Below are positions 1 to 64,000 of a stretch of 64,000 nt of DNA, in pieces. The position numbers and the translations under genes were made by a program. The notes under the pieces were generated by a model, which did no database searches, was not told the origin of the DNA, and saw only the letters and a program-made list of their open reading frames with translations. The DNA comes from Cyclobacteriaceae bacterium. GTDB lineage: Bacteria; Bacteroidota; Bacteroidia; Cytophagales; Cyclobacteriaceae. The first letter of the stretch is position 1, and each line of letters starts with the position of its first letter. The stretch lies in contig JAHBTY010000002.1 in assembly GCA_019638355.1 (NCBI GenBank), positions 635,001 through 699,000 of the forward strand, read 5' to 3'.

Positions 1-1
1 T

Positions 2-751
2 ATCCGAACTGAAAAAGGAAGACAAATTCGCAGTGCGTTTGTGCCGCGCAGCGATGAATTTTTATTTATGTCGGCCGACTATTCGCAGATTGAATTGCGC
101 ATTGCCGCTTCGTTCGCAAAAGATCAAACCATGATTGAAGCGTTTCGCAACAAGCGCGACATTCATGCCACCACTGCCGCCAAAGTATTTAAAGTAGAAT
201 TAGCACAAGTTACACCCGATATGAGGCGCAAAGCCAAAGAAGTAAACTTTGGGATTTTATATGGCAGTACCGCCTTTGGGCTTTCACAGAATCTCGGCAT
301 CTCTAAAACAGAAGCTACTGAAATTATCGATTCGTACTTCAAAGAATTCTCGGCAATAAAAAGATACATGGATGATTCCATCAACTTTGCGCGCGAAAAA
401 GAATATGTGGAAACCATTTTAGGCCGAAGGCGCTACCTGCGCGATATTAATTCGCGCAATATAACCACACGCGGGTTTGCAGAACGCAACGCCATTAACG
501 CACCCATTCAAGGTAGTGCGGCTGATATTATTAAGATCGCTATGATCTTAATTCACAAATGGCTGAAACGCGAAAACCTGAAAACCAAAATGACCATGCA
601 GGTACACGATGAACTTGTTTTTGATCTTCACAAAGACGAACAAGACATTGTAAAACCAAAAGTAATTGAGTTAATGAAGTCAGCTGTTATTCTGGATGTG
701 CCAATGGAAGTGGAAGTAGGCATAGGAAAAAATTGGTTAGAAGCTCACTGA
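2..751 (+). CDS. polA: DNA polymerase I, C-terminal part (gene cut by the window edge)
   Basis: This is the 3' end of the family A DNA polymerase, which fills gaps during repair and removes Okazaki primers. The frame is open from base 2, where IRTEKGRQIRSAFVPR matches the conserved polymerase block, so the true start lies outside the window. All three palm/finger motifs are visible: motif A (DYSQIELR) with a catalytic Asp, the O-helix motif B (RRKAKEVNFGILYG), and motif C (VHDE) with the second catalytic Asp. The C terminus is normal for the family. There is no downstream operon partner; a toxin-antitoxin pair with its own promoter follows about 60 bp later. Confidence 0.97.
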   Translation: MRTEKGRQIRSAFVPRSDEFLFMSADYSQIELRIAASFAKDQTMIEAFRNKRDIHATTAAKVFKVELAQVTPDMRRKAKEVNFGILYGSTAFGLSQNLGISKTEATEIIDSYFKEFSAIKRYMDDSINFAREKEYVETILGRRRYLRDINSRNITTRGFAERNAINAPIQGSAADIIKIAMILIHKWLKRENLKTKMTMQVHDELVFDLHKDEQDIVKPKVIELMKSAVILDVPMEVEVGIGKNWLEAH

Positions 752-761
752 TAATCAGGTA

Positions 762-793
762 TTTGTCCGATTTGTATTGTTGTTTTATATTTG
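762..793 (+). promoter_or_regulatory. Bacteroidota-type promoter of the MazEF-like pair
   Basis: TTTG (762-765) and TATATTTG (786-793) are separated by 20 bp and match the Bacteroidota -33 TTTG and -7 TAnnTTTG consensus. The predicted transcription start falls just before the antitoxin ATG at 811. The -7 box lies inside the inverted repeat at 784-810. Confidence 0.6.
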
Positions 794-810
794 TGAATCA
801 TAAATATAAA
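784..810. promoter_or_regulatory. Probable operator of the MazEF-like pair (9-N9-9 inverted repeat)
   Basis: TTTATATTT (784-792) and AAATATAAA (802-810) are perfect inverted arms with a 9-bp spacer. They end directly at the antitoxin start codon and cover the -7 box. Antitoxins of this kind usually repress their own promoter through such repeats, so this is a likely binding site; that role is inferred from position and symmetry only. Confidence 0.5.
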
Positions 811-1044
811 ATGGCAACATTTACAAACACCCTTCCTGATAGCCTGCTTGAAAAACTCTCCGAAAAGGCTAAAGCATTGTCGCTTCCTAAAAATAAGCTA
901 ATCGAAACGGCAGTACGGCTTTACCTTGAACATCTTGACAAAGCAGAGTATATAAAATCATACAGTCAGGCTGCTAATGACAAAGACATTTTAACTATTG
1001 CAGAAGAAGGCATGGAAGATTATTTGCGTCAATTAGAAAAATGA
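811..1044 (+). CDS. Ribbon-helix-helix (CopG/MazE-like) antitoxin
   Basis: A 77-residue protein with the short beta strand plus two helices of a ribbon-helix-helix DNA-binding domain (FTNTLPDSLLEKLSEKAKAL, then a helix ending in RLYLEHLD) and a charged C-terminal tail that would bind the toxin. The frame is open further upstream, but ATG 811 is chosen because it lies just after a promoter and an inverted repeat and begins at the domain boundary. It overlaps the MazF-type toxin by 4 bp, the usual antitoxin-first arrangement. Its role as antitoxin rests mainly on this partner. Confidence 0.82.
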   Translation: MATFTNTLPDSLLEKLSEKAKALSLPKNKLIETAVRLYLEHLDKAEYIKSYSQAANDKDILTIAEEGMEDYLRQLEK

Positions 1045-1373
1045 AGCAGGCTGAAATCTGGTATGCCGATTTAAATCCGATAAAAGGAAGTGAGCAAGCC
1101 GGAATACGCCCCGTAGTGATTGTGAGTGGCAATATGTTAAATCAAGTACTTCCGGTGTGCATTGTAATTCCACTTACAACAAAGATCAAACGCTACAAGG
1201 GTAATCCTATCATTACACCAACCAAGATAAACGGTTTGCAAGCTGAGTCAGAGTTGCTGGTTTTCCATATTCGATCAGTTTCAAAAGACAGGTTGGTGCG
1301 TAAAGTGGGCAGTATTCAGAGCGATGAACTCAAACGAGCTCTGGCTACCCTGAATGATCTTATAAAGTATTAA
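1041..1373 (+). CDS. MazF/PemK-family mRNA interferase toxin
   Basis: A 110-residue PemK-fold endoribonuclease that would cleave mRNA when the antitoxin is lost. The N-terminal pattern IWYADLNPIKGSEQAGIRPVV carries the family's conserved Gly-Ser-Glu...Arg-Pro block, and the middle VIPLTTK strand holds the conserved Thr of the active site. The length is typical. Its start overlaps the antitoxin by 4 bp, and its stop overlaps the end of the convergent VapC gene by 4 bp, so two toxin genes meet tail to tail. Confidence 0.9.
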   Translation: MKQAEIWYADLNPIKGSEQAGIRPVVIVSGNMLNQVLPVCIVIPLTTKIKRYKGNPIITPTKINGLQAESELLVFHIRSVSKDRLVRKVGSIQSDELKRALATLNDLIKY

Positions 1374-1762
1374 AGCCAAAGTAGTTTTAGCCCAAGTTTT
1401 TCGTAAACACTCAAGCGGTTGTCTTTTGAAATCAGTATTAGGTTATGTTGTATAGCTTGCCAAACCAACATCCTGTCAAATGGATCTTTAGTAAGAAGTT
1501 CAAGTTTATGAAAGGAACTGGTTTCAACTTCTGATAGTGGTAAGTCTTTGAATTCCAATTCCTGCGAGGCTTGTAAAAAATCTTCAGGAGTTTTGTCTCC
1601 CAATTTGAGTTTGCCCAATTTAAACTTAATAGAAATCTCCCACCAAGATGCCGCACTCACATAGATATTTTCTTTGGATATGATGTCCTTCGCTTTTGGA
1701 GATAGCCGGGCAGTATCTGCAATTGACCAGATAAGAACATGACTATCGAGCAAGTAACTCAT
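1370..1762 (-). CDS. PIN-domain ribonuclease toxin (VapC-like)
   Basis: A 130-residue PIN-domain protein of the kind that cleaves tRNA or rRNA in type II toxin-antitoxin systems. The first acidic residue is in the N-terminal LLDSHVLIW strand (Asp6), the conserved Glu is in WWEISIK, and the later acidic group is in TKDPFDRML followed by LISKDNRL. It belongs to the Phd-partnered PIN branch rather than the AbrB-partnered one. The start overlaps the upstream antitoxin gene by 4 bp. Confidence 0.9.
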   Translation of the reverse strand: MSYLLDSHVLIWSIADTARLSPKAKDIISKENIYVSAASWWEISIKFKLGKLKLGDKTPEDFLQASQELEFKDLPLSEVETSSFHKLELLTKDPFDRMLVWQAIQHNLILISKDNRLSVYEKLGLKLLWL

Positions 1763-1995
1763 GCATTTATTAATTCCTCATCCGACATTTCCCAATCATC
1801 ACTTATTTGAATGGTAACTTTACCATCAAGAGGCCCAAGTTTACGTAAAGGCCTCTTTTTGTTTGCATACGGAGAAAACAAAGCTACTTTCTTTTTCTTT
1901 CTGCCATAGGCCACAATAAACTCTTCACCCTTCATTACTTTCTCAAGATAATAGGTGAATTTGCTTTTGAACTCCCCCACCGTTACAGTTTTCAT
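1759..1995 (-). CDS. Phd/YefM-family antitoxin
   Basis: A 78-residue protein with the Phd/YefM N-terminal fold (TVGEFKSKFTYYLEKVMKGEEFIVAYGRKKKKVAL), which binds DNA as a dimer, and an acidic C terminus (ISDDWEMSDEEL) that would occupy the PIN toxin. It is the first gene of the pair. A symmetric site at 2011-2033, 16 bp before the ATG, is a likely self-repression operator. Confidence 0.88.
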   Translation of the reverse strand: MKTVTVGEFKSKFTYYLEKVMKGEEFIVAYGRKKKKVALFSPYANKKRPLRKLGPLDGKVTIQISDDWEMSDEELINA

Positions 1996-2010
1996 CTTGT
2001 AAAAATACTA

Positions 2011-2033
2011 AAACTTGTCAAGTTGTCAAGTTT
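2011..2033. promoter_or_regulatory. Probable operator of the Phd/VapC pair (7-N9-7 inverted repeat)
   Basis: AAACTTG (2011-2017) and CAAGTTT (2027-2033) are inverted arms with a 9-bp spacer. Inside them lies a smaller palindrome, AACTTG-T-CAAGTT (2012-2024), and TTGTCAAGTT occurs twice in overlapping register. Paired palindromes of this sort are typical of Phd autoregulation. Function is inferred. Confidence 0.5.
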
Positions 2034-2127
2034 GTGATTTTTCAAAACAACATATTTTACCTAAGTGTTAAGTCCTTAACATATGGGTAACATTAAAGTA
2101 ATAATATTGCACCAATCCCATTAAAAC

Positions 2128-3321
2128 ATGAAATTAAAAGGTTTTCTGATGGTTGGCCTGCTATCCATCAGCACTCACCTGGCTACTGCCCAAACCATTA
2201 CCCCTTCTCCTTACTTCACTTTCGGCAAAGGCTTGGGCATTATTTCGCCCGATAGTTTATACCTGTTGAACATCCGGTTTCGTATGCAAAACCGGGCCGC
2301 CTTTCGCACTCAAAGTGCCCATGATCTATCGATTGACCAGGTAGAAGCACGTGTAAGAAGGTTGCGTTTGCGTTTTGATGGCTACATCTATAATCCAAAA
2401 TTCTATTACCTCATTCAATTATCATTTTCAAGATCGGATATGGATTTTGATGATACCGGCTTTCCGAATGTGATTCGCGATGCCATGATTATCTACTCGG
2501 TAAACAAACATTTTTCAATTGGGCTGGGGCAAACCAAGTTACCCGGCAACCGCCAGCGTGTAACTTCATCGGGCGATTTACAATTGGCGGATCGTTCACT
2601 TGTAAATTCAACGTTTAATATCGATCGCGATTTTGGAGCGCAACTTTATTACAATAATCACGCTGGTAAATTTTATTATGTACTGCGTGCCGCCATTTCA
2701 TCCGGAGAAGGAAGAAACATTACAGCATCTGATCGGGGCCTTAGCTACACCGGCCGTGTAGAGCTATTACCCCTGGGAACTTTTACTAATGGTGGCGATT
2801 ATTTTGAAGGTGATATACTACGCGAACCTAAACCCAAACTTTCAATCGGGATTACTGCTTCGCAAAATAACAACACAACCCGAACGGGTGGTCAGCTCGG
2901 TAAATTCTTATATGCACCCAGCGATATGAACAACTTAATGGCCGATTTGCTTTTCAAATACAAAGGGTGGGCTTTAGCCTGCGAGTGGTTGGAGCGCTCT
3001 GCCAACAATGCAATTACTACCAATGCCGATGGTGATATTCGGTTTATTTATACAGGCTTTGGGCAAAATTATCAAGGCAGTTATTACTTTGCCGGCCATT
3101 ACGAAATTGTGGGGCGCTATTCGCGGGTAACACCATTTAAAAAAATTCAACTACTCGATGATCAAACTGAACAATTTACCCTGGGCTTGAATAAATACAT
3201 TCGTGGGCATCGGGTAAAGCTGCAAGGCGATATTACGTTCGAACAAAACAAGTGGCTGCAACAAACCAACCCCAACACCAACAACTGGCAAGTGCGCTTT
3301 CAGATTGAAGCCGGAATTTAA
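2128..3321 (+). CDS. OprO/OprP-type (phosphate-selective family) outer-membrane porin
   Basis: A 397-residue outer-membrane beta-barrel protein. Residues 1-21 are a signal peptide ending in Ala-Thr-Ala-Gln. The body has the features of the phosphate-selective porin O/P family: an early LNIRFRMQNR strand, the RVRRLRLRFDGYIYNPKFYYLIQLSFS block, a central GQTKLPGNRQRVTSSGDLQ segment, and alternating aromatic strands up to a C-terminal strand. The substrate cannot be read from sequence; many Bacteroidota members are not phosphate specific. It stands alone, and its stop lies 1 bp from the stop of the convergent gene, with no visible terminator. Confidence 0.82.
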   Translation: MKLKGFLMVGLLSISTHLATAQTITPSPYFTFGKGLGIISPDSLYLLNIRFRMQNRAAFRTQSAHDLSIDQVEARVRRLRLRFDGYIYNPKFYYLIQLSFSRSDMDFDDTGFPNVIRDAMIIYSVNKHFSIGLGQTKLPGNRQRVTSSGDLQLADRSLVNSTFNIDRDFGAQLYYNNHAGKFYYVLRAAISSGEGRNITASDRGLSYTGRVELLPLGTFTNGGDYFEGDILREPKPKLSIGITASQNNNTTRTGGQLGKFLYAPSDMNNLMADLLFKYKGWALACEWLERSANNAITTNADGDIRFIYTGFGQNYQGSYYFAGHYEIVGRYSRVTPFKKIQLLDDQTEQFTLGLNKYIRGHRVKLQGDITFEQNKWLQQTNPNTNNWQVRFQIEAGI

Positions 3322-3322
3322 T

Positions 3323-4006
3323 TTATAGCGCAACCCCCAACGAAATTCCAAACTTGGGCATAATACCTTGGTAACCCGGTGACCCAATACCTTGATATGA
3401 GGTAACGTAATACTCTTCAGGCCTCGATAGGTCATGGTTCCGATCAATCTTCGATAGTTGAGCACCACCGCCAACGTAGGCATCGAAGAATAAAACTTTC
3501 CAGAACGTTCTATGATAGCCAATTGTAAATCCGGCACCATAGTTTAGAATATAGTCTTCCAGGTAATAGGCTGTACTGGTAATTTGACCCGTGTTAAAAT
3601 TGCGCTGGTGGGCGGTAAACTCGCCTTTGTTCGAAAATGTTCCGCCCGTTACATAGCCACCAATATAAACTCCTTGCACATATTCACGATCTCGTCTGGT
3701 TTTCCGAGGTGTAAACCCATTTAAGTACTTGCGATACTGAAACTCTGCACCAAAGCCTTGATAAAAGTCATCATCGTAATAAAATACAGGAGAACCATTA
3801 TTGCCATCCATCCTGCCGGTTAAATACAGACTATAGCTTTTTGTTCGGGATTTATTAAAAACTTCGGTACCTACCTTTAAGGCTTTAATCATAAAACTCT
3901 GCGGCATTGTTTTAAAAAGTGCCCGGGGAGGTGTTAATGCTGCATCATCCTGACAAAGCGCGGGAACTGATACGAAGCAAAGCAAAATGAAAAGTGGGGT
4001 TTTCAT
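3323..4006 (-). CDS. Small secreted, probably outer-membrane, protein of unknown function
   Basis: A 227-residue protein starting at ATG 4006, chosen because a clean signal peptide (MKTPLFILLCFVSVPALCQ) begins there; an upstream in-frame ATG would add eight non-hydrophobic residues. The mature part is rich in Tyr, Phe and Gly with alternating patterns expected of a small beta-barrel (YRKYLNGF, GVYIGGYVTGGTF, TIGYHRTFWKVLFFDAYVGGG). The FWK-L-F block recurs in the protein encoded at 34556-35179, so the two may be distant relatives. I do not recognise a named family. Confidence 0.7.
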   Translation of the reverse strand: MKTPLFILLCFVSVPALCQDDAALTPPRALFKTMPQSFMIKALKVGTEVFNKSRTKSYSLYLTGRMDGNNGSPVFYYDDDFYQGFGAEFQYRKYLNGFTPRKTRRDREYVQGVYIGGYVTGGTFSNKGEFTAHQRNFNTGQITSTAYYLEDYILNYGAGFTIGYHRTFWKVLFFDAYVGGGAQLSKIDRNHDLSRPEEYYVTSYQGIGSPGYQGIMPKFGISLGVAL

Positions 4007-4179
4007 AGGATTGTGGGTAAGTAGATGCACAACGTGGCCGGTCGGGACTTAGTATTACCGGTTACTATTTTCTTACAGGCTGCACAAGTTAAGGCCAGTC
4101 CGTGGTAAAAATTCAACCACATAGGCACATTAGGGCACATCGAATCTTAACTATTAGACCAAAGCTTTCTAACACGCTT

Positions 4180-6213
4180 TCAATTACCAATCGCCTGCAA
4201 AGCCGCCTCTGCAGCATAACGCACTTCGCTGTTGCGTGTAATGGTTAAAATTCGTGCAATGGATTTTTCAGCGGCAGCGGCATCCTTGCCTATCTTACCC
4301 AAAATTGTAATCAATTGATGTTGCAAGCCACCGTCCTGATCGGTGGTTTTATCCAACCGTGTGGTTAATGCATTTACTGCGGGTTTACCAATTTTTATCA
4401 ACGCTTCTTTTGCAGCTTCCGTATCATTACCATAATGCGGCAACACTGTCAACATGTAGTCAATTGCTTTGGCGTTAGTAGTTTTTAAATTCCCCAATAC
4501 ACTTATGGCCAATGTCTGAATGTTGCTCATGGCAGTTTTATTTTCCAGACTTTTTTTGTTGAGCAGATTTACCAATGTGCTCTCCAATTTTGCCGGTGGT
4601 GTTTCGGAGATTGCCAGCAACTTCATTACGCGTAGTTGCTCGGCCAGGTTGTTGCCTTTCAAAATTGCATCCGCTTCCTCCAGTGTGGGAATGACCCCTG
4701 GAATAGGAACATTGTACTTTACACAAAAGTTAATGCGATCTTCTTTCTGGCTGGGATACGGTGTAAGCAATGCATACGCAGAAAACTTATCGCGGCAACG
4801 CTGGGTGAGAATTTTTAAATCTGCCTCCGGATAGTTTTTGCGGATTTCTTCATTGGTGGTTTCGTTGTAGGTCATCTTAAAGTGCCAGGCAAAATCATAA
4901 AGTTGCTCGTGCGCTTTGGGATATTCGTTGGCATTTACAAACGTAGCCAACCACCCGATCAATTCTGTTTTGCGTTGCGGGTTGGTTTCTTCCTTGTACA
5001 TGGAACTGAGCTCGCTGAACAAAGTCCCTTTCAGTTTCTCATCGGGCGAAAGCCGCGGTGAATAAGTTTCATACACAAATTGCCGTAGCGGTTGACTTTT
5101 GGAAAGCCCTTCCATCATCTCTACATAAGCAACTTCAAAAGTTAGTGCACGGGGCAACCCCAATTTATTCTGCGCTGCCAGATCGAAATATTGTTTGATT
5201 CTGTTTTTCTGTTCGGCATCTGCTGTAGTGGCATTACCAATTAATTGTATTACATAGTTGGATAAGTAATAGTTGCCTACTTTACCCATTGCTGCAAAGC
5301 CCGACTTCCATTCGCGAGCATCCACCTGATTATCTTTGGCGAGGTAACGTATCATTTCATAGGCGCGATCATCGCCCGCGGGGTAGGCAATGGTATCTAA
5401 TGTAGCGAGCAGAAAATTTTTGTACGGTTCGGGGTCAAGTTTAAATCGCGTAAACGCATACATCACATCGTAATGTAATTTACCACACACATTATCGAAA
5501 GGCGTTTTGATTGCATCGTTTACTACTGCCGAGATTTTTTCGGGTGTAGATAAATCATTCAGATGCGGCCGAAAGGCTTCTGCTTTTTCTTTACAGATTT
5601 CGGCTTGTGTTTTGGCAGGTGTTGTGTTTCCGTTAAACGTAATTTGTACGGTATTACTATTGCCTTTGTTTTTATCAACAGGCTCAGCCACAACATCGGT
5701 TTGCGTAAACAAGGTGGCCATGTTTTTATTCATTTTGATGCGGCCCACATAACTCATGGTTATTTCACCACTGGTTACATCAATAATCCGCGCACTCACT
5801 TCTATGTACGATTTCAGTTTGGTGTACGTGCCCGATAAAATTCCATCAATGGGTGCGAGTTGGCCGATCTTCAATGCAGCCGCGGGTTTCATCAAATCGG
5901 TAAGAATAAATTCATGCTCTTTCAAAATCGCATCCATGCGCGTGCGCTCAAACACTTTTAGTTTATCAGGATGGCCCGAGATAGAACCGATAATTGTTTC
6001 GGTTAAGTATTCGCCAAAGGCTTTGCTTTGCTGCGAAGAAGGTGTGGCCGTAAACGGAACTACTGCCAGGCTGTGCGGAGTTTTTGGTGCCGGAGCAGCA
6101 ATAATTTTTGCAGCCAGTTCCTGCGTTACCGCGGGGTAACCTTTTGGTTTTTGGGCCTGTACCTGAAAGGCAATTGCGATTATGGTAAGTGCTTTTAGTA
6201 AACTTCGTATCAT
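4180..6213 (-). CDS. Secreted protein: CsgG/FlgO-like N-terminal domain and HEAT-type C-terminal repeats
   Basis: A 677-residue exported protein with a signal peptide at residues 1-20. Residues about 45-170 resemble the CsgG/FlgO fold: a SLAVVPF strand, FGEYLTETIIGSI helix, KVFERTRMDAIL, then the APIDGILSGTYTKLKSYIEVSARIIDVTSGEI pattern common to this superfamily. The middle is helical and unassigned. The last 150 residues contain HEAT-like helix pairs (KNSEVRYAAEAALQAIG type). CsgG-like domains are used in outer-membrane secretion or surface-polymer regulation, but nothing here fixes a substrate. It is monocistronic. Confidence 0.72.
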   Translation of the reverse strand: MIRSLLKALTIIAIAFQVQAQKPKGYPAVTQELAAKIIAAPAPKTPHSLAVVPFTATPSSQQSKAFGEYLTETIIGSISGHPDKLKVFERTRMDAILKEHEFILTDLMKPAAALKIGQLAPIDGILSGTYTKLKSYIEVSARIIDVTSGEITMSYVGRIKMNKNMATLFTQTDVVAEPVDKNKGNSNTVQITFNGNTTPAKTQAEICKEKAEAFRPHLNDLSTPEKISAVVNDAIKTPFDNVCGKLHYDVMYAFTRFKLDPEPYKNFLLATLDTIAYPAGDDRAYEMIRYLAKDNQVDAREWKSGFAAMGKVGNYYLSNYVIQLIGNATTADAEQKNRIKQYFDLAAQNKLGLPRALTFEVAYVEMMEGLSKSQPLRQFVYETYSPRLSPDEKLKGTLFSELSSMYKEETNPQRKTELIGWLATFVNANEYPKAHEQLYDFAWHFKMTYNETTNEEIRKNYPEADLKILTQRCRDKFSAYALLTPYPSQKEDRINFCVKYNVPIPGVIPTLEEADAILKGNNLAEQLRVMKLLAISETPPAKLESTLVNLLNKKSLENKTAMSNIQTLAISVLGNLKTTNAKAIDYMLTVLPHYGNDTEAAKEALIKIGKPAVNALTTRLDKTTDQDGGLQHQLITILGKIGKDAAAAEKSIARILTITRNSEVRYAAEAALQAIGN

Positions 6214-6542
6214 AAATTTAAAATTAAGCTTTAAGTTTTATGCCTGAAAGTTTAGAACCGCTCACTTTTACTTTTTGGTCATGCATATCGGCTTTACTTG
6301 AGCCCCACATCCTGTATAAAATTCTTTGTTATCCTTACATGATAAGCAACCCGCAATGTCATTCTACATAGCAAAAACATATAGAGGCCCCGCACTGCAT
6401 TTACAACGCCTCACTATTAAAGGCAACGAATATCTTTCCAAAAAAAGAGGCGAACCACTGGATGCCCTTTGTAAAGTTGCAGACTTTCCGGAAACAAGAG
6501 TAGCAACCATCACAAATCAGATCATAAGCCTATCTTTACCCC
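6214..6542. other. Intergenic stretch without a supported gene
   Basis: This 329-bp region lies between two divergently oriented genes. A plus-strand frame opens at 6326 but has no recognisable domain, overlaps the start of the next gene and looks fortuitous. TATCTTTA shortly before ATG 6543 is one base from the -7 consensus TAnnTTTG and may be that gene's promoter. Confidence 0.4.
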
Positions 6543-6821
6543 ATGATTCCCAAATCCTGGTTTGTAATTAAAGACGAGAACACCCGCACGTTTGAAGTGG
6601 TATCACAACCGCTGAGTGAAAATGCTTTCAGCAATAAAGTAGTAGCCATGCAGCGCGAGGGGTTAAACGTTACACCGGTGTTGCTGCCCGTAAGCAATCG
6701 CCACGCCAGCAAAGAACACATTGCCTTTACCGGCTACACCCGCGAGGAAGGATTATTCAACCGCCTGCTGCAACAACATGCCAAATTAATTCAGCAAAAG
6801 TTTGGGGATTGGGAAGACTGA
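6543..6821 (+). CDS. Small conserved-looking protein of unknown function
   Basis: A 92-residue soluble protein with no signal peptide or membrane segment. It has a beta-rich N-terminal half (SWFVIKDENTRTFEVVSQPL) and an amphipathic helical C terminus (LFNRLLQQHAKLIQQKFGDWED). Composition and codon use agree with its neighbours, which supports it as a real gene. I do not recognise the family. It has no operon partner; about 350 bp without a gene follow. Confidence 0.6.
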   Translation: MIPKSWFVIKDENTRTFEVVSQPLSENAFSNKVVAMQREGLNVTPVLLPVSNRHASKEHIAFTGYTREEGLFNRLLQQHAKLIQQKFGDWED

Positions 6822-7171
6822 ACTAGTTGTTAGTCTTTAGTTATTAGTAGTTAGTCCTGAGTAATTTCCCCGCTCCTCCAATAGGTTCGGAATGACATTT
6901 CATAGAGGGTTGTGCACCCTGTACGAGACTGTTATCGCGGTCGGGGTGAAAGAACTTAATACTTAAGGGTAGAATTTTAAACCCCCACACCGCTATGCAG
7001 TAAAAACAGATTAGTTTACCATGAAATGCTTTTTATAGACATCTCGTACTTAACCTAGATGCTTGGCAAGTTGATGTTGGTTAAAGCCCGAACAGATTTT
7101 TTTTCATCGCTTAACAAAGAAATAACTTCGGTTGTTATAATTACATCTCAAACTTCGAAACTAATTACTCC
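6822..7171. other. Intergenic stretch, no gene seen
   Basis: About 350 bp. The first 50 bases contain imperfect TTAGT repeats, possibly slippage, and a GGTTCGGAATGACA stretch of the type found in dispersed Bacteroidota intergenic repeats. I see no ORF, tRNA or clear terminator in it. Confidence 0.4.
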
Positions 7172-8311
7172 ATGAAAAACGAAAAGAAGAAAACCTCGCA
7201 ACTCGTTTCGATTGCCGTAATGCTGGTAGCGGGTGGTGCAATAGGATATTTAGGGGCCCAGGTGGGTGTAAAGGCTGCACAACAAATACCGGGTGTAGTT
7301 ATGGCTACGTTGGTGGTGCTGTTGATACCGGCATTCCTGCTGGTAATTGCCATACACGAAGGTGGCCATGCGCTTGCTGGCACCCGGGTAGCTTTCGATT
7401 TCAGAACCTATGTGGTTGGACCGTTCTTGTGGGACAAGCAGCCCGATGGCTGGAAGTTTATGTGGAATAAAAACATCAACACATCAGGCGGATTGGTTAT
7501 CTGTATTCCTACTGGTACCCATAACCTGGCCAAACGTTTTATGATCTATGTGGCTGGCGGGCCACTGGCTAGTCTTGCGTTGGCATTGGTTGCCGGTATA
7601 GTTTTTATGTTGCTGCGGGGTGTGGGCGAATCGGTGATCGTTCAGATTATTACTTACTTTTTTTCGATGCTTGCCTTTTTATCGGCAGCCATTTTCTTAA
7701 TCACTTCACTTCCGCTGCAGGCGGGTGGATTCTCATCGGATGGTGCCCGGGTGCTGCGCCTTTTGCGCGGTGGCGATAAAGCCCGGTTTGAAATACTGAT
7801 GTTAAAAATGGTAAGCAGCAGTATGGCCGGTATGCGCCCGGCTCAGTTGAATAAAACAGAACTGGAAGAGGCAAGCCAGTTGGGCGAACGGTTGCAATCG
7901 CCCATGGTTTTGTACATTGCCTACTATCTTTACTTATCAACACTGGATCGTAACCAGGTAGAAGAAGCAGAACAATACCTGCAGGTGTATATCAATAATG
8001 CTGATGATGTACCCGAAGGTTTACGCGGAACTGTGTGGCTGGAGGCTGCCTTCTTTTATGCTCTTGTTCGAGGTGATTTACAAAAAGCAGAAAAGTATTT
8101 TCAGTTGTATAAACCCTCGGCCCTTACACCGCTGGCCGTAGAGTATGCAACGCGTGCAGCTATGGCAAAACTAAAAGGTGAAAGCGCTGGGTTTAGCGAG
8201 TGGATTTTGAAAGCCAAACAAGCTTTACCCAACATGATGGATAAAGGCGCGATGCTGGTGGTGCAGGATAAACTTGATCTTTTGAATGCGGAGAAACCGG
8301 TTAACACATAA
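7172..8311 (+). CDS. M50-type (site-2-protease-like) integral membrane zinc metallopeptidase
   Basis: A 379-residue membrane protein. A first helix (about residues 10-30) and a second (about 41-62) lead into HEGGH (His62 to His66), the zinc-binding motif of M50 peptidases. Later conserved elements are an AGGPLASLALALVAG helix near residue 130 and SSDGARVLRLLRGG near residue 190, which takes the place of the NPDG motif. The last 170 residues are soluble and helical, reminiscent of TPR-like repeats (VEEAEQYLQVYINNADDVPEGLRG, LQKAEKYFQLYKPSAL). Such proteases cut other membrane proteins; the substrate here is unknown. It is monocistronic. Confidence 0.8.
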   Translation: MKNEKKKTSQLVSIAVMLVAGGAIGYLGAQVGVKAAQQIPGVVMATLVVLLIPAFLLVIAIHEGGHALAGTRVAFDFRTYVVGPFLWDKQPDGWKFMWNKNINTSGGLVICIPTGTHNLAKRFMIYVAGGPLASLALALVAGIVFMLLRGVGESVIVQIITYFFSMLAFLSAAIFLITSLPLQAGGFSSDGARVLRLLRGGDKARFEILMLKMVSSSMAGMRPAQLNKTELEEASQLGERLQSPMVLYIAYYLYLSTLDRNQVEEAEQYLQVYINNADDVPEGLRGTVWLEAAFFYALVRGDLQKAEKYFQLYKPSALTPLAVEYATRAAMAKLKGESAGFSEWILKAKQALPNMMDKGAMLVVQDKLDLLNAEKPVNT

Positions 8312-8328
8312 TCCTGTTGTTAGGCGAT

Positions 8329-8349
8329 AGAACTCCGCATGTTCTTTTT
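8329..8349 (+). terminator. Weak candidate terminator between convergent genes
   Basis: AGAAC (8329-8333) and GTTCT (8341-8345) form a short stem with a 7-base loop followed by T residues. It lies between the stop of the M50 peptidase gene and the stop of the CHAT protease gene. The stem is only five pairs, so the call is weak. Confidence 0.3.
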
Positions 8350-8351
8350 AA

Positions 8352-11300
8352 CTAATTTAACCCTACTTGAATAAAGGCCGCCCAATCAAATGTAAGACCG
8401 GGCATGCTGTTTTTAAGCATTTGAACCTTTGCCTGATACAGCGATTGGGATATAGATTGTTTTTTTGAAAGCGAAGCGTAAAAGGAAATCATAAATTTTT
8501 CAGTAGCCTCGTCATCAACGCGCCAGAGCGATACCACCATGTTTTTTGTTCCGGTATATAAAAATGCCCGTGTAAGTCCAATTATCCCTTCGCCATTCGC
8601 ATAGGTTCCTATTCCAGTTTCGCAAGCAGATAAGCAGATTAAATATGCGTTGCTTCGCAGGGCAAATACCTCATTCATATAAAGAATGCCATCATCGGCC
8701 GAATTGGCTTTGCGACTAAATGCAATTCCGGGTTCAATTTGGTTATTACCCGTAAAGCCATGTGTAGCCAAATGAATAATGCTAAACTTTGAAAGGTCTT
8801 CTTTCTTAAAACTTGATTCGTCTGCCTCACTTCCAATATATACTTTAGACTCACTATTTTTTTTATTCATAATTCCTACCGCCTGCTTTACTTCCTCCTG
8901 GTTTCTTAATAGCGGAGGGAAATTATGAGTTTCAATTTGCTGTACATCTGCATTACGGAGGTTGTTTGAATTATTTACCATTTTAAACTCCGGTGCCATG
9001 GCAAGCATGTTCATATTTTTTGCAGGTGCGTCAGTATAGCTGCGCCACAACAAAGTAGAAGAATACCCATAGTTAAATTGATACTTAAATACGTTATACA
9101 CCCAGGCGTATTTGCCAGCATAGCCTAATAATTCAAAATTAATCAGGTTAATAATATCGTCTGGTATAACCACAATCTTATTTATCTTTTTGTTGGATGC
9201 CTGCAAACAACTATCTACTTTTTTAAAAATCAGTTGATACAAAGCTTGTGAGCTGCTAAAAAAAGCGGAAGACTCCTTTACCGCAATGCTGTTCTTCATT
9301 GCTCTCACCTGGCGCTTAATTTCATAGCTAGAACCCAAGCTGATAAAGTATCTTTTTTTGTCGGCAAGCAAAATAGCGTAACTGTTTTTGTTGCCAATGC
9401 AATACTCAACCCAGGCTGTCTTTTGATTTTTTGATAAATAGGCTGCTTCCAAAACAGCTAAAGACACTGGTTCTTTACTGAACTTTAATGCATGATAATC
9501 AGGTAAATGATTTTGAATAGAGTCTAATAAAAAATTAAATCGGGTACGCAAAATGTGCATTTGGTCCCGATATTCCTGCAGTAACGCTCGGTCTGGTTCG
9601 CTTTGTTTGGCAAGTTCTTGTGAATATTGAAACTCAAGCTGAGCAATTGTTTTAGATAATTGATTTTCTTCCCTCAATACCTTTTCGGTAACGCGGGCAA
9701 ATGATTTTACACGATCTAAGCGAATGGCACGCTGCAGAATCTGATATTTATTCAGATTTGCGTCCTGAAAGGCACGCTCAACAAAATCAGTTTGCCCGGT
9801 TAGCTTATAAACCAGGTAATAATAATCAGTTGCCAGATCGTAAAAATCGCGTACCGCACGATTGAAGTTTATTTTATCAGCATCAGCCTGTAGCTCTGTA
9901 ATGTTGGATTGTATTACCGTTAACGAGGATTGAATTAATCCATCCGCTTGGAATAGCTGTTGTTGCGAACGCGTGCCCGCTTCATACGCTTCTAACTCTA
10001 ATTTCAACAAGTTAAAGTTTGAGGTAATCCATTCCATTTTAGAAGCATAAAAAGATTCGTTATTAACCACATCTGTATTGAGAAGGTTATTCTTCCTTGA
10101 CAGATTAAAATAGTAAATAGCTGAATCAGCCTGCTTAAAGGTTGTTCCTATATCATTATATAATTGTACTAATTGAGGATGAGTTACAGGATAAATCCGT
10201 TCATAGTCTGAAATAAGTTGGCGGTAATAGGTTCTGCTTGAATCAAGCAAGCCAACTGCTTTTAAATTGGCAGCCTTGTTTTGTCTAACTTTTTTATACA
10301 AATCCGAATCGGGTTTAAGCTTTTTCTCCAGCGCAGTTAAGAGTTGCAGCGATACCTGAACCTGACCTTCTTGATTGGCCAGGTTAGCCCTGTTAAAATA
10401 ATACCACAATTTCTGCTCCTCAGCTTCATCCGTTGAATCCCTATAAAATTCTTCAAGTTGGTTAAGCCACTTTCCTGCATCTTCTAAAAGCGTTTGACTA
10501 ATCTGCATAGCTACTATGTTGTTGATAATTCTTGCATATACGTTTCCATAATATGTTTTGTACGGAGTTATAATTTCGAGTGCTTTCAGAAACTGTTGCA
10601 AAGCCTCTTCCTGCCGGTAGTGGTTGGTCAATGACGCTGCGTAATTCTGATATATTAAAGCCTTTCGGGGAGGATCTAAAGCTGAAATATCTGTCCAAAG
10701 CACAGCCTCCTCATAATATTGGATAGACCTAATAAAGTTTTCATACGAATCATAAAATACTCCCAGATTATTATAAGCCAAAGCCAATTCATTGGGGTTG
10801 TTTTGTTTTTGTTTGTTAAGCGCCAGAGCTGTTAAATAGTACTTCTCCGCTAATCTATAATCCCACAATGCATGATAGGTTGCACCCAGATTATTGTAGA
10901 TTTTTACAAGCATTAAACTTTTATCAAAGGGTGTGTCTTTATATTTTTTTTCTGACTGGTGTAAGCAAAGTAAAGCCGAATCAAGCTCGTTGTTTCTCAA
11001 GTAAGTTGTTCCGAGCCAAAATAAGGAATGGGCTATTTTAACCTTGTAGCGGGTTGTGTCTGTACTATAGTATGCAATTGCCGTTTTAAGTGTGTGCTTA
11101 CTGTCATCCGGTTTATTTTGTTGAAGGAAGTAATAACCCTTCCAATAATTTAACATGGCAGAAGCTTCACTGCTTGAGCATTTTTTTATCAAGCTTTCAG
11201 CTAGTTCAAGTTTTTGATTTGCCTCAGACAAAAATTTTTTATGCTGAAAGACAAGGGCCAGGAATATATTGTACCGGAGTTGCTGGCACGGTGTTAAGCG

Positions 11301-11531
11301 GTGAGCGTTTATCAGGTTTAATGCTGAATCCATCAGCATAAATTGATCTCCTAACAGAGCAGCTTCGGCAATTAACAAGTTACGCTCATCCGGTTGATTA
11401 ATTTTGGCCGCATAATAGAGCGAAGCTGCTACTTCTTCTGAATCAAAACTTGCTTGCAGTAAATCAGATTGGGCAAGCCCATTAGCAGAAGCAAAAATCC
11501 AACACGCTACTATAAGGCCAGTTGCCTTCAC
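8352..11531 (-). CDS. Secreted TPR-CHAT cysteine protease
   Basis: A 1059-residue protein starting at GTG 11531, with a signal peptide (about residues 1-20, ending ANGLAQ). Residues about 70-500 are tetratricopeptide-like helix pairs (for example LALAYNNLGVFYDSYENFIRSIQYYEEAV). A helical linker follows, and the C-terminal 350 residues are a CHAT domain, a caspase/separase-like cysteine protease. The catalytic pair is visible: His924 in HLATHG and Cys970 in SACETG, followed by the conserved GEGIIGLTRAFLYTG and VVSLWRVDDEAT blocks. Export places it outside the cytoplasm. The start lies 3 bp after the stop of the preceding small frame (TGATTTGTG), implying translational coupling with the Thr-rich-tail ORFs upstream. 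Confidence 0.9.
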   Translation of the reverse strand: MKATGLIVACWIFASANGLAQSDLLQASFDSEEVAASLYYAAKINQPDERNLLIAEAALLGDQFMLMDSALNLINAHRLTPCQQLRYNIFLALVFQHKKFLSEANQKLELAESLIKKCSSSEASAMLNYWKGYYFLQQNKPDDSKHTLKTAIAYYSTDTTRYKVKIAHSLFWLGTTYLRNNELDSALLCLHQSEKKYKDTPFDKSLMLVKIYNNLGATYHALWDYRLAEKYYLTALALNKQKQNNPNELALAYNNLGVFYDSYENFIRSIQYYEEAVLWTDISALDPPRKALIYQNYAASLTNHYRQEEALQQFLKALEIITPYKTYYGNVYARIINNIVAMQISQTLLEDAGKWLNQLEEFYRDSTDEAEEQKLWYYFNRANLANQEGQVQVSLQLLTALEKKLKPDSDLYKKVRQNKAANLKAVGLLDSSRTYYRQLISDYERIYPVTHPQLVQLYNDIGTTFKQADSAIYYFNLSRKNNLLNTDVVNNESFYASKMEWITSNFNLLKLELEAYEAGTRSQQQLFQADGLIQSSLTVIQSNITELQADADKINFNRAVRDFYDLATDYYYLVYKLTGQTDFVERAFQDANLNKYQILQRAIRLDRVKSFARVTEKVLREENQLSKTIAQLEFQYSQELAKQSEPDRALLQEYRDQMHILRTRFNFLLDSIQNHLPDYHALKFSKEPVSLAVLEAAYLSKNQKTAWVEYCIGNKNSYAILLADKKRYFISLGSSYEIKRQVRAMKNSIAVKESSAFFSSSQALYQLIFKKVDSCLQASNKKINKIVVIPDDIINLINFELLGYAGKYAWVYNVFKYQFNYGYSSTLLWRSYTDAPAKNMNMLAMAPEFKMVNNSNNLRNADVQQIETHNFPPLLRNQEEVKQAVGIMNKKNSESKVYIGSEADESSFKKEDLSKFSIIHLATHGFTGNNQIEPGIAFSRKANSADDGILYMNEVFALRSNAYLICLSACETGIGTYANGEGIIGLTRAFLYTGTKNMVVSLWRVDDEATEKFMISFYASLSKKQSISQSLYQAKVQMLKNSMPGLTFDWAAFIQVGLN

Positions 11532-11534
11532 AAA

Positions 11535-11693
11535 TCAGGTAGATGTTACAGTGGTTGTAGTAGCCGTACTGGTAGTTCCGCTACTAACCGTTATTCTTTT
11601 GGTAGCTGATTTCCGTTGCCGCTTTGGCTTTTTAATAATCAGTTTTTGGTCATCCCCGATAATTTCATCAAACCGCTTTCTTATCTGAATTAT
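11535..11693 (-). CDS. Thr-rich C-terminal tail, -1 frame continuation of the small secreted protein
   Basis: This 52-codon frame begins inside a run of eight A where the 95-codon frame (11690-11977) stops, and has no ATG of its own. It encodes a basic segment (KKPKRQRKSATKR) and ends in TATTTTVTST. That ending is nearly identical to the end of the 23-residue peptide at 11984-12055, and the DNA copies differ chiefly at synonymous positions, strong evidence that this frame is translated. Its TGA lies 3 bp before the GTG of the CHAT gene. A -1 ribosomal shift on A-AAA-AAA, a fixed frameshift mutation or a homopolymer sequencing error would each explain the arrangement. Joined to the upstream frame it gives about 147 residues. 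Confidence 0.6.
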   Translation of the reverse strand: MIQIRKRFDEIIGDDQKLIIKKPKRQRKSATKRITVSSGTTSTATTTTVTST

Positions 11694-11977
11694 TTTTTTT
11701 CTCTATGAATAACACAGATTCTTTTAACATCCGTTGTATTTATTGATTTAACCGCGGATACACTAATTATAAAAGTTTCAAAACTTTTTTCCTTTTCAAC
11801 AACTATTAAAACCGTAGCGTTTGGTGAAGTTAACCGTACGTCCACATCAACTTGCTTTCCTTTAAAACCTGTGAGGTATAGAATCTTATCTCCAACCAAT
11901 GCCTCATAATTAAATTCAGTCTGCCCCCACGCCAGCGAGCAATTAACTAAAAGAATAACAAAAAAAAATTTATACAT
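11690..11977 (-). CDS. Small secreted protein of unknown function, apparently frameshifted at its 3' end
   Basis: The 95-residue product begins with a signal peptide (about residues 1-18, LVNCSLAWGQ). The mature part is beta-rich (ILYLTGFKGKQVDVDVRL, TVLIVVEKEKSFETFIISVSAV). It ends EKK-stop directly after a run of eight A, and the -1 frame remains open for 52 more codons into a Thr-rich tail. The ATG lies 6 bp after the stop of the 23-codon peptide gene, and the continued frame ends 3 bp before the CHAT protease start, so it sits in the middle of a tight operon. I do not recognise a family; substrate, partner or inhibitor of the protease are all possible and unproven. Confidence 0.65.
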   Translation of the reverse strand: MYKFFFVILLVNCSLAWGQTEFNYEALVGDKILYLTGFKGKQVDVDVRLTSPNATVLIVVEKEKSFETFIISVSAVKSINTTDVKRICVIHREKK

Positions 11978-11983
11978 AAATTT

Positions 11984-12055
11984 TTAAGTTGACGTTACAG
12001 TAGTTGTAGTGGCTGTAATTGTAGTGGAGCTAGAAACCGAAGTACGAACAGGCAT
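11984..12055 (-). CDS. 23-residue Thr/Ser-rich peptide, duplicate of the neighbouring tail
   Basis: A short ORF beginning MPVRTSVSSS and ending TATTTTVTST. An in-frame stop lies three codons before the ATG, so it is an independent ORF. It starts 16 bp after the stop of the 107-codon gene and ends 6 bp before the ATG of the 95-codon gene. Its last 16 codons align without gaps to the last 16 codons at 11535; seven codons differ synonymously and only two by amino acid (the stop codons also differ, TAA versus TGA). That pattern argues for selection on the peptide sequence. It has no signal peptide. Its role is unknown; it could be a recognition tag, a cleavage substrate or a peptide precursor for the CHAT protease. 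Confidence 0.6.
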   Translation of the reverse strand: MPVRTSVSSSTTITATTTTVTST

Positions 12056-12071
12056 AAATAATTAGGTTAAG

Positions 12072-12395
12072 TTAACTCGGTGTTAAATCACATTGGCTTA
12101 AATCTCCTTTCGCACTTTCATTCCAGTGCGTTAGCAATAAGTTAAGCGGTGTTTCAGCACTTGCCGGATTGCTAAAGAGTGTGGCTACAGGTGTATAACT
12201 GGCACGAATGCGGGCAAATTCTGTAGGTGTAGCAGATGCGTGATAAACAATTACCCAATAGTTGCATCCGGTGTCATCTCCGTATAATTCAGTGTTCAGA
12301 GTTTTGGTTTCACCGGGCTCCACTGTAAAAGGCAACCATTTGGTGCTATCCAGTGGCTGGTTAAAAAAGGGGCCGAAAGCTGTAGTTGTCAACAT
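12072..12395 (-). CDS. Small protein of unknown function upstream of the CHAT operon genes
   Basis: A 107-residue protein with short beta-strand-like segments (WLPFTVEPGETKTLNTELYG, CNYWVIVYHASATP) and a C-terminal part containing two Cys in all (CNY and QCD). No signal peptide is seen from ATG 12395. The frame is open about 20 codons upstream (GVGISTKNLTG) without a better start, and the -1 frame before that also reads like protein (NNYIGKEGLYG), so the annotated 5' end may be incomplete or frameshifted. It is the first of the small genes leading into the CHAT protease. I do not recognise a family. Confidence 0.5.
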   Translation of the reverse strand: MLTTTAFGPFFNQPLDSTKWLPFTVEPGETKTLNTELYGDDTGCNYWVIVYHASATPTEFARIRASYTPVATLFSNPASAETPLNLLLTHWNESAKGDLSQCDLTPS

Positions 12396-12499
12396 GCCGG
12401 TTAAATTTTTGGTGGAAATACCTACGCCCCGTACAACCCCTCTTTGCCAATATAGTTATTTGCCTTTAAATTGGAAATATCGTGATGACTAAATTCAAG

Positions 12500-13267
12500 C
12501 TAGCCTTCCTGTTCCCGTTGTTTCATCGATTCAATCAAAGTTTTTCGTTTTTTGTCGGAACGATTGCCATGTGCAAACATAATGGGGGTGTATAAAAAAT
12601 AGACAAACCCCGCTAACGGACCTGCGAGCCAACTATTAATAAAAATAACTGACAAAACCACCGATGCCAGTGGTACCACGGCCATTAACAAATTGGTGCG
12701 AATGCTGGTTTGGGTATCAAACTTTTCGAGTTCGCTTAATCCTAATTCATCAGCTTTGCTTAAGGCATAGCGGTACATCTGCATTAGCACCAAAAAAACA
12801 AACGTAGCTCCAATGCCATAAATGATCATGAGTTGACCCATATCCTGCGCGCGGATCATATTTTTCAAATCGTTGAGCAGGGTTTGATCGCCAACCAGGT
12901 ATCCTACCGGAAAAAGTATAATGATTTTGGTGAGAAACTTTAATGGATACACGTAGAACAACACGATCGCCAGAAAAAGAGTATTCAACACCAATATTCG
13001 ACTGTTCCGTAATCCATAGCGCAAATAAAATTGAAGGTGCTCGTACCAGATAAGCATGATGAGGGTAATACACACCAGAAAGGGCAACAGCTCATAGGCA
13101 AAACGCTTTACCTGTTCAAAGTTGGTAGGCGGTGAAGTGGAGATCAGCAACAGTGTAATCGCCAACGCAAAAATGGCATCGCTGAAATTTTCCAACCGGC
13201 CAGGTTCTTTTCCGCGCAAACGAAAATCGGTTTCTGTAATTTTTTCGGTTAAGACCTGGCGAATCAT
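12500..13267 (-). CDS. TMEM175-family (DUF1211) ion channel protein
   Basis: A 255-residue membrane protein. The signature RLENFSDAIFALAITLLL (about residues 24-42) matches the family's R-x-x-x-FSD motif, in which the first helix lines a potassium-selective pore. Several further hydrophobic helices follow, and the tail is basic (GNRSDKKRKTLIE). Bacterial members usually have a single six-helix repeat, consistent with this length. It overlaps the PrsW-type peptidase gene by 4 bp, so the two are co-translated. Ion selectivity is known for the family, not shown here. Confidence 0.82.
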   Translation of the reverse strand: MIRQVLTEKITETDFRLRGKEPGRLENFSDAIFALAITLLLISTSPPTNFEQVKRFAYELLPFLVCITLIMLIWYEHLQFYLRYGLRNSRILVLNTLFLAIVLFYVYPLKFLTKIIILFPVGYLVGDQTLLNDLKNMIRAQDMGQLMIIYGIGATFVFLVLMQMYRYALSKADELGLSELEKFDTQTSIRTNLLMAVVPLASVVLSVIFINSWLAGPLAGFVYFLYTPIMFAHGNRSDKKRKTLIESMKQREQEG

Positions 13268-13983
13268 GTGTTTTCGGTGTTGACGGGTTGGGATGAATCC
13301 GGAGTTTGATTTTTAAAAGGAGAAGCCAACTGATGAATGTGGATTGCCTTTTTAGAAAGCCAGATGCCCACCACTAATGAAAGCAAGGCTCCCAACACAA
13401 TACCGGGTACCCAAGATATAAACAGACAATAGTCGTATGCGCCATGAAATAATGTAGCAACCCCTAACGCATGAAATGCATAATACGATTTTCTGTGTTC
13501 AAACTTGGCTTTTCCTAAATAAAAACCCATAAGCACGGCAAAAGTAGCATGGGCCGGCACGGCTGTAAACAGACGCATTATCGCAGTACCCATGCCACCA
13601 TTAAATGCGTACAACACATTTTCCAATGTGGCGAAGCCCATACTCACCATTACGGAATAAACAATGCCATCGAAGGGTTCGTTGAAATGATTGCTTCGGT
13701 ATAAAATACCACGCACAAAAATGAATTTGCTGAACTCCTCTACAAGGGCAACTATCAGAAAGGCGTGTACCGCCTGTTCGCTCAAGCTACCCGGATCGAT
13801 GCTTACAAACTGATCGATTATACTGCTAATCAGCAGGGTTACCACCACACTCAGAATTCCGAAAAAGAAAGCGCGTAACAATAACCCGATGGGTTCGCGT
13901 TCATAATGATCTTTCAGATAGATATAAACACCTATGGCTACACCAGGTGCCAAGGCGATTGCAAGTAGAATAAGCGCGTACAC
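13264..13983 (-). CDS. PrsW-family intramembrane metallopeptidase
   Basis: A 239-residue protein with about eight hydrophobic helices, starting at GTG 13983. The PrsW signatures are present: VEEFSKFIFVR with the paired Glu, ATLENVLYAF with a further Glu, and the HATFAVLMGFYLG helix carrying a conserved His. In Firmicutes PrsW cleaves an anti-sigma factor; in Bacteroidota the substrates are generally unknown. It overlaps the TMEM175-type gene by 4 bp and lies 2 bp from the preceding membrane gene, so the three form one operon. Confidence 0.88.
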   Translation of the reverse strand: MYALILLAIALAPGVAIGVYIYLKDHYEREPIGLLLRAFFFGILSVVVTLLISSIIDQFVSIDPGSLSEQAVHAFLIVALVEEFSKFIFVRGILYRSNHFNEPFDGIVYSVMVSMGFATLENVLYAFNGGMGTAIMRLFTAVPAHATFAVLMGFYLGKAKFEHRKSYYAFHALGVATLFHGAYDYCLFISWVPGIVLGALLSLVVGIWLSKKAIHIHQLASPFKNQTPDSSQPVNTENT

Positions 13984-13985
13984 AA

Positions 13986-14471
13986 TTATAGTGTTGAAAG
14001 TTTGTAAAGAAAATAAATGCCTAGTAGCAATACCGGCAGGGTGGTTAGCAATGGTTTTTTAAGTATTACCAGGTTATCGGGGTTGCCAATTTGAGTGGCT
14101 GAGAATATTATAGCACCGCCCAGGCTTACACACCCCACCAGCAACATTTGCTGGTAGCCCTCCAGTTTTAAAAAATTAAACAATGTTCCAATCAAAATTA
14201 CCGGGGCCGAAAGGTACATAACCTTATAAAGCAGCAAGGCTATTGAGCTGTGTTTGCTCGTTGATGTTGTGCTTACCAAAGCAAAAGCCGACAGAAAAAA
14301 AGTTGCTGCTAATGTAGAAAAACCGACCATTAACATATCGGTACTTCCACTGAGGTTTAAAAAATGAAAAACAAGACCAATGGCTGTTACCAGCATGGCA
14401 ATAAGTTGAACTTTGGGTAAAATTGTTTTGGCCAGCAGTTCGCCAAAATTAGCTTTGTTGGGGGTGTTCAT
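13986..14471 (-). CDS. Four-helix membrane protein of unknown function
   Basis: A 161-residue protein with hydrophobic helices at about residues 17-37, 47-66, 80-100, 107-125 and 138-158. The halves look internally repeated (AIGLVFHFLNLSGSTDMLMVGFSTLAATFFLS and LIGTLFNFLKLEGYQQMLLVGCVSLGGAIIFS), suggesting duplication of a two-helix unit. It shares a general look with the GldL N-terminal helices, but I cannot support that name. It is the first gene of the operon with the PrsW-type and TMEM175-type genes, 2 bp upstream of the former. Confidence 0.65.
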   Translation of the reverse strand: MNTPNKANFGELLAKTILPKVQLIAMLVTAIGLVFHFLNLSGSTDMLMVGFSTLAATFFLSAFALVSTTSTSKHSSIALLLYKVMYLSAPVILIGTLFNFLKLEGYQQMLLVGCVSLGGAIIFSATQIGNPDNLVILKKPLLTTLPVLLLGIYFLYKLSTL

Positions 14472-14523
14472 AGGGGTTTCTTTTAACGGAAATTAGTGCT
14501 TACCGTAATAGAAACAAAACGCG

Positions 14524-15066
14524 CTAATCTTCTATTGATTCTTCTATTTCGTCCAGCTTGGTTTGCGTAAACCGGCCGGAGGTGGCGTACACAATTTTTC
14601 CTTCGGCATCCAACACAAAAAAGTAGGGAATGTCTTTTTTCTCGAAGTCGAGCGCTTCTTTGTAAGTTTTTAATTCACCTTTGTAGAAAAGAATATTGGG
14701 CAATAAAACGGGATCTACATTTTTGATCGCTTTCTTTTTAGCAGTGCCGGTAGCCGCTGCGTTTACGCCTGTAAACATCGGTACGAAATAAACATTCACA
14801 TCGTAGCCCATGCCCGCCATCATGCCAGTGGCTTTCTTTACAAACTTGTTATAGATAGGGCTGAACCATGTATTGAGTTCATCTTCCGATTTTTTAGAGT
14901 ACGCCAATCCCAACAAGGTGTATTTGCCTTTTGTATCGGTTGGCAGGTTTACTTTTTTATCATCGGCAGTTTCCGCTTCCATATCGGGAAATTGTTTGCC
15001 AATAACCTGGGCATTGGCAATCTGAGTTAAGAGCAGAGCTAAGACAATCGCAAATAAATTATTCAT
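14524..15066 (-). CDS. Secreted thioredoxin-like (ATP10/redoxin-type) protein
   Basis: A 180-residue exported protein; ATG 15066 is chosen because the signal peptide (MNNLFAIVLALLLTQIANAQ) begins there. The mature region follows the order of thioredoxin-like folds: FPDMEAETADDKKVNLPTD, KGKYTLLGLAYSKKSEDEL, then PYFFVLDAEGKIVYATSGRFT near the C terminus. The CxxC pair is absent (the strand reads AYSKKSEDE), so it is unlikely to be a classic disulfide oxidoreductase. Similar proteins in Bacteroidota are periplasmic and unstudied. It is monocistronic. Confidence 0.68.
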   Translation of the reverse strand: MNNLFAIVLALLLTQIANAQVIGKQFPDMEAETADDKKVNLPTDTKGKYTLLGLAYSKKSEDELNTWFSPIYNKFVKKATGMMAGMGYDVNVYFVPMFTGVNAAATGTAKKKAIKNVDPVLLPNILFYKGELKTYKEALDFEKKDIPYFFVLDAEGKIVYATSGRFTQTKLDEIEESIED

Positions 15067-15110
15067 GTGCTTTAGATTTGATTCCAATTCGATATTTCAG
15101 AATTACTTTA

Positions 15111-15407
15111 TTAAAATTTCCTTTTCTTAGATCCTGACCTTGTATCAAAAAGATTTAAAATAATTATTTCGGTTTCTGTAGTCCTGTAAAACAATCGGTT
15201 ATGCTTTGTTAAAAGAAATCCCCGTATGTCTTTTTCGGGTTTTTCTAAAGTTCCGATTTTGGGATGCTCACTAATCAAATTGACTACTGAATGAACTCTA
15301 ATAACAAAACTTCGTGTAACATTCTCACCCCATTCATTTTCCAGAAAATTAATTACTTGATTCAGTTTGTCATTAGCACGCTTGGTCCAGATTATTTTTC
15401 GAGCCAT
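15111..15407 (-). CDS. RelE/ParE-family toxin
   Basis: A 98-residue protein with the ParE fold order: IIWTKRANDKLNQVINFLENEWG, a long helix, then HPKIGTLEKPEKDIRGFLL and the strand pair HNRLFYRTTETEIIILNLFDTR. The last motif is the family's conserved ending, here basic (RSGSKKRKF). ParE-type toxins act on gyrase and RelE-type on ribosome-bound mRNA; the sequence does not decide between them. It overlaps the upstream antitoxin gene by 16 bp. Confidence 0.85.
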   Translation of the reverse strand: MARKIIWTKRANDKLNQVINFLENEWGENVTRSFVIRVHSVVNLISEHPKIGTLEKPEKDIRGFLLTKHNRLFYRTTETEIIILNLFDTRSGSKKRKF

Positions 15408-15631
15408 TTGGAATGCTGAGATTTAACCTGCTCATGACTGACCAGATTCTGAGTATCAAAACTTTCATGATAAGATAACAACAATTCTTGTTGTTCAATT
15501 TCAGTAAGGGAATTCCACAATAAACCTGTTTCCTTATTTTCAAGGACTTTTATTAAAGCCAGATAACTATTGATTGTTGACTCATCTTCGATTTTGTCAA
15601 TCAATTTATGGAGTTCATCTCTGGTCTTCAT
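15392..15631 (-). CDS. Antitoxin partner of the ParE-type toxin
   Basis: A 79-residue helical, acidic protein (MKTRDELHKLIDKIEDESTINSYLALIKVLE). It resembles short Bacteroidota antitoxins that lack an obvious DNA-binding motif at this level of reading. The call rests on size, order and the 16-bp overlap with the toxin. A TATCTTTA box one base off the -7 consensus lies shortly before the ATG on the minus strand. Confidence 0.7.
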   Translation of the reverse strand: MKTRDELHKLIDKIEDESTINSYLALIKVLENKETGLLWNSLTEIEQQELLLSYHESFDTQNLVSHEQVKSQHSKWLEK

Positions 15632-15684
15632 GCACTAAAATTTAATTTATTTAAAGATACAGGATTTTACTTAATATGTCATGC

Positions 15685-16716
15685 CTAAGAAAATACTGAA
15701 GTAGCCTTCCGTACCTGTGGCGCTACCCGCGTGCCAAATAATTCGATAGAGCGCATAATCTTTATATGATCCATAGTCCCCATACTCATTTGTGCCAGAA
15801 AGCGCGTGTTGCCAAACAATTCATGCTCGTATAAAATTTTATCAACCACCTGTTGCGCACTACCCACTAACAAAGCGCCTTTGGCTGATCGCGAAGCGTC
15901 AAAGTGTGCACGGGCCATTGGTTGCCAGCCGCGCTCGCGACCAATCTTATTCATCATGGCCGAGTATGCCGGATAAAATTCATCGCCTGCTTGTTGCGAA
16001 TCATTTGCCACATACACGTGCGAGTTAATGCCGAGCTGGGGTGTAAAACCATTGCTAAGTGCGGTATCTTTATACAATTGCGTAAACGGAACAAACTGTG
16101 CCGGCATTCCGCCAATTATTGCTAATGCCATTGGTAAACCTAGTGTGCCTGCGCGTACAGCTGATTCCGGTGTGCCGCCTACAGCTAACCAGATGGGTAA
16201 TTGTTCCTGATAAGGTCTTGGATAAATTCCAAGCGATTCAAATGAAGGTCTGTGCTTTCCGCGCCAACTCACCACTTCTTGTTTGTTGATTTTTAACAAC
16301 AACTCCAATTTTTCGGCAAACAGCGCATCGTAATCTTTCAGGTTGAAACCAAACAATGGATATGATTCAATAAACGAACCACGACCCACCATAATCTCGG
16401 CCCGGCCATTTGAGAGTTGATCTACTGTGGCAAAACTTTGAAACACGCGCACGGGATCATCCGAACTTAGCACAGTAACTGCACTGGAGAGTTTTATGTT
16501 TTTAGTAACAGCCGCAGCTGCCGCCAAAGCAACTGCTGGCGCAGAGATAGCATACTCTTCGCGATGATGCTCGCCCAAAGCAAATACATCCAAGCCCAAC
16601 TGATCGGCTAATTGAATTTCTTCCAATAAATTTTTAAAACGCTGATTGGTATTCAACGCCTTTCCGGAAGTTCTATCCGGAGCAACATCAGCAAATGTGT
16701 AAAGTCCTAGTTCCAT
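15685..16716 (-). CDS. LLM-class (luciferase-like) flavin-dependent oxidoreductase
   Basis: A 343-residue TIM-barrel monooxygenase. ATG 16716 is chosen because [11 protein letters not shown] is the standard first strand; the upstream in-frame ATG lies inside a repeat palindrome. Family blocks are [46 protein letters not shown] and [20 protein letters not shown], then a late [11 protein letters not shown] helix. It would use reduced FMN to oxidise an unknown substrate. It follows the DODA-type dioxygenase gene on the same strand, separated by a hairpin-forming repeat. Confidence 0.88.
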
Positions 16717-16738
16717 TTTATAGTAGATTTTTTTTAAT

Positions 16739-16799
16739 CCCTCACCCCGCCTCGTACCTCGGCACCCCTCTCCCCAAGGAGAGGGGAAGAGGGTGAGGG
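16739..16799. repeat. REP-like intergenic palindrome
   Basis: Outer arms CCCTCACCC (16739-16747) and GGGTGAGGG (16791-16799) and inner arms CCCCTCTCC (16765-16773) and GGAGAGGGG (16778-16786) fold into a nested stem. It abuts the stop codon of the dioxygenase gene. GC-rich elements of this form are dispersed in many bacterial genomes; in the transcript it could terminate or stabilise mRNA. Confidence 0.7.
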
Positions 16800-17681
16800 T
16801 CAACCAATTTTAACCGAAGTCATCGTAAGCGAACCGCCTACCGCTTTATCATTAAACAAACTTACGGCTTCGTTTTCTTCTTTTAATCCCAGCGTGTACA
16901 ACAACGGAATGTAATGTTCTGGTGTAGGTATGGCTAATTCAAATGATTTGCCCTGAGATGAAAAATTAATAAGTTGTTTGTGATCGCCATCAAGTATAAA
17001 CCCTTTCATTTTATCACTTGCTTCTATGGCCCAATCAAAAGCATAATTGGATGTATTCAGTTTATCCCACGCTACCATGCGCAGGTTATGCACCATGTTA
17101 CCACTGCCAATTATCAGCACGCCTTTTTTGCGTAGTGTTGCCAGTTCCTTTGCCAATTCATAATGATACTGGGGTGTTTGAAAATGATCGATGCTCATTT
17201 GAATAACGGGTATATCGGCATTCGGGTATAAATGCTTCACTACACTCCACGCGCCATGATCCAATCCCCATGAATGATCCAATCCTATTTCAGTTTTAGT
17301 AACTGTGTTTTTAGTTTCCTGTGCCAATTCAGGACTACCCGGTGCCGGATACTGAACATCAAATAATGCTTTCGGAAAGCCGCCAAAATCGTGAATGGTA
17401 CGCGGGTTTTGCATGGCGGTTACAAACGTGCCGCGTGTTTCCCAATGGGCTGATATAACCAGAATAGCTTTTGGCCTGGGAAGTTCTCTTCCGGTTTTCC
17501 GAAAGCCTGCTACAAATTCATTTTCTTCAATAGCATTCATGGGGCTGCCGTGTCCTAAAAACAATACGGGCATTTTATCGGTAGCCTCAAAGGTTGAGGT
17601 GATGGTATTTAAAGCATGCAGTTTCATAGTTGTGAATGCCGGAGCCAGCGCCAGCAGGTTTAAAAAATGTTTTCGTTTCAT
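16800..17681 (-). CDS. ygiD: Extradiol ring-cleavage dioxygenase, YgiD/DODA type
   Basis: A 293-residue protein starting at ATG 17681 (TTG two codons upstream rejected). The metal-site residues of the YgiD family are seen in order: [21 protein letters not shown], the [19 protein letters not shown] block, and [13 protein letters not shown]. coli YgiD opens the ring of L-DOPA in vitro. An unusual N-terminal hydrophobic stretch ([23 protein letters not shown], cited as residues 2-24) precedes the usual start of the domain and may be a signal peptide or anchor. Confidence 0.85.
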
Positions 17682-17776
17682 AACCAAACGGTAGAACAGG
17701 AAGCAACTACAATGAGTTCGTTACAACAAAGGTAGGCTGGTGTAGTTTCGTATTTCTTAATGTAGGTTAAGATTGC

Positions 17777-18871
17777 TTAGGATAACTGGGCGCCAATCAA
17801 GTGGCCAATGCCAAATGTTACGGCTGCTGCGACTAAACCAAATAATACCTGGCGCATACCGGAGTACCACACATTTTTTCCGGTGAATAATGTGATAGCG
17901 GCACCAATTAAAAATAAACCAACTGCACTAAGGGCCGCACTTAAGATTATAGCGTTAACACCATTGGTAAACATAAACGGAATTACGGGGATAATAGCAC
18001 CAATAGAAAACAATACAAATGAATAGATGGCTGCCTCGGCTGCTGAACCTTTCATCTCTTCGGGATTGATGCCCAACTCTTCGCGCACCAACACGTCATG
18101 GGCCTGATTTTTATCTTTCATAATGTCGGCAGCCATGGCTTTGGCTTGTTCTTCCGGAACACCCTTGGCCATGTAGATAAGGGCAAGCTCACGCTTCTCG
18201 CCTTCCGGATTACTCTCTAACTCTTCCATCTCTACTTCCATCTGGTTTTCATAAAGCTCTTGCGAACTTTTTACTGAAATCCATTCACCCAACGACATCG
18301 ACAAGGCTCCGGCCAACATACCAGCCAAACCCGTAAGGAGAACACCTTGCTCGCCAGCCGTAGCACCAGCCACACCCATTACTAAACTAAAGTTTGAAAC
18401 CAACCCATCGTTGCCACCCAACACAGCCGCACGAATGGCATTGCCGCCCACAGAGCGATGACGTTTTTCAAACTTGGAAATATTTTCGCCTGCGCTTTGA
18501 GTTTGATTTTCTAAAATAGCGCGGATCACTTTTACGTGATTGGTTTCACCACCGGTAAGGCCCATGTTTAGTTTTGCCTTGGTTGCGATAATGCCGTTGG
18601 AAATGCTGCGTTCGGTATTCAGTAACGAACCCAATACATAATCGTAGCCAAAAATTTTTCCGATGGTGTTGAGTGTGCGGGCGCGCCACGAAGGTTTGAA
18701 CACCGATTCTAAACTGATGTTTTCCTTCTTGCAAAAAATTTCAGCGTGACCCTTTTCAATATCGCTCATTTGCCGGTACACATGCGCAATGCCGGGATCG
18801 GCTTCGTTTTCGGCTAACTTCTGATAGAGATAAGACGCGTCAATTTCGGTTTGAATGCTTTTGGTGGACAT
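17777..18871 (-). CDS. VIT1/CCC1-family metal transporter with N-terminal ferritin-like domain
   Basis: A 364-residue protein. Residues about 5-135 are ferritin/rubrerythrin-like (YLYQKLAENEADPGIAHVYR, then MSDIEKGHAEIF with the Glu-x-x-His iron ligands). Residues about 140-364 are the VIT1/CCC1 transporter with five helices: RAAVLGGNDGLVSNFSLVMGVAGA, a LSMSLGEWISVKSSQE segment, an acidic metal-sensing loop (MEVEMEELESNPEGEK), and three C-terminal helices. Such fusions move iron or manganese out of the cytosol. It is 23 bp downstream of the OmpA lipoprotein stop side and read in the same direction. Confidence 0.88.
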   Translation of the reverse strand: MSTKSIQTEIDASYLYQKLAENEADPGIAHVYRQMSDIEKGHAEIFCKKENISLESVFKPSWRARTLNTIGKIFGYDYVLGSLLNTERSISNGIIATKAKLNMGLTGGETNHVKVIRAILENQTQSAGENISKFEKRHRSVGGNAIRAAVLGGNDGLVSNFSLVMGVAGATAGEQGVLLTGLAGMLAGALSMSLGEWISVKSSQELYENQMEVEMEELESNPEGEKRELALIYMAKGVPEEQAKAMAADIMKDKNQAHDVLVREELGINPEEMKGSAAEAAIYSFVLFSIGAIIPVIPFMFTNGVNAIILSAALSAVGLFLIGAAITLFTGKNVWYSGMRQVLFGLVAAAVTFGIGHLIGAQLS

Positions 18872-18894
18872 TAGAAAGATGGGTAATCCATTAC

Positions 18895-20898
18895 TTACTC
18901 ATTCTTCTTCAATTCATTATTTCTAAAGAAGCGATCTTCTTCATCGGTATCGTCTTTGCGGATGTAGGTTCCGATTTCAAGAATTTTAAATTCTGTTCTG
19001 CGGTTGCGCTGGCGGCCTATCGGATTATCGGTGCCATCGGGGTTGGTGTTGCGTGCAATAGGTTTTGATTCGCCATAACCTTTTGCCTCTAAACGGGAAG
19101 CATCAATACCTTTGCGGATAAGATAATTTACAGTGGCTTGCGCCCTGCGTTGTGATAAATCGATATTGTAGGCATCTGATGCAATACTATCCGTATGCGA
19201 GCCCATTTCAATCTTTAGATCGGGGTTATCGTTTAATAGGGTTACGAGTTTATCCAACTCGCGCGCAGCTTCTCTGCGAATATCGGCCGAATCGTAACCA
19301 AAGTAAATGTTGTTTAAAACAAATGTGCGGCCTCGTTCCTTACGATCTAAAATCATAATCGTATCAAGGGTTATATTGGTTACCAAGTCTTTCAATGATT
19401 CTAAAGGAACAGACTTACCGCGGGTAGTGTAAGGCTGGCGTTTGGTAATAAATCCATCGGTTTCGCCAATCAACGTATAGTTTTCATTTTCAAACACGCG
19501 GAATAAAAACTTACCATCGTTGCCGGTAACAAACTCCTGCATGCCTTCACCTTCCTGATCGAGTAAGGTTACTTTGGTGTTCGGCAAAATTTCGCGGGTA
19601 CTGTCTTTGCGCAACATGTAGGTAATACCGGCCAGGTAATAGTTAACTACTTTCAGATTGGGATCTTCATTCACAAACGTGTAAATATCATCATCGCCTT
19701 TGCCACCTTCGCGGTTGGAAGTAAAGAAACCACGATCGGGGCGGAACAGATAAATTCCAAAATCATCGGCAGTGGAGTTAACCGGCTGGCCCAGATTTTC
19801 TATTACCGTTTTACCGTTGGCCCGGTTCACCACAAAAATATCCAGCATACCATAGCCGGGGTGGCCATCGGAAGAGAAGTAAAGTTTTCCGTTGTCGGCC
19901 ACGTGTGGAAATAATTCTGACCCTGCTGTATTAATTTCCGGTCCGAGGTTACGCACGCGACTAAATCTTCCGCGACCATCCATTTGGGCCGAGTATAAAT
20001 CTAACCCCCCATAACCGCCTTTGCGATTAGATGAAAAATACAGCGTGCGGCCATCGGGTGCTAAAGCCGGTGTTGATTCCCATGCATCGGGCAGGTTAAT
20101 GTTAAGCGGTATAGGTTCTTCCCAGTTTCCATTGCGGTAACGCGACAGGTATAAATCCACATCGGGTGTGCCTTTGCGCTTACCGGTATTGCCTTTGGCA
20201 AAAATCATGGTTTTACCATCGGGCGTAAATGTAATGCAGCCCTCGTTTATATTGGCTGCATTAATAAATGCAGGAAGCGGTGTAATGGTATTTACATTTA
20301 CATTGGCTCCGTTGGTTTCTGCCACATATAAATCGGTAAAGGGTGTGCCGGTGGCTTCGTAAATTTTTGCGTTGGATCGGGATGATGTAAAATAAAGTTG
20401 ATTGTTGGAATACACCGGGGCATATTCAGTAAAGGGAGTATTAATCGCTTCCAGGTTTTTAATCTTATAGTAGTTTTTCTTTTGGGCCAGGTTATCCAGA
20501 TAGTCAATTCCGGCCAATTCTTTGCCAGCTCTATCTTTCAATTTTTCATCTCTTGTGCTGGCTGCCAAAGCTTGTAATACCTGGCGGGCTTCAGCATATT
20601 TTGCATTTGCCTGCAATGATTTAGCATAGTACAGCTTTACCGAATCGGGGTTTACTCCCTTACCACCCGATTTAGCATAAAATGCTTCTGCTTCTTTAAT
20701 ACGATTGGATTGACGGTACGCTTCGGCCACATAGAAATTAGCTACCCCGTTGTTGGGTTGTTTTTTTACAACATCTTTATAATAGTTAATTACCTTTTCG
20801 TATTTGCCCAACGTAAATGCTTTATTAGCCTTTCTTTCAGCACTGCATCCAGCCAGCAACAATCCCACTAAAATAACTGCAACAACTTTTACTCTCAT
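18895..20898 (-). CDS. OmpA-family lipoprotein with TPR and PD40 repeats (PorE-like architecture)
   Basis: A 667-residue lipoprotein; ATG 20898 gives the cleanest signal with lipobox LLLAGC. Residues about 25-140 are TPR-like (AFTLGKYEKVINYYKDVVKKQPNN). A PD40 beta-propeller follows (GKTMIFAKG, DGRTLYFSSNRKGGYGGLDLY, NGKLYFSSDGHPGYGMLDIF). Next is a carboxypeptidase-regulatory-like domain (LPNTKVTLLDQEGEG) and finally an OmpA peptidoglycan-binding domain (HTDSIASDAYNIDLSQRRA, GRQRNRRTEF). The same order occurs in the type IX secretion/gliding protein PorE, but many paralogues share it, so a secretion role is only possible. It would anchor an outer-membrane complex to peptidoglycan. Confidence 0.85.
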   Translation of the reverse strand: MRVKVVAVILVGLLLAGCSAERKANKAFTLGKYEKVINYYKDVVKKQPNNGVANFYVAEAYRQSNRIKEAEAFYAKSGGKGVNPDSVKLYYAKSLQANAKYAEARQVLQALAASTRDEKLKDRAGKELAGIDYLDNLAQKKNYYKIKNLEAINTPFTEYAPVYSNNQLYFTSSRSNAKIYEATGTPFTDLYVAETNGANVNVNTITPLPAFINAANINEGCITFTPDGKTMIFAKGNTGKRKGTPDVDLYLSRYRNGNWEEPIPLNINLPDAWESTPALAPDGRTLYFSSNRKGGYGGLDLYSAQMDGRGRFSRVRNLGPEINTAGSELFPHVADNGKLYFSSDGHPGYGMLDIFVVNRANGKTVIENLGQPVNSTADDFGIYLFRPDRGFFTSNREGGKGDDDIYTFVNEDPNLKVVNYYLAGITYMLRKDSTREILPNTKVTLLDQEGEGMQEFVTGNDGKFLFRVFENENYTLIGETDGFITKRQPYTTRGKSVPLESLKDLVTNITLDTIMILDRKERGRTFVLNNIYFGYDSADIRREAARELDKLVTLLNDNPDLKIEMGSHTDSIASDAYNIDLSQRRAQATVNYLIRKGIDASRLEAKGYGESKPIARNTNPDGTDNPIGRQRNRRTEFKILEIGTYIRKDDTDEEDRFFRNNELKKNE

Positions 20899-20937
20899 AA
20901 GCATACACATGGTTCTAAAAGTACAAAAAAATACGTG

Positions 20938-21438
20938 CTAATGGGTAAACGCTGGTTTTGGTAAATATTTTGCCAGCCAGGTATTTTCTGAGGGCAATTT
21001 CCAGTTTTCAAGGTCTTTTTTGGTAGCAGCAAGTGTTTGGAATGTTAGCGTGGTTCCTTTTACTATCTGCTGCTGAAACTGGATTTTCAGGTGGGGCAAC
21101 GGAATCAATTCTGTTTTTTGATTGAGTATAAACGGAACCCGTGAGCGGTCGAGCAAATCGATACCGGTTGCTGCTTCTATTTTTCGCATTATACCAACTG
21201 AGCTATCGATGGAACAGCCACTGGGGCGATGATGGTCTTCGTTAACGGCCATTATCACAAATTGGTTTTCGCGAATTTGAAACGAGGTTTGCAACGGCTG
21301 ACCGTGCGCACTCCATTGCTCACAAAACGATTGCAATAGGTCGGTGATTACTTCGGTTTCTTTTTCGGTAAAGGCCCGGCTGCCGGTATAAACCCACACG
21401 CGGCTTTCATCTGGCAAATTTTCAAATGGAACAAACAT
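20938..21438 (-). CDS. Conserved protein of unknown function
   Basis: A 166-residue soluble protein with the pattern SRVWVYTGSRAFTEKETEVI, FCEQWSAHGQPLQTSFQI, FVIMAVNEDHHRPSGCSIDSSV, and DLLDRSRVPFIL. This is the well-conserved Bacteroidota family often labelled ABC transporter ATPase in databases, although no Walker A or B motif is present, so that label is not supported. The conserved Cys-Ser-Ile-Asp-Ser-Ser stretch may be functional. The function is unknown. Confidence 0.75.
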   Translation of the reverse strand: MFVPFENLPDESRVWVYTGSRAFTEKETEVITDLLQSFCEQWSAHGQPLQTSFQIRENQFVIMAVNEDHHRPSGCSIDSSVGIMRKIEAATGIDLLDRSRVPFILNQKTELIPLPHLKIQFQQQIVKGTTLTFQTLAATKKDLENWKLPSENTWLAKYLPKPAFTH

Positions 21439-21507
21439 AATCTGTATTCAATAAAGGCATCAAACGCTTTCAAACACTTGTGCAAATGACCGTAAGCGTA
21501 CTAAAAT

Positions 21508-22290
21508 TTATAAACCTTGCGCTTCGGCAATTAGTTCGGCCAGGTCTTTCACTTTTACTTCGGCTTCTTTCTCTTTGTTCTTTACACCATCGGTTATCAT
21601 GGTCATGCAGAAAGGGCAGGCAACGGCAATAGTTTTGGCACCTGTTTCAAGGGCTTCTTCTGCACGCTCGATGTTAATGTCTTTATTTCCTTTCTCAGGT
21701 TCTTTAAACATTTGTGCACCCCCGGCACCACAGCACAAACCAGTTGTGCGGCAGCGTTTCATTTCTACCAGGTCGGCATCCAATGCTTGCAATACTTCGC
21801 GGGGTGCTTCGTAGATATTATTGGCGCGCCCTAAATAGCAGGAGTCGTGGTAGGTTATTTTTTTGCCTTTAAAAGTACTGGTATCGGTAAGTTTTATTTT
21901 TCCTTCGTTGATGAGTTGTTGTAGATAAGTAGAATGATGAATTACTTCGTATGTTCCGCCCAACTCAGGGTATTCATTCTTAATCGTATTAAAGCAATGC
22001 GGACAAGCGGTAACAATTTTTTTAACATTATAGCCATTCAGAATTTGAATGTTGTTGATAGCCTGCATCTGAAACAAAAACTCGTTGCCGGCTCTACGGG
22101 CTGGATCTCCCGTGCAGGTTTCTTCATTGCCTAAAACCGCAAACTTGGTGTTGGTTGCATTCAGGATTTTTACAAAGGCTTTGGTTACACGCTTGGCGCG
22201 ATCGTCAAACGAGCCGGCACAACCCACCCAAAAAACAATTTCAGGAGTTTCGCCTTTGGCAGTAAGTTCAGCAAGGGTAGGAGCAGTCAT
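21508..22290 (-). CDS. Cysteine-rich (CCG-domain) iron-sulfur electron-transfer subunit
   Basis: A 260-residue protein with two CCG-type Cys clusters of the heterodisulfide-reductase/GlpC/LutA superfamily: FWVGCAGSFDD and VTACPHCFNTIKNEYP in the first half, and CRTTGLCCGAGG with ACPFCMTMITDG in the second. These domains bind an unusual iron-sulfur cluster and pass electrons to quinones or disulfides. Its natural partner is the dicluster membrane protein at 23279-24577, but an AbiEii-type toxin-antitoxin pair lies between them; the 4-bp overlap with that toxin gene keeps the whole set as one transcription unit. Confidence 0.88.
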   Translation of the reverse strand: MTAPTLAELTAKGETPEIVFWVGCAGSFDDRAKRVTKAFVKILNATNTKFAVLGNEETCTGDPARRAGNEFLFQMQAINNIQILNGYNVKKIVTACPHCFNTIKNEYPELGGTYEVIHHSTYLQQLINEGKIKLTDTSTFKGKKITYHDSCYLGRANNIYEAPREVLQALDADLVEMKRCRTTGLCCGAGGAQMFKEPEKGNKDINIERAEEALETGAKTIAVACPFCMTMITDGVKNKEKEAEVKVKDLAELIAEAQGL

Positions 22291-22991
22291 TGTTTTTTCC
22301 TTTTTTGTTCAATGAGAGATTGAATTTTTTTGGCACGAGTTTCCAATTCCGATTTCTTTTGATGCTTTAAGGTCAACTCATAGGTATTAAGTGTTGTGGT
22401 CAGACTTTTTACAAAATAGTCAAAGCTGAATGGTTCAAAATATTTGATTGAATGGTCCCGTGTTATCAATTCTGATTTAAGTAACATAGCTGCTACCGAA
22501 CTGGCAGTAATATAAAAATATCGCTTTCGCAGTACTTCGAATAATTTCCCCAACTCATATTGTGAGGCAATCATAGCAATATCAACAAAATCCTTTTCAG
22601 TTTTTCGCTCTAAAAGCGCATCGCATTTATAGGCAAATATATCAGCAGCCGAAGCCAATCTTAAATTCTCAATCACAACAGCCTCTTCTGCAAAAGGCAC
22701 CTTCCAATCCACCATATCTACCTTTATTCCATTGATTAATCCCATTAATCCGTTTTTGTTTTTACTGAGAAGTTGAAATGATGGAAAGTGGTTTGAAAGT
22801 ATTTTGGGGAGGCCATCGGTTTCCGCTGCTCCACCAGCAAATAGATCTATATCAATGGATGTTCGGTGCCCAAATTGCAGTGACAATGAGGTTCCTCCAA
22901 CCAAACGATAAGCAGCTAATTCGTTAATGCTCATCAATTCATTCAAAAGAGATAACATTTCTTCTGAAACAGTTTCTTTGTAAAATTTCAT
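22287..22991 (-). CDS. AbiEii-type nucleotidyltransferase toxin
   Basis: A 234-residue protein of the AbiEii/AbiGii nucleotidyltransferase family. The signature is RLVGGTSLSLQFGHRTSIDIDLF, with Gly-Gly-Thr followed by Asp-x-Asp metal ligands; a later basic helix (CDALLERKTEKDFVDIAMI) is also typical. AbiE-family toxins add nucleotides to tRNA ends and are linked to phage abortive infection. It overlaps its upstream partner by 4 bp and the downstream iron-sulfur gene by 4 bp. The protein looks intact. Confidence 0.85.
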   Translation of the reverse strand: MKFYKETVSEEMLSLLNELMSINELAAYRLVGGTSLSLQFGHRTSIDIDLFAGGAAETDGLPKILSNHFPSFQLLSKNKNGLMGLINGIKVDMVDWKVPFAEEAVVIENLRLASAADIFAYKCDALLERKTEKDFVDIAMIASQYELGKLFEVLRKRYFYITASSVAAMLLKSELITRDHSIKYFEPFSFDYFVKSLTTTLNTYELTLKHQKKSELETRAKKIQSLIEQKRKKQ

Positions 22992-23278
22992 AAGGCATGA
23001 TATTGACGAGCCTGGTTACTTCGAAACTGGTCAGCAGCAAGATTTAAAAAGTTTGTGGCAAAAATCATTGCACGTTCAGGCAGATAGGCTGCATTAACTA
23101 AAACATCGGCACATATCTCCCTTCCATAATAGGCCATCACCAAAGCCATATCTTCTAAGTCTCCGCGCTCAAACGTACGAACAATAATTTTTTCATGATG
23201 CTCTACATCGTCCAGCAGACTTAAGTCGCTATCCCAAAAAAGATGTTTGGGTAATCTATTTACGATGTAGTTTTCCAT
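22988..23278 (-). CDS. Antitoxin-position protein (DUF6922-like) paired with the AbiEii toxin
   Basis: A 96-residue protein (LPKHLFWDSDLSLLDDVEHHEKIIVRTFERGDLEDM). This pattern, a Phe-Trp-Asp near the start followed by Arg-x-x-Glu-Arg-Gly, is what I recall for the DUF6922 proteins that precede AbiEii-like toxins. The name is from memory; the pairing is directly seen. Its ATG (23276-23278) is immediately next to the stop of the dicluster protein gene, leaving no room for its own promoter. Confidence 0.75.
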   Translation of the reverse strand: MENYIVNRLPKHLFWDSDLSLLDDVEHHEKIIVRTFERGDLEDMALVMAYYGREICADVLVNAAYLPERAMIFATNFLNLAADQFRSNQARQYHAL

Positions 23279-24577
23279 TTAATCTTTAGCCCAGTTAAAC
23301 CGATCGGCAGCAGAAAACTTCCACGGTGCGAAACTGGTTTCCATATTTTGAAACATACTGTTCCATTGCGCAGGCGATCCGGATTCTTCCATCGCCACAT
23401 AACGCCTTAGTTCAATTATAATTTCCAAAGGGTTAATCATAACCGGGCAAGCTTCTACACAGGCATTGCAACTGGTGCATGCATTTATTTCTTCTTTGGT
23501 GATGTAATCGTTCAACAAAGTTTTACCATCATTCAAACCATCGCCACCAGTTGCCATAGTTTTACCAAGTGTTTCCAACCGATCGCGCGTATCCATCATG
23601 ATCTTGCGGGGCGAAAGTTTTTTACCGGTTTGATTGGCAGGGCACTCAGAAGTACAACGCCCACACTCGGTACACGAGTAGGCAGCCATCAGGTTTGTCC
23701 ACGCTAAGTCATTCACATCTTTTGCTCCAAATCTTCCGGGCTCACCGGCAGCAGTTGAAGTCTCCAATCCCAACATGGATTTAACTTCGCGCGTAACCAC
23801 GGGCATGTTTTTGATGTGGCCTTTGGGTTCAAGGTTTGCATAGTATGTGTTGGGGAAAGCAAGAAAGATGTGCAAGTGTTTGGAGTACGTTACGTACACG
23901 GCAAAACCTAAAATACCGATGATGTGAAACCACCAGGCAAATCGTTCAATTAGTATGAGCGATGATGTTTCAAGATTTTGAAATAGTGGAACCAAATACG
24001 AACTAAAGAATAACGAACCGGTGGCCACATAGTGTGAGTCGCGCGTTTGCAACACCTGGTCGGCTGCATTCATAGTAAGAATGGCAGTCATTAAAATAAT
24101 TTCCGTGATCAAAATCAGGTTGGCATCCAGGCGTGGCCATTTAGTCATTTCGGCCGACCAGAAGCGGGGTATTTTTAAAATATTTCTGCGCACTAAAAAG
24201 AACAAACATGCCAGCAATACAGCCACAGCTAAAAACTCAAACACATTCATCAACACAGAATAAAAACTTCCCAGCCAGGGCGCAAAAACCCGATGCGTAC
24301 CCAACACGCCATCTACTACAAACTCCAGCACCTCCAGGTTAATAACCAGAAAGCCAACATAAATAAAGAAGTGCAGCACTGCCGGGATAAGTTTTTTAAA
24401 CATTTTCTTTTGCCCGAATGCTACCAGCAACATGTTTTTTAGTCGCTCGTTTTTATCACCGCTAAGCGGTGTGTCTTTACCCAGTTGAATGGTTTTACGA
24501 ATTAACAGAACCCGCTTGCGGATAAAGTAAGCGGCTATGGCAAGCACGAATACAAATGCAATTTGCTGCACAATCAT
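23279..24577 (-). CDS. Membrane-bound 2x[4Fe-4S] electron-transfer protein (HdrC/ETF-associated type)
   Basis: A 432-residue protein with an N-terminal membrane half of about five helices (residues about 3-20, 58-80, 98-122, 152-172, 205-230) and a C-terminal dicluster ferredoxin domain. The two cluster motifs are CTECGRCTSECP and CTSCNACVEACP, each with the CxxCxxCxxxCP pattern. With the CCG protein at 21508 it makes the two-part module thought to pass electrons from dehydrogenases or electron-transfer flavoprotein to the quinone pool. It starts the unit that also includes the AbiEii pair. Confidence 0.88.
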   Translation of the reverse strand: MIVQQIAFVFVLAIAAYFIRKRVLLIRKTIQLGKDTPLSGDKNERLKNMLLVAFGQKKMFKKLIPAVLHFFIYVGFLVINLEVLEFVVDGVLGTHRVFAPWLGSFYSVLMNVFEFLAVAVLLACLFFLVRRNILKIPRFWSAEMTKWPRLDANLILITEIILMTAILTMNAADQVLQTRDSHYVATGSLFFSSYLVPLFQNLETSSLILIERFAWWFHIIGILGFAVYVTYSKHLHIFLAFPNTYYANLEPKGHIKNMPVVTREVKSMLGLETSTAAGEPGRFGAKDVNDLAWTNLMAAYSCTECGRCTSECPANQTGKKLSPRKIMMDTRDRLETLGKTMATGGDGLNDGKTLLNDYITKEEINACTSCNACVEACPVMINPLEIIIELRRYVAMEESGSPAQWNSMFQNMETSFAPWKFSAADRFNWAKD

Positions 24578-24635
24578 AAGGTAGAAAATTGATAGTGGAA
24601 AGTTAACGCACTAAGGGCGCTAAACCAATTTTAAC

Positions 24636-26129
24636 TTAATAAACAATTGCTCCAGTATTCTTGTTGTTGCGCAAGAGTAGAATGGAAACAGGTTTTTCTT
24701 TCCAGCCAGTTACAATGTTTGTTGGAACCCCATTGTTGAAGTTTAAGGCACTTAACAGAATATCTTCATCCTGATCATTATCAATATCTACGGTTTCCAT
24801 AATTAGCCATCGGCCCTCGGTAGCAAACGGAGTGGTGTGTGGCACAAGTTTGCCTTGCCGGTTTTCGAAGTAGATAAAGCTTTGTTCGGGTGCGCGTTTA
24901 AAATCCGGAAAGAATGCAATAGCCGCTACATCCACATCGCCATCGGCATCAAAATCGCGGGCAACCGCCCACGAACAACCGGGCATGTAATGAAACCAGC
25001 TTTCGGTGAATTGATTTTTGCCATCATTCAAAAAAATGCGTACACCGTGGTAAGGTTTTAAGATGATGGAGTAGTCGGCATTATCGCCATTGGTATAAAG
25101 AATATCAAAGTGGCCATCATTATTAAAGTCTGTAATATCGAAATAGCTTGAGCCATACACCGAAGGAAAGCGCAACAGTGTGGTAATCTTAAACCGGAAG
25201 TTACCACCATTGGTAAACAAACTTATTTGTTCATCGCCTTGTGTAAGTTGTGCCAGTACATCGGGCAACCCATCGTTATTAAAATCGCGTATAATTACTT
25301 TGCGGGCTCCCGGCAGCGGACTTAATACATGCCGAACGTAATTTTGATCGCCTCTATTCTCCAGAATCACCAAATCGCCTCCGTAGTTACCAAAATTGCA
25401 AACCACATAATCCGGTAAGCTATCCTTATTAAAATCGGCAGCAGCCACAAACACCGGGCGTTTGAGTGAATCGATAATGGGCTGTGGTTTTCCGGCATTG
25501 AGTTTCAGTAGCGCGCCTGCCGGTTGATCATTCGGGTCCATTATACCCATTGCAGCAAATACGGGTTCGGGCAATAGTGCTATAGAAGAAACCGGACTGC
25601 CGAGCTGAACCGAATCGAGAGGCTCAAAAGTATAAGTCCATTGATGCAACCAATTTGAACGATTGCTGGTGAAGATTCTCTTGTTTATAGTATCAACTTG
25701 CAGTAACGACAACATCGGGAAACGGTTAGAAGCGGGAAGTGTAATTGCTTCTACCTTAAATTGTGTTAATGTTTGGGTGGGACTTGGAGCTTCGACTAAA
25801 ATTGTATCGGGGGCTTCGCGTTCAAAGTAGCGCACAATGGCTTCCCAATCTTGCTGGCTAACCATGGGGCTATTGGGCAAGGTTTCGGAAACAAACGGAT
25901 AATCATTTTGTGGCAGGTTGAAAAGCTGCGAAAGATCCACCCCCATTCGAAAGGCCATTTCGGGCAGTACTTTATTAGTCCATGTTTTTTTATCGAGCAG
26001 TGCGGGTTCCGGAAACTGATGGCACGAGCTACAATAAGTGCGGGCAAGTCGCGCCTCGCGCTGGGCCTCATTCTGGCAACCCGCTAACAAGGCACCAAGC
26101 AGGGTAATAATTAAAAGTTGTTTTTGCAT
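24636..26129 (-). CDS. FG-GAP/VCBS-repeat lipoprotein with c-type heme motif
   Basis: A 497-residue lipoprotein starting at ATG 26129 (signal ending LLGALLAGC). Near the N terminus CSSCH is a c-type heme-binding motif, with a downstream Met-rich stretch (MAFRMG) that might supply the other ligand. The rest is a propeller of FG-GAP/VCBS repeats with calcium-loop motifs: DFNKDSLPDYVV, DFNNDGLPDVLAQ, DFNNDGHFDILY, DFDADGDVDVAAI, DIDNDQDEDILLS. Heme-plus-propeller lipoproteins of this type are frequent in Bacteroidota; the role is unknown. It is transcribed separately, upstream of the electron-transfer operon. Confidence 0.82.
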   Translation of the reverse strand: MQKQLLIITLLGALLAGCQNEAQREARLARTYCSSCHQFPEPALLDKKTWTNKVLPEMAFRMGVDLSQLFNLPQNDYPFVSETLPNSPMVSQQDWEAIVRYFEREAPDTILVEAPSPTQTLTQFKVEAITLPASNRFPMLSLLQVDTINKRIFTSNRSNWLHQWTYTFEPLDSVQLGSPVSSIALLPEPVFAAMGIMDPNDQPAGALLKLNAGKPQPIIDSLKRPVFVAAADFNKDSLPDYVVCNFGNYGGDLVILENRGDQNYVRHVLSPLPGARKVIIRDFNNDGLPDVLAQLTQGDEQISLFTNGGNFRFKITTLLRFPSVYGSSYFDITDFNNDGHFDILYTNGDNADYSIILKPYHGVRIFLNDGKNQFTESWFHYMPGCSWAVARDFDADGDVDVAAIAFFPDFKRAPEQSFIYFENRQGKLVPHTTPFATEGRWLIMETVDIDNDQDEDILLSALNFNNGVPTNIVTGWKEKPVSILLLRNNKNTGAIVY

Positions 26130-26165
26130 CAAACCTCAATATTAAAGCAAAAAAGCAATTGGCTA

Positions 26166-26196
26166 TTTGCGCCAAAGGCAAAATTGAATACTTTTG
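26166..26196 (+). promoter_or_regulatory. Promoter of the tRNA-Phe gene
   Basis: TTTG (26166-26169) and TACTTTTG (26189-26196) with a 19-bp spacer match the Bacteroidota consensus exactly. Transcription should begin near 26203 and run through the broken tRNA copy before reaching the intact tRNA. Confidence 0.75.
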
Positions 26197-26231
26197 TGGC
26201 CCCTAAAAGCAGTTTAGGGTGCTTTTTACAA

Positions 26232-26285
26232 GGTGACGTAGCTCATCCCGATAATCCCGATAGCTATCGGGAGGGAGGTAGAGCA
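26232..26285 (+). pseudogene. Broken 5' copy of tRNA-Phe, D loop enlarged by a palindrome
   Basis: GGTGACGTAGCTCA (26232-26245) repeats the first 14 bases of the intact tRNA, and GGTAGAGCA (26277-26285) repeats the other side of its D arm. Between them, where the intact gene has only a few D-loop bases, lie 31 bases containing an 18-bp palindrome. No anticodon arm follows, so it cannot be a functional tRNA. It lies in the leader of the real tRNA transcript. Confidence 0.75.
26255..26272. repeat. 18-bp perfect palindrome (core CCGATAGCTATCGG)
   Basis: TCCCGATAGCTATCGGGA is perfectly self-complementary and sits in the D loop of the broken tRNA copy. TCCCGAT also occurs just upstream, giving a short direct repeat. 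The same core is found at 48987-49006 as a clean insertion in a peptidase gene, which marks it as a dispersed element. Confidence 0.7.
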
Positions 26286-26296
26286 AGTCAAAAAAT

Positions 26297-26369
26297 GGTG
26301 ACGTAGCTCAGTTGGTAGAGCAAAGGACTGAAAATCCTTGTGTCGGGGGTTCAATTCCCTCCGTCACCA
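26297..26369 (+). tRNA. tRNA-Phe (anticodon GAA)
   Basis: A 73-nt cloverleaf. The acceptor stem GGTGACG (26297-26303) pairs with CGTCACC (26362-26368), followed by discriminator A. The D arm is GCTC-AGTTGGTA-GAGC, and the anticodon arm is AAGGA-CTGAAAA-TCCTT with GAA in the loop. The T arm GGGGG-TTCAATT-CCCTC includes one G-U pair. CCA is not encoded. The gene has its own promoter upstream and a strong terminator downstream. Confidence 0.97.
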
Positions 26370-26383
26370 CAATAACCTTACAT

Positions 26384-26417
26384 AGCCCTTTCTAAAAGAA
26401 AGGGCTTTTGTTTTTTT
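26384..26417 (+). terminator. Rho-independent terminator of the tRNA gene
   Basis: AGCCCTTTC (26384-26392) pairs perfectly with GAAAGGGCT (26398-26406), followed by a T-rich tract to 26417. It ends 5 bp before the ATG of the sensor kinase, so that gene needs its own initiation or read-through. Confidence 0.9.
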
Positions 26418-26422
26418 ACACC

Positions 26423-27808
26423 ATGGAAACCTGGCTAAGTACCGCTCTTGCCCGCACGGTAATCACTTATCTGGCGCAAGCTGTGTTGGGGTTAATCCTG
26501 TTCTTCATTTTCAGACACTTCTTTAGAATCTACAACCACAAGTTTTTAAACACGTGGGCGCTTAGTTGGTTCTCTTTTGCTGTCTTCATGATTTCTACGG
26601 CCTCCATAACAAGCATGGGAATCAATCAATCTTATGGCTTTTACCGAATATCGTTAACGATTATTTCCATGATGAGCAGTTATGCCCAGGCTGCATTGAT
26701 TTTGGTTGGTAGCCTGGAGCTGATTCGATCCAAAGCCTTTTCGCGCAAGCACCTTATTATATTGATTAGCGCGATTGCGCTTGCATCGGTTGTTATGGTG
26801 CTATTAAAGCATGCTGATCCTGATGGGCGAACATTTCGGTATGTGGTGCGCGTAGGGCTCAAGTACCTGGTTGTAAGCATTGTGTTTTTTGTTGCGGCTG
26901 GTATTACCATAAATCATAATCGTTTTGTAGGCGGAATAGGGCAACGAACAATGGCGTTGGGCTTTATTTCGTATGCGTTAATTAACTCCTACTATACTTT
27001 TATTGTCTTTTATAATGTGTGGATTGCTGAATATGACTTTCCCATGTTTTTTGGTTTGATTGAACTATTAAGCATCTGTAAAATAGGACTGGGTATGGTG
27101 ATGTGGCTATTGGAAGACGAACGACTTCAACTGAAGAAAGCAAATCAGGAATTGGATAGTTTTTTATACAGTGTTTCGCACGATTTGCGCGCGCCCATTG
27201 CTTCCATTCTGGGTTTAACTCACCTGGCTAAACTGGAAACAACCGATCCAAAAACGAGCCCTTACATTTCCATGATCGAACAACGCATAAAAAAATTAGA
27301 CTCGGTTATAGGCGACATTTTGCAACTCTCGCGCAGCTCTAAGGCTGAATTAAAAATTGAACCGGTGGACTTCAATAACCTGATGGCGGAAATCATTTCA
27401 GATATAAAGTTTAATCAGGGTGCAGATAAAATTCAATTGCATTATAATTCCAATCCGGAGCATGTATTCAGGAGCGATCGTGCACAGGTAAAAATAATTT
27501 TAAACAACCTGGTTTCGAATGCTATTAAGTATCATCGGCTCAATCAGGACGAGCCCTTTATAAAAGTGCTGTTTAAAAAGCAGGAAACTGAAGTTGTGAT
27601 AGAGGTGATTGATAATGGGGAAGGAATTTCCCCAGATAATCAGGATAAAGTTTTTGAAATGTTTTACCGGGCTTCCTCCAGTTCGGATGGTACCGGGCTT
27701 GGTTTGTACATTGTAAAAGAGGCTATCAATAAACTAAACGGGAAGATTGAAGTAGAGTCGCGCGTGCAGGTTGGAACTACCTTTACGGTTACGCTACCTG
27801 TGCAATAG
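26423..27808 (+). CDS. Membrane sensor histidine kinase
   Basis: A 461-residue protein; ATG 26423 is chosen over a TTG five codons upstream, which lies in the terminator's T tract. The N-terminal 230 residues hold about seven hydrophobic helices with no large extracellular domain. A short linker leads to HisKA (LDSFLYSVSHDLRAPIASILGLTHLA, phospho-accepting His) and a HATPase domain with N box (NNLVSNAIKYH), G1 (DNGEGIS) and G2 (GTGLGLYIVKEAI). No response regulator is next to it. Its stop overlaps the convergent flavoprotein gene by 20 bp. Confidence 0.9.
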   Translation: METWLSTALARTVITYLAQAVLGLILFFIFRHFFRIYNHKFLNTWALSWFSFAVFMISTASITSMGINQSYGFYRISLTIISMMSSYAQAALILVGSLELIRSKAFSRKHLIILISAIALASVVMVLLKHADPDGRTFRYVVRVGLKYLVVSIVFFVAAGITINHNRFVGGIGQRTMALGFISYALINSYYTFIVFYNVWIAEYDFPMFFGLIELLSICKIGLGMVMWLLEDERLQLKKANQELDSFLYSVSHDLRAPIASILGLTHLAKLETTDPKTSPYISMIEQRIKKLDSVIGDILQLSRSSKAELKIEPVDFNNLMAEIISDIKFNQGADKIQLHYNSNPEHVFRSDRAQVKIILNNLVSNAIKYHRLNQDEPFIKVLFKKQETEVVIEVIDNGEGISPDNQDKVFEMFYRASSSSDGTGLGLYIVKEAINKLNGKIEVESRVQVGTTFTVTLPVQ

Positions 27809-29021
27809 CTTTTGCTGCTACCCACGCAGTACTCCATGCGGCCTGAAAATTAAACCCACCGGTTTCGCCATCCACATTTAGTACTTCTCCGGCAAAGTAT
27901 AACCCAGGTATAAGTTTGCTCTCCATTGTATCCAGGTTAATCGCACTGCAATCCACACCCCCACAGGTTACAAACTCCTCTTTAAAAGTAGTTTTGCCTT
28001 TAATCGTGAAAGCGCAGGCAAATAATAACTCAATGAGTTTGTTTATCTCTTTATGCGAGGCCTCGGCCCAGATTTTTTCCGGAGCAATACCGGCTGTGTG
28101 GGTAAGAAATTCCCAAAGACGTTTAGGTAATTCGAAAAGTGCATTACCGGTTATATTTTTTTTACTGTGTTGATTTTTTAACTGCATCAGCGTTTCGCGA
28201 ATGGTTAACTCCGGTTGGCCCGTCCAGTTTACCAATGCTGTAAACGTATAGTGAAGCTGATGAAGTTCAACCGCAGCCCAGGCCGAAAGTTTAATAACCG
28301 CAGGGCCACTTAATCCCCAATGGGTAATCAAAACAGGGCCCCGTTGACTAAACCTGGTGCCCGCTATTTTTACTTCGGCATCGGCTACAGCTACTCCCAT
28401 TAACGAAGTGAAAGTACGCATGGAATCGTTGAACGTAAACAACGATGGTATTGGGTTTATGATTGTGTGATTGAGTTTGGCTAACCATTCATAATTTTCA
28501 CGTTTGTTGTAACCACCGGTTGTAATTAAAACGGTATGCGCCTTAATTATTTTGTTGTTCAGGCTTACTTCAAAGTGATTGGCAATTTTAACTACCTGTG
28601 TAACCTCACAACTGGTTTTTATTTCTATGGCATATCGTTCTGCTTCACGCAAAAAGCAATCGATAATACTTTGTGAGTTGTTGCTTTGCGGAAACATACG
28701 GCCGTCCGCTTCGGTTTTAAGGATTACACCCCGCTGCTCAAACCACGAAACAGTATGGGCTGCATGAAACTGGTAAAATATTTTTTTGAGTTCCTTTTGC
28801 CCGCGCGGGTAATGCTTTGATAGCGGTGTGGGTTCAAAACAATGGTGCGTTACGTTGCATCGGCCACCACCCGATACTTTTACTTTTGCCAGTAGTTTGG
28901 TTGACTTTTCAAGAATAAGAATCCGCAACTTAGGGTTTAATTCAGCTGCATTTATACCTCCAAAAAAACCGGCTGCTCCCCCTCCAATTACAATTAAATC
29001 ATAATCTGCGGAAACGCTCAT
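27789..29021 (-). CDS. HI0933/YhiN-family FAD-dependent flavoprotein
   Basis: A 410-residue flavoprotein. It has an N-terminal dinucleotide-binding motif (VIGGGAAGFFGGINAA), the family marker KVSGGGRCNVTH near residue 50, and a C-terminal FAD contact (FAGEVLNVDGETGGFNFQAAWSTAWVAA), also typical. The family is widespread and its reaction is not well established. It overlaps the sensor kinase end by 20 bp (convergent) and is 20 bp from the MFS transporter gene upstream, possibly co-transcribed with it. Confidence 0.9.
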   Translation of the reverse strand: MSVSADYDLIVIGGGAAGFFGGINAAELNPKLRILILEKSTKLLAKVKVSGGGRCNVTHHCFEPTPLSKHYPRGQKELKKIFYQFHAAHTVSWFEQRGVILKTEADGRMFPQSNNSQSIIDCFLREAERYAIEIKTSCEVTQVVKIANHFEVSLNNKIIKAHTVLITTGGYNKRENYEWLAKLNHTIINPIPSLFTFNDSMRTFTSLMGVAVADAEVKIAGTRFSQRGPVLITHWGLSGPAVIKLSAWAAVELHQLHYTFTALVNWTGQPELTIRETLMQLKNQHSKKNITGNALFELPKRLWEFLTHTAGIAPEKIWAEASHKEINKLIELLFACAFTIKGKTTFKEEFVTCGGVDCSAINLDTMESKLIPGLYFAGEVLNVDGETGGFNFQAAWSTAWVAAKAIAQVA

Positions 29022-29041
29022 GCATATCCCGGTTTAAAAAT

Positions 29042-30271
29042 CTAAACGTTGGTCTTGTGCAATTTAGCAGCTACGTATCGGTTCACAAACCAGATCATTA
29101 CAATGGTAATTACGATGGAAGCAGCCACCACGTATCCTAAAGTATCGTAATGCAACAACTCGCCCGAAGGGGCCTGCACTACAATCATACCGGCAATGTA
29201 GGAAGCAATACCGCCTGAAATTTGCTGGGTTGATGCGTTGAGACTCATAAATGCACCACGATCGGCTTGTTCGGGCACAGCCGATACCAATGCTTGCGAG
29301 GAGATCATGCGCGCTGATATGCCCGCAAACATTATTATGTTCAATCCCATCACCATCCAAATGGGTGTTGGCCCCAGGTTGCAATAAAGAATTACAATAA
29401 AAATCATCAGCACACTACCAGCCACAAACATGCGGTATTTGCCCCATGCATCGCTTAACCTTCCAATCAAGGGGCCCAGAATCATGGAAGCAATGCCGGT
29501 AACCATATAAAGGGTTGGCAATTGTTTTAAGGTTAGCTTCAGGTTGTTCACGCCAAAATCGGCCCCAAAGGGCATCATCATAAAACCACCTGTGGCCAAC
29601 AGGGTTGTGGCAGCAAAGGTTTTTAGATAGGTGGAGTTAGAAACGGTTTTGAATAAGTGGGTAAATGCATTCCGATTAGTTTTTATTTTCAGATGCCCAT
29701 CAATTGGTTTAAGAAATGCAAGAATGGCAATACCCACAACCACACTCACTAAAACAATCATAATAAAAGGCGAATGCCAACCCCACTTCTCGGCAAAGTA
29801 TAAACCCACCGGTAAGCCCAATACCTGGCTGGAGGCAAATGCCATTTGCAGAAAACCCATTACCCGGCCACGAACTTCAAGGGCAAACAAATCGGTAACA
29901 ATGGCAAACGTAATGGAACCAATTACGCCACCAAATATTCCGGTAAAGATGCGCGCTGCCAACAGTAGGTGATAATTGGGAGCAAGGCCGCAAAAAAGCG
30001 TACCGATAATGAAGCCGGTATAAAAAAACAATAAGAGTTTTTTACGATCAAACTTATCGGCAAAGCCTGCAGCTAACAATCCTGAAAGCCCCGCACTAAC
30101 AGCATAGGCTGCTACCACAAAACCAAATTGTGCTGGAGAGATGTTAAGTGCCGGGCGCAAAATGGGCCCTAATGGCGAAAGCACCATAAAGTCCAGAATG
30201 ATGGAAAACTGAAGAATGGTAAGTATGGCTATTACAAAAACTTCGTAGCCTGAAAATTTTTTTGATTTCAT
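29042..30271 (-). CDS. MFS (DHA1-type) transporter
   Basis: A 409-residue protein with 12 predicted helices. The first helix contains LDFMVLSPLGPIL, and the loop between helices 2 and 3 carries GFADKFDRKKLLLF, the MFS loop signature. A second copy of the loop lies at GRLSDAWGKYRMF in the C-terminal half. The drug/sugar efflux branch is likely; the substrate cannot be read from sequence. The gene may be co-transcribed with the flavoprotein downstream. Confidence 0.88.
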   Translation of the reverse strand: MKSKKFSGYEVFVIAILTILQFSIILDFMVLSPLGPILRPALNISPAQFGFVVAAYAVSAGLSGLLAAGFADKFDRKKLLLFFYTGFIIGTLFCGLAPNYHLLLAARIFTGIFGGVIGSITFAIVTDLFALEVRGRVMGFLQMAFASSQVLGLPVGLYFAEKWGWHSPFIMIVLVSVVVGIAILAFLKPIDGHLKIKTNRNAFTHLFKTVSNSTYLKTFAATTLLATGGFMMMPFGADFGVNNLKLTLKQLPTLYMVTGIASMILGPLIGRLSDAWGKYRMFVAGSVLMIFIVILYCNLGPTPIWMVMGLNIIMFAGISARMISSQALVSAVPEQADRGAFMSLNASTQQISGGIASYIAGMIVVQAPSGELLHYDTLGYVVAASIVITIVMIWFVNRYVAAKLHKTNV

Positions 30272-30362
30272 GAAAGCAGGTTAAGATTAGGCAAAGCAAT
30301 GGCAGTTAATGCCACCCCTATGTCAACAGTAGGGAAAAAATGAAATTTTATTTTGTTAAACC

Positions 30363-31592
30363 TTAAAAAATATCAATCTGGCCGCGTAATAAATCTTCCA
30401 ATGTATCGCGTCTGCGAATCAGCTTTGCCTCGCCATTCACTATTAAAACTTCTGCCGGGCGTAACCGCGAATTGTAGTTCGAAGCCATGGAATAACCGTA
30501 TGCACCGGCATTCTTAAACACAAGTAAATCGCCTTCGCGCACTTCGTTTAGTTTGCGATCGGCACCTAGTGTATCGGTTTCGCAAATATTACCTACAACC
30601 GTGTAAACCTTTTGTGTTCCTGATGGATTTGATGCGTTGATGATTTCATGGTAGGCATCGTACATCATCGGGCGAATCAAGTGGTTGAGCCCTGAATCAA
30701 CTCCGGCAAATGTTAATGAAGGTGTCGCCTTTACTACATTCGTTTTTGTTATCAGATAACCGGCTTCGCTCACCAAATATTTTCCGGGTTCAATCCACAA
30801 CTCCAACTTGCGCCCGTAACTTTGATAGAATTCTTTAAAGGCTTTACTCAACTTTAAGCCCAGGTCATACACGTTGGTTACCAGGTCGCCCGGTTTGTAA
30901 GCTACCTTAAAGCCACCACCAAAATCGATAAACTTCAAAGCCGGAAAATCGCGGGCAATTCCAAATAGTATTTCAGCCATCTTCAGAAACACATCGGTTT
31001 CGGTTATCTCCGATCCGGTGTGAATGTGAAGTCCGCTTATTACAATGTGGTGTTTATTTGCCAGTTGCATTATTTCGGGCAGCTGGTAAACCGAAATACC
31101 AAACTTGGAATTGCTGTGGCCGGTGGAGATTTTATAATTGCCGCCCGCCATTATGTGTGGATTAAGACGCACACAACAGGGCACGGTGTTACCATACTTC
31201 TTACCAAACTTTTCAAGTACCGACAGGTTGTCCAGGTTAACAGTTAACCCAAGTTCAACTCCTTGTATTATTTCGTCAAAATCAACACAATTGGGGGTAA
31301 ACATAATTTCAGCCGGGGTAAACCCAGCCCCTAAAGCCAGTTGTGCTTCCTGTATGGAAACCACATCTACACCTGCTCCATTTTGTTTTACCAGCTTTAA
31401 AATGGAAACATTGGTAAGTGCTTTGGCAGCATACTTAATGCGCACATCGGTCTCTGAAAAAGCATTCTTTAAACTCGTAATCTGATTGGCGATTTTGCTT
31501 CCGTCATACACATAAACCGGAGTGCCAAACTGCTGGGCTATTTCAGCTACATCAATGCCCTGAATGGTATAGGTGCCATTTACTAATTCCAT
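30363..31592 (-). CDS. lysA: Diaminopimelate decarboxylase
   Basis: A 409-residue PLP enzyme that makes L-lysine from meso-diaminopimelate, the last step of the pathway. ATG 31592 is chosen because it begins the usual N terminus (MELVNGTYTIQGIDV) and follows a promoter-like box; the frame is open far upstream but unlike the family. The PLP lysine is in IKYAAKALTN, followed by HTGSEITE, the FGGGF loop, the EPGKYLV block, ICETDTLG with the active-site Cys, and GAYGYSM at the end. It is divergent from the alpha/beta hydrolase gene. Confidence 0.95.
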   Translation of the reverse strand: MELVNGTYTIQGIDVAEIAQQFGTPVYVYDGSKIANQITSLKNAFSETDVRIKYAAKALTNVSILKLVKQNGAGVDVVSIQEAQLALGAGFTPAEIMFTPNCVDFDEIIQGVELGLTVNLDNLSVLEKFGKKYGNTVPCCVRLNPHIMAGGNYKISTGHSNSKFGISVYQLPEIMQLANKHHIVISGLHIHTGSEITETDVFLKMAEILFGIARDFPALKFIDFGGGFKVAYKPGDLVTNVYDLGLKLSKAFKEFYQSYGRKLELWIEPGKYLVSEAGYLITKTNVVKATPSLTFAGVDSGLNHLIRPMMYDAYHEIINASNPSGTQKVYTVVGNICETDTLGADRKLNEVREGDLLVFKNAGAYGYSMASNYNSRLRPAEVLIVNGEAKLIRRRDTLEDLLRGQIDIF

Positions 31593-31606
31593 AAAAAAAT
31601 AAAAGG

Positions 31607-31614
31607 CAAATATA
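31607..31614 (-). promoter_or_regulatory. -7 box before lysA
   Basis: On the minus strand the sequence reads TATATTTG, an exact TAnnTTTG match, ending 14 bp before the lysA ATG. No convincing -33 TTTG is seen at the usual distance. Confidence 0.4.
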
Positions 31615-31673
31615 CTGGCATTGGTGTGCTGCCATCTTTCGGAACCAGTTTTTTTCTTTCGATCTTCGCGGCT

Positions 31674-32438
31674 ATGAAGTTGCATTATCGTAAGTCGGGT
31701 GCAGGCCGGCCATTGATTATTCTGCATGGATTGCTGGGCTCGTCCGACAATTGGTTTTCGTTGGCAAAAGTTTTTGCCGAATCGTTTGAGGTTTATCTGG
31801 TAGATCAACGCAACCACGGGCAGTCACCGCACAGTGCCGAGTTCAACTATCCACTTATGGTGGAGGATCTGCATACGTTTATCGAAGAACATAATTTGAA
31901 TCAACCTGCCATTATCGGGCATTCCATGGGTGGCAAAACAGCCATGAACTTTGCAGTAAAGTACCCAACCCTGCTTAGCGAGCTAATTGTTGTTGATATT
32001 GTGCCCAAAGCTTACCCGGTTCATCACGATCATATTCTGGATGGAATGCATGCTATTGATCTTGCTTCGCTTACTTCACGCACCGAAGCCGATACAATCT
32101 TAAGCAAACATGTTAGCGAACCAGATGTACGGCAGTTTTTATTGAAGAATTTGTATCGCACCAGCGAAAGCAAGTTTGCCTGGCGTGTAAACCTAGCCGC
32201 AATTGATGCACACTTGGAAGAAATTGGTGCGGGTATGCAAACCGAAGGTACCTATACCGGGCCTGCACTTTTTATAATGGGGGCCCATTCAAATTACTTT
32301 GCCGCTGGCGATGAAGGGACAATCAAATCAATATTTCCCAAAGCCAAGATTGTTACACTCGAAACGGGGCATTGGGTACAAGCTGAAAAACCAGTTGAGT
32401 TTTCGGCAACGGTGCTACAGTTCTTAAATCGTGCCTGA
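31674..32438 (+). CDS. Alpha/beta-fold hydrolase (YbfF-like esterase)
   Basis: A 254-residue protein; ATG 31674 is chosen because MKLHYRKSGAGRPLIILHGLLGSSDNW is the standard N terminus. The oxyanion segment is HGLLGSSDNW, the nucleophile Ser is in IGHSMGGKTAM, and the catalytic His is in ETGHWVQAEKP near the C terminus. VDQRNHGQSPHS is conserved in the YbfF branch of acyl-CoA/ester hydrolases. The stop TGA overlaps the next start (TGATG), coupling it to the methyltransferase gene. Confidence 0.88.
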   Translation: MKLHYRKSGAGRPLIILHGLLGSSDNWFSLAKVFAESFEVYLVDQRNHGQSPHSAEFNYPLMVEDLHTFIEEHNLNQPAIIGHSMGGKTAMNFAVKYPTLLSELIVVDIVPKAYPVHHDHILDGMHAIDLASLTSRTEADTILSKHVSEPDVRQFLLKNLYRTSESKFAWRVNLAAIDAHLEEIGAGMQTEGTYTGPALFIMGAHSNYFAAGDEGTIKSIFPKAKIVTLETGHWVQAEKPVEFSATVLQFLNRA

Positions 32439-33142
32439 TGGCTGGCAAACTTTACCTTATACCAACTATTATTTCGGATGAAACCCAACATGTGGTTATT
32501 CCACAACAGGTAAAAGAGGTGCTTCCTGGGATAAAATATTTTTTAGCCGAGGACTTACGTACCGCCAGGCGTTTTCTCAGCAGTCTTAAAGTGTATCCCA
32601 CAATCGAAGAACTGAATTTTCAGGTGTTGAATAAGGAAACTCCCGCAATTGATCTTCCTGATCTTATGAAACCACTTGAGGCTGGATTTAATATGGGCGT
32701 AATTTCAGAGTCTGGCTGCCCGGGTGTGGCTGACCCCGGAGCGTTGGCAGTTGCCTATGCGCACGCACACAATTTTCAGGTAGTGCCACTGGTTGGGCCA
32801 TCATCCATTCTGCTTGCGTTAATGGCTTCGGGTTTAAACGGACAGCAGTTTGCATTTAATGGCTATTTGCCCGTAGATGTCAATGAGGCTTCAAAAAAAA
32901 TTAAGGAACTGGAGCGGGAATCGAAGCTTAAGAATCAAACGCAGATTTTTATTGAAACCCCCTATCGCAACAATGCTGTGTTTAGCCATCTGTTAAAAAA
33001 TTTGCATGCACATACAAGGCTAACGGTTGCACTGGATATTACAGGTAAGAATGAAAGTATAGTCACCAAAGCCGTTTCTACATGGAAATCAAACACCATT
33101 GTGTGGCCAAAAACCCCGGCTGTGTTTTTGTTTCTGGCTTAA
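32438..33142 (+). CDS. RsmI-like SAM-dependent methyltransferase (tetrapyrrole methylase fold)
   Basis: A 234-residue protein of the tetrapyrrole methylase fold, the group that includes the 16S rRNA 2'-O-methyltransferase RsmI. Visible family elements are GKLYLIPTIISD, VISESGCPGVADPGALAVAYAH (the SAM-pocket block), VPLVGPSSILLALMASGLNGQQFAFNGYLP, and QIFIETPYRNNA. RsmI itself has about 285 residues, so this is the short Bacteroidota form whose target is uncertain. Translation is coupled to the hydrolase gene by a 1-bp overlap. Confidence 0.85.
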   Translation: MAGKLYLIPTIISDETQHVVIPQQVKEVLPGIKYFLAEDLRTARRFLSSLKVYPTIEELNFQVLNKETPAIDLPDLMKPLEAGFNMGVISESGCPGVADPGALAVAYAHAHNFQVVPLVGPSSILLALMASGLNGQQFAFNGYLPVDVNEASKKIKELERESKLKNQTQIFIETPYRNNAVFSHLLKNLHAHTRLTVALDITGKNESIVTKAVSTWKSNTIVWPKTPAVFLFLA

Positions 33143-33186
33143 GGCCGATTATTGCAAACTAAGCATGGTGATATAACACTACTTAT

Positions 33187-33194
33187 TATCTTTG
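33187..33194 (+). promoter_or_regulatory. -7 box before metK
   Basis: TATCTTTG matches TAnnTTTG and predicts transcription starting near 33201, about 22 bp before the metK ATG. No clear -33 TTTG is seen at 19-20 bp. Confidence 0.45.
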
Positions 33195-33222
33195 CCCCCT
33201 TAAAATCGTAATCAAACAAACT

Positions 33223-34476
33223 ATGCCTTACCTGTTTACTTCCGAGTCGGTTTCTGAGGGCCACCCCGATAAAGTTGCTGACCAAATCTCCGATGCTTTA
33301 ATCGATTATTTCTTAGCGTACGATCCTAATTCTAAAGTAGCCTGTGAAACACTGGTTACAACCGGACAGGTTGTACTTGCAGGAGAAGTAAAATCAGAAG
33401 CGTATTTAGATGTACAAGACATTGCCCGTGAGGTAATCAAGAAAATAGGTTACACCAAAAGCGAGTATATGTTTGAGGCCAATAGTTGCGGAATTTTATC
33501 GGCTATTCACGAACAATCTTCTGACATTAACCAAGGCGTTGAACGTAAAAAGAAAGAAGACCAGGGCGCTGGCGACCAGGGAATGATGTTTGGCTATGCC
33601 ACCAACGAAACCGATAACCTGATGCCATTGCCATTGGAGTTAGCCCATTTGCTGTTGCGTGAGTTAGCTGTTATCCGCAGAGAAGGTAAGGTAATGACTT
33701 ATCTGCGCCCCGATGCCAAATCGCAGGTTACGATTGAGTATAGCGATGATAATAAGCCACAACGGATTGATGCGATCGTAATCTCTACCCAGCACGATGA
33801 CTTTGCAAAAGATGCTGTTATGCTGAAGCAGATAAAAGACGATGTAATCAATATTCTGGTTCCGCGCATTTTGAAAAAACTTCCAAAGCGCGTACAAAAT
33901 TTGTTTGGTGCCGATATTAAATACCATGTTAACCCAACCGGTAAGTTTGTTATTGGCGGCCCTCATGGCGATACCGGTTTAACCGGAAGAAAAATTATTG
34001 TAGATACCTATGGTGGTAAAGGCGCACACGGTGGTGGAGCGTTTTCCGGAAAAGATCCAAGCAAGGTAGATCGGTCAGCAGCGTACGCTACCCGTCACAT
34101 TGCTAAAAACATGGTGGCTGCAGGTTTGTGTAATGAGGTGTTGGTGCAGGTTGCTTATGCGATTGGTGTTGCCAAGCCAGTTGGGTTGTATGTAAACACC
34201 TATGGAAGCGCCAAGGTGAATTTAACCGATGGTGAAATTGCGAAGAAGATTGAAAAGATTTTTGATATGCGCCCATACTTTATTGAAGAGCGTTTCAAAC
34301 TCCGTACACCTATTTACTCTGAAACTGCCGCTTATGGCCACATGGGTCGTGAGCCCAAAGTAGTGGAGAAGGTTTTCAATAAAGGAAAGAAAAACGAGAA
34401 GAAGGTGAAAGTGGAGTTGTTCCCCTGGGAAAAACTGGACTTTGTAGAAGCAATTAAAAAGGCTTTTAAGCTGTAA
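33223..34476 (+). CDS. metK: S-adenosylmethionine synthetase
   Basis: A 417-residue enzyme forming S-adenosylmethionine from methionine and ATP. Signatures are [33 protein letters not shown] and [21 protein letters not shown], all intact. It is longer than the E. coli protein because of a basic insert near the C terminus ([20 protein letters not shown]), which I believe is usual in Bacteroidota. It has its own -7 box and a strong terminator, so it is monocistronic. Confidence 0.98.
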
Positions 34477-34496
34477 AAGAAGAATATAGCTTTCAA

Positions 34497-34531
34497 AAAA
34501 GGGCTTGCACACAGCAGGCCCTTTTGTTTTT
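34497..34531 (+). terminator. Rho-independent terminator of metK
   Basis: AAAAGGGC-T-TGC and GCA-G-GCCCTTTT form a stem with a 5-base ACACA loop, followed by a T-rich tract (TTTTGTTTTT). Confidence 0.85.
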
Positions 34532-34555
34532 ATTCTGGTTTAGGTAATTAATAAT

Positions 34556-35179
34556 CTAAAAGTTATATCCAAAATGAAATCCAGGTTCGGCATATACAAA
34601 CTTGGGCCATTTATCATCTAACTGCTTAAAACCATCAGGCAGTATTGTGTGATAGGCCCTATGCGTAATGGCAATGGATGGTTGGATAAAAAATCTATCT
34701 TTAAAAAGTTTGATGTGATAGCCCACCCGGTAGGTATTGAAAAGCTGAAAGCCATTGTCAATCTTTTTGCCGTTATCGTTTACAAATTTTTGTATTGTTG
34801 GCATTACATTAAGTTCCGCATATAGACCTTTCCAAAAAAAACGCTGATATGCAACTGATATACCATATTCGCGAACATATCCAGGAAATTTTTCTTCCAA
34901 TTTTCCGTATGATTTGTTAAAAAATGGATGAATGCCATTTGGCCAGGCATATTTCCAGGTTTTAGGCTCCAGTGTAACTGCGTCTTTGCCGGTAATACGA
35001 TAGCCCACATTGAGTTGAACGAAGTCCGGTGGATTAACGGGAGCCAAATTACCTAATAGAAATACAGTGCTTCCAATAAACCAGCGGCTGTGTGTACTGT
35101 CTGCTTCAGCGTATTGTGCTTTGAGCTGAAGCATTGTCATTAATAAAGTTAAGGCGAACAATAAAACTTTCTTTAGCAT
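34556..35179 (-). CDS. Secreted beta-rich protein of unknown function
   Basis: A 207-residue protein with a signal peptide (about residues 1-21, ending MLQLKAQ). It has alternating aromatic strands typical of a small outer-membrane barrel (FVQLNVGYRITG, VAYQRFFWKGLYAELNVMP, YRVGYHIKLFKDRFFIQPS) and ends FHFGYNF, a terminal Phe as in barrel proteins. The FFWKGLYA block resembles the protein at 3323-4006. A 7-1-7 palindrome lies about 40 bp before its ATG and is a likely regulator site. Confidence 0.7.
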   Translation of the reverse strand: MLKKVLLFALTLLMTMLQLKAQYAEADSTHSRWFIGSTVFLLGNLAPVNPPDFVQLNVGYRITGKDAVTLEPKTWKYAWPNGIHPFFNKSYGKLEEKFPGYVREYGISVAYQRFFWKGLYAELNVMPTIQKFVNDNGKKIDNGFQLFNTYRVGYHIKLFKDRFFIQPSIAITHRAYHTILPDGFKQLDDKWPKFVYAEPGFHFGYNF

Positions 35180-35487
35180 AACGTGAACTATTTTTTAATG
35201 CCGCTAAAGTAGTGTGATGTTATCCGATAACACGTTCACTTAAGTTAAGAAGTTAAACGCCCACTTGTTTTAATTCTATGCCTATGTTACACGTAAAATT
35301 TAAATCCAAAATCAAGATTAGCTATCTTGTTTAATATGTTGGAGCATTGCTTTTGCGCTATTCATCATACGAATGCAAGCCCAATTCATAGCTGTTTCTT
35401 TTGCATATCTGACTGATGTTTTACAATAAAACAAAAATAGATTGGCGAATTAAGTTTGCTTCTTCACGTAAGTGAAGGAAACAAAAA
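35180..35487. other. Intergenic stretch with possible ORF remnant
   Basis: About 308 bp between the Crp/Fnr regulator gene and the secreted-protein gene. Besides the palindrome at 35218-35232, the minus strand has a frame of roughly 35 codons ending at 35318 (ETAMNWACIRMMNSAKAM) with no good start. It reads like the end of a protein and may be a gene relic; I do not recognise it. Confidence 0.35.
35218..35232. promoter_or_regulatory. Candidate operator palindrome
   Basis: TGTTATC-C-GATAACA has perfect 7-bp arms with one central base, about 40 bp before the start of the secreted-protein gene. A Crp/Fnr-family regulator is encoded next door; it could bind here, but that is inferred from proximity and symmetry, and the site is not a classic CRP or FNR box. 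Confidence 0.4.
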
Positions 35488-36066
35488 CTATTGCTTCTCC
35501 TTCCCATGTATTCTGGCCCGAAGCCTGCTTAACGATTGAGGCTTAATGCCTAAATAGCTTGCTAATTGGTGTTGTGGAACGCGTTGAATAAGATCCGGCC
35601 TTTTTTGTAATACGTTGAGGTATCGTTGCTCGGGCGAAGAGGTTTTAAATTCATCAAAGTCTATTCGTTGTTTAACCAACAACTCTTCTGACAACATTCT
35701 GCACATGGTTTCAAACTTTGGAAATTTGCTGTTTATTTCCGCTTCCATGCTGGAATTTGAAATCAGTAGAATACTATCTTCTACACAACTAATAAAATAT
35801 TCTGAAGGCCTATTAGTAGCACCATGAGGCGTTAAGGCATCCAGTTCGGTGTAAAATGCGGTTGTTTTCTCCTCTCCGTTTAGGAGGTAATATACCCGAA
35901 TGCAGCCCTTCAAAACAAAAAAACTTTCGTTTGATTTCTGTCCTTCATGAAGTAAAATGGTGCCTTTCTTTACCGGGTGAAAAATATCCAGGGATAGCAA
36001 TGCCTGCTTCTCTTCTTCTGTTAATGAAATGTATTTAGCGATAAAATTAAGTAAGATGTTTTCCAT
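35488..36066 (-). CDS. Crp/Fnr-family transcriptional regulator
   Basis: A 192-residue protein. Residues about 20-115 form a cyclic-nucleotide-binding fold (FHPVKKGTILLHEGQKSNESFFVLKGCIRVYYLLNGEEKTTAFY). The C-terminal 60 residues carry a short helix-turn-helix (HQLASYLGIKPQSLSRLRARI). The Arg-Ser cAMP contact of Crp is not evident, and no N-terminal Cys cluster of Fnr is present, so the ligand is unknown. Such short-HTH members are common in Bacteroidota. No operon partner. Confidence 0.88.
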   Translation of the reverse strand: MENILLNFIAKYISLTEEEKQALLSLDIFHPVKKGTILLHEGQKSNESFFVLKGCIRVYYLLNGEEKTTAFYTELDALTPHGATNRPSEYFISCVEDSILLISNSSMEAEINSKFPKFETMCRMLSEELLVKQRIDFDEFKTSSPEQRYLNVLQKRPDLIQRVPQHQLASYLGIKPQSLSRLRARIHGKEKQ

Positions 36067-36224
36067 TATTTTAACTATTGTTCCGCCATGCTATTGTTGG
36101 TACCTAACGAGTACGGCCTCTTTCCAGTAGGTGTTGCTAATTGAAAATCCAGAAAATAGAACTTGGAAAGTTTTATTGTATAGTGGATTACCTGTTTCTG
36201 TGGGTTAACCTTTGATTGCCTTTA

Positions 36225-39200
36225 TTAAAAACCATCGTCCTCGTCTTTCTTCTTTTCTTCTTTCTTTTTGGTTGTAGTGCCTCCGGAGTTTAAATCGTAT
36301 GGTGCCTCAAGGCCATAATAGGATAAGCGAAATTTATTAATCCAGGAAAGCGTTTCGTCTATAGTGCCCGGTATATAAACCAGTTCACCTACTTTAGCTT
36401 TTCCGGCATTGCTTTTCTTCGACATAAAGTCGTTAATGGATTGCACCGAAGAATGAATCATAACCCGGTTGTCTTCCAGCCCAAAATAAAACCACGCTTC
36501 GGGCGAAGCTTTTATGAACAGATGGAAAACAGGAGCGCCATCTTCATTTTTTCCAACTTCCATAAAACCTTCAAAGGCTCCGTTAATATCTGTTCGCTGA
36601 ATATGGCTAAGGCCCAACAAGCCTTCGCTGTAAAATGATTTATGCTCTTGCGACCACTTTAAATTTACGTTAGCAAGTACTAACGGTTTCTGCAATCCTT
36701 GTACCGAGGGCAGCGGTACGTAGCCTTGTAACGATCGTTGTTCGTAATCTTTTACAACGCGCTCGCCCACCAGGTCGGCAATTTTATACAACAACTCAGT
36801 TGGGTCGCCCAGTCCTTCTTCTTTTACACCTTCGTTTTTAACCACATCGGCTATTGTTGCTGCCATTTGCTGGTAAACCGTAGCGGGTATGTTCATATCC
36901 AGCATTATAAACGAATTCATTTTTATGACATCGGTTTCCAGATTACCAGAACCCAATGCAGAGGCTGTCACTTTAAAATCTTTGGTAGCATTAAAAAAAT
37001 TAACTGGACCTTCAAACCGCACCTCTTGTTTATCTTCGTTGTATGCAAACACTTTGCCCGATAGTTTTTCACCGGTTGATTTAGCGCGATCTTCTATCTT
37101 AAACTCTTTTGTTTCTTCCTGATAAAAAAGTGAACCGGATGGAAGAAAGAAGTCGTCATCGGCAGGATCTTTTTTATCAAAAACAAAGGTTATGTACAAA
37201 TCATTGTCTTCTGCAAAGTGTAGTCCGGCATCGGGTTTTCGGCCTTCTTCGGTAATCGCATTGTTAAAGTCGAGGTAAATTTCTTTCTCATCGCCACTTT
37301 GTGTATAGAGTAACCACGTGTTGTAGTTGGGAATTTTTTTAAGGTCTAGTTTTACAAATCCCTTTAATTGCAACGCGGGCTTTGTGGCGTACATGGTCAT
37401 ATCGCCTTTGTAAAATATGCGGGGTGCCACGCGAATATTATTTTGCTCCGTTACAGCACCAATTCCCACTGTTTGCATGGTGGCATTTCCACGGTTGCGT
37501 TTGTTGCGTGTTTGTTCGGTTATTGGCTCTAAATGAAAGTTTGTCATTTTAATGGCAAACGTATCGTTTACAGAATTTACATATTGATAGGTAGCATAGC
37601 CGGTAAACTCTTTGCGGGAAATAACATCCACCACACCATCAGTAAGCCGATGGTAGCCGTTGAGGGTATCCATTACAATGGTTGTATTTTTTAACTGGCC
37701 AATTTTGGCATTCTCCAAAATCAACACTTCATTATTTTCGGGGGTAATGCGGGCATCGGCAACGGTTATGTATGGAATACCGCTTACTTTTAATTGCTGC
37801 GTTTGAATGTCGTACTCGGCTTTGGTGGCATTAAAACTTAACGAGTCTAACTCTTTGCGTGTGGTGTAGAAATAAGAATCGGCTAATGGCACATCGGGCG
37901 CTTTGCTCATTACAATTTTTTGAGTGTTCAAATCCCAGCGGGCTTCCGGTATGGAGGTTTTGAATTGCGCATACGGAAATGTAATGGCCGCTTCGCCTGC
38001 TACCTCCGGGCTAATAGTGGCAAAGTTTTTATCGAGATTAAAATTCAGTTTCACATTACTACCGGCAAGAGCAGGTTTATTGGGGTTACCTGTTTTTACT
38101 TCAAATCGTGCATGCCGCGCGCCAAATTCCTTGGCTGAAAATGTCATTTCCTTTGAACGTACTTCCGAACCCCGTGTACTTAAACGGCCATCGCCCCCCA
38201 CACCTGTTTTGGAAACAACCAGGGCGCCATCCAGTGTAGCAGAGTTCTGATATAAGCTAAAGGGCTCCTTCATGTTTTTAATGTTCATTTTATCTTGCTT
38301 GGGCAGCCACTTTAACCGGTAGTCGTTAAGTTTTACTTGCGGAAAGTAAACAGCACCGTATAGCTTCTCGCGAATTTCGCCCACATTACCGCGGCCCACG
38401 ACCGAGTCGGGGTAAAAAACAAAATCTTTCGACTCTACAGTGGCTGCCAGGTAATCAATCTTTCCAGCCGCACGAATGCCCGCATTATCAAGCGATAATC
38501 CTCCGTAAAGCTTTCCATCGCCTTGAAAAAGTTGATATCCGGAAGCAGGCACAGTATGTGTAAACCCAAGCGATTTATCGGGCATGGTGTGTAACTTTTC
38601 TTTGAATGACGGCAGCATACCACTTGATATAAATGTGCCTTCAAAGTTGATGGAGCCCGGATCGGCATCATTTAAACTATCGAGCTTAAACGGTGGCACT
38701 ACAAAAAAGACCGATCGATCGTAGGCCCCGTTTAGCACTTCGCTTCTATCAAAGTAGATAACACCACCGGCAGTCGCATCTAAGCGCGGATAATTCGGAA
38801 GTTTTTCTTTACCCGATTTGTTGTTGGGCCGGTTAATAAATAATGTGCCGGATGTTTTATTAGAGGATGCCTCCATGCCGCTGGCAGCCTGAGCGGTTGA
38901 GTCGGCACCCACCATAGCATTGTTTACTCTTCTGCGGGTTCCATTCTTCTCTGTAACATAAAACCGGATGGAATCGATGTGGTTCATGTTAATGAAGAAG
39001 CTATCGTACTTCAAGGTGAAATCGCGACCGGAAATTTCAAAGTTGCCGGCATTAATGGTTCCGTTAAACTTAATGTCGCGGTTTTGTAAAAACGTAATGC
39101 GACTGCTATCGGGTTTTATTACCACATTAAGCGAGTCGCTTACATTAAACTCTTCTACGCCATAAACATTCATGCGGCCTTGCTTAAAATTTATAAATGC

Positions 39201-40901
39201 ATTGGCCACTGTATCCGTAAGGGAATGAATTTTCAGGTTATCAAAATCAGAAAGCCCTTTAGCTGATTGCAGGAAGTTAATAGCTTTATCCTTTACATGA
39301 ATGCGACCGGTACGGGCATCATAATCGATCATACCACGTTGAAACAAAAAATCGGCAGCCATGCGAGCCACAGCTAATGAACGCCCCTCCGTTACCAGGT
39401 CAAACACATAGAAATCATTACTGCCGAAGGCATTGGCATGATTAACCACCAACGCCAGTGGATGAAAGTTAAAACCCTGGCCACGCAATTCACGATAGCC
39501 CTCCGGGTCGTAAAAGTCATTAGACTCGATGATCATTGGTGCAACCTTACCGCTACCCTGTACCCACATTTTTATACTGTCCGATCGCAGGTTCCAATCG
39601 AGCCGGTCGGCTGTAAACTCAATCTGAAAGTATGATGATGTGAAAGGTGCTTTGCGTTGCGAACTCTTTTCTTTGTTCAGTATTAGGCGCTGGCGGGTAT
39701 AATCGTATCGTAATTCCATTGCGGGATGAATGATGGAATCGTTTTGATGAAACAACGTTACGCGTGCCTGTGGCGAAACAATTACAGAATCCTGAAAACC
39801 AAACGAAGCCGCAACAGCCTTGAATCGTTTGTTGGCTTCACCAAAAATTTCGATTGTAGCCAATTCGTTGTTTACCGTATTTGAATTAGCAGCCGCACCT
39901 TGCATCCCAAAGCCACCGGTGTATTTAAGATTAATACTTTCCAATCCCGTAAGGTTAATATTTGCCTGATAGGACTTGAAACGTGGAAACGTAGCTGTTT
40001 GTGGCGATTTGTGATTGATGCTTCGGAATTCAAAAATACCGGGAACATTGCCTTGTATTTTTCCGAGATAAGTAAGGCGGCCTTGTTCTGCTTTCAGGTA
40101 CGGCTGGCTGGCTTTAAAATTATATTTATTCAAATCGCAATAAACCGAATCGGGCGAAAGCCCCGCAGCGGACCAATCAAAACGACCACCTTCGCCCACA
40201 AAAAGTTTATCGCGCAATGAGAATGTTCCTTTTGTGTTGGCCAGAATAACAGAATCATACGGGGTAATAAAACCTAACGAAACCCGACTAAATAAAATTA
40301 TCGGCCCCAGGATTTCGGGTTGATAAATTTCCTGTTGCCACGCGGGTTTATTGTAGGCCGATGTATCAACCGGCTCTTCGTAATTGTAGTTATAAATTTG
40401 GGTGGTATCGGGTGGTGGTGGCTCCAAATACTGAAAACTGTAGTCATCGTTTGTCGCGAGCAGCTTAAATGCTTTTTCGTAATTCAAGGCGTGGTGTTCA
40501 AAGAAATTTCGCGCAAGTTGAAAATAGAGATTTATCTGCACAGCATTATCTACCAACAGTACTTTGTCGGCCACTGCAAAAAAATTATTCAGTTTAGTTG
40601 GGTCTGCATTTTCGATGCTAACAGCTGCTGCAACCGCACCGTAATAATTAAGCATGTGGGGGCGCAGCTTAAAGCCCTTCTTCTTCATCAACCTGGACTG
40701 GTTTCGTATTTTAAGTTGCTGATCGGGACCAAGGGAAACCCAGGCTGTGTTGAATGCGGCCCCAATCATCATGGCATCGGTTGCTTTGGTATTTTCCAGT
40801 ACCAGCCGCACGCTATCCTGAAAGCTAAGCGAAGCTCCGGTTTGGGCAAACAGGCTTGCGGATATAAAGAGGGTGGCTATGGATGTTAAAACCTGCTTCA
40901 C
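36225..40901 (-). CDS. 1558-residue secreted protein of unknown function
   Basis: A very large exported protein beginning at GTG 40901 with a signal peptide (residues about 1-20, ATLFISASLFAQ). A helical N-terminal 170 residues leads to more than 1000 residues of repeating short beta strands with turn motifs such as GNFEISGRDFTLKYDSFFINM and RPDAGLHFAED, and OstA/LptA-like phrases (AYNEDKQEVRFEGPVNFF, IRVAPRIFYKGDMTMYATKPALQLKG). The tail is Lys/Glu/Asp rich. A beta-jellyroll or beta-helix surface or envelope protein is likely; I do not recognise a family. Neighbours give no clue; it is monocistronic. Confidence 0.8.
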   Translation of the reverse strand: MKQVLTSIATLFISASLFAQTGASLSFQDSVRLVLENTKATDAMMIGAAFNTAWVSLGPDQQLKIRNQSRLMKKKGFKLRPHMLNYYGAVAAAVSIENADPTKLNNFFAVADKVLLVDNAVQINLYFQLARNFFEHHALNYEKAFKLLATNDDYSFQYLEPPPPDTTQIYNYNYEEPVDTSAYNKPAWQQEIYQPEILGPIILFSRVSLGFITPYDSVILANTKGTFSLRDKLFVGEGGRFDWSAAGLSPDSVYCDLNKYNFKASQPYLKAEQGRLTYLGKIQGNVPGIFEFRSINHKSPQTATFPRFKSYQANINLTGLESINLKYTGGFGMQGAAANSNTVNNELATIEIFGEANKRFKAVAASFGFQDSVIVSPQARVTLFHQNDSIIHPAMELRYDYTRQRLILNKEKSSQRKAPFTSSYFQIEFTADRLDWNLRSDSIKMWVQGSGKVAPMIIESNDFYDPEGYRELRGQGFNFHPLALVVNHANAFGSNDFYVFDLVTEGRSLAVARMAADFLFQRGMIDYDARTGRIHVKDKAINFLQSAKGLSDFDNLKIHSLTDTVANAFINFKQGRMNVYGVEEFNVSDSLNVVIKPDSSRITFLQNRDIKFNGTINAGNFEISGRDFTLKYDSFFINMNHIDSIRFYVTEKNGTRRRVNNAMVGADSTAQAASGMEASSNKTSGTLFINRPNNKSGKEKLPNYPRLDATAGGVIYFDRSEVLNGAYDRSVFFVVPPFKLDSLNDADPGSINFEGTFISSGMLPSFKEKLHTMPDKSLGFTHTVPASGYQLFQGDGKLYGGLSLDNAGIRAAGKIDYLAATVESKDFVFYPDSVVGRGNVGEIREKLYGAVYFPQVKLNDYRLKWLPKQDKMNIKNMKEPFSLYQNSATLDGALVVSKTGVGGDGRLSTRGSEVRSKEMTFSAKEFGARHARFEVKTGNPNKPALAGSNVKLNFNLDKNFATISPEVAGEAAITFPYAQFKTSIPEARWDLNTQKIVMSKAPDVPLADSYFYTTRKELDSLSFNATKAEYDIQTQQLKVSGIPYITVADARITPENNEVLILENAKIGQLKNTTIVMDTLNGYHRLTDGVVDVISRKEFTGYATYQYVNSVNDTFAIKMTNFHLEPITEQTRNKRNRGNATMQTVGIGAVTEQNNIRVAPRIFYKGDMTMYATKPALQLKGFVKLDLKKIPNYNTWLLYTQSGDEKEIYLDFNNAITEEGRKPDAGLHFAEDNDLYITFVFDKKDPADDDFFLPSGSLFYQEETKEFKIEDRAKSTGEKLSGKVFAYNEDKQEVRFEGPVNFFNATKDFKVTASALGSGNLETDVIKMNSFIMLDMNIPATVYQQMAATIADVVKNEGVKEEGLGDPTELLYKIADLVGERVVKDYEQRSLQGYVPLPSVQGLQKPLVLANVNLKWSQEHKSFYSEGLLGLSHIQRTDINGAFEGFMEVGKNEDGAPVFHLFIKASPEAWFYFGLEDNRVMIHSSVQSINDFMSKKSNAGKAKVGELVYIPGTIDETLSWINKFRLSYYGLEAPYDLNSGGTTTKKKEEKKKDEDDGF

Positions 40902-40981
40902 GGGTCAAAAACCTTCAAATTCGCAAAAATCCGGCTAATGTACTAATAGCTGATTTACTGTTCTATAACGTGGGGTATCGT

Positions 40982-41620
40982 TCAAAATTGAGGAGTAAGG
41001 GTAATCTCATCATCTTTTATTTCAATGTTAAACCAACTACTAAGCTGTTCCTTGTTTAGTTTTAGCTCCACCGCCAGAAATGCAATGTGTGTATCAAACA
41101 AACATTTGATGTAGGGATACCGGAAACTCTTGAGGTTACTTTTGGTATCCAACAGAATTACTTTTGGCCAGGAACTGCGCACTCGAACACATTTTAATTC
41201 ACGAGCCAACACAGTTAAATCTTTTTGAAACAGTATTGGCCACTTGTGTTTATTGATGAGCAGATCATGGGCTGTACTGGTTGCCAGTATTTTTCTGGAC
41301 TTATCGGTGCTGCGGGTAAGGGTACGATAAATCATTATACAGCCATCCACCAGTTTTTCTACCAGGTACGAAACAATAAATCCAACAAATGGAATAAGAC
41401 CTACCGAGCTGCTTAAAATAAGTTGCAACCAATAGGCATTTATGGTTGCTGTTCTGTAAATGATCAGCCTTCTGCTGGTTACCACAAGCAAGGAAGGCAC
41501 CCGGCTATGAAGCTTGTTGTTTACATGCGCTTTAACCTGAAAAGCCGTAATTACCGTTTCGGTTGAATCGGAAAAGTTGTAGTTGGGTTTAATCAGAAAA
41601 AAAGAATCCTGAACACTCAT
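40982..41620 (-). CDS. Protein of unknown function with a central hydrophobic hairpin
   Basis: A 212-residue protein; ATG 41620 is chosen over an upstream TTG. Between two soluble parts lies a hydrophobic stretch (about residues 62-95, LQLILSSSVGLIPFVGFIVSYLVEKLVDG) that could cross the membrane twice. The N-terminal region (SLLVVTSRRLIIYRT) resembles PH-like membrane-associated folds, and a similar strand pattern follows later (WPKVILLDTKSNLKSFRY). I do not recognise the family. It lies 31 bp downstream of prmA on the same strand. Confidence 0.6.
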   Translation of the reverse strand: MSVQDSFFLIKPNYNFSDSTETVITAFQVKAHVNNKLHSRVPSLLVVTSRRLIIYRTATINAYWLQLILSSSVGLIPFVGFIVSYLVEKLVDGCIMIYRTLTRSTDKSRKILATSTAHDLLINKHKWPILFQKDLTVLARELKCVRVRSSWPKVILLDTKSNLKSFRYPYIKCLFDTHIAFLAVELKLNKEQLSSWFNIEIKDDEITLTPQF

Positions 41621-41651
41621 TTCGCCTGCAAACAAACTGATTAATTAGAAA

Positions 41652-42485
41652 CTAAGTGAGTTTATGAAGTAATAAACTTGCCCAGGTTTCACGTTCCTGA
41701 TGGAAAACCTCACTTAAGTTATACCGGGTTGCTTCAGTTTTCAGATCGGGAACATCCTTTACATAAAAACCACTGAGTAAAAGTTGTCCACCGGGTTTTA
41801 AATATGAGGCATATCGTTGCATCTCGGCCAGCAAAATGTTTTTGTTGATGTTGGCCAGAATAATATCGAAGGTACCCGAAAGGTTAACCTCGTTAATCTT
41901 ACCCAACTGAATGTGAATGTTGCTACAATTATTGTTCGCAGCATTTTCATTTCCGTTCTCAACACTCCACTCGTCAATATCAAATGCCTCAATTTCGGAA
42001 GCACCCAACTTGTTGGCCATAATCGAAAGAATAGCTGTGCCACAACCGGCATCCATTACACGCTTACCGCGATGGTCCATCTTCATTTGCGCACTCAACA
42101 TTAAATGTGTGGTTTGATGATGGCCTGTACCAAAACTCATTTTGGGGGTGATAATGATTTCGTACGGATAAGGTTTTTCTATTTTATGAAACGCAGCCCG
42201 CACCAGGCATTTATCATCTACAATTATCGGTTCTACATTTTTTTCCCACGCTTCATTCCAGTTTTGCTTTTCAATTTCATCGAATTGAAAAACAAGTGGG
42301 GTTACCGATGCATACTTTTCTTTTATTTGTTCGAGCAACTGTTTATCAAAGGCAATGCCTTCCAGGTACGCTTCAAAGCCGGTTTCGGTTTCCATAAAGG
42401 TATCGAAGCCAGCCTCGGCTATTTCGGCCATTAGAATTTCTGAAAATTCGGGAGTGCAGGTTATCGTTAGCCGTGAAGTCAACAT
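41652..42485 (-). CDS. prmA: Ribosomal protein L11 methyltransferase
   Basis: A 277-residue SAM-dependent enzyme that trimethylates ribosomal protein L11. The SAM-binding motif VMDAGCGTAILSIMA and the catalytic-loop motif IILANINKNILL are intact, and KMSFGTGHHQTTHLML precedes them as expected. The start is 1 bp after the stop of the RelE-type toxin gene, so prmA probably depends on the promoter upstream of tpiA or the antitoxin. Confidence 0.93.
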   Translation of the reverse strand: MLTSRLTITCTPEFSEILMAEIAEAGFDTFMETETGFEAYLEGIAFDKQLLEQIKEKYASVTPLVFQFDEIEKQNWNEAWEKNVEPIIVDDKCLVRAAFHKIEKPYPYEIIITPKMSFGTGHHQTTHLMLSAQMKMDHRGKRVMDAGCGTAILSIMANKLGASEIEAFDIDEWSVENGNENAANNNCSNIHIQLGKINEVNLSGTFDIILANINKNILLAEMQRYASYLKPGGQLLLSGFYVKDVPDLKTEATRYNLSEVFHQERETWASLLLHKLT

Positions 42486-42486
42486 C

Positions 42487-42813
42487 TTAGATTAGGTATT
42501 CTATCCAATTTTTTAAATCTCGCTGTGTTATGCCACTTTGTTCCGATTTGTCATAGATTGATAAGAGGAATACCTTAGATTGAGTGAAGTGTATGTAGGT
42601 TATTACCCTTGCTCCGCCTGACTTTCCTTTACCTTTTGAAGAGATGGAAAGTCTGATTTTATAGCAGCTGTTCCCCAAACTCACTCCTTGTGTTGGATCG
42701 TTGACTAGTGAATTGATCAGGTTGAGGTATTCGTATTTTAGTGATGGATACTTTCTCGAAAGCCTCTTTAATTGCTTGTCGAACAGAGTCGTTCCTTCGA
42801 TTTTATAGTTCAT
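42487..42813 (-). CDS. RelE/HigB-like toxin
   Basis: A 108-residue protein with the RelE-superfamily order: IEGTTLFDKQLKRLSRKYPSL, a helical segment (YEYLNLINSLVNDPTQGVSLG), a central RLSISSKGKGKSGGARVITYI with the conserved basic stretch, and a final FLLSIYDKSEQSGI strand. HigB-like members cut mRNA on the ribosome. It overlaps its antitoxin by 11 bp and ends 1 bp before prmA. Confidence 0.82.
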   Translation of the reverse strand: MNYKIEGTTLFDKQLKRLSRKYPSLKYEYLNLINSLVNDPTQGVSLGNSCYKIRLSISSKGKGKSGGARVITYIHFTQSKVFLLSIYDKSEQSGITQRDLKNWIEYLI

Positions 42814-43009
42814 TGAAGATGTCGTGAGCGGACTTTAATTTTACCTTTCCCCGCTTTGCCATTTTAACCTCTTCTATTGAATCCTTAAGTTCCAATAAGA
42901 ATTTTGCTTTGGAAGAAGAAATTTTTTCAGCTTTTACAAATGGTAAGCTGTTCAGAAGCTCCATTATAAATTCGCCTTTCTTGTCGTTAATATCAATCAA
43001 AACTTTCAT
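42803..43009 (-). CDS. Antitoxin of the RelE-type pair
   Basis: A 68-residue protein from ATG 43009; the frame is open to 43084, but MKVLIDINDKKGEFIMELLNSLP is the usual start of this RelB-like group. It has a beta strand, then a helix (LELKDSIEEVKMAKRG) and a basic tail (KVKLKSAHDIFNEL). The antitoxin role rests on the 11-bp overlap with the toxin and on size. It starts 72 bp after the tpiA stop. Confidence 0.75.
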   Translation of the reverse strand: MKVLIDINDKKGEFIMELLNSLPFVKAEKISSSKAKFLLELKDSIEEVKMAKRGKVKLKSAHDIFNEL

Positions 43010-43080
43010 AGCAGAATTGAACTCTTTAATAACAAAAATACAACTCTTTAGATCATTTAAATTAATGTCTTTCCTCCCAT

Positions 43081-43842
43081 TCAAATTGATTTAATTATCT
43101 CAGTAAACTCCCGGCTCTTCAACGAGGCACCGCCAACTAATCCACCATCTACATCGGGGTTGGCAAAAAGTTCTTTTGCATTGGCAGCATTTACACTTCC
43201 GCCATAGAGAATGGAAATTTCATCGGCCACAGCCGCGCCATATTTTGCTGCTACATGTTTCCGAATAACTGCGTGCATATCTTGTGCTTGTTGGGCAGTA
43301 GCGGTTTTACCGGTACCAATAGCCCATACAGGTTCATAGGCAATTACTACTTTTTGTATGGCTTCTACGGATAGATGAAATAATGCTTCCTCCACTTGTG
43401 TTTTAACCAAGGCTTCATGACCATTGGCTTCGCGTACTTCCAATGGTTCGCCACAACAGAAAATAGGAGTAAGTCCGTTTGCCAATGCGATATCCACCTT
43501 CTTTGCTAACAAAGAACCGGTTTCACCAAAATATTGTCTGCGCTCGCTGTGGCCGATAATTACATAGGGAATGTTCATGGATTTTAACATCGGTGCAGCG
43601 GTTTCACCTGTATAAGCACCAGATGCATGCTCGCTGCAGTTTTGTGCGCCCACCGCTATGCGCGTGTTGTTGCCCAATTGTTGTTTTACCGGATATAAAT
43701 ATGGAAACGGAGCACACAGCACCACTTTTACATTGCCTTTCACTTCATCGGCAATCATGCCCAGCAGTTCAGAAGTAAGCGTTTGCGCTTCTTCCAAAGT
43801 TTTATTCATTTTCCAGTTACCGGCAACAATTTTTGAACGCAT
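43081..43842 (-). CDS. tpiA: Triose-phosphate isomerase
   Basis: A 253-residue glycolytic TIM barrel interconverting dihydroxyacetone phosphate and glyceraldehyde-3-phosphate. ATG 43842 is chosen because the family starts MRSKIVAGNWKMNK. Catalytic residues are visible: Lys in GNWKMNK, His in VIIGHSERR, Glu in AYEPVWAIGTGKTA; the phosphate loops YGGSVNAAN and GGLVGGASL complete the site. It is the first gene of a run leading through the RelE-type pair to prmA. Confidence 0.97.
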   Translation of the reverse strand: MRSKIVAGNWKMNKTLEEAQTLTSELLGMIADEVKGNVKVVLCAPFPYLYPVKQQLGNNTRIAVGAQNCSEHASGAYTGETAAPMLKSMNIPYVIIGHSERRQYFGETGSLLAKKVDIALANGLTPIFCCGEPLEVREANGHEALVKTQVEEALFHLSVEAIQKVVIAYEPVWAIGTGKTATAQQAQDMHAVIRKHVAAKYGAAVADEISILYGGSVNAANAKELFANPDVDGGLVGGASLKSREFTEIIKSI

Positions 43843-43905
43843 AATGTCTTGTTTTAAAATTTCTCGCAAAGTCGGAAAGAATCACAAAAAGAACTAACCC
43901 GGCTT

Positions 43906-44391
43906 TTACTTTTCATTGAAGGTGATAGCATCCACTGGCTTATCGCGCAACAACCTGAAACTTTTTACAGGGCCTTTGTAGGTAACATGTACAATGTTGG
44001 ATTGATCATCGTACAAATCCATAATTACTTCATTGCGCACTTCAATGGTTTTAAATTTTTTTATGTTCTCGATTTCGATGTAGCAGATCACAGCCGGATC
44101 ATCGCGTTCAAAGCCCAGGAAATTTAACTTCTGAATTTTCCCATCCAGCTTAACAACAAAATGTTTTAACACATAATCAGCTATCAGTTGCTTAGAAGTA
44201 AGACCCTTGCCCGGTTCCAGCACGTCCAGTTCCTGGTTGTTAAGCTGGTTGCGAATGCTGGCCTCCAAATCATCCAAAAAAATGCGTGAAGTAATCTGAA
44301 GGGCTTTGTCCTTTTCGCTGTAGTTGATTTCCGACACCGACAAATGAATGGGGTGGGCTACAAGCAGGCATGCATATAATATTGAAATCAT
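43906..44391 (-). CDS. Small exported protein (DUF6702-like)
   Basis: A 161-residue protein; ATG 44391 is chosen over GTG 44403. The N-terminal hydrophobic stretch (ILYACLLVAHPIHLSVSEINY) is a signal peptide with the His-Pro-Ile-His-x-Ser pattern typical of this family. The remainder is beta-rich (ALQITSRIFLDDLEASI, DPAVICYIEIENI, IVHVTYKGPVKSFRL). In other genomes this family often sits near HupE/UreJ proteins, and here it is divergent from one. Function is unknown; the family name is from memory. Confidence 0.72.
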   Translation of the reverse strand: MISILYACLLVAHPIHLSVSEINYSEKDKALQITSRIFLDDLEASIRNQLNNQELDVLEPGKGLTSKQLIADYVLKHFVVKLDGKIQKLNFLGFERDDPAVICYIEIENIKKFKTIEVRNEVIMDLYDDQSNIVHVTYKGPVKSFRLLRDKPVDAITFNEK

Positions 44392-44489
44392 AACCGAAAA
44401 CACACGAAAAACCGTGCCGTCAAAATTAGTTCTAATTGAACTAAATCAAAATTAAGCCTATACTTGTGGGCTTTAAAAATCAGGTAGTT

Positions 44490-45074
44490 GTGAGCGAGTT
44501 TGCATTATATTTTGGGTTAGGCAAAGATCATATTCTGGATGCAAACGGGTACGATCACATCCTTTTTGTAATTGCCTTGTGTGCCGTGTATCTGTTACAC
44601 AATTGGAAAAAAGTGTTGATTCTGGTAACTGCTTTTACGATTGGCCATTCTATTACACTTGCACTTGCTACCCTGCGGGTTATTGTTTTTCCGGGCGAGG
44701 TAATTGAGTTTCTGATTCCACTCACGATTTTTATAACAGCCTTGGCCAATGTGCTTAAGCGCGATGAGGCCAGCAGCCAGGCAGCCATTCAGATCAACTA
44801 TGTGTTTGCACTTTTCTTTGGATTGATTCATGGCCTCGGCTTCTCCAATTTTCTAAGAGAGTTGTTGGGCCAAAGTAAAAATATTGTAACGCCCTTGTTC
44901 GCATTTAATGTGGGCCTTGAATTAGGTCAACTCATCATTGTTGCCCTGTTTCTGATTGCCGGTTTTGTGCTGGTGCAAATTGTGGGTGTAGCCCGAAGAG
45001 ATTGGCGCATGGTTGTATCATCGGCCATTGCGGGCATTGCACTAATACTGATGAAGGATCGGATTTTTTGGTAA
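44490..45074 (+). CDS. HupE/UreJ-like membrane protein
   Basis: A 194-residue protein, taking GTG 44490 as start because a TATACTTG box, near the -7 consensus, lies at 44470 or so and would put transcription after the alternative GTG 44466. The family signature is DANGYDHILFVIALCAVYLL in the first helix, followed by TAFTIGHSITLALATL with its conserved His and GLIHGLGFSNFLREL with another His. Six helices are predicted. HupE/UreJ proteins are linked to nickel uptake; this Bacteroidota branch is not proven to carry nickel. Confidence 0.75.
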   Translation: MSEFALYFGLGKDHILDANGYDHILFVIALCAVYLLHNWKKVLILVTAFTIGHSITLALATLRVIVFPGEVIEFLIPLTIFITALANVLKRDEASSQAAIQINYVFALFFGLIHGLGFSNFLRELLGQSKNIVTPLFAFNVGLELGQLIIVALFLIAGFVLVQIVGVARRDWRMVVSSAIAGIALILMKDRIFW

Positions 45075-45218
45075 GCTGAAGGTAAGCTTTATGATTCTTG
45101 GTGGCGTAGAGACTTTGTGGCTAAAAAGAATATAGAGTTACGAAGGCTCAAAGACCCGAAGTTGCACAAAGAAATTTAATTTGAAGGAAACGTAATCATG
45201 AATTATAAATTGAATACT

Positions 45219-47450
45219 ATGAAACAGGTTTTATTAGGTTGCTTTCTGCTGATTGGTTTTATAACCCAGGCACAACAATGGAAAGGTAAGTTTGAACAAT
45301 TAGATCAGATGCTACCTACACCCAACGAGTATCGCTCTGGGTCTGGTGCCCCTGGCCCTAAATACTGGCAACAACAAGCCGACTATGTGATTGATGCCGA
45401 GCTTAACGATGAGAAGCAAAGCATTACCGGTGCCGAAACCATTACCTATCACAACAACTCGCCCGATGCCTTAACCTATTTGTGGTTGCAACTCGATCAG
45501 AACATTAACGAGAAAAATAACAATACTGCTAAAACCGCCAACAGCAGCGTAATTGATTCAGTTGCGGCTGCCACTTTTGCGGCTTCCATAAACCTGACTG
45601 ACTTTGATGGTGGATTTAAAATCAAATCGGTAAAAGATGCTGCTGGCAATGCGCTGAAATACACTATCAACCAAACCATGATGCGGGTAGATTTACCCAA
45701 AGCACTTGCTGCCGGACAAAAAATGTCTTTTTCAATTGAGTGGTCGTTTAACATCAACGATCGCGTTAAGAAAATGACACCCAACGATGGCCGCAGTGGT
45801 ATGGAGTTTTTTCCTGAAGATGGCAATTACCTCTACATCATTGCGCAATGGTTCCCACGCATGTGTGTGTATGATGATGTAGTGGGTTGGCAGAACAAAC
45901 AATTCTGGGGACAAGGTGAGTTTACCGTAAACTTTGGTAACTATAAAGTTAACCTTACTGTACCGGCCGATCACATCATGGCCGGAACGGGTATGGTTTC
46001 TAATCTAAAAGAAGTTTTAACAGCCGATCAATACGCACGTTTTGAAAAAGCTAAAACTTCATTCGATAAACCGGTTATCATCTGTACACAAGCCGAAGCC
46101 GTGCAACGCGAAAAAGCGAAATCAAAAGAAAAAAAGACCTGGCGCTTTGAAGCCGAAAACGTGCGCGACTTTGCATTTGCTACTTCACGCAAGTTTATCT
46201 GGGATGCACAAGCCGTAAAGGTGGGCGATAAAACTACATTAGCCATGTCATATTATCCCAAAGAAGGCAATCCATTGTGGGAAGCGGAATCAACCAAAGC
46301 GGTGAAGAATACTTTGGTAACGTATTCCAAGTATTCTATCAACTATCCGTATCCACAAGCTACATCGGTACACGCGGCCTCGTTGGGTATGGAGTACCCG
46401 ATGATTTGTTTCAACTTTGGAAGACCATTAAAAGATGGTACCATTCCTGATCGTGTTAAGTGGGGCATGATTGGTGTAATTATTCACGAGGTGGGGCACA
46501 ACTTTTTCCCGATGATCATCAACAATGACGAACGCCAATGGACATGGATGGATGAAGGCTTGAATACATTTGTTCAGTATCGTACCGAAGTAGAAAACTA
46601 TCCGGATAAACCAGTTGGTCGCGGGCCAGCAGCGGGCATTGTTCCCTACATGAAGGGCAACCCCGATTTGCAACGACCATTAATGGTTAACTCCGAATCG
46701 GTGGTGCGCGCAAACTTTGGTAACGAACAATACACCAAGTGTGCTACCGCCTTAAACATTCTGCGCGAAACCGTAATGGGGCCGGAGTTATTCGATAAAG
46801 CATTTAAGGAATATGCCGAGCGTTGGGCCTTTAAACATCCAAAGCCTGCTGATTTCTTTCGCACGATGGAAGATGCCAGTGCGGTTGATCTGGATTGGTT
46901 CTGGCGCGGTTGGTTTTATACCACCGATAACCACGATGTGTCGCTGGATGATGTAAAGTGGTTTAAAGTAAAAACCAACCAGGCAACTGTAGAAAACAAA
47001 GGCAAGAAAGTAGCCAAAGGCGATCTTGCAACAAAAGGCGATGGCGATAAACCTGCCGACTTCAGCCAGGGGCCACAATACTTTAGTGTAATCCCAACCG
47101 ATGATCGCTTTTATGGCGACTTCAGGAATAAGATTGATGACAAGGCTACGATTTCTAAAATGGAGAATAAAAACTTTTATGAGCTAACGCTTAGCAACAA
47201 AGGTGGTTTGGTAATGCCTGTTATTATTGAGTGGACCTACAAAGATGGAAGTAAAGAAATAGAACGCATTCCGGCCGAAATCTGGCGCATTAACGAAACC
47301 AAAGTAACCAAAGTGTTTGCCAAGGATAAAGAAGTGGTGAACGTGGTAATTGATCCGCTAAAAGAAACCGCAGATATAAGCATTGAAAACAATGTATTCC
47401 CCAAAAAGTCACAAACCAGCAAGTTTGATGAGTTGAAGAAGGGGAAGTGA
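45219..47450 (+). CDS. Secreted M1-family zinc aminopeptidase, first tandem copy
   Basis: A 743-residue exported peptidase; ATG 45219 is chosen because the signal peptide (MKQVLLGCFLLIGFITQAQ) begins there. The zinc site is HEVGHNFF with the third ligand Glu in WMDEGLN, 18 residues on; the substrate loop before it reads GMEYPMICF, a variant of GAMEN. The C-terminal part contains helical segments and a WEEIER-like beta end (EWTYKDGSKEIERIPAEIW). It is about 60 percent alike by eye to the copy at 47978 and separated from it only by a frameshifted gene. Confidence 0.9.
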   Translation: MKQVLLGCFLLIGFITQAQQWKGKFEQLDQMLPTPNEYRSGSGAPGPKYWQQQADYVIDAELNDEKQSITGAETITYHNNSPDALTYLWLQLDQNINEKNNNTAKTANSSVIDSVAAATFAASINLTDFDGGFKIKSVKDAAGNALKYTINQTMMRVDLPKALAAGQKMSFSIEWSFNINDRVKKMTPNDGRSGMEFFPEDGNYLYIIAQWFPRMCVYDDVVGWQNKQFWGQGEFTVNFGNYKVNLTVPADHIMAGTGMVSNLKEVLTADQYARFEKAKTSFDKPVIICTQAEAVQREKAKSKEKKTWRFEAENVRDFAFATSRKFIWDAQAVKVGDKTTLAMSYYPKEGNPLWEAESTKAVKNTLVTYSKYSINYPYPQATSVHAASLGMEYPMICFNFGRPLKDGTIPDRVKWGMIGVIIHEVGHNFFPMIINNDERQWTWMDEGLNTFVQYRTEVENYPDKPVGRGPAAGIVPYMKGNPDLQRPLMVNSESVVRANFGNEQYTKCATALNILRETVMGPELFDKAFKEYAERWAFKHPKPADFFRTMEDASAVDLDWFWRGWFYTTDNHDVSLDDVKWFKVKTNQATVENKGKKVAKGDLATKGDGDKPADFSQGPQYFSVIPTDDRFYGDFRNKIDDKATISKMENKNFYELTLSNKGGLVMPVIIEWTYKDGSKEIERIPAEIWRINETKVTKVFAKDKEVVNVVIDPLKETADISIENNVFPKKSQTSKFDELKKGK

Positions 47451-47487
47451 AATGTTAGGTAACAACTAACCACATAGAAACATAGCA

Positions 47488-47890
47488 ATGGTTACCAGAA
47501 AATATCTGGATGATCTCACGTATGAGGTAATTGGTAGCGCCATTCAAGTACATAAAGCTATGGGTAGGGGCTTGTTGGAGAGCGTCTATCACGAGTGCTT
47601 AAAGGAGGAGAAAAATTAGTTTTATTACTGAAATGCGTATTCCGGTTGAGTACCGAAATAAAATATTAGACATCGACTTTCGCTGTGACTTTTATATTGA
47701 GCGATGTCTTGTTATTGAATTGAAGGCTGTGCAGGAAATGTCAAATGTATTTGAAGCGCAACTTCTTACCTATATGAAGCTCCTTAAAGCCCCAAAAGGT
47801 ATTTTAATGAACTTTAATTGCTCGAATATCTTTAACGAGGGCCAAAAGACTTTCGTGAATGAATATTTTAGCGCTTTACCAGAATTTTAA
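47488..47890 (+). pseudogene. GxxExxY-family gene with a frameshift
   Basis: The first frame (47488-47619) encodes LTYEVIGSAIQVHKAMGRGLLESVYHECL, the GxxExxY signature, and stops at TAG shortly after. The second part continues in the +1 frame through ISFITEMRIPVEY, then DIDFRCDFYIERCLVIELKAV (family core) and a normal end at 47890. One base change near 47605 would restore a single protein of about 133 residues. Either the gene is broken or the assembly has an indel. GxxExxY proteins are PD-(D/E)xK-like; their role is unknown. Confidence 0.82.
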
Positions 47891-47977
47891 AACCTATATG
47901 TCTATGTGGTTTTCGTTCATCCAAAACATTCCACTACTTTACAACAACCGATCCAGTAAAATCCTAATTCGTTTTTT

Positions 47978-50218
47978 ATGAAGCAAACTATTGTAATTTT
48001 TATGATGCTCTGTTTGATTGCCCCCACAGTAGCTCAACAAAAATGGCAAGGCAAATTCGAGCAACTTGATCAAACTTTACCTACCCCTAATAGTTACCGT
48101 TCTGCATCGGGAGCACCGGGTGTAAACTATTGGCAGCAACGAGCCGATTATGATATTGATGTGGAGTTAAATGAAGATACACACCTGATCATCGGCAAGG
48201 AAACTATTACCTACCACAATAATGCCCCCGAAGTGTTGCGTTACCTATGGTTACAATTGGATCAGAACAACTTATCGAATGGAAACATGACGGATAAGAC
48301 GGAGACCAACCGCGTACGCGATTCTATTCCGGCTAAATTTTTTCCGTTGGCTGGTGATACGTATGGCTACGAGGGTGGTTTCAAAATCAAATCGGTAAAA
48401 GATGCCGCCACCGGTAAAGACTTACCTTACATCATCAACTTTACTATGATGCGCGTGGATATACCCACGCCCCTGAAAACTGGCGATAAGTATGCGTTTA
48501 TTGTAGAGTGGAGTTATGTGGAAAAAGACCGAATGAAATTTTCTGAACGCGGTGGTTATGAAATCTTTCCGGAAGACGGCAATGCACTTTACACCATTGC
48601 TCAATGGTTTCCACGCATGTGTGTGTTCGATGATTATGAAGGCTGGCAGAATAAACAGTTTATTGGTCAGGGTGAGTATGCTTTAGTATTTGGAAATTAT
48701 CGGGTGCGGATTACTGTACCCTCTGATCATATTGTGGGCGCAACCGGAATGTTGCAAAACCCCAAAGATGTATTAACCAAAGAACAGATTGAACGCTTTG
48801 AAAAAGCAAAGAAAACGTTTGATGCCCCGGTATTTATTGTAACGGAAGATGAGGCGAAGAAAAAGGAAAAAGTACGCTCAAAGAAAAAAAGCACGTGGGA
48901 TTTTTATGCTGAAAACGTTCGCGACTTTGCGTTTGCCTCCTCCCGAAAATTTATCTGGGACGCACAAGCTGTAAAAGTGGGCGATAAGTCCGATAGCTAT
49001 CGGACTCCGTTGGCACAATCGCTGTATCCCAAAGAAGGCAATCCACTTTGGGCAAAAGAATCTACCAGGGCTATTAAGAATACGTTAGAAGTTTATTCCG
49101 AGCGTACGTTCGATTACCCTTATCCGACTGCTTATTCCGTACATACTGCCAATCAAGGTATGGAGTACCCCATGATTTGCTTTAATGGCGGCCGCCCGAA
49201 AGCCGATGGCACCTGGTCGCAACGTACCTACGAAAGTATGGTAGGTGTTATCATTCACGAAGTGGGTCACAACTTCTTTCCCATGATTGTAAACTCTGAC
49301 GAAAGACAATGGAGCTGGATGGACGAAGGTTTGAATTCATTCCTCGAAAGAGAAGTAAAACGTGAACGCTACCCGGATGTAAACATCAGTTGGGGTTCGC
49401 CCAAAGGCATGGCCGGTTATATGCGTGGCGATAAAAATATGATGCGGCCCATCATGTGGCATTCTGATAATATTCCCGGAGGCGATTTTGGTCCGAACGC
49501 ATACGGTAAACCTGCGGCAGCTTTAACCCTGTTGCGTGAAACGGTAATGGGGCCTGAACTTTTTGACAAAGCCTTTAAAGAATACGCACAACGTTGGATG
49601 TTTAAGCACCCCAAGCCAGCAGATTTTTTTAGAACAATGGAAGATGCCAGTGCCGTTGACCTGGATTGGTTCTGGCGCGGTTGGTTTTATACCGTAGATA
49701 ATGTAGATGTGGAGTTGGATGAAGTGAAGTGGTTCAGAGTGAAATCGGAAACAAAAGATGTAGAGAACAAAGGCGTAAAAGCGCAGAAGGGCGATCTTGC
49801 ATCTAACCATGCAAAAGAAAAACCAACCGACTTCAGCAAAGGCCCGCAGGAATTTACGCTAATCAATACACCGGATGCATATTACGGTGATTTCCGAAAT
49901 CGTGTAAACGATGGCGAAGTGAAACAAAAGCTGGCTGGCAAAAATATCTATGAGGTTACTTTAAAAAATAAGGGCGGCCTGGTTACCCCTGTTATAATAG
50001 AGTGGACCTTTAAAGATGGCAGCAAAGAGATTGAACGTATTCCAGCCGAAATCTGGCGCCTGAATGAACAAGAAGTAAAAAAGGTTTTTGTGAAAGACAA
50101 AGAAGTGATCAACGTGGTAATTGACCCTGCTGGCGAAACCGGAGAAGTAAATCCTGCTGATAACGTGTTTCCAAAAAAAGCAACCGAAAGCAAGTTCGAC
50201 CAGTTGAAGAAGAATTGA
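47978..50218 (+). CDS. Secreted M1-family zinc aminopeptidase, second tandem copy
   Basis: A 746-residue exported peptidase with a signal peptide (MKQTIVIFMMLCLIAPTVAQ). The zinc site HEVGHNFF and the ligand Glu in WMDEGLN are intact, as is the GMEYPMICF loop. It is a close paralogue of the upstream copy. It differs by five extra residues (SDSYR) in AVKVGDK-TPLAQSLYPKEG, encoded exactly by a 15-nt TCCGATAGCTATCGG insertion. The insert lies ahead of the catalytic loop and keeps the frame, so the enzyme may still work. It is followed by a terminator facing a convergent gene. Confidence 0.9.
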   Translation: MKQTIVIFMMLCLIAPTVAQQKWQGKFEQLDQTLPTPNSYRSASGAPGVNYWQQRADYDIDVELNEDTHLIIGKETITYHNNAPEVLRYLWLQLDQNNLSNGNMTDKTETNRVRDSIPAKFFPLAGDTYGYEGGFKIKSVKDAATGKDLPYIINFTMMRVDIPTPLKTGDKYAFIVEWSYVEKDRMKFSERGGYEIFPEDGNALYTIAQWFPRMCVFDDYEGWQNKQFIGQGEYALVFGNYRVRITVPSDHIVGATGMLQNPKDVLTKEQIERFEKAKKTFDAPVFIVTEDEAKKKEKVRSKKKSTWDFYAENVRDFAFASSRKFIWDAQAVKVGDKSDSYRTPLAQSLYPKEGNPLWAKESTRAIKNTLEVYSERTFDYPYPTAYSVHTANQGMEYPMICFNGGRPKADGTWSQRTYESMVGVIIHEVGHNFFPMIVNSDERQWSWMDEGLNSFLEREVKRERYPDVNISWGSPKGMAGYMRGDKNMMRPIMWHSDNIPGGDFGPNAYGKPAAALTLLRETVMGPELFDKAFKEYAQRWMFKHPKPADFFRTMEDASAVDLDWFWRGWFYTVDNVDVELDEVKWFRVKSETKDVENKGVKAQKGDLASNHAKEKPTDFSKGPQEFTLINTPDAYYGDFRNRVNDGEVKQKLAGKNIYEVTLKNKGGLVTPVIIEWTFKDGSKEIERIPAEIWRLNEQEVKKVFVKDKEVINVVIDPAGETGEVNPADNVFPKKATESKFDQLKKN
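48987..49006. repeat. 20-bp perfect palindrome inserted in the second M1 peptidase gene
   Basis: The palindrome with core CCGATAGCTATCGG spans these bases. The first M1 copy lacks the equivalent 15 nt, giving an unusually clean before-and-after comparison. The same core occurs in the broken tRNA copy at 26255-26272. Confidence 0.72.
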
Positions 50219-50250
50219 TTTAATTTTACCGGTTACTAGTAATCTGAGAG

Positions 50251-50286
50251 AGGCATCTGTAAAAAATACAAATGCCTTTCTTTGAT
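50251..50286 (+). terminator. Terminator of the second M1 peptidase gene
   Basis: AGGCATCTGTA (50251-50261) and TACAAATGCCT (50267-50277) pair with one mismatch around a run of A, followed by TTTCTTT. It lies between convergent genes and could serve both. Confidence 0.65.
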
Positions 50287-50295
50287 GGTTATTTA

Positions 50296-53200
50296 TCAGT
50301 TTATAGCTGGTAAATTCTTTTCTTTATAAGTTTTATTAAACTTGGCAATCTCATTCTGAATCAAATCTTTCATCTGTTGTTTATACTTTGCCCAGTCGGC
50401 CTGCACATCACGAGCCCGATCTTTCACCCCTTTTGTTAAACGTGGATTATGTGTATCGGCTACACTGCGCAATTGTAAAAATTCCGAATTTAGTTTATTG
50501 GGGAAGTTGATCACATCCTGAAAGTTCTTCGACCGGGGTTCGATAAGATTGGATTCCCAAGCGTCAATTTTTTTAATCACTTCTTTGCCCATCTGCACTA
50601 CATCTTTTGCATCGGGATTGTTCTTTAACGATTCGTTGATGGTTTCAATCTGTTTCTTCACCTGTCGCATTTCGTTTACCGATTTATGAAGTTCATCAAA
50701 CTGCTCCCCCGCTTGTTTCAAAAATTCCTGTTGTTCGTTCCAATCGGTAGCGGTTGCTGTTACGCGCGGATCGGGAATAATTTCAAAATCGGTTTCAGAA
50801 GTTTGATCTTTGTAGCTGATGTGGGCTTTGTATTTACCCGGTGCAACACGATGCCCGCTATGATCGCCATACACAAAAACCCCCGGCACTCCTGTTAACC
50901 CCTCCGTACGGAAATCCCATGCAAAGCGATTGATACCGGCTTCTGCTGGTATTGTTTCTTTTGGTGATGGGCCGCCCGGCCACGGTTTAAAACTTTCATC
51001 GGCTTTATTGGAATAACTGCGAATTACTTTTCCGGAAGCATCCAGAATTTCTAAACTCACTTTTGTTGTGTCGGGTTTATCTTTCAGATAATAATCCAAA
51101 ATAACACCCACCATTGGATTTCTTCCAAGCCCTGGTATATCGCCAAAGTAGGATGGAATTGAAACGGATGATAAGCGATACGTTGGCTTAGGTGTGTAAA
51201 TTTTTACAGTTGTATTAAACTGACCTTTCGATTGTTGAATCGCGCCCAGATCATCCAATATCCAAAACGAGCGACCGGCCGTGGCGGCTACCAGGTCATT
51301 ATCTTTAATCATCAGATCCGTTACCGGAACAACGGGCAGGTTTAATTGAAACTTACTAAATGTAGTGCCACCATTGGTAGAGAGATAGAAGCCACGTTCA
51401 GAACCCGCATACAACAAGTCTTTCACTTTTTTGTCTTCGCGAATTACTTTTATAAAATCATCAACTTCAACGCCTGTTCCAATTTTTGTCCATGTTTTGC
51501 CATAATCTAATGACTTGTAGGTGTAGTTACCATAATCATTAAACTTATATCGCGACATTGAAATATACACCGTGCCCTTATTGTGTGGCGATACTTCAAT
51601 AGAATGCACCATACCTTCGGGCATGCCGGCAGGAGTTACATCGTTCCAGGTTTTTCCACCATCACGCGTAAGCTTAACCAAACCGCAATCGCTGCCGGTA
51701 TAAATTACACCTTGTTCGTGTGGCGATTCTACTACATAATAAATCGTGTTGTAATTTTCACCACCGGCACCTTCGTTGGTAATCGGGCCACCGCTGGTGT
51801 TTTGTTTGGTGGTGTCGTTGCGGGTTAAGTCGGGACTAATAACTTCCCAACTTAATCCACCATCGGTAGTTTTGAATAATACATTACCCGCATGATAAAT
51901 TGTTTTAGGATCGTGTGGTGAATTGATCAAAGGTGCATTCCAGTTGAAACGATACTTCATTTGGCGCGGTTTGAATCCCAGGTTGGTGGCCGGATATTCC
52001 TGAATGTCTTTTACTTCGCCTGTGCGTACATCTTTTACATCAATTATTCCCTGATAGCAGCCACCATATAACAACTGTGGATTGTTGGGATCGTTAAACG
52101 CTACCCAGGCACTTTCGCAACCGGGGCCATCGAACCAATCTTTATCGGTAATACCATAACTATTGTTACGGCTTGGAATCGCCACCGAAGTATTGTCTTG
52201 CTGACCACCGTAAATCCAATACGGAAATTGATTGTCGATATTGACCCGATAAAATTGCGATGTTGCCTGATTGTTGAGTGGCGACCACGAGCGACCGGTA
52301 TTAAAACTGATTTCGCCACCGCCATCATCGGCCAATGCTACATTAGCCGGATTTTTCGGATTGATCCATAAATCGTGTGTATCGCCATGGCCAACCCGTA
52401 CGTTTGAAAATGTTTTACCACCATCAATGGAGCGCATCATGGGTGCGTTAAGCACATACACTACATCGGCATTGACCGGATCGGCATACACTTCCATGTA
52501 ATACCATGAACGTGCTGTGATGGTATGATCGTTTGTCATTTGGTTCCACTTCTTGCCGCCATCATCCGAACGATACAAACCAGCTTTTGATTTTTCCGCC
52601 TCGATAATAGCATACACTCGATTGGGATTAGCCCGCGAAACACTTAACCCGATTTTTCCCATTTCCTTTGGAAGGCCATCAATAATTTTATTCCATGTGT
52701 CGCCACCATCTACAGATTTCCAGATGGCACAACCGGGGCCACCGCTTTCTACTTTCCACGGGTAGCGTCTGTGTTGCCAGGTGGCTGCATATACCATGCG
52801 TGGGTTTGTCATATCCATACTTAAAGAAGAAACCCCGGTATTCTCATCAACATATAAGGTCTTCTTCCAGGTAAGTCCACCATCTGTTGATTTAAAAACT
52901 CCGCGATCAACATTAGGACCATGAACAGTGCCTTGGGCGCCTACCAACACAACATCCGGATTGGTTGGATGAACCGCTACATCGGAAATGTGACGTGTTT
53001 TTTCAAGACCTATATTCTTCCATGTTTTTCCACCATCGGTTGACTTATAAACACCATCGCCATAGGAGGTCATTACACCGCGCACGGCATGTTCACCTGT
53101 GCCTACATAAATTACATTGGGGTCGCTTTCGCTAATGGCGATATCGCCAATCGAACCCACCTTCAAAAAACCATCCGAGATATTATTCCAGGTAATACCG

Positions 53201-53448
53201 GCATCTTCCGTTTTGGCAATTCCACCACCGGTATAGCCTACATAATAGATGTTATCATTGTGCGGAACCCCTGAAATAGCATTGGCTCGTCCACCCCGAA
53301 AGGGGCCAATGTTGCGCCACTTTAAGCCTTTGAAGTTTTCGGCATTAAGTGCAGCGGTTGCTGGTGCTTCAGGTTTAGCTTTTTGCTTTTGCGCGATTAC
53401 TGGTGCCAGACAACAGAGCCCAGCCAGCAGCATAAAAATTCGGATCAT
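50296..53448 (-). CDS. Secreted VPS10/BNR-repeat (sortilin-like propeller) protein
   Basis: A 1050-residue exported protein with signal peptide (about residues 1-19). Most of it is a large beta-propeller made of BNR/Asp-box repeats: [64 protein letters not shown], and others with the S-x-D-G-G-x-T-W signature. The last 250 residues contain a beta-sandwich ([24 protein letters not shown] type) and a helical coil. Proteins of this build are abundant in Bacteroidota near peptidases; an exo-enzyme activity is often annotated but unproven. It is convergent with the M1 pair. Confidence 0.85.
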
Positions 53449-53514
53449 AGGATTTAGGTTAGAGTATCGAGTTAGGAAAAACTTTTACACCAAACCAGAA
53501 ATTTTACAGTGATG

Positions 53515-54888
53515 TCACCGATTTTTTATCTCCTGCATTGCTTTCGCGAAAGCCGGTTTTATGGCATGACCATTTTCATGATGCTGATCTTTAACTACCC
53601 ACTTACCGTTAATGATTGTGCCCGCAATACGACTGGTATCGCCTGTATAAACCAACGTGGCTAACCTGTTTTTTGCTGAGGTGTTAGCCACCAAATGAGC
53701 ACCAGATTGATACACCACTGCATCCAATGGCTTGCCAATTTCAAAATGATTGGTGGCTGCAATTCCCATCGCCTTTCGACCTGATGCTGTTGCTTCGTTT
53801 ATCAGATAAGCAGCTGCATCGCCTTCAAATGTATTGCGCTGGTTGGTTATCAATCGCTGGCGGTAATCAATCATTCGAAATTCTTCCAACGGATTTAAAC
53901 CAATATGACTATCCGTACCGATGCACCACTTGCCACCAAGTTTTACATATTCTTTCATTCTAAATATGCCATCACCCAGGTTGCCTTCTGTAGAAGGACA
54001 TAACACAACGTTTGCACCCGATTTTGCCAATCGGGTTAACTCATCATCATTTAAGTGAGTAGAGTGAACCAGATTAAATCGTTCGTTCACATTCAGATTA
54101 TCCAGCAACCATTGCATTGGTCGTTTGTTGCAATGCGCCAGACAATCGGCTACTTCTTTCTTTTGTTCGGCAACGTGAATATGAAAGGGCAAATTCTTTG
54201 GGCCTTGTTCAAAAGTTGTTTTAACATCGGTTAAATCAACTGCCCGCAACGAATGTACACTAAACCCAAGTTGTGCGTTGCCATAATTTTTAATCGCTTG
54301 CGCGGATGAATCCAGCAAATTGAAATATTCTTCAATTGTTTTAGAAATAAATCTTCTTTGCCGGGGTTGTGGTTCTAATCCGAAGCCTCCCTTTTGATAG
54401 AAGACCGGAATCAACGTGATTTTTATACCCGCTTGTTTTGCAGCTTCCACCATGCGCAACCCCATCTCAGCAAGTTGTGCATAGGGCTTGCCATCTTTAT
54501 CGTGATGCAGATAGTGAAACTCTGCTACATGGGTATAACCCACACGAACCATTTCAGCATATAGCATAGCGGCAATGGCTTGCGCCTGATCAGGATCAAC
54601 CGCCATCGCACATTGGTACATGGCTTCGCGCCATGTCCAGAAATCATCGTTCACACCGACAGGATGATTTTCGGCAAGGCCGGCCATGGCATATTGAAAG
54701 GCATGTGAGTGTGCATTTTGAAATCCCGGTAATGCCAAGCCCTGAACCGACTCAACTGCAATGGCCGAGTCGGGAGGCGCTGTATTTAAATAGTGAATAA
54801 CACCTTGTGCATCTACCCCCACATAAGCCGATTCAAGCCAGCCTTGCTTTTGAAGAAGGGCGGTGAAGTGGAAGTATTTTATATTCAT
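53515..54888 (-). CDS. hutF: Formimidoylglutamate deiminase
   Basis: A 457-residue amidohydrolase that turns N-formimidoyl-glutamate into N-formyl-glutamate in the five-step histidine breakdown pathway. ATG 54888 is chosen at the family's usual N terminus (MNIKYFHFTALLQKQGW). Metal-site motifs are GFQNAHSHAFQYAMAG, HIHVAEQ with a His, STHLNDDEL, and GTDSHIGLNPLEE with the catalytic Asp. The next enzyme of the pathway is encoded immediately upstream at 55104, although a hairpin-containing gap lies between; hutH, hutU and hutI are not in the window. Confidence 0.88.
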   Translation of the reverse strand: MNIKYFHFTALLQKQGWLESAYVGVDAQGVIHYLNTAPPDSAIAVESVQGLALPGFQNAHSHAFQYAMAGLAENHPVGVNDDFWTWREAMYQCAMAVDPDQAQAIAAMLYAEMVRVGYTHVAEFHYLHHDKDGKPYAQLAEMGLRMVEAAKQAGIKITLIPVFYQKGGFGLEPQPRQRRFISKTIEEYFNLLDSSAQAIKNYGNAQLGFSVHSLRAVDLTDVKTTFEQGPKNLPFHIHVAEQKKEVADCLAHCNKRPMQWLLDNLNVNERFNLVHSTHLNDDELTRLAKSGANVVLCPSTEGNLGDGIFRMKEYVKLGGKWCIGTDSHIGLNPLEEFRMIDYRQRLITNQRNTFEGDAAAYLINEATASGRKAMGIAATNHFEIGKPLDAVVYQSGAHLVANTSAKNRLATLVYTGDTSRIAGTIINGKWVVKDQHHENGHAIKPAFAKAMQEIKNR

Positions 54889-55027
54889 TTGTTTTATGAT
54901 TAATGGTTTGTGAGTACACAAGCCATGGTTGGGAGGCCGCTCTCTTCATTCGAAAAATTTTCTCAGCGCATTCTTTTATTTTTTTAACTTCTTAATTACT
55001 AAATCGAATTACTCTACACCAAACCCC

Positions 55028-55051
55028 AAGGCCTGTGTCTCCACAGGCCTT
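55028..55051. repeat. Perfect 10-bp hairpin between hutG and hutF
   Basis: AAGGCCTGTG and CACAGGCCTT are exact inverted arms around TCTC. A second, imperfect copy with the same flanks lies at 55077-55099. No T tract follows on the minus strand, so it is not a classic terminator; it may attenuate or stabilise the hut transcript. Confidence 0.5.
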
Positions 55052-55103
55052 CAAATAATTTAATCTCAAAACCACCAAGGCCAGTGTTCCACAAGCCTTA
55101 AAT

Positions 55104-55901
55104 CTATTTCACTACCTCAATCAACTTTTCAAAGACTTGTTTCAACACAGCTCTGATTTTTTCTGCGCGCACTTTATCGTATTTTTTTTCAGCATCATCC
55201 ATGTAATTGATCTTCGTCATTTCCAATTGCAGGGCATGCCTATTCTTTAATGGTTTACCATAATGGCGGGTAATATAACCACCTTTAAAGGGATAATTAT
55301 GGGCCACGGTGTAGCCACTGTTCTTCAGCACTGCTAACGCAGTATCGATAAAATTTTGCGCGGCCGAAACACCATCCGCATCGCCTAAAATCAAATCCGG
55401 AAATTTTTCTTTGTGGATGGTAGGTACCACGTGTCGGATCGAATGGCAATCCCATAACAAAACTTTGCCAAACTTGCGCCTGCGCTGGGTAAGTAGTTCT
55501 TTTACTTTGGCATGATAGGGTTGATAGTACAATTCCTTTCTGCGCTTCATTTCAGGTAACTCCACCTCTTGTCGTTCATCTTTGTAAATGTTCTCACCTA
55601 AAAATGTAGTAGCAGGGCAAAGCGGAGTTATAATTCGTCCATCCTTGTACAAGGGTTTACTAAAAGGATCGCGGTTAAGATCAATTACCCAGCGACTATA
55701 GTTAGCGGTTATCATAGTAATACCCATAGCCGGAGCAAAGTCATATAGAATTTGTACAAACCAATCGGTATCGTCCGGAGCTTTGATCATGGAAGGTTTA
55801 TACTGGCTTTTCAATTCATCCGGAAAAGCGGTGCCACAGTGAGGAACACTGATAATTATAGGTACTTCCTGCGCAGTGGCCGGGTGAATAGTATAAACCA
55901 T
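55104..55901 (-). CDS. hutG: N-formylglutamate deformylase/amidohydrolase
   Basis: A 265-residue enzyme that hydrolyses N-formyl-glutamate to glutamate and formate, following HutF. Family motifs are IISVPHCGTAFPDEL at the N terminus, RWVIDLNRDPFSKPLY, and VLLWDCHSIRHVVP with metal-site Asp and His. The start overlaps the stop of a small upstream frame by 1 bp (TAATG). It belongs to the run that begins with DinB and PBP4. Confidence 0.85.
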   Translation of the reverse strand: MVYTIHPATAQEVPIIISVPHCGTAFPDELKSQYKPSMIKAPDDTDWFVQILYDFAPAMGITMITANYSRWVIDLNRDPFSKPLYKDGRIITPLCPATTFLGENIYKDERQEVELPEMKRRKELYYQPYHAKVKELLTQRRRKFGKVLLWDCHSIRHVVPTIHKEKFPDLILGDADGVSAAQNFIDTALAVLKNSGYTVAHNYPFKGGYITRHYGKPLKNRHALQLEMTKINYMDDAEKKYDKVRAEKIRAVLKQVFEKLIEVVK

Positions 55902-56010
55902 TACTTTTTGTTTTTAAATTTTGATGCCGCTTGCTCTGCAGTCATTGCCTTTATTAAATTCTCTTCTGCAACTTTAATCTGTTGATTCAATTGGTCTGTC
56001 AACTTCATTA
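55901..56010 (-). CDS. Short coiled-coil ORF, possible degenerate copy of its neighbour
   Basis: From ATG 56010 the product is 35 residues (MKLTDQLNQQIKVAEENL), but the frame is open for 62 codons up to 56089 with no ATG. The longer frame includes IAFELQLKNEELMKL, which parallels IAFDATQQKDELEKL of the adjacent 78-residue protein, so it looks like a duplicated unit that lost its start and membrane anchor. Its stop overlaps the hutG start (TAATG). It may serve translational coupling only. Confidence 0.4.
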
Positions 56011-56075
56011 ACTCTTCATTTTTGAGTTGTAACTCAAATGCTATTTCCTCTGAATTTTCATGATGATTCCGTTTT

Positions 56076-56312
56076 CTATTTACAATTCTTCAATTGCTCT
56101 TCGCAAATAGTGCGTTGCACTAAGGCTTCCTGCTGCGCCAACTCTGCCATCTTCTGAAACTCTTCTGCACGCACACGGTATTCAGAAGCTAACTTCTCCA
56201 ACTCATCTTTTTGTTGAGTTGCATCAAATGCAATCTTTCGCTGCTGAAATCCATATCCAAGGCTTAGTACAACTAACAGCGTAAGACCTACTACCAACAC
56301 ATTTTTGTTCAC
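56076..56312 (-). CDS. Small membrane-anchored coiled-coil protein
   Basis: A 78-residue protein starting at GTG 56312. One hydrophobic helix (about residues 4-22, VLVVGLTLLVVLSLGYGF) precedes a highly charged heptad region (KDELEKLASEYRVRAEEFQKMAELAQ) and a C-terminal Cys pair (CEEQLKNC). The start overlaps the stop of the GH3 gene by 4 bp. I do not recognise a family; the partner may be the GH3 enzyme. Confidence 0.65.
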   Translation of the reverse strand: MNKNVLVVGLTLLVVLSLGYGFQQRKIAFDATQQKDELEKLASEYRVRAEEFQKMAELAQQEALVQRTICEEQLKNCK

Positions 56313-57538
56313 GATGTTTTGCGTTTAGATTTTTTCTTCGATTTTTTTTCAGGCTCCAATACCTGTTGCTCAGGCACAAGTGGCTTAACAGATGCCTCAG
56401 CCTGCACCTTCAACTCATTTTGCAGTTTCGCAATCTCAGCTTTGTATGCGGCAACATCGCGGTTGCCCATTCGCGCTTTCAGTTGAAGTATTCGTTGAAA
56501 CGATTCATCGATGCGTGCCTGAGAAACCTGTCCGCTTTGAACTAACTTTTTTATGATGGCATGTACTTTATCTACAGTACGTTCATCACTGCCGGCAATG
56601 TTATTCGAAAAACACATCACATCCACACCGGCATTAATGGCTAACCGAATGGATTCTTCTAATCCGAAATTTTTGGAGATCGCATGCATTTGCATATCAT
56701 CCGAAAACACCACGCCATTAAATCCTAATCGCTTACGCAGAATACCATCCAATATGTCGGTTGACAAAGTGCCTGGTAATCCTTTGGCATCTAAATTTTT
56801 GTTTACGATGTGGGAAGTCATAACCGCATCTACATAGCCGGAATCAAGCATTAATTGATAAGGCCTTAACTCGCGTTCACTCCAGGTAGTTGTAACATCG
56901 GCCACACCAAAGTGTGTATCTTCCTTAGAGCTGCCGTGGCCGGGAAAATGTTTAAGCGAAGTAAGTACACCGTATTTACGATGCATCTTTACAACTTCTT
57001 TCGCCATCATGGCTACGGTATCTTCGTTGGCAGAATAAGCACGTTCAGGCTTATAGATTACGGTATTCTGGGTAATAGCCAAATCAACGCAGGGTGCAAA
57101 GTTTACATTAAAACCAAGACCAGCCAATGTAGCTGCTGTGGCATCTGCGTAAAACCGAACCGAGTCTAACGATTTTGATTTGCCCAATGCAGCTGCCGAT
57201 ACTGATCGTGTAAATCCATATTTCTCTTTCAGCCGGTTTACTTTACCCCCTTCCTGATCGATGCAAATAAACAACGGTATCGATGCCGCTTTCTGATACG
57301 TCCACGTCATGTTTTTTACCGAAGCAAATGCATTGGGTTTATTGGGAATATTCTTCTCAAAGAAAATTAATGCGCCTACTTTTCCTTTCTTCACTTCATC
57401 CAGCACCAACGGATCTAGTTCGGCTTTTGGCATACCAATCAAAATCATCTGGCCGATTTTTATATCTAATAAATCGGGGGCTTGTGCCCACGCTGTCATA
57501 AAACCAAAACATAAAATCCCTAACAACACTCGCTTCAT
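56309..57538 (-). CDS. Glycoside hydrolase family 3 beta-N-acetylhexosaminidase (NagZ-like)
   Basis: A 409-residue protein with signal peptide (about residues 1-19). The catalytic TIM barrel carries FICIDQEGGKVNRL, the NagZ signature KHFPGHGSSKEDTHFG with the catalytic His, and VVFSDDMQMHAISKNFG with the nucleophile Asp. The C-terminal tail is Lys-rich (KKSKKKSKRKTS). Export argues for a periplasmic peptidoglycan-trimming role rather than the cytosolic recycling role of E. coli NagZ. It sits 15 bp after PBP4, supporting a cell-wall operon. Confidence 0.88.
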   Translation of the reverse strand: MKRVLLGILCFGFMTAWAQAPDLLDIKIGQMILIGMPKAELDPLVLDEVKKGKVGALIFFEKNIPNKPNAFASVKNMTWTYQKAASIPLFICIDQEGGKVNRLKEKYGFTRSVSAAALGKSKSLDSVRFYADATAATLAGLGFNVNFAPCVDLAITQNTVIYKPERAYSANEDTVAMMAKEVVKMHRKYGVLTSLKHFPGHGSSKEDTHFGVADVTTTWSERELRPYQLMLDSGYVDAVMTSHIVNKNLDAKGLPGTLSTDILDGILRKRLGFNGVVFSDDMQMHAISKNFGLEESIRLAINAGVDVMCFSNNIAGSDERTVDKVHAIIKKLVQSGQVSQARIDESFQRILQLKARMGNRDVAAYKAEIAKLQNELKVQAEASVKPLVPEQQVLEPEKKSKKKSKRKTS

Positions 57539-57553
57539 TTCTAAAAAATAAGA

Positions 57554-58834
57554 TTAGTACTTTGTATAAATCGTAAACAAAATTTCTTCCATGCGTTTTC
57601 GCACTTCATTTGTGGGGGCAAGGTAGTTATTATTCATGAAGCTAAAGATAAGAACCTTGCCTTTGCGCGTTACAAGATACCCGCTCAGAATATGATTATT
57701 ACTTAAGGTTCCGGTTTTACCGAAAACATAGGGCGTTTCGTTTTTATACCAGTTTTTAATAGTACCACTCTTACCACCCACCGCCAGTAAGCTAAAAAGT
57801 CGTTCTTGTGGGACAAGTGTATAAATTTTATCCCAAAGCACTGCCACTGATCGTGGCGTAAATAAATTGTAGCGTGAAAGCCCTGATCCATCTACCCATC
57901 GGGGTTTATCGGGTAAATCGGTCAACCATTTTTCGGTTACAAACTTAATGGCGATGCTTTCTTTCAACGAATCGCTAACTACCGCTGCACATTGCAACAA
58001 TAATTGTTCAGCAATAAAGTTATCACTCTCCTGCATCATTACTTTAAACAAACTATCAACCGGAACGCTTTTTAATGTCTTCGCTTCTGCTGAAAGTAAA
58101 AGCGCAGCTTCTGCTACTTCGCGTTTAAGTGTATCGCTTAACAGATCAATCACCACATCGGTTGTACTTCGAAAAGGAATAGTCCATTCGCCACTTGACT
58201 TTGCTCCGGTAAAATAAGTAAGTTGGTTATCGTCCAACCCACGCATTACTACTTCGCGATCGCGTTGCTGATTGGCAACCGTAAAGTGCTCCATAAAATA
58301 TGCAGGCGTAGTAGAAAATTCATCGCCTGTTTTTTTCACTTCCACCAGGTTGCCATAAACTGGAAGGGCCGATCGTTCAGCAGAATAGTATGAATCATAA
58401 TCACTCAACGCCCACCCGGGGCCCAAGGGTTCGGTGTAAAAATTTGTGGCCGAGAAATAAAGCTTTCCTGGAAACGACTGCAAAAAACGAAAAGCGTTGT
58501 CGGATTGATGAACCTGTTTGTATAGAAATGAAGGATCGCCCATGCCCCAAAAAATCAACGAATCGCCCATAGGCAAATAGCGGAGGGTGGTTACCGAATC
58601 GCCCAGTAGATTAAGGCCGGCATAGAATGTAAATATTTTTGTGTTGGAAGCTGGGGTAAAATATTTATCGGATTGGTGTTCGATCAGGAATTTTTTCAAT
58701 TGTGGATCGTACAAAGCAAAACCTACATGGTGTTGTAGTTTTTTTTCGGACTGCGTTATTTGTTTTAAAATAACACGGCCTGGTGCGCATGCTCCTAATG
58801 CGACAAGCCAAAAAATAAAAACCACAAGCCTCAT
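57554..58834 (-). CDS. dacB: D-alanyl-D-alanine carboxypeptidase/endopeptidase (PBP4, peptidase S13)
   Basis: A 426-residue lipoprotein starting at ATG 58834 with a lipobox (VALGAC). The three penicillin-binding motifs are present: SNTK (the Ser-x-x-Lys nucleophile), ESDN (Ser-x-Asn), and GKTGT (Lys-Thr-Gly). The enzyme trims or cuts peptidoglycan cross-links. It follows the DinB gene closely and precedes the GH3 gene by 15 bp, a pairing that makes sense for wall remodelling. Confidence 0.9.
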   Translation of the reverse strand: MRLVVFIFWLVALGACAPGRVILKQITQSEKKLQHHVGFALYDPQLKKFLIEHQSDKYFTPASNTKIFTFYAGLNLLGDSVTTLRYLPMGDSLIFWGMGDPSFLYKQVHQSDNAFRFLQSFPGKLYFSATNFYTEPLGPGWALSDYDSYYSAERSALPVYGNLVEVKKTGDEFSTTPAYFMEHFTVANQQRDREVVMRGLDDNQLTYFTGAKSSGEWTIPFRSTTDVVIDLLSDTLKREVAEAALLLSAEAKTLKSVPVDSLFKVMMQESDNFIAEQLLLQCAAVVSDSLKESIAIKFVTEKWLTDLPDKPRWVDGSGLSRYNLFTPRSVAVLWDKIYTLVPQERLFSLLAVGGKSGTIKNWYKNETPYVFGKTGTLSNNHILSGYLVTRKGKVLIFSFMNNNYLAPTNEVRKRMEEILFTIYTKY

Positions 58835-58839
58835 AAATT

Positions 58840-59349
58840 TCAACCCAGGTACCGCTCCTTTAAAATATTACAATGATGCGTTTCATGACCGGCAATGATA
58901 AAACCCAGTGCTACTACCGAAAGCTCATTGTTGTTGGCTACTCCTTTGCGGGATAACATATCGGGTGTAAAGCCTTCAAACAGATCGATTGTTGTTGAGC
59001 GAAGGTGAGCCATCTCAGCAGCAATTTTCTGGAGCGATCGGCCCGCTGCATTTGCCTGGGGTGCGTAATCGTTTTCCTCCCAACCTGCCAGTGGAGTTTT
59101 ATCATTTCGCGCAAAGCGCAATGCCCGGTATGCAAAAATACGTTCGGCATCTATCATGTGGCACAACAATTCGCGAATAGTCCATTTATCTTTGGCATAG
59201 CGAAAATCCTTTTTAGCATCGGGTATGGTATGCAGTAACTCCAGCGTACGATGACCCGAGATACGAAGTGCCTGAATCAAATCAGTTTCTTCAACCTGCT
59301 TTACATAGTTTTTATAGAAATGCGGAACGGTATCGAGATTCAACAACAT
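58840..59349 (-). CDS. DinB-family (DfsB) four-helix protein
   Basis: A 169-residue helical-bundle protein. The metal-binding His pattern of the DinB fold is visible: IRELLCHMIDAERIFAYRAL in the second helix, and FIIAGHETHHCNILKERYL near the C terminus with a His triad. DinB-like enzymes include thiol-dependent transferases; the substrate is unknown. It is the first gene of the cell-wall run. Confidence 0.87.
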   Translation of the reverse strand: MLLNLDTVPHFYKNYVKQVEETDLIQALRISGHRTLELLHTIPDAKKDFRYAKDKWTIRELLCHMIDAERIFAYRALRFARNDKTPLAGWEENDYAPQANAAGRSLQKIAAEMAHLRSTTIDLFEGFTPDMLSRKGVANNNELSVVALGFIIAGHETHHCNILKERYLG

Positions 59350-59354
59350 AGCAA

Positions 59355-60083
59355 TCAGAATTCAGTGAATAATTTTTCAGCCAGATCGGTTTCTACTTTC
59401 ACATCTTTCGGCCCACCGCCATTACTGCGATTACCCGATAATAAAATTTCATTTTGCTTCTGATAGTTGTCGAACGGTAAAATAAATGCAGCTTCATTAC
59501 TGGCTGCCGGATAAAACGACCAGTACCGAACCAGCTTTGCACTTTTATCTACAAATAATTTATAGCGACCGGTAGTAGAATCTTTTGGTATAACTACCAG
59601 TGAATTATAGCGCTGCCTGGCCAGTGTATCTTCGCCCATGTATTGCAACGAAAAATCTTTACTCTTGGTAAGAAAGGGTAATGCCAATTCGTACAAGGCT
59701 CTTGAAAAGGTTGTATTCATAATCATTGCCTTGGCAGGATCATCAGTGCTGCTAACCTGCGCTTTTGCTTCGCCTGTAGCTAAATTTATAAGGGTAACGG
59801 AAGCATCGCTTTGATCTTCCACGCGGGCACGCTTTTTCTGTTTATCCCAATAATACGTAACCAATCCATCAGCCGATTTCCAGGTAATATAATGTACTTT
59901 ATCCCAATTGCTGCGACCGCCCAAGGCATGCATTACACTATCGGCAAGTTGAATAGCCGCTGGATCGGACGCTGCCGCATCAAAGCCAGCATCAGGTGGA
60001 TTTTGACTTGAAATTTCGTTGGCTTTTTTTGATGAGCAACTGATTAGTAAGCCAACAATAAACAGGAATACCCACGCTCTCAT
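59355..60083 (-). CDS. Lipoprotein of unknown function
   Basis: A 242-residue lipoprotein with lipobox LLISCS. The N-terminal third has a helix-strand pattern (ADSVMHALGGRSNWDKVHYITWKS) recalling the MlaA/LolA-like or outer-membrane sorting lipoproteins of Bacteroidota; the rest alternates strands (YYWDKQKKRARVEDQ, RQRYNSLVVIPKDSTTGRYKLFVD). That likeness to a LolA/LolB fold is a guess. It lies 5 bp upstream of the DinB gene on the same strand. Confidence 0.68.
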   Translation of the reverse strand: MRAWVFLFIVGLLISCSSKKANEISSQNPPDAGFDAAASDPAAIQLADSVMHALGGRSNWDKVHYITWKSADGLVTYYWDKQKKRARVEDQSDASVTLINLATGEAKAQVSSTDDPAKAMIMNTTFSRALYELALPFLTKSKDFSLQYMGEDTLARQRYNSLVVIPKDSTTGRYKLFVDKSAKLVRYWSFYPAASNEAAFILPFDNYQKQNEILLSGNRSNGGGPKDVKVETDLAEKLFTEF

Positions 60084-60238
60084 AGATGGATGGTTTTGGT
60101 GATGTGTGAAGGTAGTTAAAAAGAGGTTGCCTCAAAAGTGGCAATTATAATAGCATTAAATCGGTAATTGCGACTTACATGGCAAACCATGTACAATTGG
60201 CTTTATTTATCAACATTCACGTGGCTAAGGAGTTTACT

Positions 60239-60628
60239 TTATAAAGGGTAACCTATCTCCCAGATATGTCCAAATGGGTCTTTTAGTTTGCCTATTCTCC
60301 AATCTTCTTCTGTAGTCATTGGGCAAATTACAATAGCGCCAAGAGCGGTTGCCTTTTCAAATAATTGGTCGGCATTTTTTGTTTGTAATATTATTCTTAC
60401 CGGACTGCCTGAGTTTTGATCCGGACTTAAATTGCCATTGTGCGGCTCTTCGTCCCCAACATAAAACTCAGCCTTTTCAATTTCAATTACCGATGAAATT
60501 TTATTCTCAGGCATACTAAATCGTTTCGTTTCATTTGCTCCAAATGCTTTGGTATAAAATTCTATAGCCCGTCTTCCATTGTTTACAGTCAAGAAGGGTT
60601 TAACGGTTGTGTAATTTTGCTCTGTCAT
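60239..60628 (-). CDS. VOC-family (PhnB/glyoxalase-fold) protein
   Basis: A 129-residue protein of the vicinal-oxygen-chelate fold: VKPFLTVNNGRRAIEFYTKAFGANE at the start, ISSVIEIEKAEFYVGDEEP, then NADQLFEKATALGAIVICPM, and DPFGHIWEIGYPL with the usual Gly-His at the end. The PhnB-like branch often lacks proven activity. It stands alone between two gene-free gaps of 150-210 bp. Confidence 0.85.
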   Translation of the reverse strand: MTEQNYTTVKPFLTVNNGRRAIEFYTKAFGANETKRFSMPENKISSVIEIEKAEFYVGDEEPHNGNLSPDQNSGSPVRIILQTKNADQLFEKATALGAIVICPMTTEEDWRIGKLKDPFGHIWEIGYPL

Positions 60629-60839
60629 GAAATAATTATTTAATTAACATCAACATAAAATACGGTTTTACATTTCGGTTAAAAGACTGATAAATAAAAT
60701 CAACTTCAGTTTTTCATTTGACCAAAATGGAAAGGCTGTAAAACAAAGTCAACCATCTTGTTGCGAATTATTTACTGCTCCCATATTCGTTTTTAATTTC
60801 TTAGTTAAAAAAATCTTTTTACCCTATCGATGGAGAGGT

Positions 60840-61295
60840 TTATTCTACTCTTATAATTGTTGCTTGTCGCGCTATTATCGACCAGCTATTATTGGAGTAC
60901 TTCCACACGTGTGTAAACCTTCGTGTTACCAGTTTGCCGGCATTCATTTGTTTTCCCTGAGGCCTAATCGTTTCCCCACCCATCACAATTGCAATATTGT
61001 CGTTAAAGGAAATTTTCTCAATTTCTCTTTCAAAGGATAAATAGTTTAGATTACCGGACCGAAGTTGTGATTTAGCTCCATCAACAGTACCTACAACATT
61101 AGCCGGAGTATTTACAATCATTTTGTCGGACCAGATTTTTCCATAAAGAGTTAGCGAGTCAGATTTCAAGACAGATTCTCTTTCAAGATTCTCTAGCCTT
61201 CTTATTTCGAGTTCTCGCGGGTCCTGCGATTGGGCATACTTAAAAGTAATTATTACAATAAGTAATAGTAAAAATGAATTGGTGAGTTGTTTCAT
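60840..61295 (-). CDS. Secreted NTF2-like (DUF4440-type) protein
   Basis: A 151-residue protein with signal peptide (about residues 1-22). The NTF2/SnoaL pattern is RRLENLERESVLKSDSLTLYGKIWSDKMIVNTPANVV at the start, NLNYLSFEREIEKISFNDNIAIVMG in the middle, and VTRRFTHVWKYSNNSWSIIARQATII at the end. Such small cone-shaped folds bind diverse ligands; the function is unknown. Confidence 0.8.
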   Translation of the reverse strand: MKQLTNSFLLLLIVIITFKYAQSQDPRELEIRRLENLERESVLKSDSLTLYGKIWSDKMIVNTPANVVGTVDGAKSQLRSGNLNYLSFEREIEKISFNDNIAIVMGGETIRPQGKQMNAGKLVTRRFTHVWKYSNNSWSIIARQATIIRVE

Positions 61296-61460
61296 GGCAT
61301 TGATTTTTTGATTAAGATTAGATCACTAGAAAATGAGTAAGAGCATTTCGTATGTCGAATCAGTTTACCCGATCCCGGCTACCCACTATCAAACAAATTA
61401 AACCTGGAACTATAATGTTAAGTACAACCATGTTGAAAAATAAAAGCATGCGGTAGCTGA

Positions 61461-63944
61461 CTATTTATCCTTATCCCAAATATGCCTGATGCGGTATTTA
61501 CCCTCCACGTATTTCATCATGGCATCGCGCGCAAAAATTTCTACCGGAAAAATAGCCAGCGCTACAAAAACCTGTATAATAAAATCGATAACAGGCGATG
61601 TTTTAAGTCCGATTAATGAACTGATAGCAGTTTGCAGAAACTGTACCAGCATAACAATAGTAAGTAACGACAAAATCTGGCTTACGAACCGATAGCGTGT
61701 ATTGGCGCGACCCAGCCGCAGGGATAGTGCTACTAACAAACTAAATACAGAAAACTCCAATGCATAAAACCACCACCGTTGCCAATAGGGTGGTAAAACT
61801 CTAAAGGCTATCTGTTCTACTTTCGATTCGTTACCCAGTAAATCGCGCGACTGAACCATTAACTGATATTTACCCGGTGGTAAATATGAAAAAGGAACTT
61901 GATTATTGGATGCAGACCAGGCCGACCATTCGGTATTTAATCCCTTAACCTGATACCGATATTGTGTTAAGTTTAAACCCAGGTAAGCAGGTTGTATAAA
62001 CTCAAACGTAATAGCACCCTGATGTTCTTCCACTTCAATCTGATCGGCCAGGTTAATTTCCTGGCCTTTAATTTCGCGCAGGTAAAGTGGATAGTTAGTG
62101 GCCGTTCCGGCCACTGTTCCTGAAAAGCGATACAATTCATTGGAAGCCGTAATTACCCACAGATTATTGGCAGCCTGATCGGGCGCGAGGTAGCGCAGGT
62201 TCGGAAACATACCCAGCCACTCTAACTTGAGTGACTGCACCCTACTGTCAACCGTACGCCAGCGGGTACCATCGTGAAACCAGAAATAACCGCCTGAAGC
62301 AAAGTATTTACGAGGGCCTGGTAGCGAATCAAATTTTACAAAAGCCGCCTTATGATCGTAAATGCTAAACTGACCCGATGCGGCCACATAAACTTCATTA
62401 CCATAAGCAAGACCAACGGTTTCATCTTGCGATGGATTGCGAATAGCGATGGATTCTATCTCAGTAATTTCACCCTCTATTGTTTCAACTTTGTAAATGT
62501 GTGTTTTTCCGCATAGCCAAACATTCTCAAGCCGATCTTCAAAGGCATGACTGATGGGTTCGTGAATAGAATCTAACAAAAATGTTTCTTGCCAGTTTGC
62601 TCCAACCCGATTCAATGTTTTGGTCTGTTGCGCAGTGCCCACAATTAATTGTTGTAAGGATGGTGAAAAGAAAACGGTGCGCACAGAACCTGTTAACACT
62701 GTTCTTGAAGTTAGCCCTTCTACTTCAAACACTCCGCTTACCCCGGCAGCTATCAGTTTATTGTTTACAATAACAAGTTGGGTAACCTTACCATCAATAC
62801 CTGCAATGCGTTTGTAAACATAACCTGGTTCTTCAGCCTCTGCATTTATGGTTGGCTGTGTGCTTCTGTGTCCCCGACTTGCTATTTCGGTGCGAGGAGA
62901 AGTGCTTACAGTTGCTTGCACCAATTCAAACAACCCCAGTGTAGTACCCACAAAAACATTTCCATTAAAAGTTTGAGCACATAATAAATTTCCGGCCAGG
63001 CCTGGGAAATGATCGAACGAACGGAAAGGCACTTGTGGTGCAATTCGGGTAAAACCATATTCGTGCGATACCCACAAGCCTTCATTGCCATCGGCTAACA
63101 AAGCATACACTTCATTATCGGGCAAACCATTTAAATAATCTACTATCTGTTCGGTTTCGCCTGTGCTTGCATTTACAAAAATTACTCCGCCCTTTAAGGT
63201 GCCAAGCGCAATCAGGTTATCGTTAACCCACGCACCGGAGGTTAGTGTATGCTTTGCCAGATAGCTACTATCTTTTAATTCAAGTTTGCGCGCCTTACTA
63301 TTTTCCAACATGAACACGTGATTATCATCCATGCCCAACAAAGTAGCCTTCCCTGCATCTGCAAAAACCAGATTAGCGGGAATAAATGAAACCGGAACTA
63401 GTTTTTGATCCTGAACTTTTTGCAAACCTTTGTTCGATGAACGCACGTATATTTCATCGCTAATAGTAAAGAGTTCAGAAAATGTACCGTTAGAATCATC
63501 TTTAATAGTCCAGCTTATTTGATTGGTTCGTGGATCGAACGCCATCAGTTGATCGGCTGCAAGAAAGAGAACGAGATCGCCCGAAATACCAACCCCGATA
63601 AAATTCCCTTCGATAAGCGATATGTAAGTTCGGTGGACTTCAAATTTTTTATTCAGCTTACCGCCACCTGCAACCCCGGCCACATACACATCGGCACCTT
63701 TGGTTGCAATTGCCTGTACAGCACCGGGCACTTCAACCTCGCTCCAGTTTTTTCCATCAAACTCCAATATGCCCTGGCGGTTGGCAAAGTAAAGTTCACC
63801 ATGATCATCTTGCAGCATAAAGCGGCTACGAAAATCGATGCGGTCATCGGGTGGTGTAAAGTGCGATACATAGTATGTGCCCGTTTGGGCTTGCAAAAAA
63901 TACGAAGCGAAAAGCAACGCGAGCAGGCTAAAAAATTTATGCAT
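61461..63944 (-). CDS. Two-component-regulator-type propeller and Y_Y_Y protein without a kinase
   Basis: An 827-residue protein with signal peptide (about residues 1-19). It has an N-terminal Reg_prop-like beta-propeller (GELYFANRQGILEFDGKNW, DNEVYALLADGNEGLWVSHEYGFTRI) and a Y_Y_Y domain (RYQVKGLNTEWSAWSASNNQVPFSYLPPGKYQLMVQSRD). It ends with three or four membrane helices (WWFYALEFSVFSLLVALSL and two later). The hybrid two-component proteins of Bacteroidota continue with a histidine kinase after the first helix; here the chain ends instead with more helices. It may be a receptor that signals through another protein. Confidence 0.82.
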   Translation of the reverse strand: MHKFFSLLALLFASYFLQAQTGTYYVSHFTPPDDRIDFRSRFMLQDDHGELYFANRQGILEFDGKNWSEVEVPGAVQAIATKGADVYVAGVAGGGKLNKKFEVHRTYISLIEGNFIGVGISGDLVLFLAADQLMAFDPRTNQISWTIKDDSNGTFSELFTISDEIYVRSSNKGLQKVQDQKLVPVSFIPANLVFADAGKATLLGMDDNHVFMLENSKARKLELKDSSYLAKHTLTSGAWVNDNLIALGTLKGGVIFVNASTGETEQIVDYLNGLPDNEVYALLADGNEGLWVSHEYGFTRIAPQVPFRSFDHFPGLAGNLLCAQTFNGNVFVGTTLGLFELVQATVSTSPRTEIASRGHRSTQPTINAEAEEPGYVYKRIAGIDGKVTQLVIVNNKLIAAGVSGVFEVEGLTSRTVLTGSVRTVFFSPSLQQLIVGTAQQTKTLNRVGANWQETFLLDSIHEPISHAFEDRLENVWLCGKTHIYKVETIEGEITEIESIAIRNPSQDETVGLAYGNEVYVAASGQFSIYDHKAAFVKFDSLPGPRKYFASGGYFWFHDGTRWRTVDSRVQSLKLEWLGMFPNLRYLAPDQAANNLWVITASNELYRFSGTVAGTATNYPLYLREIKGQEINLADQIEVEEHQGAITFEFIQPAYLGLNLTQYRYQVKGLNTEWSAWSASNNQVPFSYLPPGKYQLMVQSRDLLGNESKVEQIAFRVLPPYWQRWWFYALEFSVFSLLVALSLRLGRANTRYRFVSQILSLLTIVMLVQFLQTAISSLIGLKTSPVIDFIIQVFVALAIFPVEIFARDAMMKYVEGKYRIRHIWDKDK

Positions 63945-64000
63945 AATTATTCCAGGCCTTTAAATTAAAGGTATTGCGTGTGAAATAAAAGGGTTGTTAG

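What the first reader, a model, noticed from the sequence alone, without database searches (positions are those of the whole stretch)
8352..12395. Possible undescribed CHAT-protease system: secreted TPR-CHAT enzyme with duplicated Thr-rich tail peptides
Seen directly: four ORFs on one strand with gaps of 16, 6 and 3 bp lead into a secreted 1059-residue TPR-CHAT protein with an intact His924/Cys970 pair. One small ORF is a 23-codon peptide ending TATTTTVTST, and another ends in almost the same tail. Known: CHAT proteases such as separase relatives and the Craspase TPR-CHAT cut specific protein partners, usually encoded nearby. Inference: the Thr-rich tails could be protease-recognition tags, substrates or a secreted peptide product, and the 107-residue ORF may be another partner. 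I know of no described system with this layout.
Basis: partly seen in the sequence, partly recalled or inferred. Interest (0 to 1): 0.8.

Follow-up and report, generated by a model that had tools for sequence, protein, structure and literature searches.

The report
Protease operon with twin peptide tails
A rare four-gene operon in Cyclobacteriaceae-type bacteria pairs a caspase-like TPR-CHAT protease with a secreted partner whose C-terminal tail is repeated as a free-standing micro-protein of 23-25 residues; because the pairing recurs in related species it looks like a dedicated peptide-recognition or peptide-release system whose protease-partner relation can now be tested.

Summary
Four minus-strand genes (A 107 aa, B 23 aa, C apparently secreted, D TPR-CHAT) form a real module. 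The same order recurs in four other species; A was found in 5 of 62 genus genomes, the same five that carry full-length D. B recurs as a 23-25-codon ORF in 5 of 5 loci and resembles the tail of C in its own locus. Residues match while codons have diverged, so the likeness is kept at peptide level. A sister clade of D (two loci) has an upstream lipoprotein with a different, unchanged tail motif but no A found and no B seen, so the tail appears to go with C and D. Best reading: C is D's dedicated partner or substrate, the tail its docking or released peptide, B a stand-alone copy. No cleavage, binding or expression is shown; B and A lack apparent signal peptides while C and D have them, which is unexplained. 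New variant of a known kind, nearest in logic to Csx29-Csx30 and FxSxx-COOH systems.

The parts
12072..12395 (-). Gene A: 107-aa protein without evident signal peptide (by eye); conserved YWxIxY, LLTHW and QCDL motifs
   Evidence: ORF; orthologues in 4 other loci, 5 of 62 genus genomes; predicted all-beta, mean pLDDT 75.3; no Pfam, PADLOC, NCBIfam or PHROGs match at the limits used, best Pfam E 0.016 in 1 of 4 members
11984..12055 (-). Gene B: 23-codon micro-ORF MPVRTSVSSSTTITATTTTVTST
   Evidence: ORF; 23-25 codons in 5 of 5 loci, between A and C
11690..11977 (-). Gene C, 5' part: apparent signal peptide (by eye) and beta-rich core, 95 aa up to a stop after an A8 run
   Evidence: low-confidence beta model of the G008 orthologue; profile match columns 1-98, E=1.4e-10
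11693..11700 (-). A8 run (T8 on the + strand) where the frame of C is broken
   Evidence: the four relatives have C in one frame
11535..11702 (-). Gene C, 3' part in the -1 frame: basic linker and Thr-rich tail, stop TGA
   Evidence: profile match columns 92-144, E=0.0014
11535..11597 (-). C tail RITVSSGTTSTATTTTVTST and stop, matching B
8352..11531 (-). Gene D: TPR-CHAT protein, 1059 aa, GTG start, apparent signal peptide (by eye)
   Evidence: Pfam CHAT and TPR; orthologues 38-48% identical
8361..9251 (-). CHAT domain of D (residues 761-1057), with H924 and C970

Best explanation
A-B-C-D is one functional module. D is a secreted, probably active CHAT cysteine protease. C is its dedicated secreted partner, most likely its substrate: a poorly conserved beta-rich body, a basic linker and a C-terminal tail of about 20 residues. 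The tail is the specific element: either D (TPR groove or CHAT surface) docks on it, or D cuts in the basic linker and releases it as a peptide. B is a stand-alone copy of that tail, able to compete for the same site or stand in for the released peptide. A, a small beta-domain protein, is probably a cytoplasmic handler of B or of C's tail before export. Shown: the genes, their order, their recurrence, the peptide-level likeness of B and C tail, the conserved His and Cys. Inferred: secretion (signal sequences read by eye), docking or cleavage, and the roles of B and A.
For: (1) Co-inheritance: A in 5 of 62 genus genomes, C profile in 5 of 60, full-length D orthologues in 5 of 62 plus one diverged relative; the same five genomes each time, order A-B-C-D in 5 of 5. 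(2) B and C tail alike: shuffles reaching the score 0, 0, 2 and 42 of 5000 for window, G008, G013, G032 and 11 of 5000 for G024. (3) Kept as peptide: among residues identical between B and C tail the codon differs in 9 of 16, 10 of 14, 6 of 8, 5 of 8 and 9 of 9. (4) The true pairing of B with C tail is best of 24 pairings. (5) B and C tail share an Arg followed by x-x-[VIL]-x-[ST] in 5 of 5 loci, and the residues after that Arg number 19/19, 19/19, 20/20 (window, G008, G032) and 20/18 (G013, G024) (by eye; B lengths). (6) The sister clade D' (99/99) has a lipoprotein directly upstream whose tail motif ITSKDGAGGDGV is unchanged between two proteins 42% identical overall; A not found there, no B seen by eye. 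(7) The window-type tail ending is at the six B and C sites of G000, G008 and G032; one further match each in G000 and G008 lies in a 13- or 14-residue stop-to-stop segment, no gene. (8) Precedent: Csx29 cleaves Csx30 of the same locus and recognises its C-terminal domain (PMC10028731, passages).
Against: No binding, cleavage or expression data. B and A have no apparent signal peptide while C and D do, so B would not obviously meet D. The pairing test has four independent loci (best possible 1 of 24) and is carried mainly by G013: G032's B scores 43-44 with the window's and G008's C tails and 44 with its own, and G008's B scores 64 with the window's C tail and 67 with its own. Against shuffles the likeness is weak in G032 (42 of 5000). 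Thr/Ser-rich sequence makes likeness easy. Homology of C to the sister clade's lipoprotein is weak (hhalign probability 11.6%, E=0.0026) and the C profile did not find it at E<=0.01 (G011 and G049 both without a match); position is the main link. The Arg is not in the sister tails. In the window itself C and its tail are in different frames.
Confidence: 0.45

Rival explanations
1. Self-assembly motif: B and C tails are beta-strand segments that co-assemble (amyloid-like or strand complementation), as the paired BASS motifs of adjacent genes are thought to do; D is recruited to or regulated by the assembly.
For: Paired short motifs in neighbouring genes; beta-prone Thr/Val sequence; tail at pLDDT under 50 in the model of the G008 protein; a review says BASS motifs also occur, less often, with CHAT domains (PMC7889193, passages).
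Against: BASS motifs pair an NLR N-terminus with an effector C-terminus; no NLR in the operon, and the tailed partner appears secreted. Last residues are kept or change together, which docking explains more simply (inference).
Confidence: 0.17
2. B is a regulatory leader ORF: its translation couples A to C, and its likeness to the C tail is a by-product of an old duplication.
For: B ends 2-15 bp before C in the five loci; ATGCCTGTTCGTAC is identical at DNA level in window, G008 and G024.
Against: The rest of B keeps residues while codons diverge from the C tail, and its ending follows the tail type of its own locus in G013 and G024; a leader ORF need not do this.
Confidence: 0.13
3. Processed-peptide (RiPP-like or pheromone) system: the tail is a product that is exported or modified; D is the maturation protease.
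For: FxSxx-COOH type systems have a variable precursor with a more conserved C-terminal peptide, a dedicated peptidase and TPR proteins (PMC7159879, passages); D weakly matches NF040586 FxSxx_TPR (18.9 bits, cut-off 300).
Against: No modifying gene lies within the module in the five loci; B has no leader; the NCBIfam match is far under its cut-off.
Confidence: 0.15
4. C is decaying in the window and the tails have no shared role; their likeness is low-complexity drift.
For: Frame of C broken at A8; tails are low complexity; G032's likeness is weak against shuffles (42 of 5000).
Against: Four relatives keep the tail in frame; B and C tails hold residues against synonymous divergence; the window's tail, though out of frame, still scores 72 with B, 0 of 5000 shuffles.
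Confidence: 0.08

Closest known systems
Csx29 (TPR-CHAT) and Csx30, type III-E CRISPR (Craspase, DiCASP)
   Same: TPR-CHAT protease; substrate encoded in the same locus and recognised through its C-terminal domain (PMC10028731, passages)
   Different: No Cas7-11, CRISPR or sigma gene in this operon; D and C appear secreted; no micro-ORF copy of a substrate tail in the passages read
FxSxx-COOH and related peptide-processing systems
   Same: Variable precursor with more conserved C-terminal peptide, dedicated peptidase, TPR proteins (PMC7159879, passages)
   Different: Peptidase there is zincin-like, with radical SAM in the FxSxx type; neither is in this operon; no free copy of the peptide in the passages read
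BASS amyloid-signalling pairs
   Same: Short motif shared by adjacent genes, sometimes with CHAT domains (PMC7889193, passages)
   Different: No NLR; here the copies are a free micro-protein and a secreted protein's tail
Other TPR-CHAT genes of the family, such as the C5 copy in this genome
   Same: Apparent signal peptide and, in many, a tightly linked upstream gene
   Different: Upstream partners look unrelated; no tail pair scored above the random control

Membership tests
CHAT peptidase family (PF12770) | CHAT domain above gathering score | tested here: met
   181.8 bits against cut-off 24
CHAT peptidase family (PF12770) | His and Cys catalytic pair | tested here: met
   H924 and C970 invariant in 5 of 5; that these are the catalytic residues is recalled
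CHAT peptidase family (PF12770) | Proteolytic activity | not testable with these tools
   needs purified enzyme
Type III-E CRISPR Csx29/Csx30 | Cas7-11, Csx30 and CASP-sigma genes in the locus | tested here: not met
   PADLOC: 0 families in 7 proteins scanned, D, A, a C orthologue and neighbours among them; no sigma-factor match among the 8 window proteins scanned in Pfam. No direct search for Cas7-11 or CRISPR arrays was made
FxSxx-COOH system | FxSxx C-terminus | tested here: not met
   B and C tails end VTST, ITST, VVAT, VVSA or VVSS
FxSxx-COOH system | FxSxx-type TPR protein and radical-SAM gene | tested here: inconclusive
   TPR match 18.9 bits against 300; no further gene inside the module, but neighbours were not all family-searched
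BASS amyloid signalling | NLR protein with the motif at its N-terminus | tested here: not met
   the copies are a micro-ORF and the C tail; D's Pfam matches are CHAT and TPR only
BASS amyloid signalling | Motif forms amyloid | not testable with these tools
   needs fibre assays

The most novel reading that the evidence does not exclude
A peptide-release protease with a built-in peptide mimic: D cuts the C-terminal peptide off secreted C, and the cell separately makes the same peptide (B) without a secretion signal, so that one peptide sequence acts on both sides of the membrane, as signal outside and as inhibitor or immunity factor inside. Homopolymer runs in C (T9 and A8 in the window, A8 in G008, A7 in G032) might also switch the tail on and off.
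Probability: 0.15. Interest if true: 0.78.

Novelty: new variant of a known kind. Interest (0 to 1): 0.52.

Why it matters
To my knowledge (recalled) few bacterial TPR-CHAT proteases have a known substrate or activator. Here a concrete partner and a 20-residue candidate recognition element can be named from sequence, with a natural free-peptide version of it, so the protease-partner relation becomes testable with synthetic peptides. It also shows a micro-protein mirroring a neighbour's tail, a pattern that minimum-length gene calling would miss.

Tried and rejected
Fold of A and C: AlphaFold2 models (A mean pLDDT 75.3; C 54.2) gave no PDB match at E<=0.001. A against C: hhalign probability 0.1%, so not shown to be paralogues. 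A-B as one protein by stop read-through: A and B share a frame only in G008 and G032, 2 of 5; rejected. Programmed frameshift at A8: a slippery-looking run with a stop right behind it, but the 70 bases downstream fold weakly (-8.1 kcal/mol, no shuffle control) and the relatives have no run at that place; left open beside assembly error and mutation. Homopolymer check: of 12 runs of 8 or more bases in the window, nine lie in ORFs of at least 150 aa; since an ORF is open by definition this is a weak check, but in seven of the nine the frame goes on at least 80 codons past the run, in two only 26 and 11. G205 hit to A (E=2.1e-4) has three stops inside; the 3.2 kb around it, translated, shows no module by eye (the longer stretch L043 was fetched but not read); rejected. 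DUF1935 in C: 20.4 bits, cut-off 27, 1 of 4 members of A4; not used. Viral contigs: none confirmed. Plasmids: no match to A. Class-wide sample for A: 1 of 295, the window's own. Tail-pair scan: I chose 40 of the TPR-CHAT rows listed and fetched their upstream stretches; with G011 and the four module loci that makes 45, of which 41 gave a pair to score; L069, L084 and L097, among others, are cut short by contig ends. G662 has a truncated CHAT gene at a contig end, 31-36% identical to D orthologues and 37% to G011; its upstream is lost, so it was not used. Literature: ten searches showed no paper describing this layout in the rows listed; five returned nothing, and the library is open-access only.
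Full report
What is there. On the minus strand, 12395 to 8352, lie gene A (107 aa), gene B (23 aa), gene C (95 aa to its in-frame stop) and gene D (1059 aa). D has a CHAT domain at residues 761-1057 (181.8 bits, cut-off 24) and TPR matches. A has no match in Pfam, PADLOC, NCBIfam or PHROGs at the limits used beyond Pfam E 0.016 in 1 of 4 orthologues; C reaches DUF1935 under its cut-off in 1 of 4. B was not searched for families. Signal peptides were judged by eye: C and D begin with hydrophobic stretches, mostly ending before a Gln; A and B do not.

Correction of the reading. The tail that mirrors B just before D is not the end of an ORF with its own start. It is the 3' end of C in the -1 frame after an A8 run at 11693-11700. 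In the four other species C runs through core, linker and tail in one frame of 137-149 codons, and a profile of those four finds both pieces in the window, overlapping by a few columns. Whether the break is an assembly error, a mutation or a slippage site is open; the homopolymer check that I made is weak.

Recurrence. Profile searches found A in 5 of 62 genus genomes. In evenly drawn samples it was found in 3 of 295 family genomes (one of them G205, rejected), 2 of 390 order genomes (one G205) and 1 of 295 class genomes. Full-length D orthologues are 38-48% identical to the window's; at E<=1e-120, 6 of 62 genus genomes match D, the sixth (G011) a diverged relative. So the module is narrow: five genomes, of which G013 and G024 are near-identical, giving four independent loci. 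Neighbours (by eye): G032, G013 and G024 share genes on both sides, so there the module descends in place; the window and G008 have other neighbours. It thus sits in three settings and keeps its four genes together in each.

B is real by comparison. In 5 of 5 loci an ORF of 23-25 codons beginning MPVRT, MSVRT or MPGVRT sits between A and C, with gaps of 3-16 and 2-15 bp. Against the C tail of its own locus, composition-keeping shuffles reach the score in 0 (window), 0 (G008), 2 (G013), 42 (G032) of 5000 and 11 of 5000 (G024). Among residues identical between the two, codons differ in 9 of 16, 10 of 14, 6 of 8, 5 of 8 and 9 of 9: an old likeness kept by selection on the peptide rather than a recent DNA copy. 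The true pairing of B with C tail is the best of 24, the strongest result that four loci can give. It is uneven: G032's B is as like the window's and G008's C tails as its own. The clearest change is in G013 and G024, where both B and C end in VV[SA] plus one residue rather than [VI]TST. On the D tree G032 branches first among the five (96/94 for the other four), so by parsimony B and C changed in step on at least one branch.

The tail goes with C and D. The sister clade of D (G011, G049; 99/99 for the joint group) has a lipoprotein of 164-165 aa directly upstream. The two are 42% identical overall, yet their tails share ITSKDGAGGDGV without a change. That motif was found once in each of the two genomes and in none of the other 58 searched. 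A was not found in them and no B was seen in the upstream translations. Against this: homology of the lipoprotein to C is weak, the C profile did not find it, and the link rests mainly on position. A scan for tail pairs in 45 stretches scored the four module loci at 27, 28, 32 and 51 and everything else at 19 or less, 41 stretches giving a score; the window's pair scores 50, and of 300 random window stretches 271 gave a pair, best 23. In G000, G008 and G032 the tail ending is at the B and C sites; the one further match each in G000 and G008 lies in a 13- or 14-residue open segment.

Mechanism. I favour C as D's dedicated partner, most likely substrate, with the tail as docking or released peptide and B as its free copy. 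Each locus has basic residues before the tail, fewest in G024, and an Arg where B and the tail begin to align (by eye). Recalled, not tested: several clan CD peptidases, separase among them, cut after Arg, which makes the linker a plausible site. D's TPR region matches kinesin light chain and other TPR proteins of the PDB by sequence; peptide binding by those is recalled, and makes tail docking plausible. The compartment problem (B and A without apparent signal peptides) is the weakest point; a cytoplasmic role for A and B before export of C is the simplest way round it and is a guess.

Comparison. D passes the sequence tests of the CHAT family. The module fails a tested defining feature of type III-E CRISPR, FxSxx-COOH and BASS systems, so it is filed under none of them, though it may work like any of them. 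Ten searches of an open-access library listed no paper on such a layout; five of them returned nothing, and of the papers only passages of PMC10028731, PMC7889193 and PMC7159879 were seen.

Noticed in passing
7172-8311 (+), 12500-13267 (-), 13264-13983 (-): The module is flanked here by an M50-type peptidase, a TMEM175-type channel protein and a PrsW-type intramembrane protease; by eye these are not the neighbours in the other four loci.
   Followed up: partly
L020-L026 (G000 contigs C1, C2, C3, C5): Eight further CHAT genes were flagged by motif in the own genome, several tight behind unrelated genes. One type, behind a protein bearing GCSDAGFCTMGAM, is visible in at least seven of the 40 upstream stretches.
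   Followed up: partly
L092, L101, L104, L105: Four TPR-CHAT genes lie behind a sigma-factor-like gene and a second gene of 245-263 aa, recalling CASP-sigma and Csx30; judged by eye from sequence only.
   Followed up: no
11960-11968 and 11693-11700; C gene of L013 at its nucleotide 350: Gene C carries T9 and A8 runs in the window, and C of G008 carries an A8 run with its frame intact: possible switching tracts.
   Followed up: partly
11984-11997 region of B and its start at 12055; L013, L016: The first 14 bases of B, ATGCCTGTTCGTAC, are identical in the window, G008 and G024 although the rest has diverged.
   Followed up: no
4180-6213 (-): A 677-aa protein with FlgO and CsgG matches.
   Followed up: no
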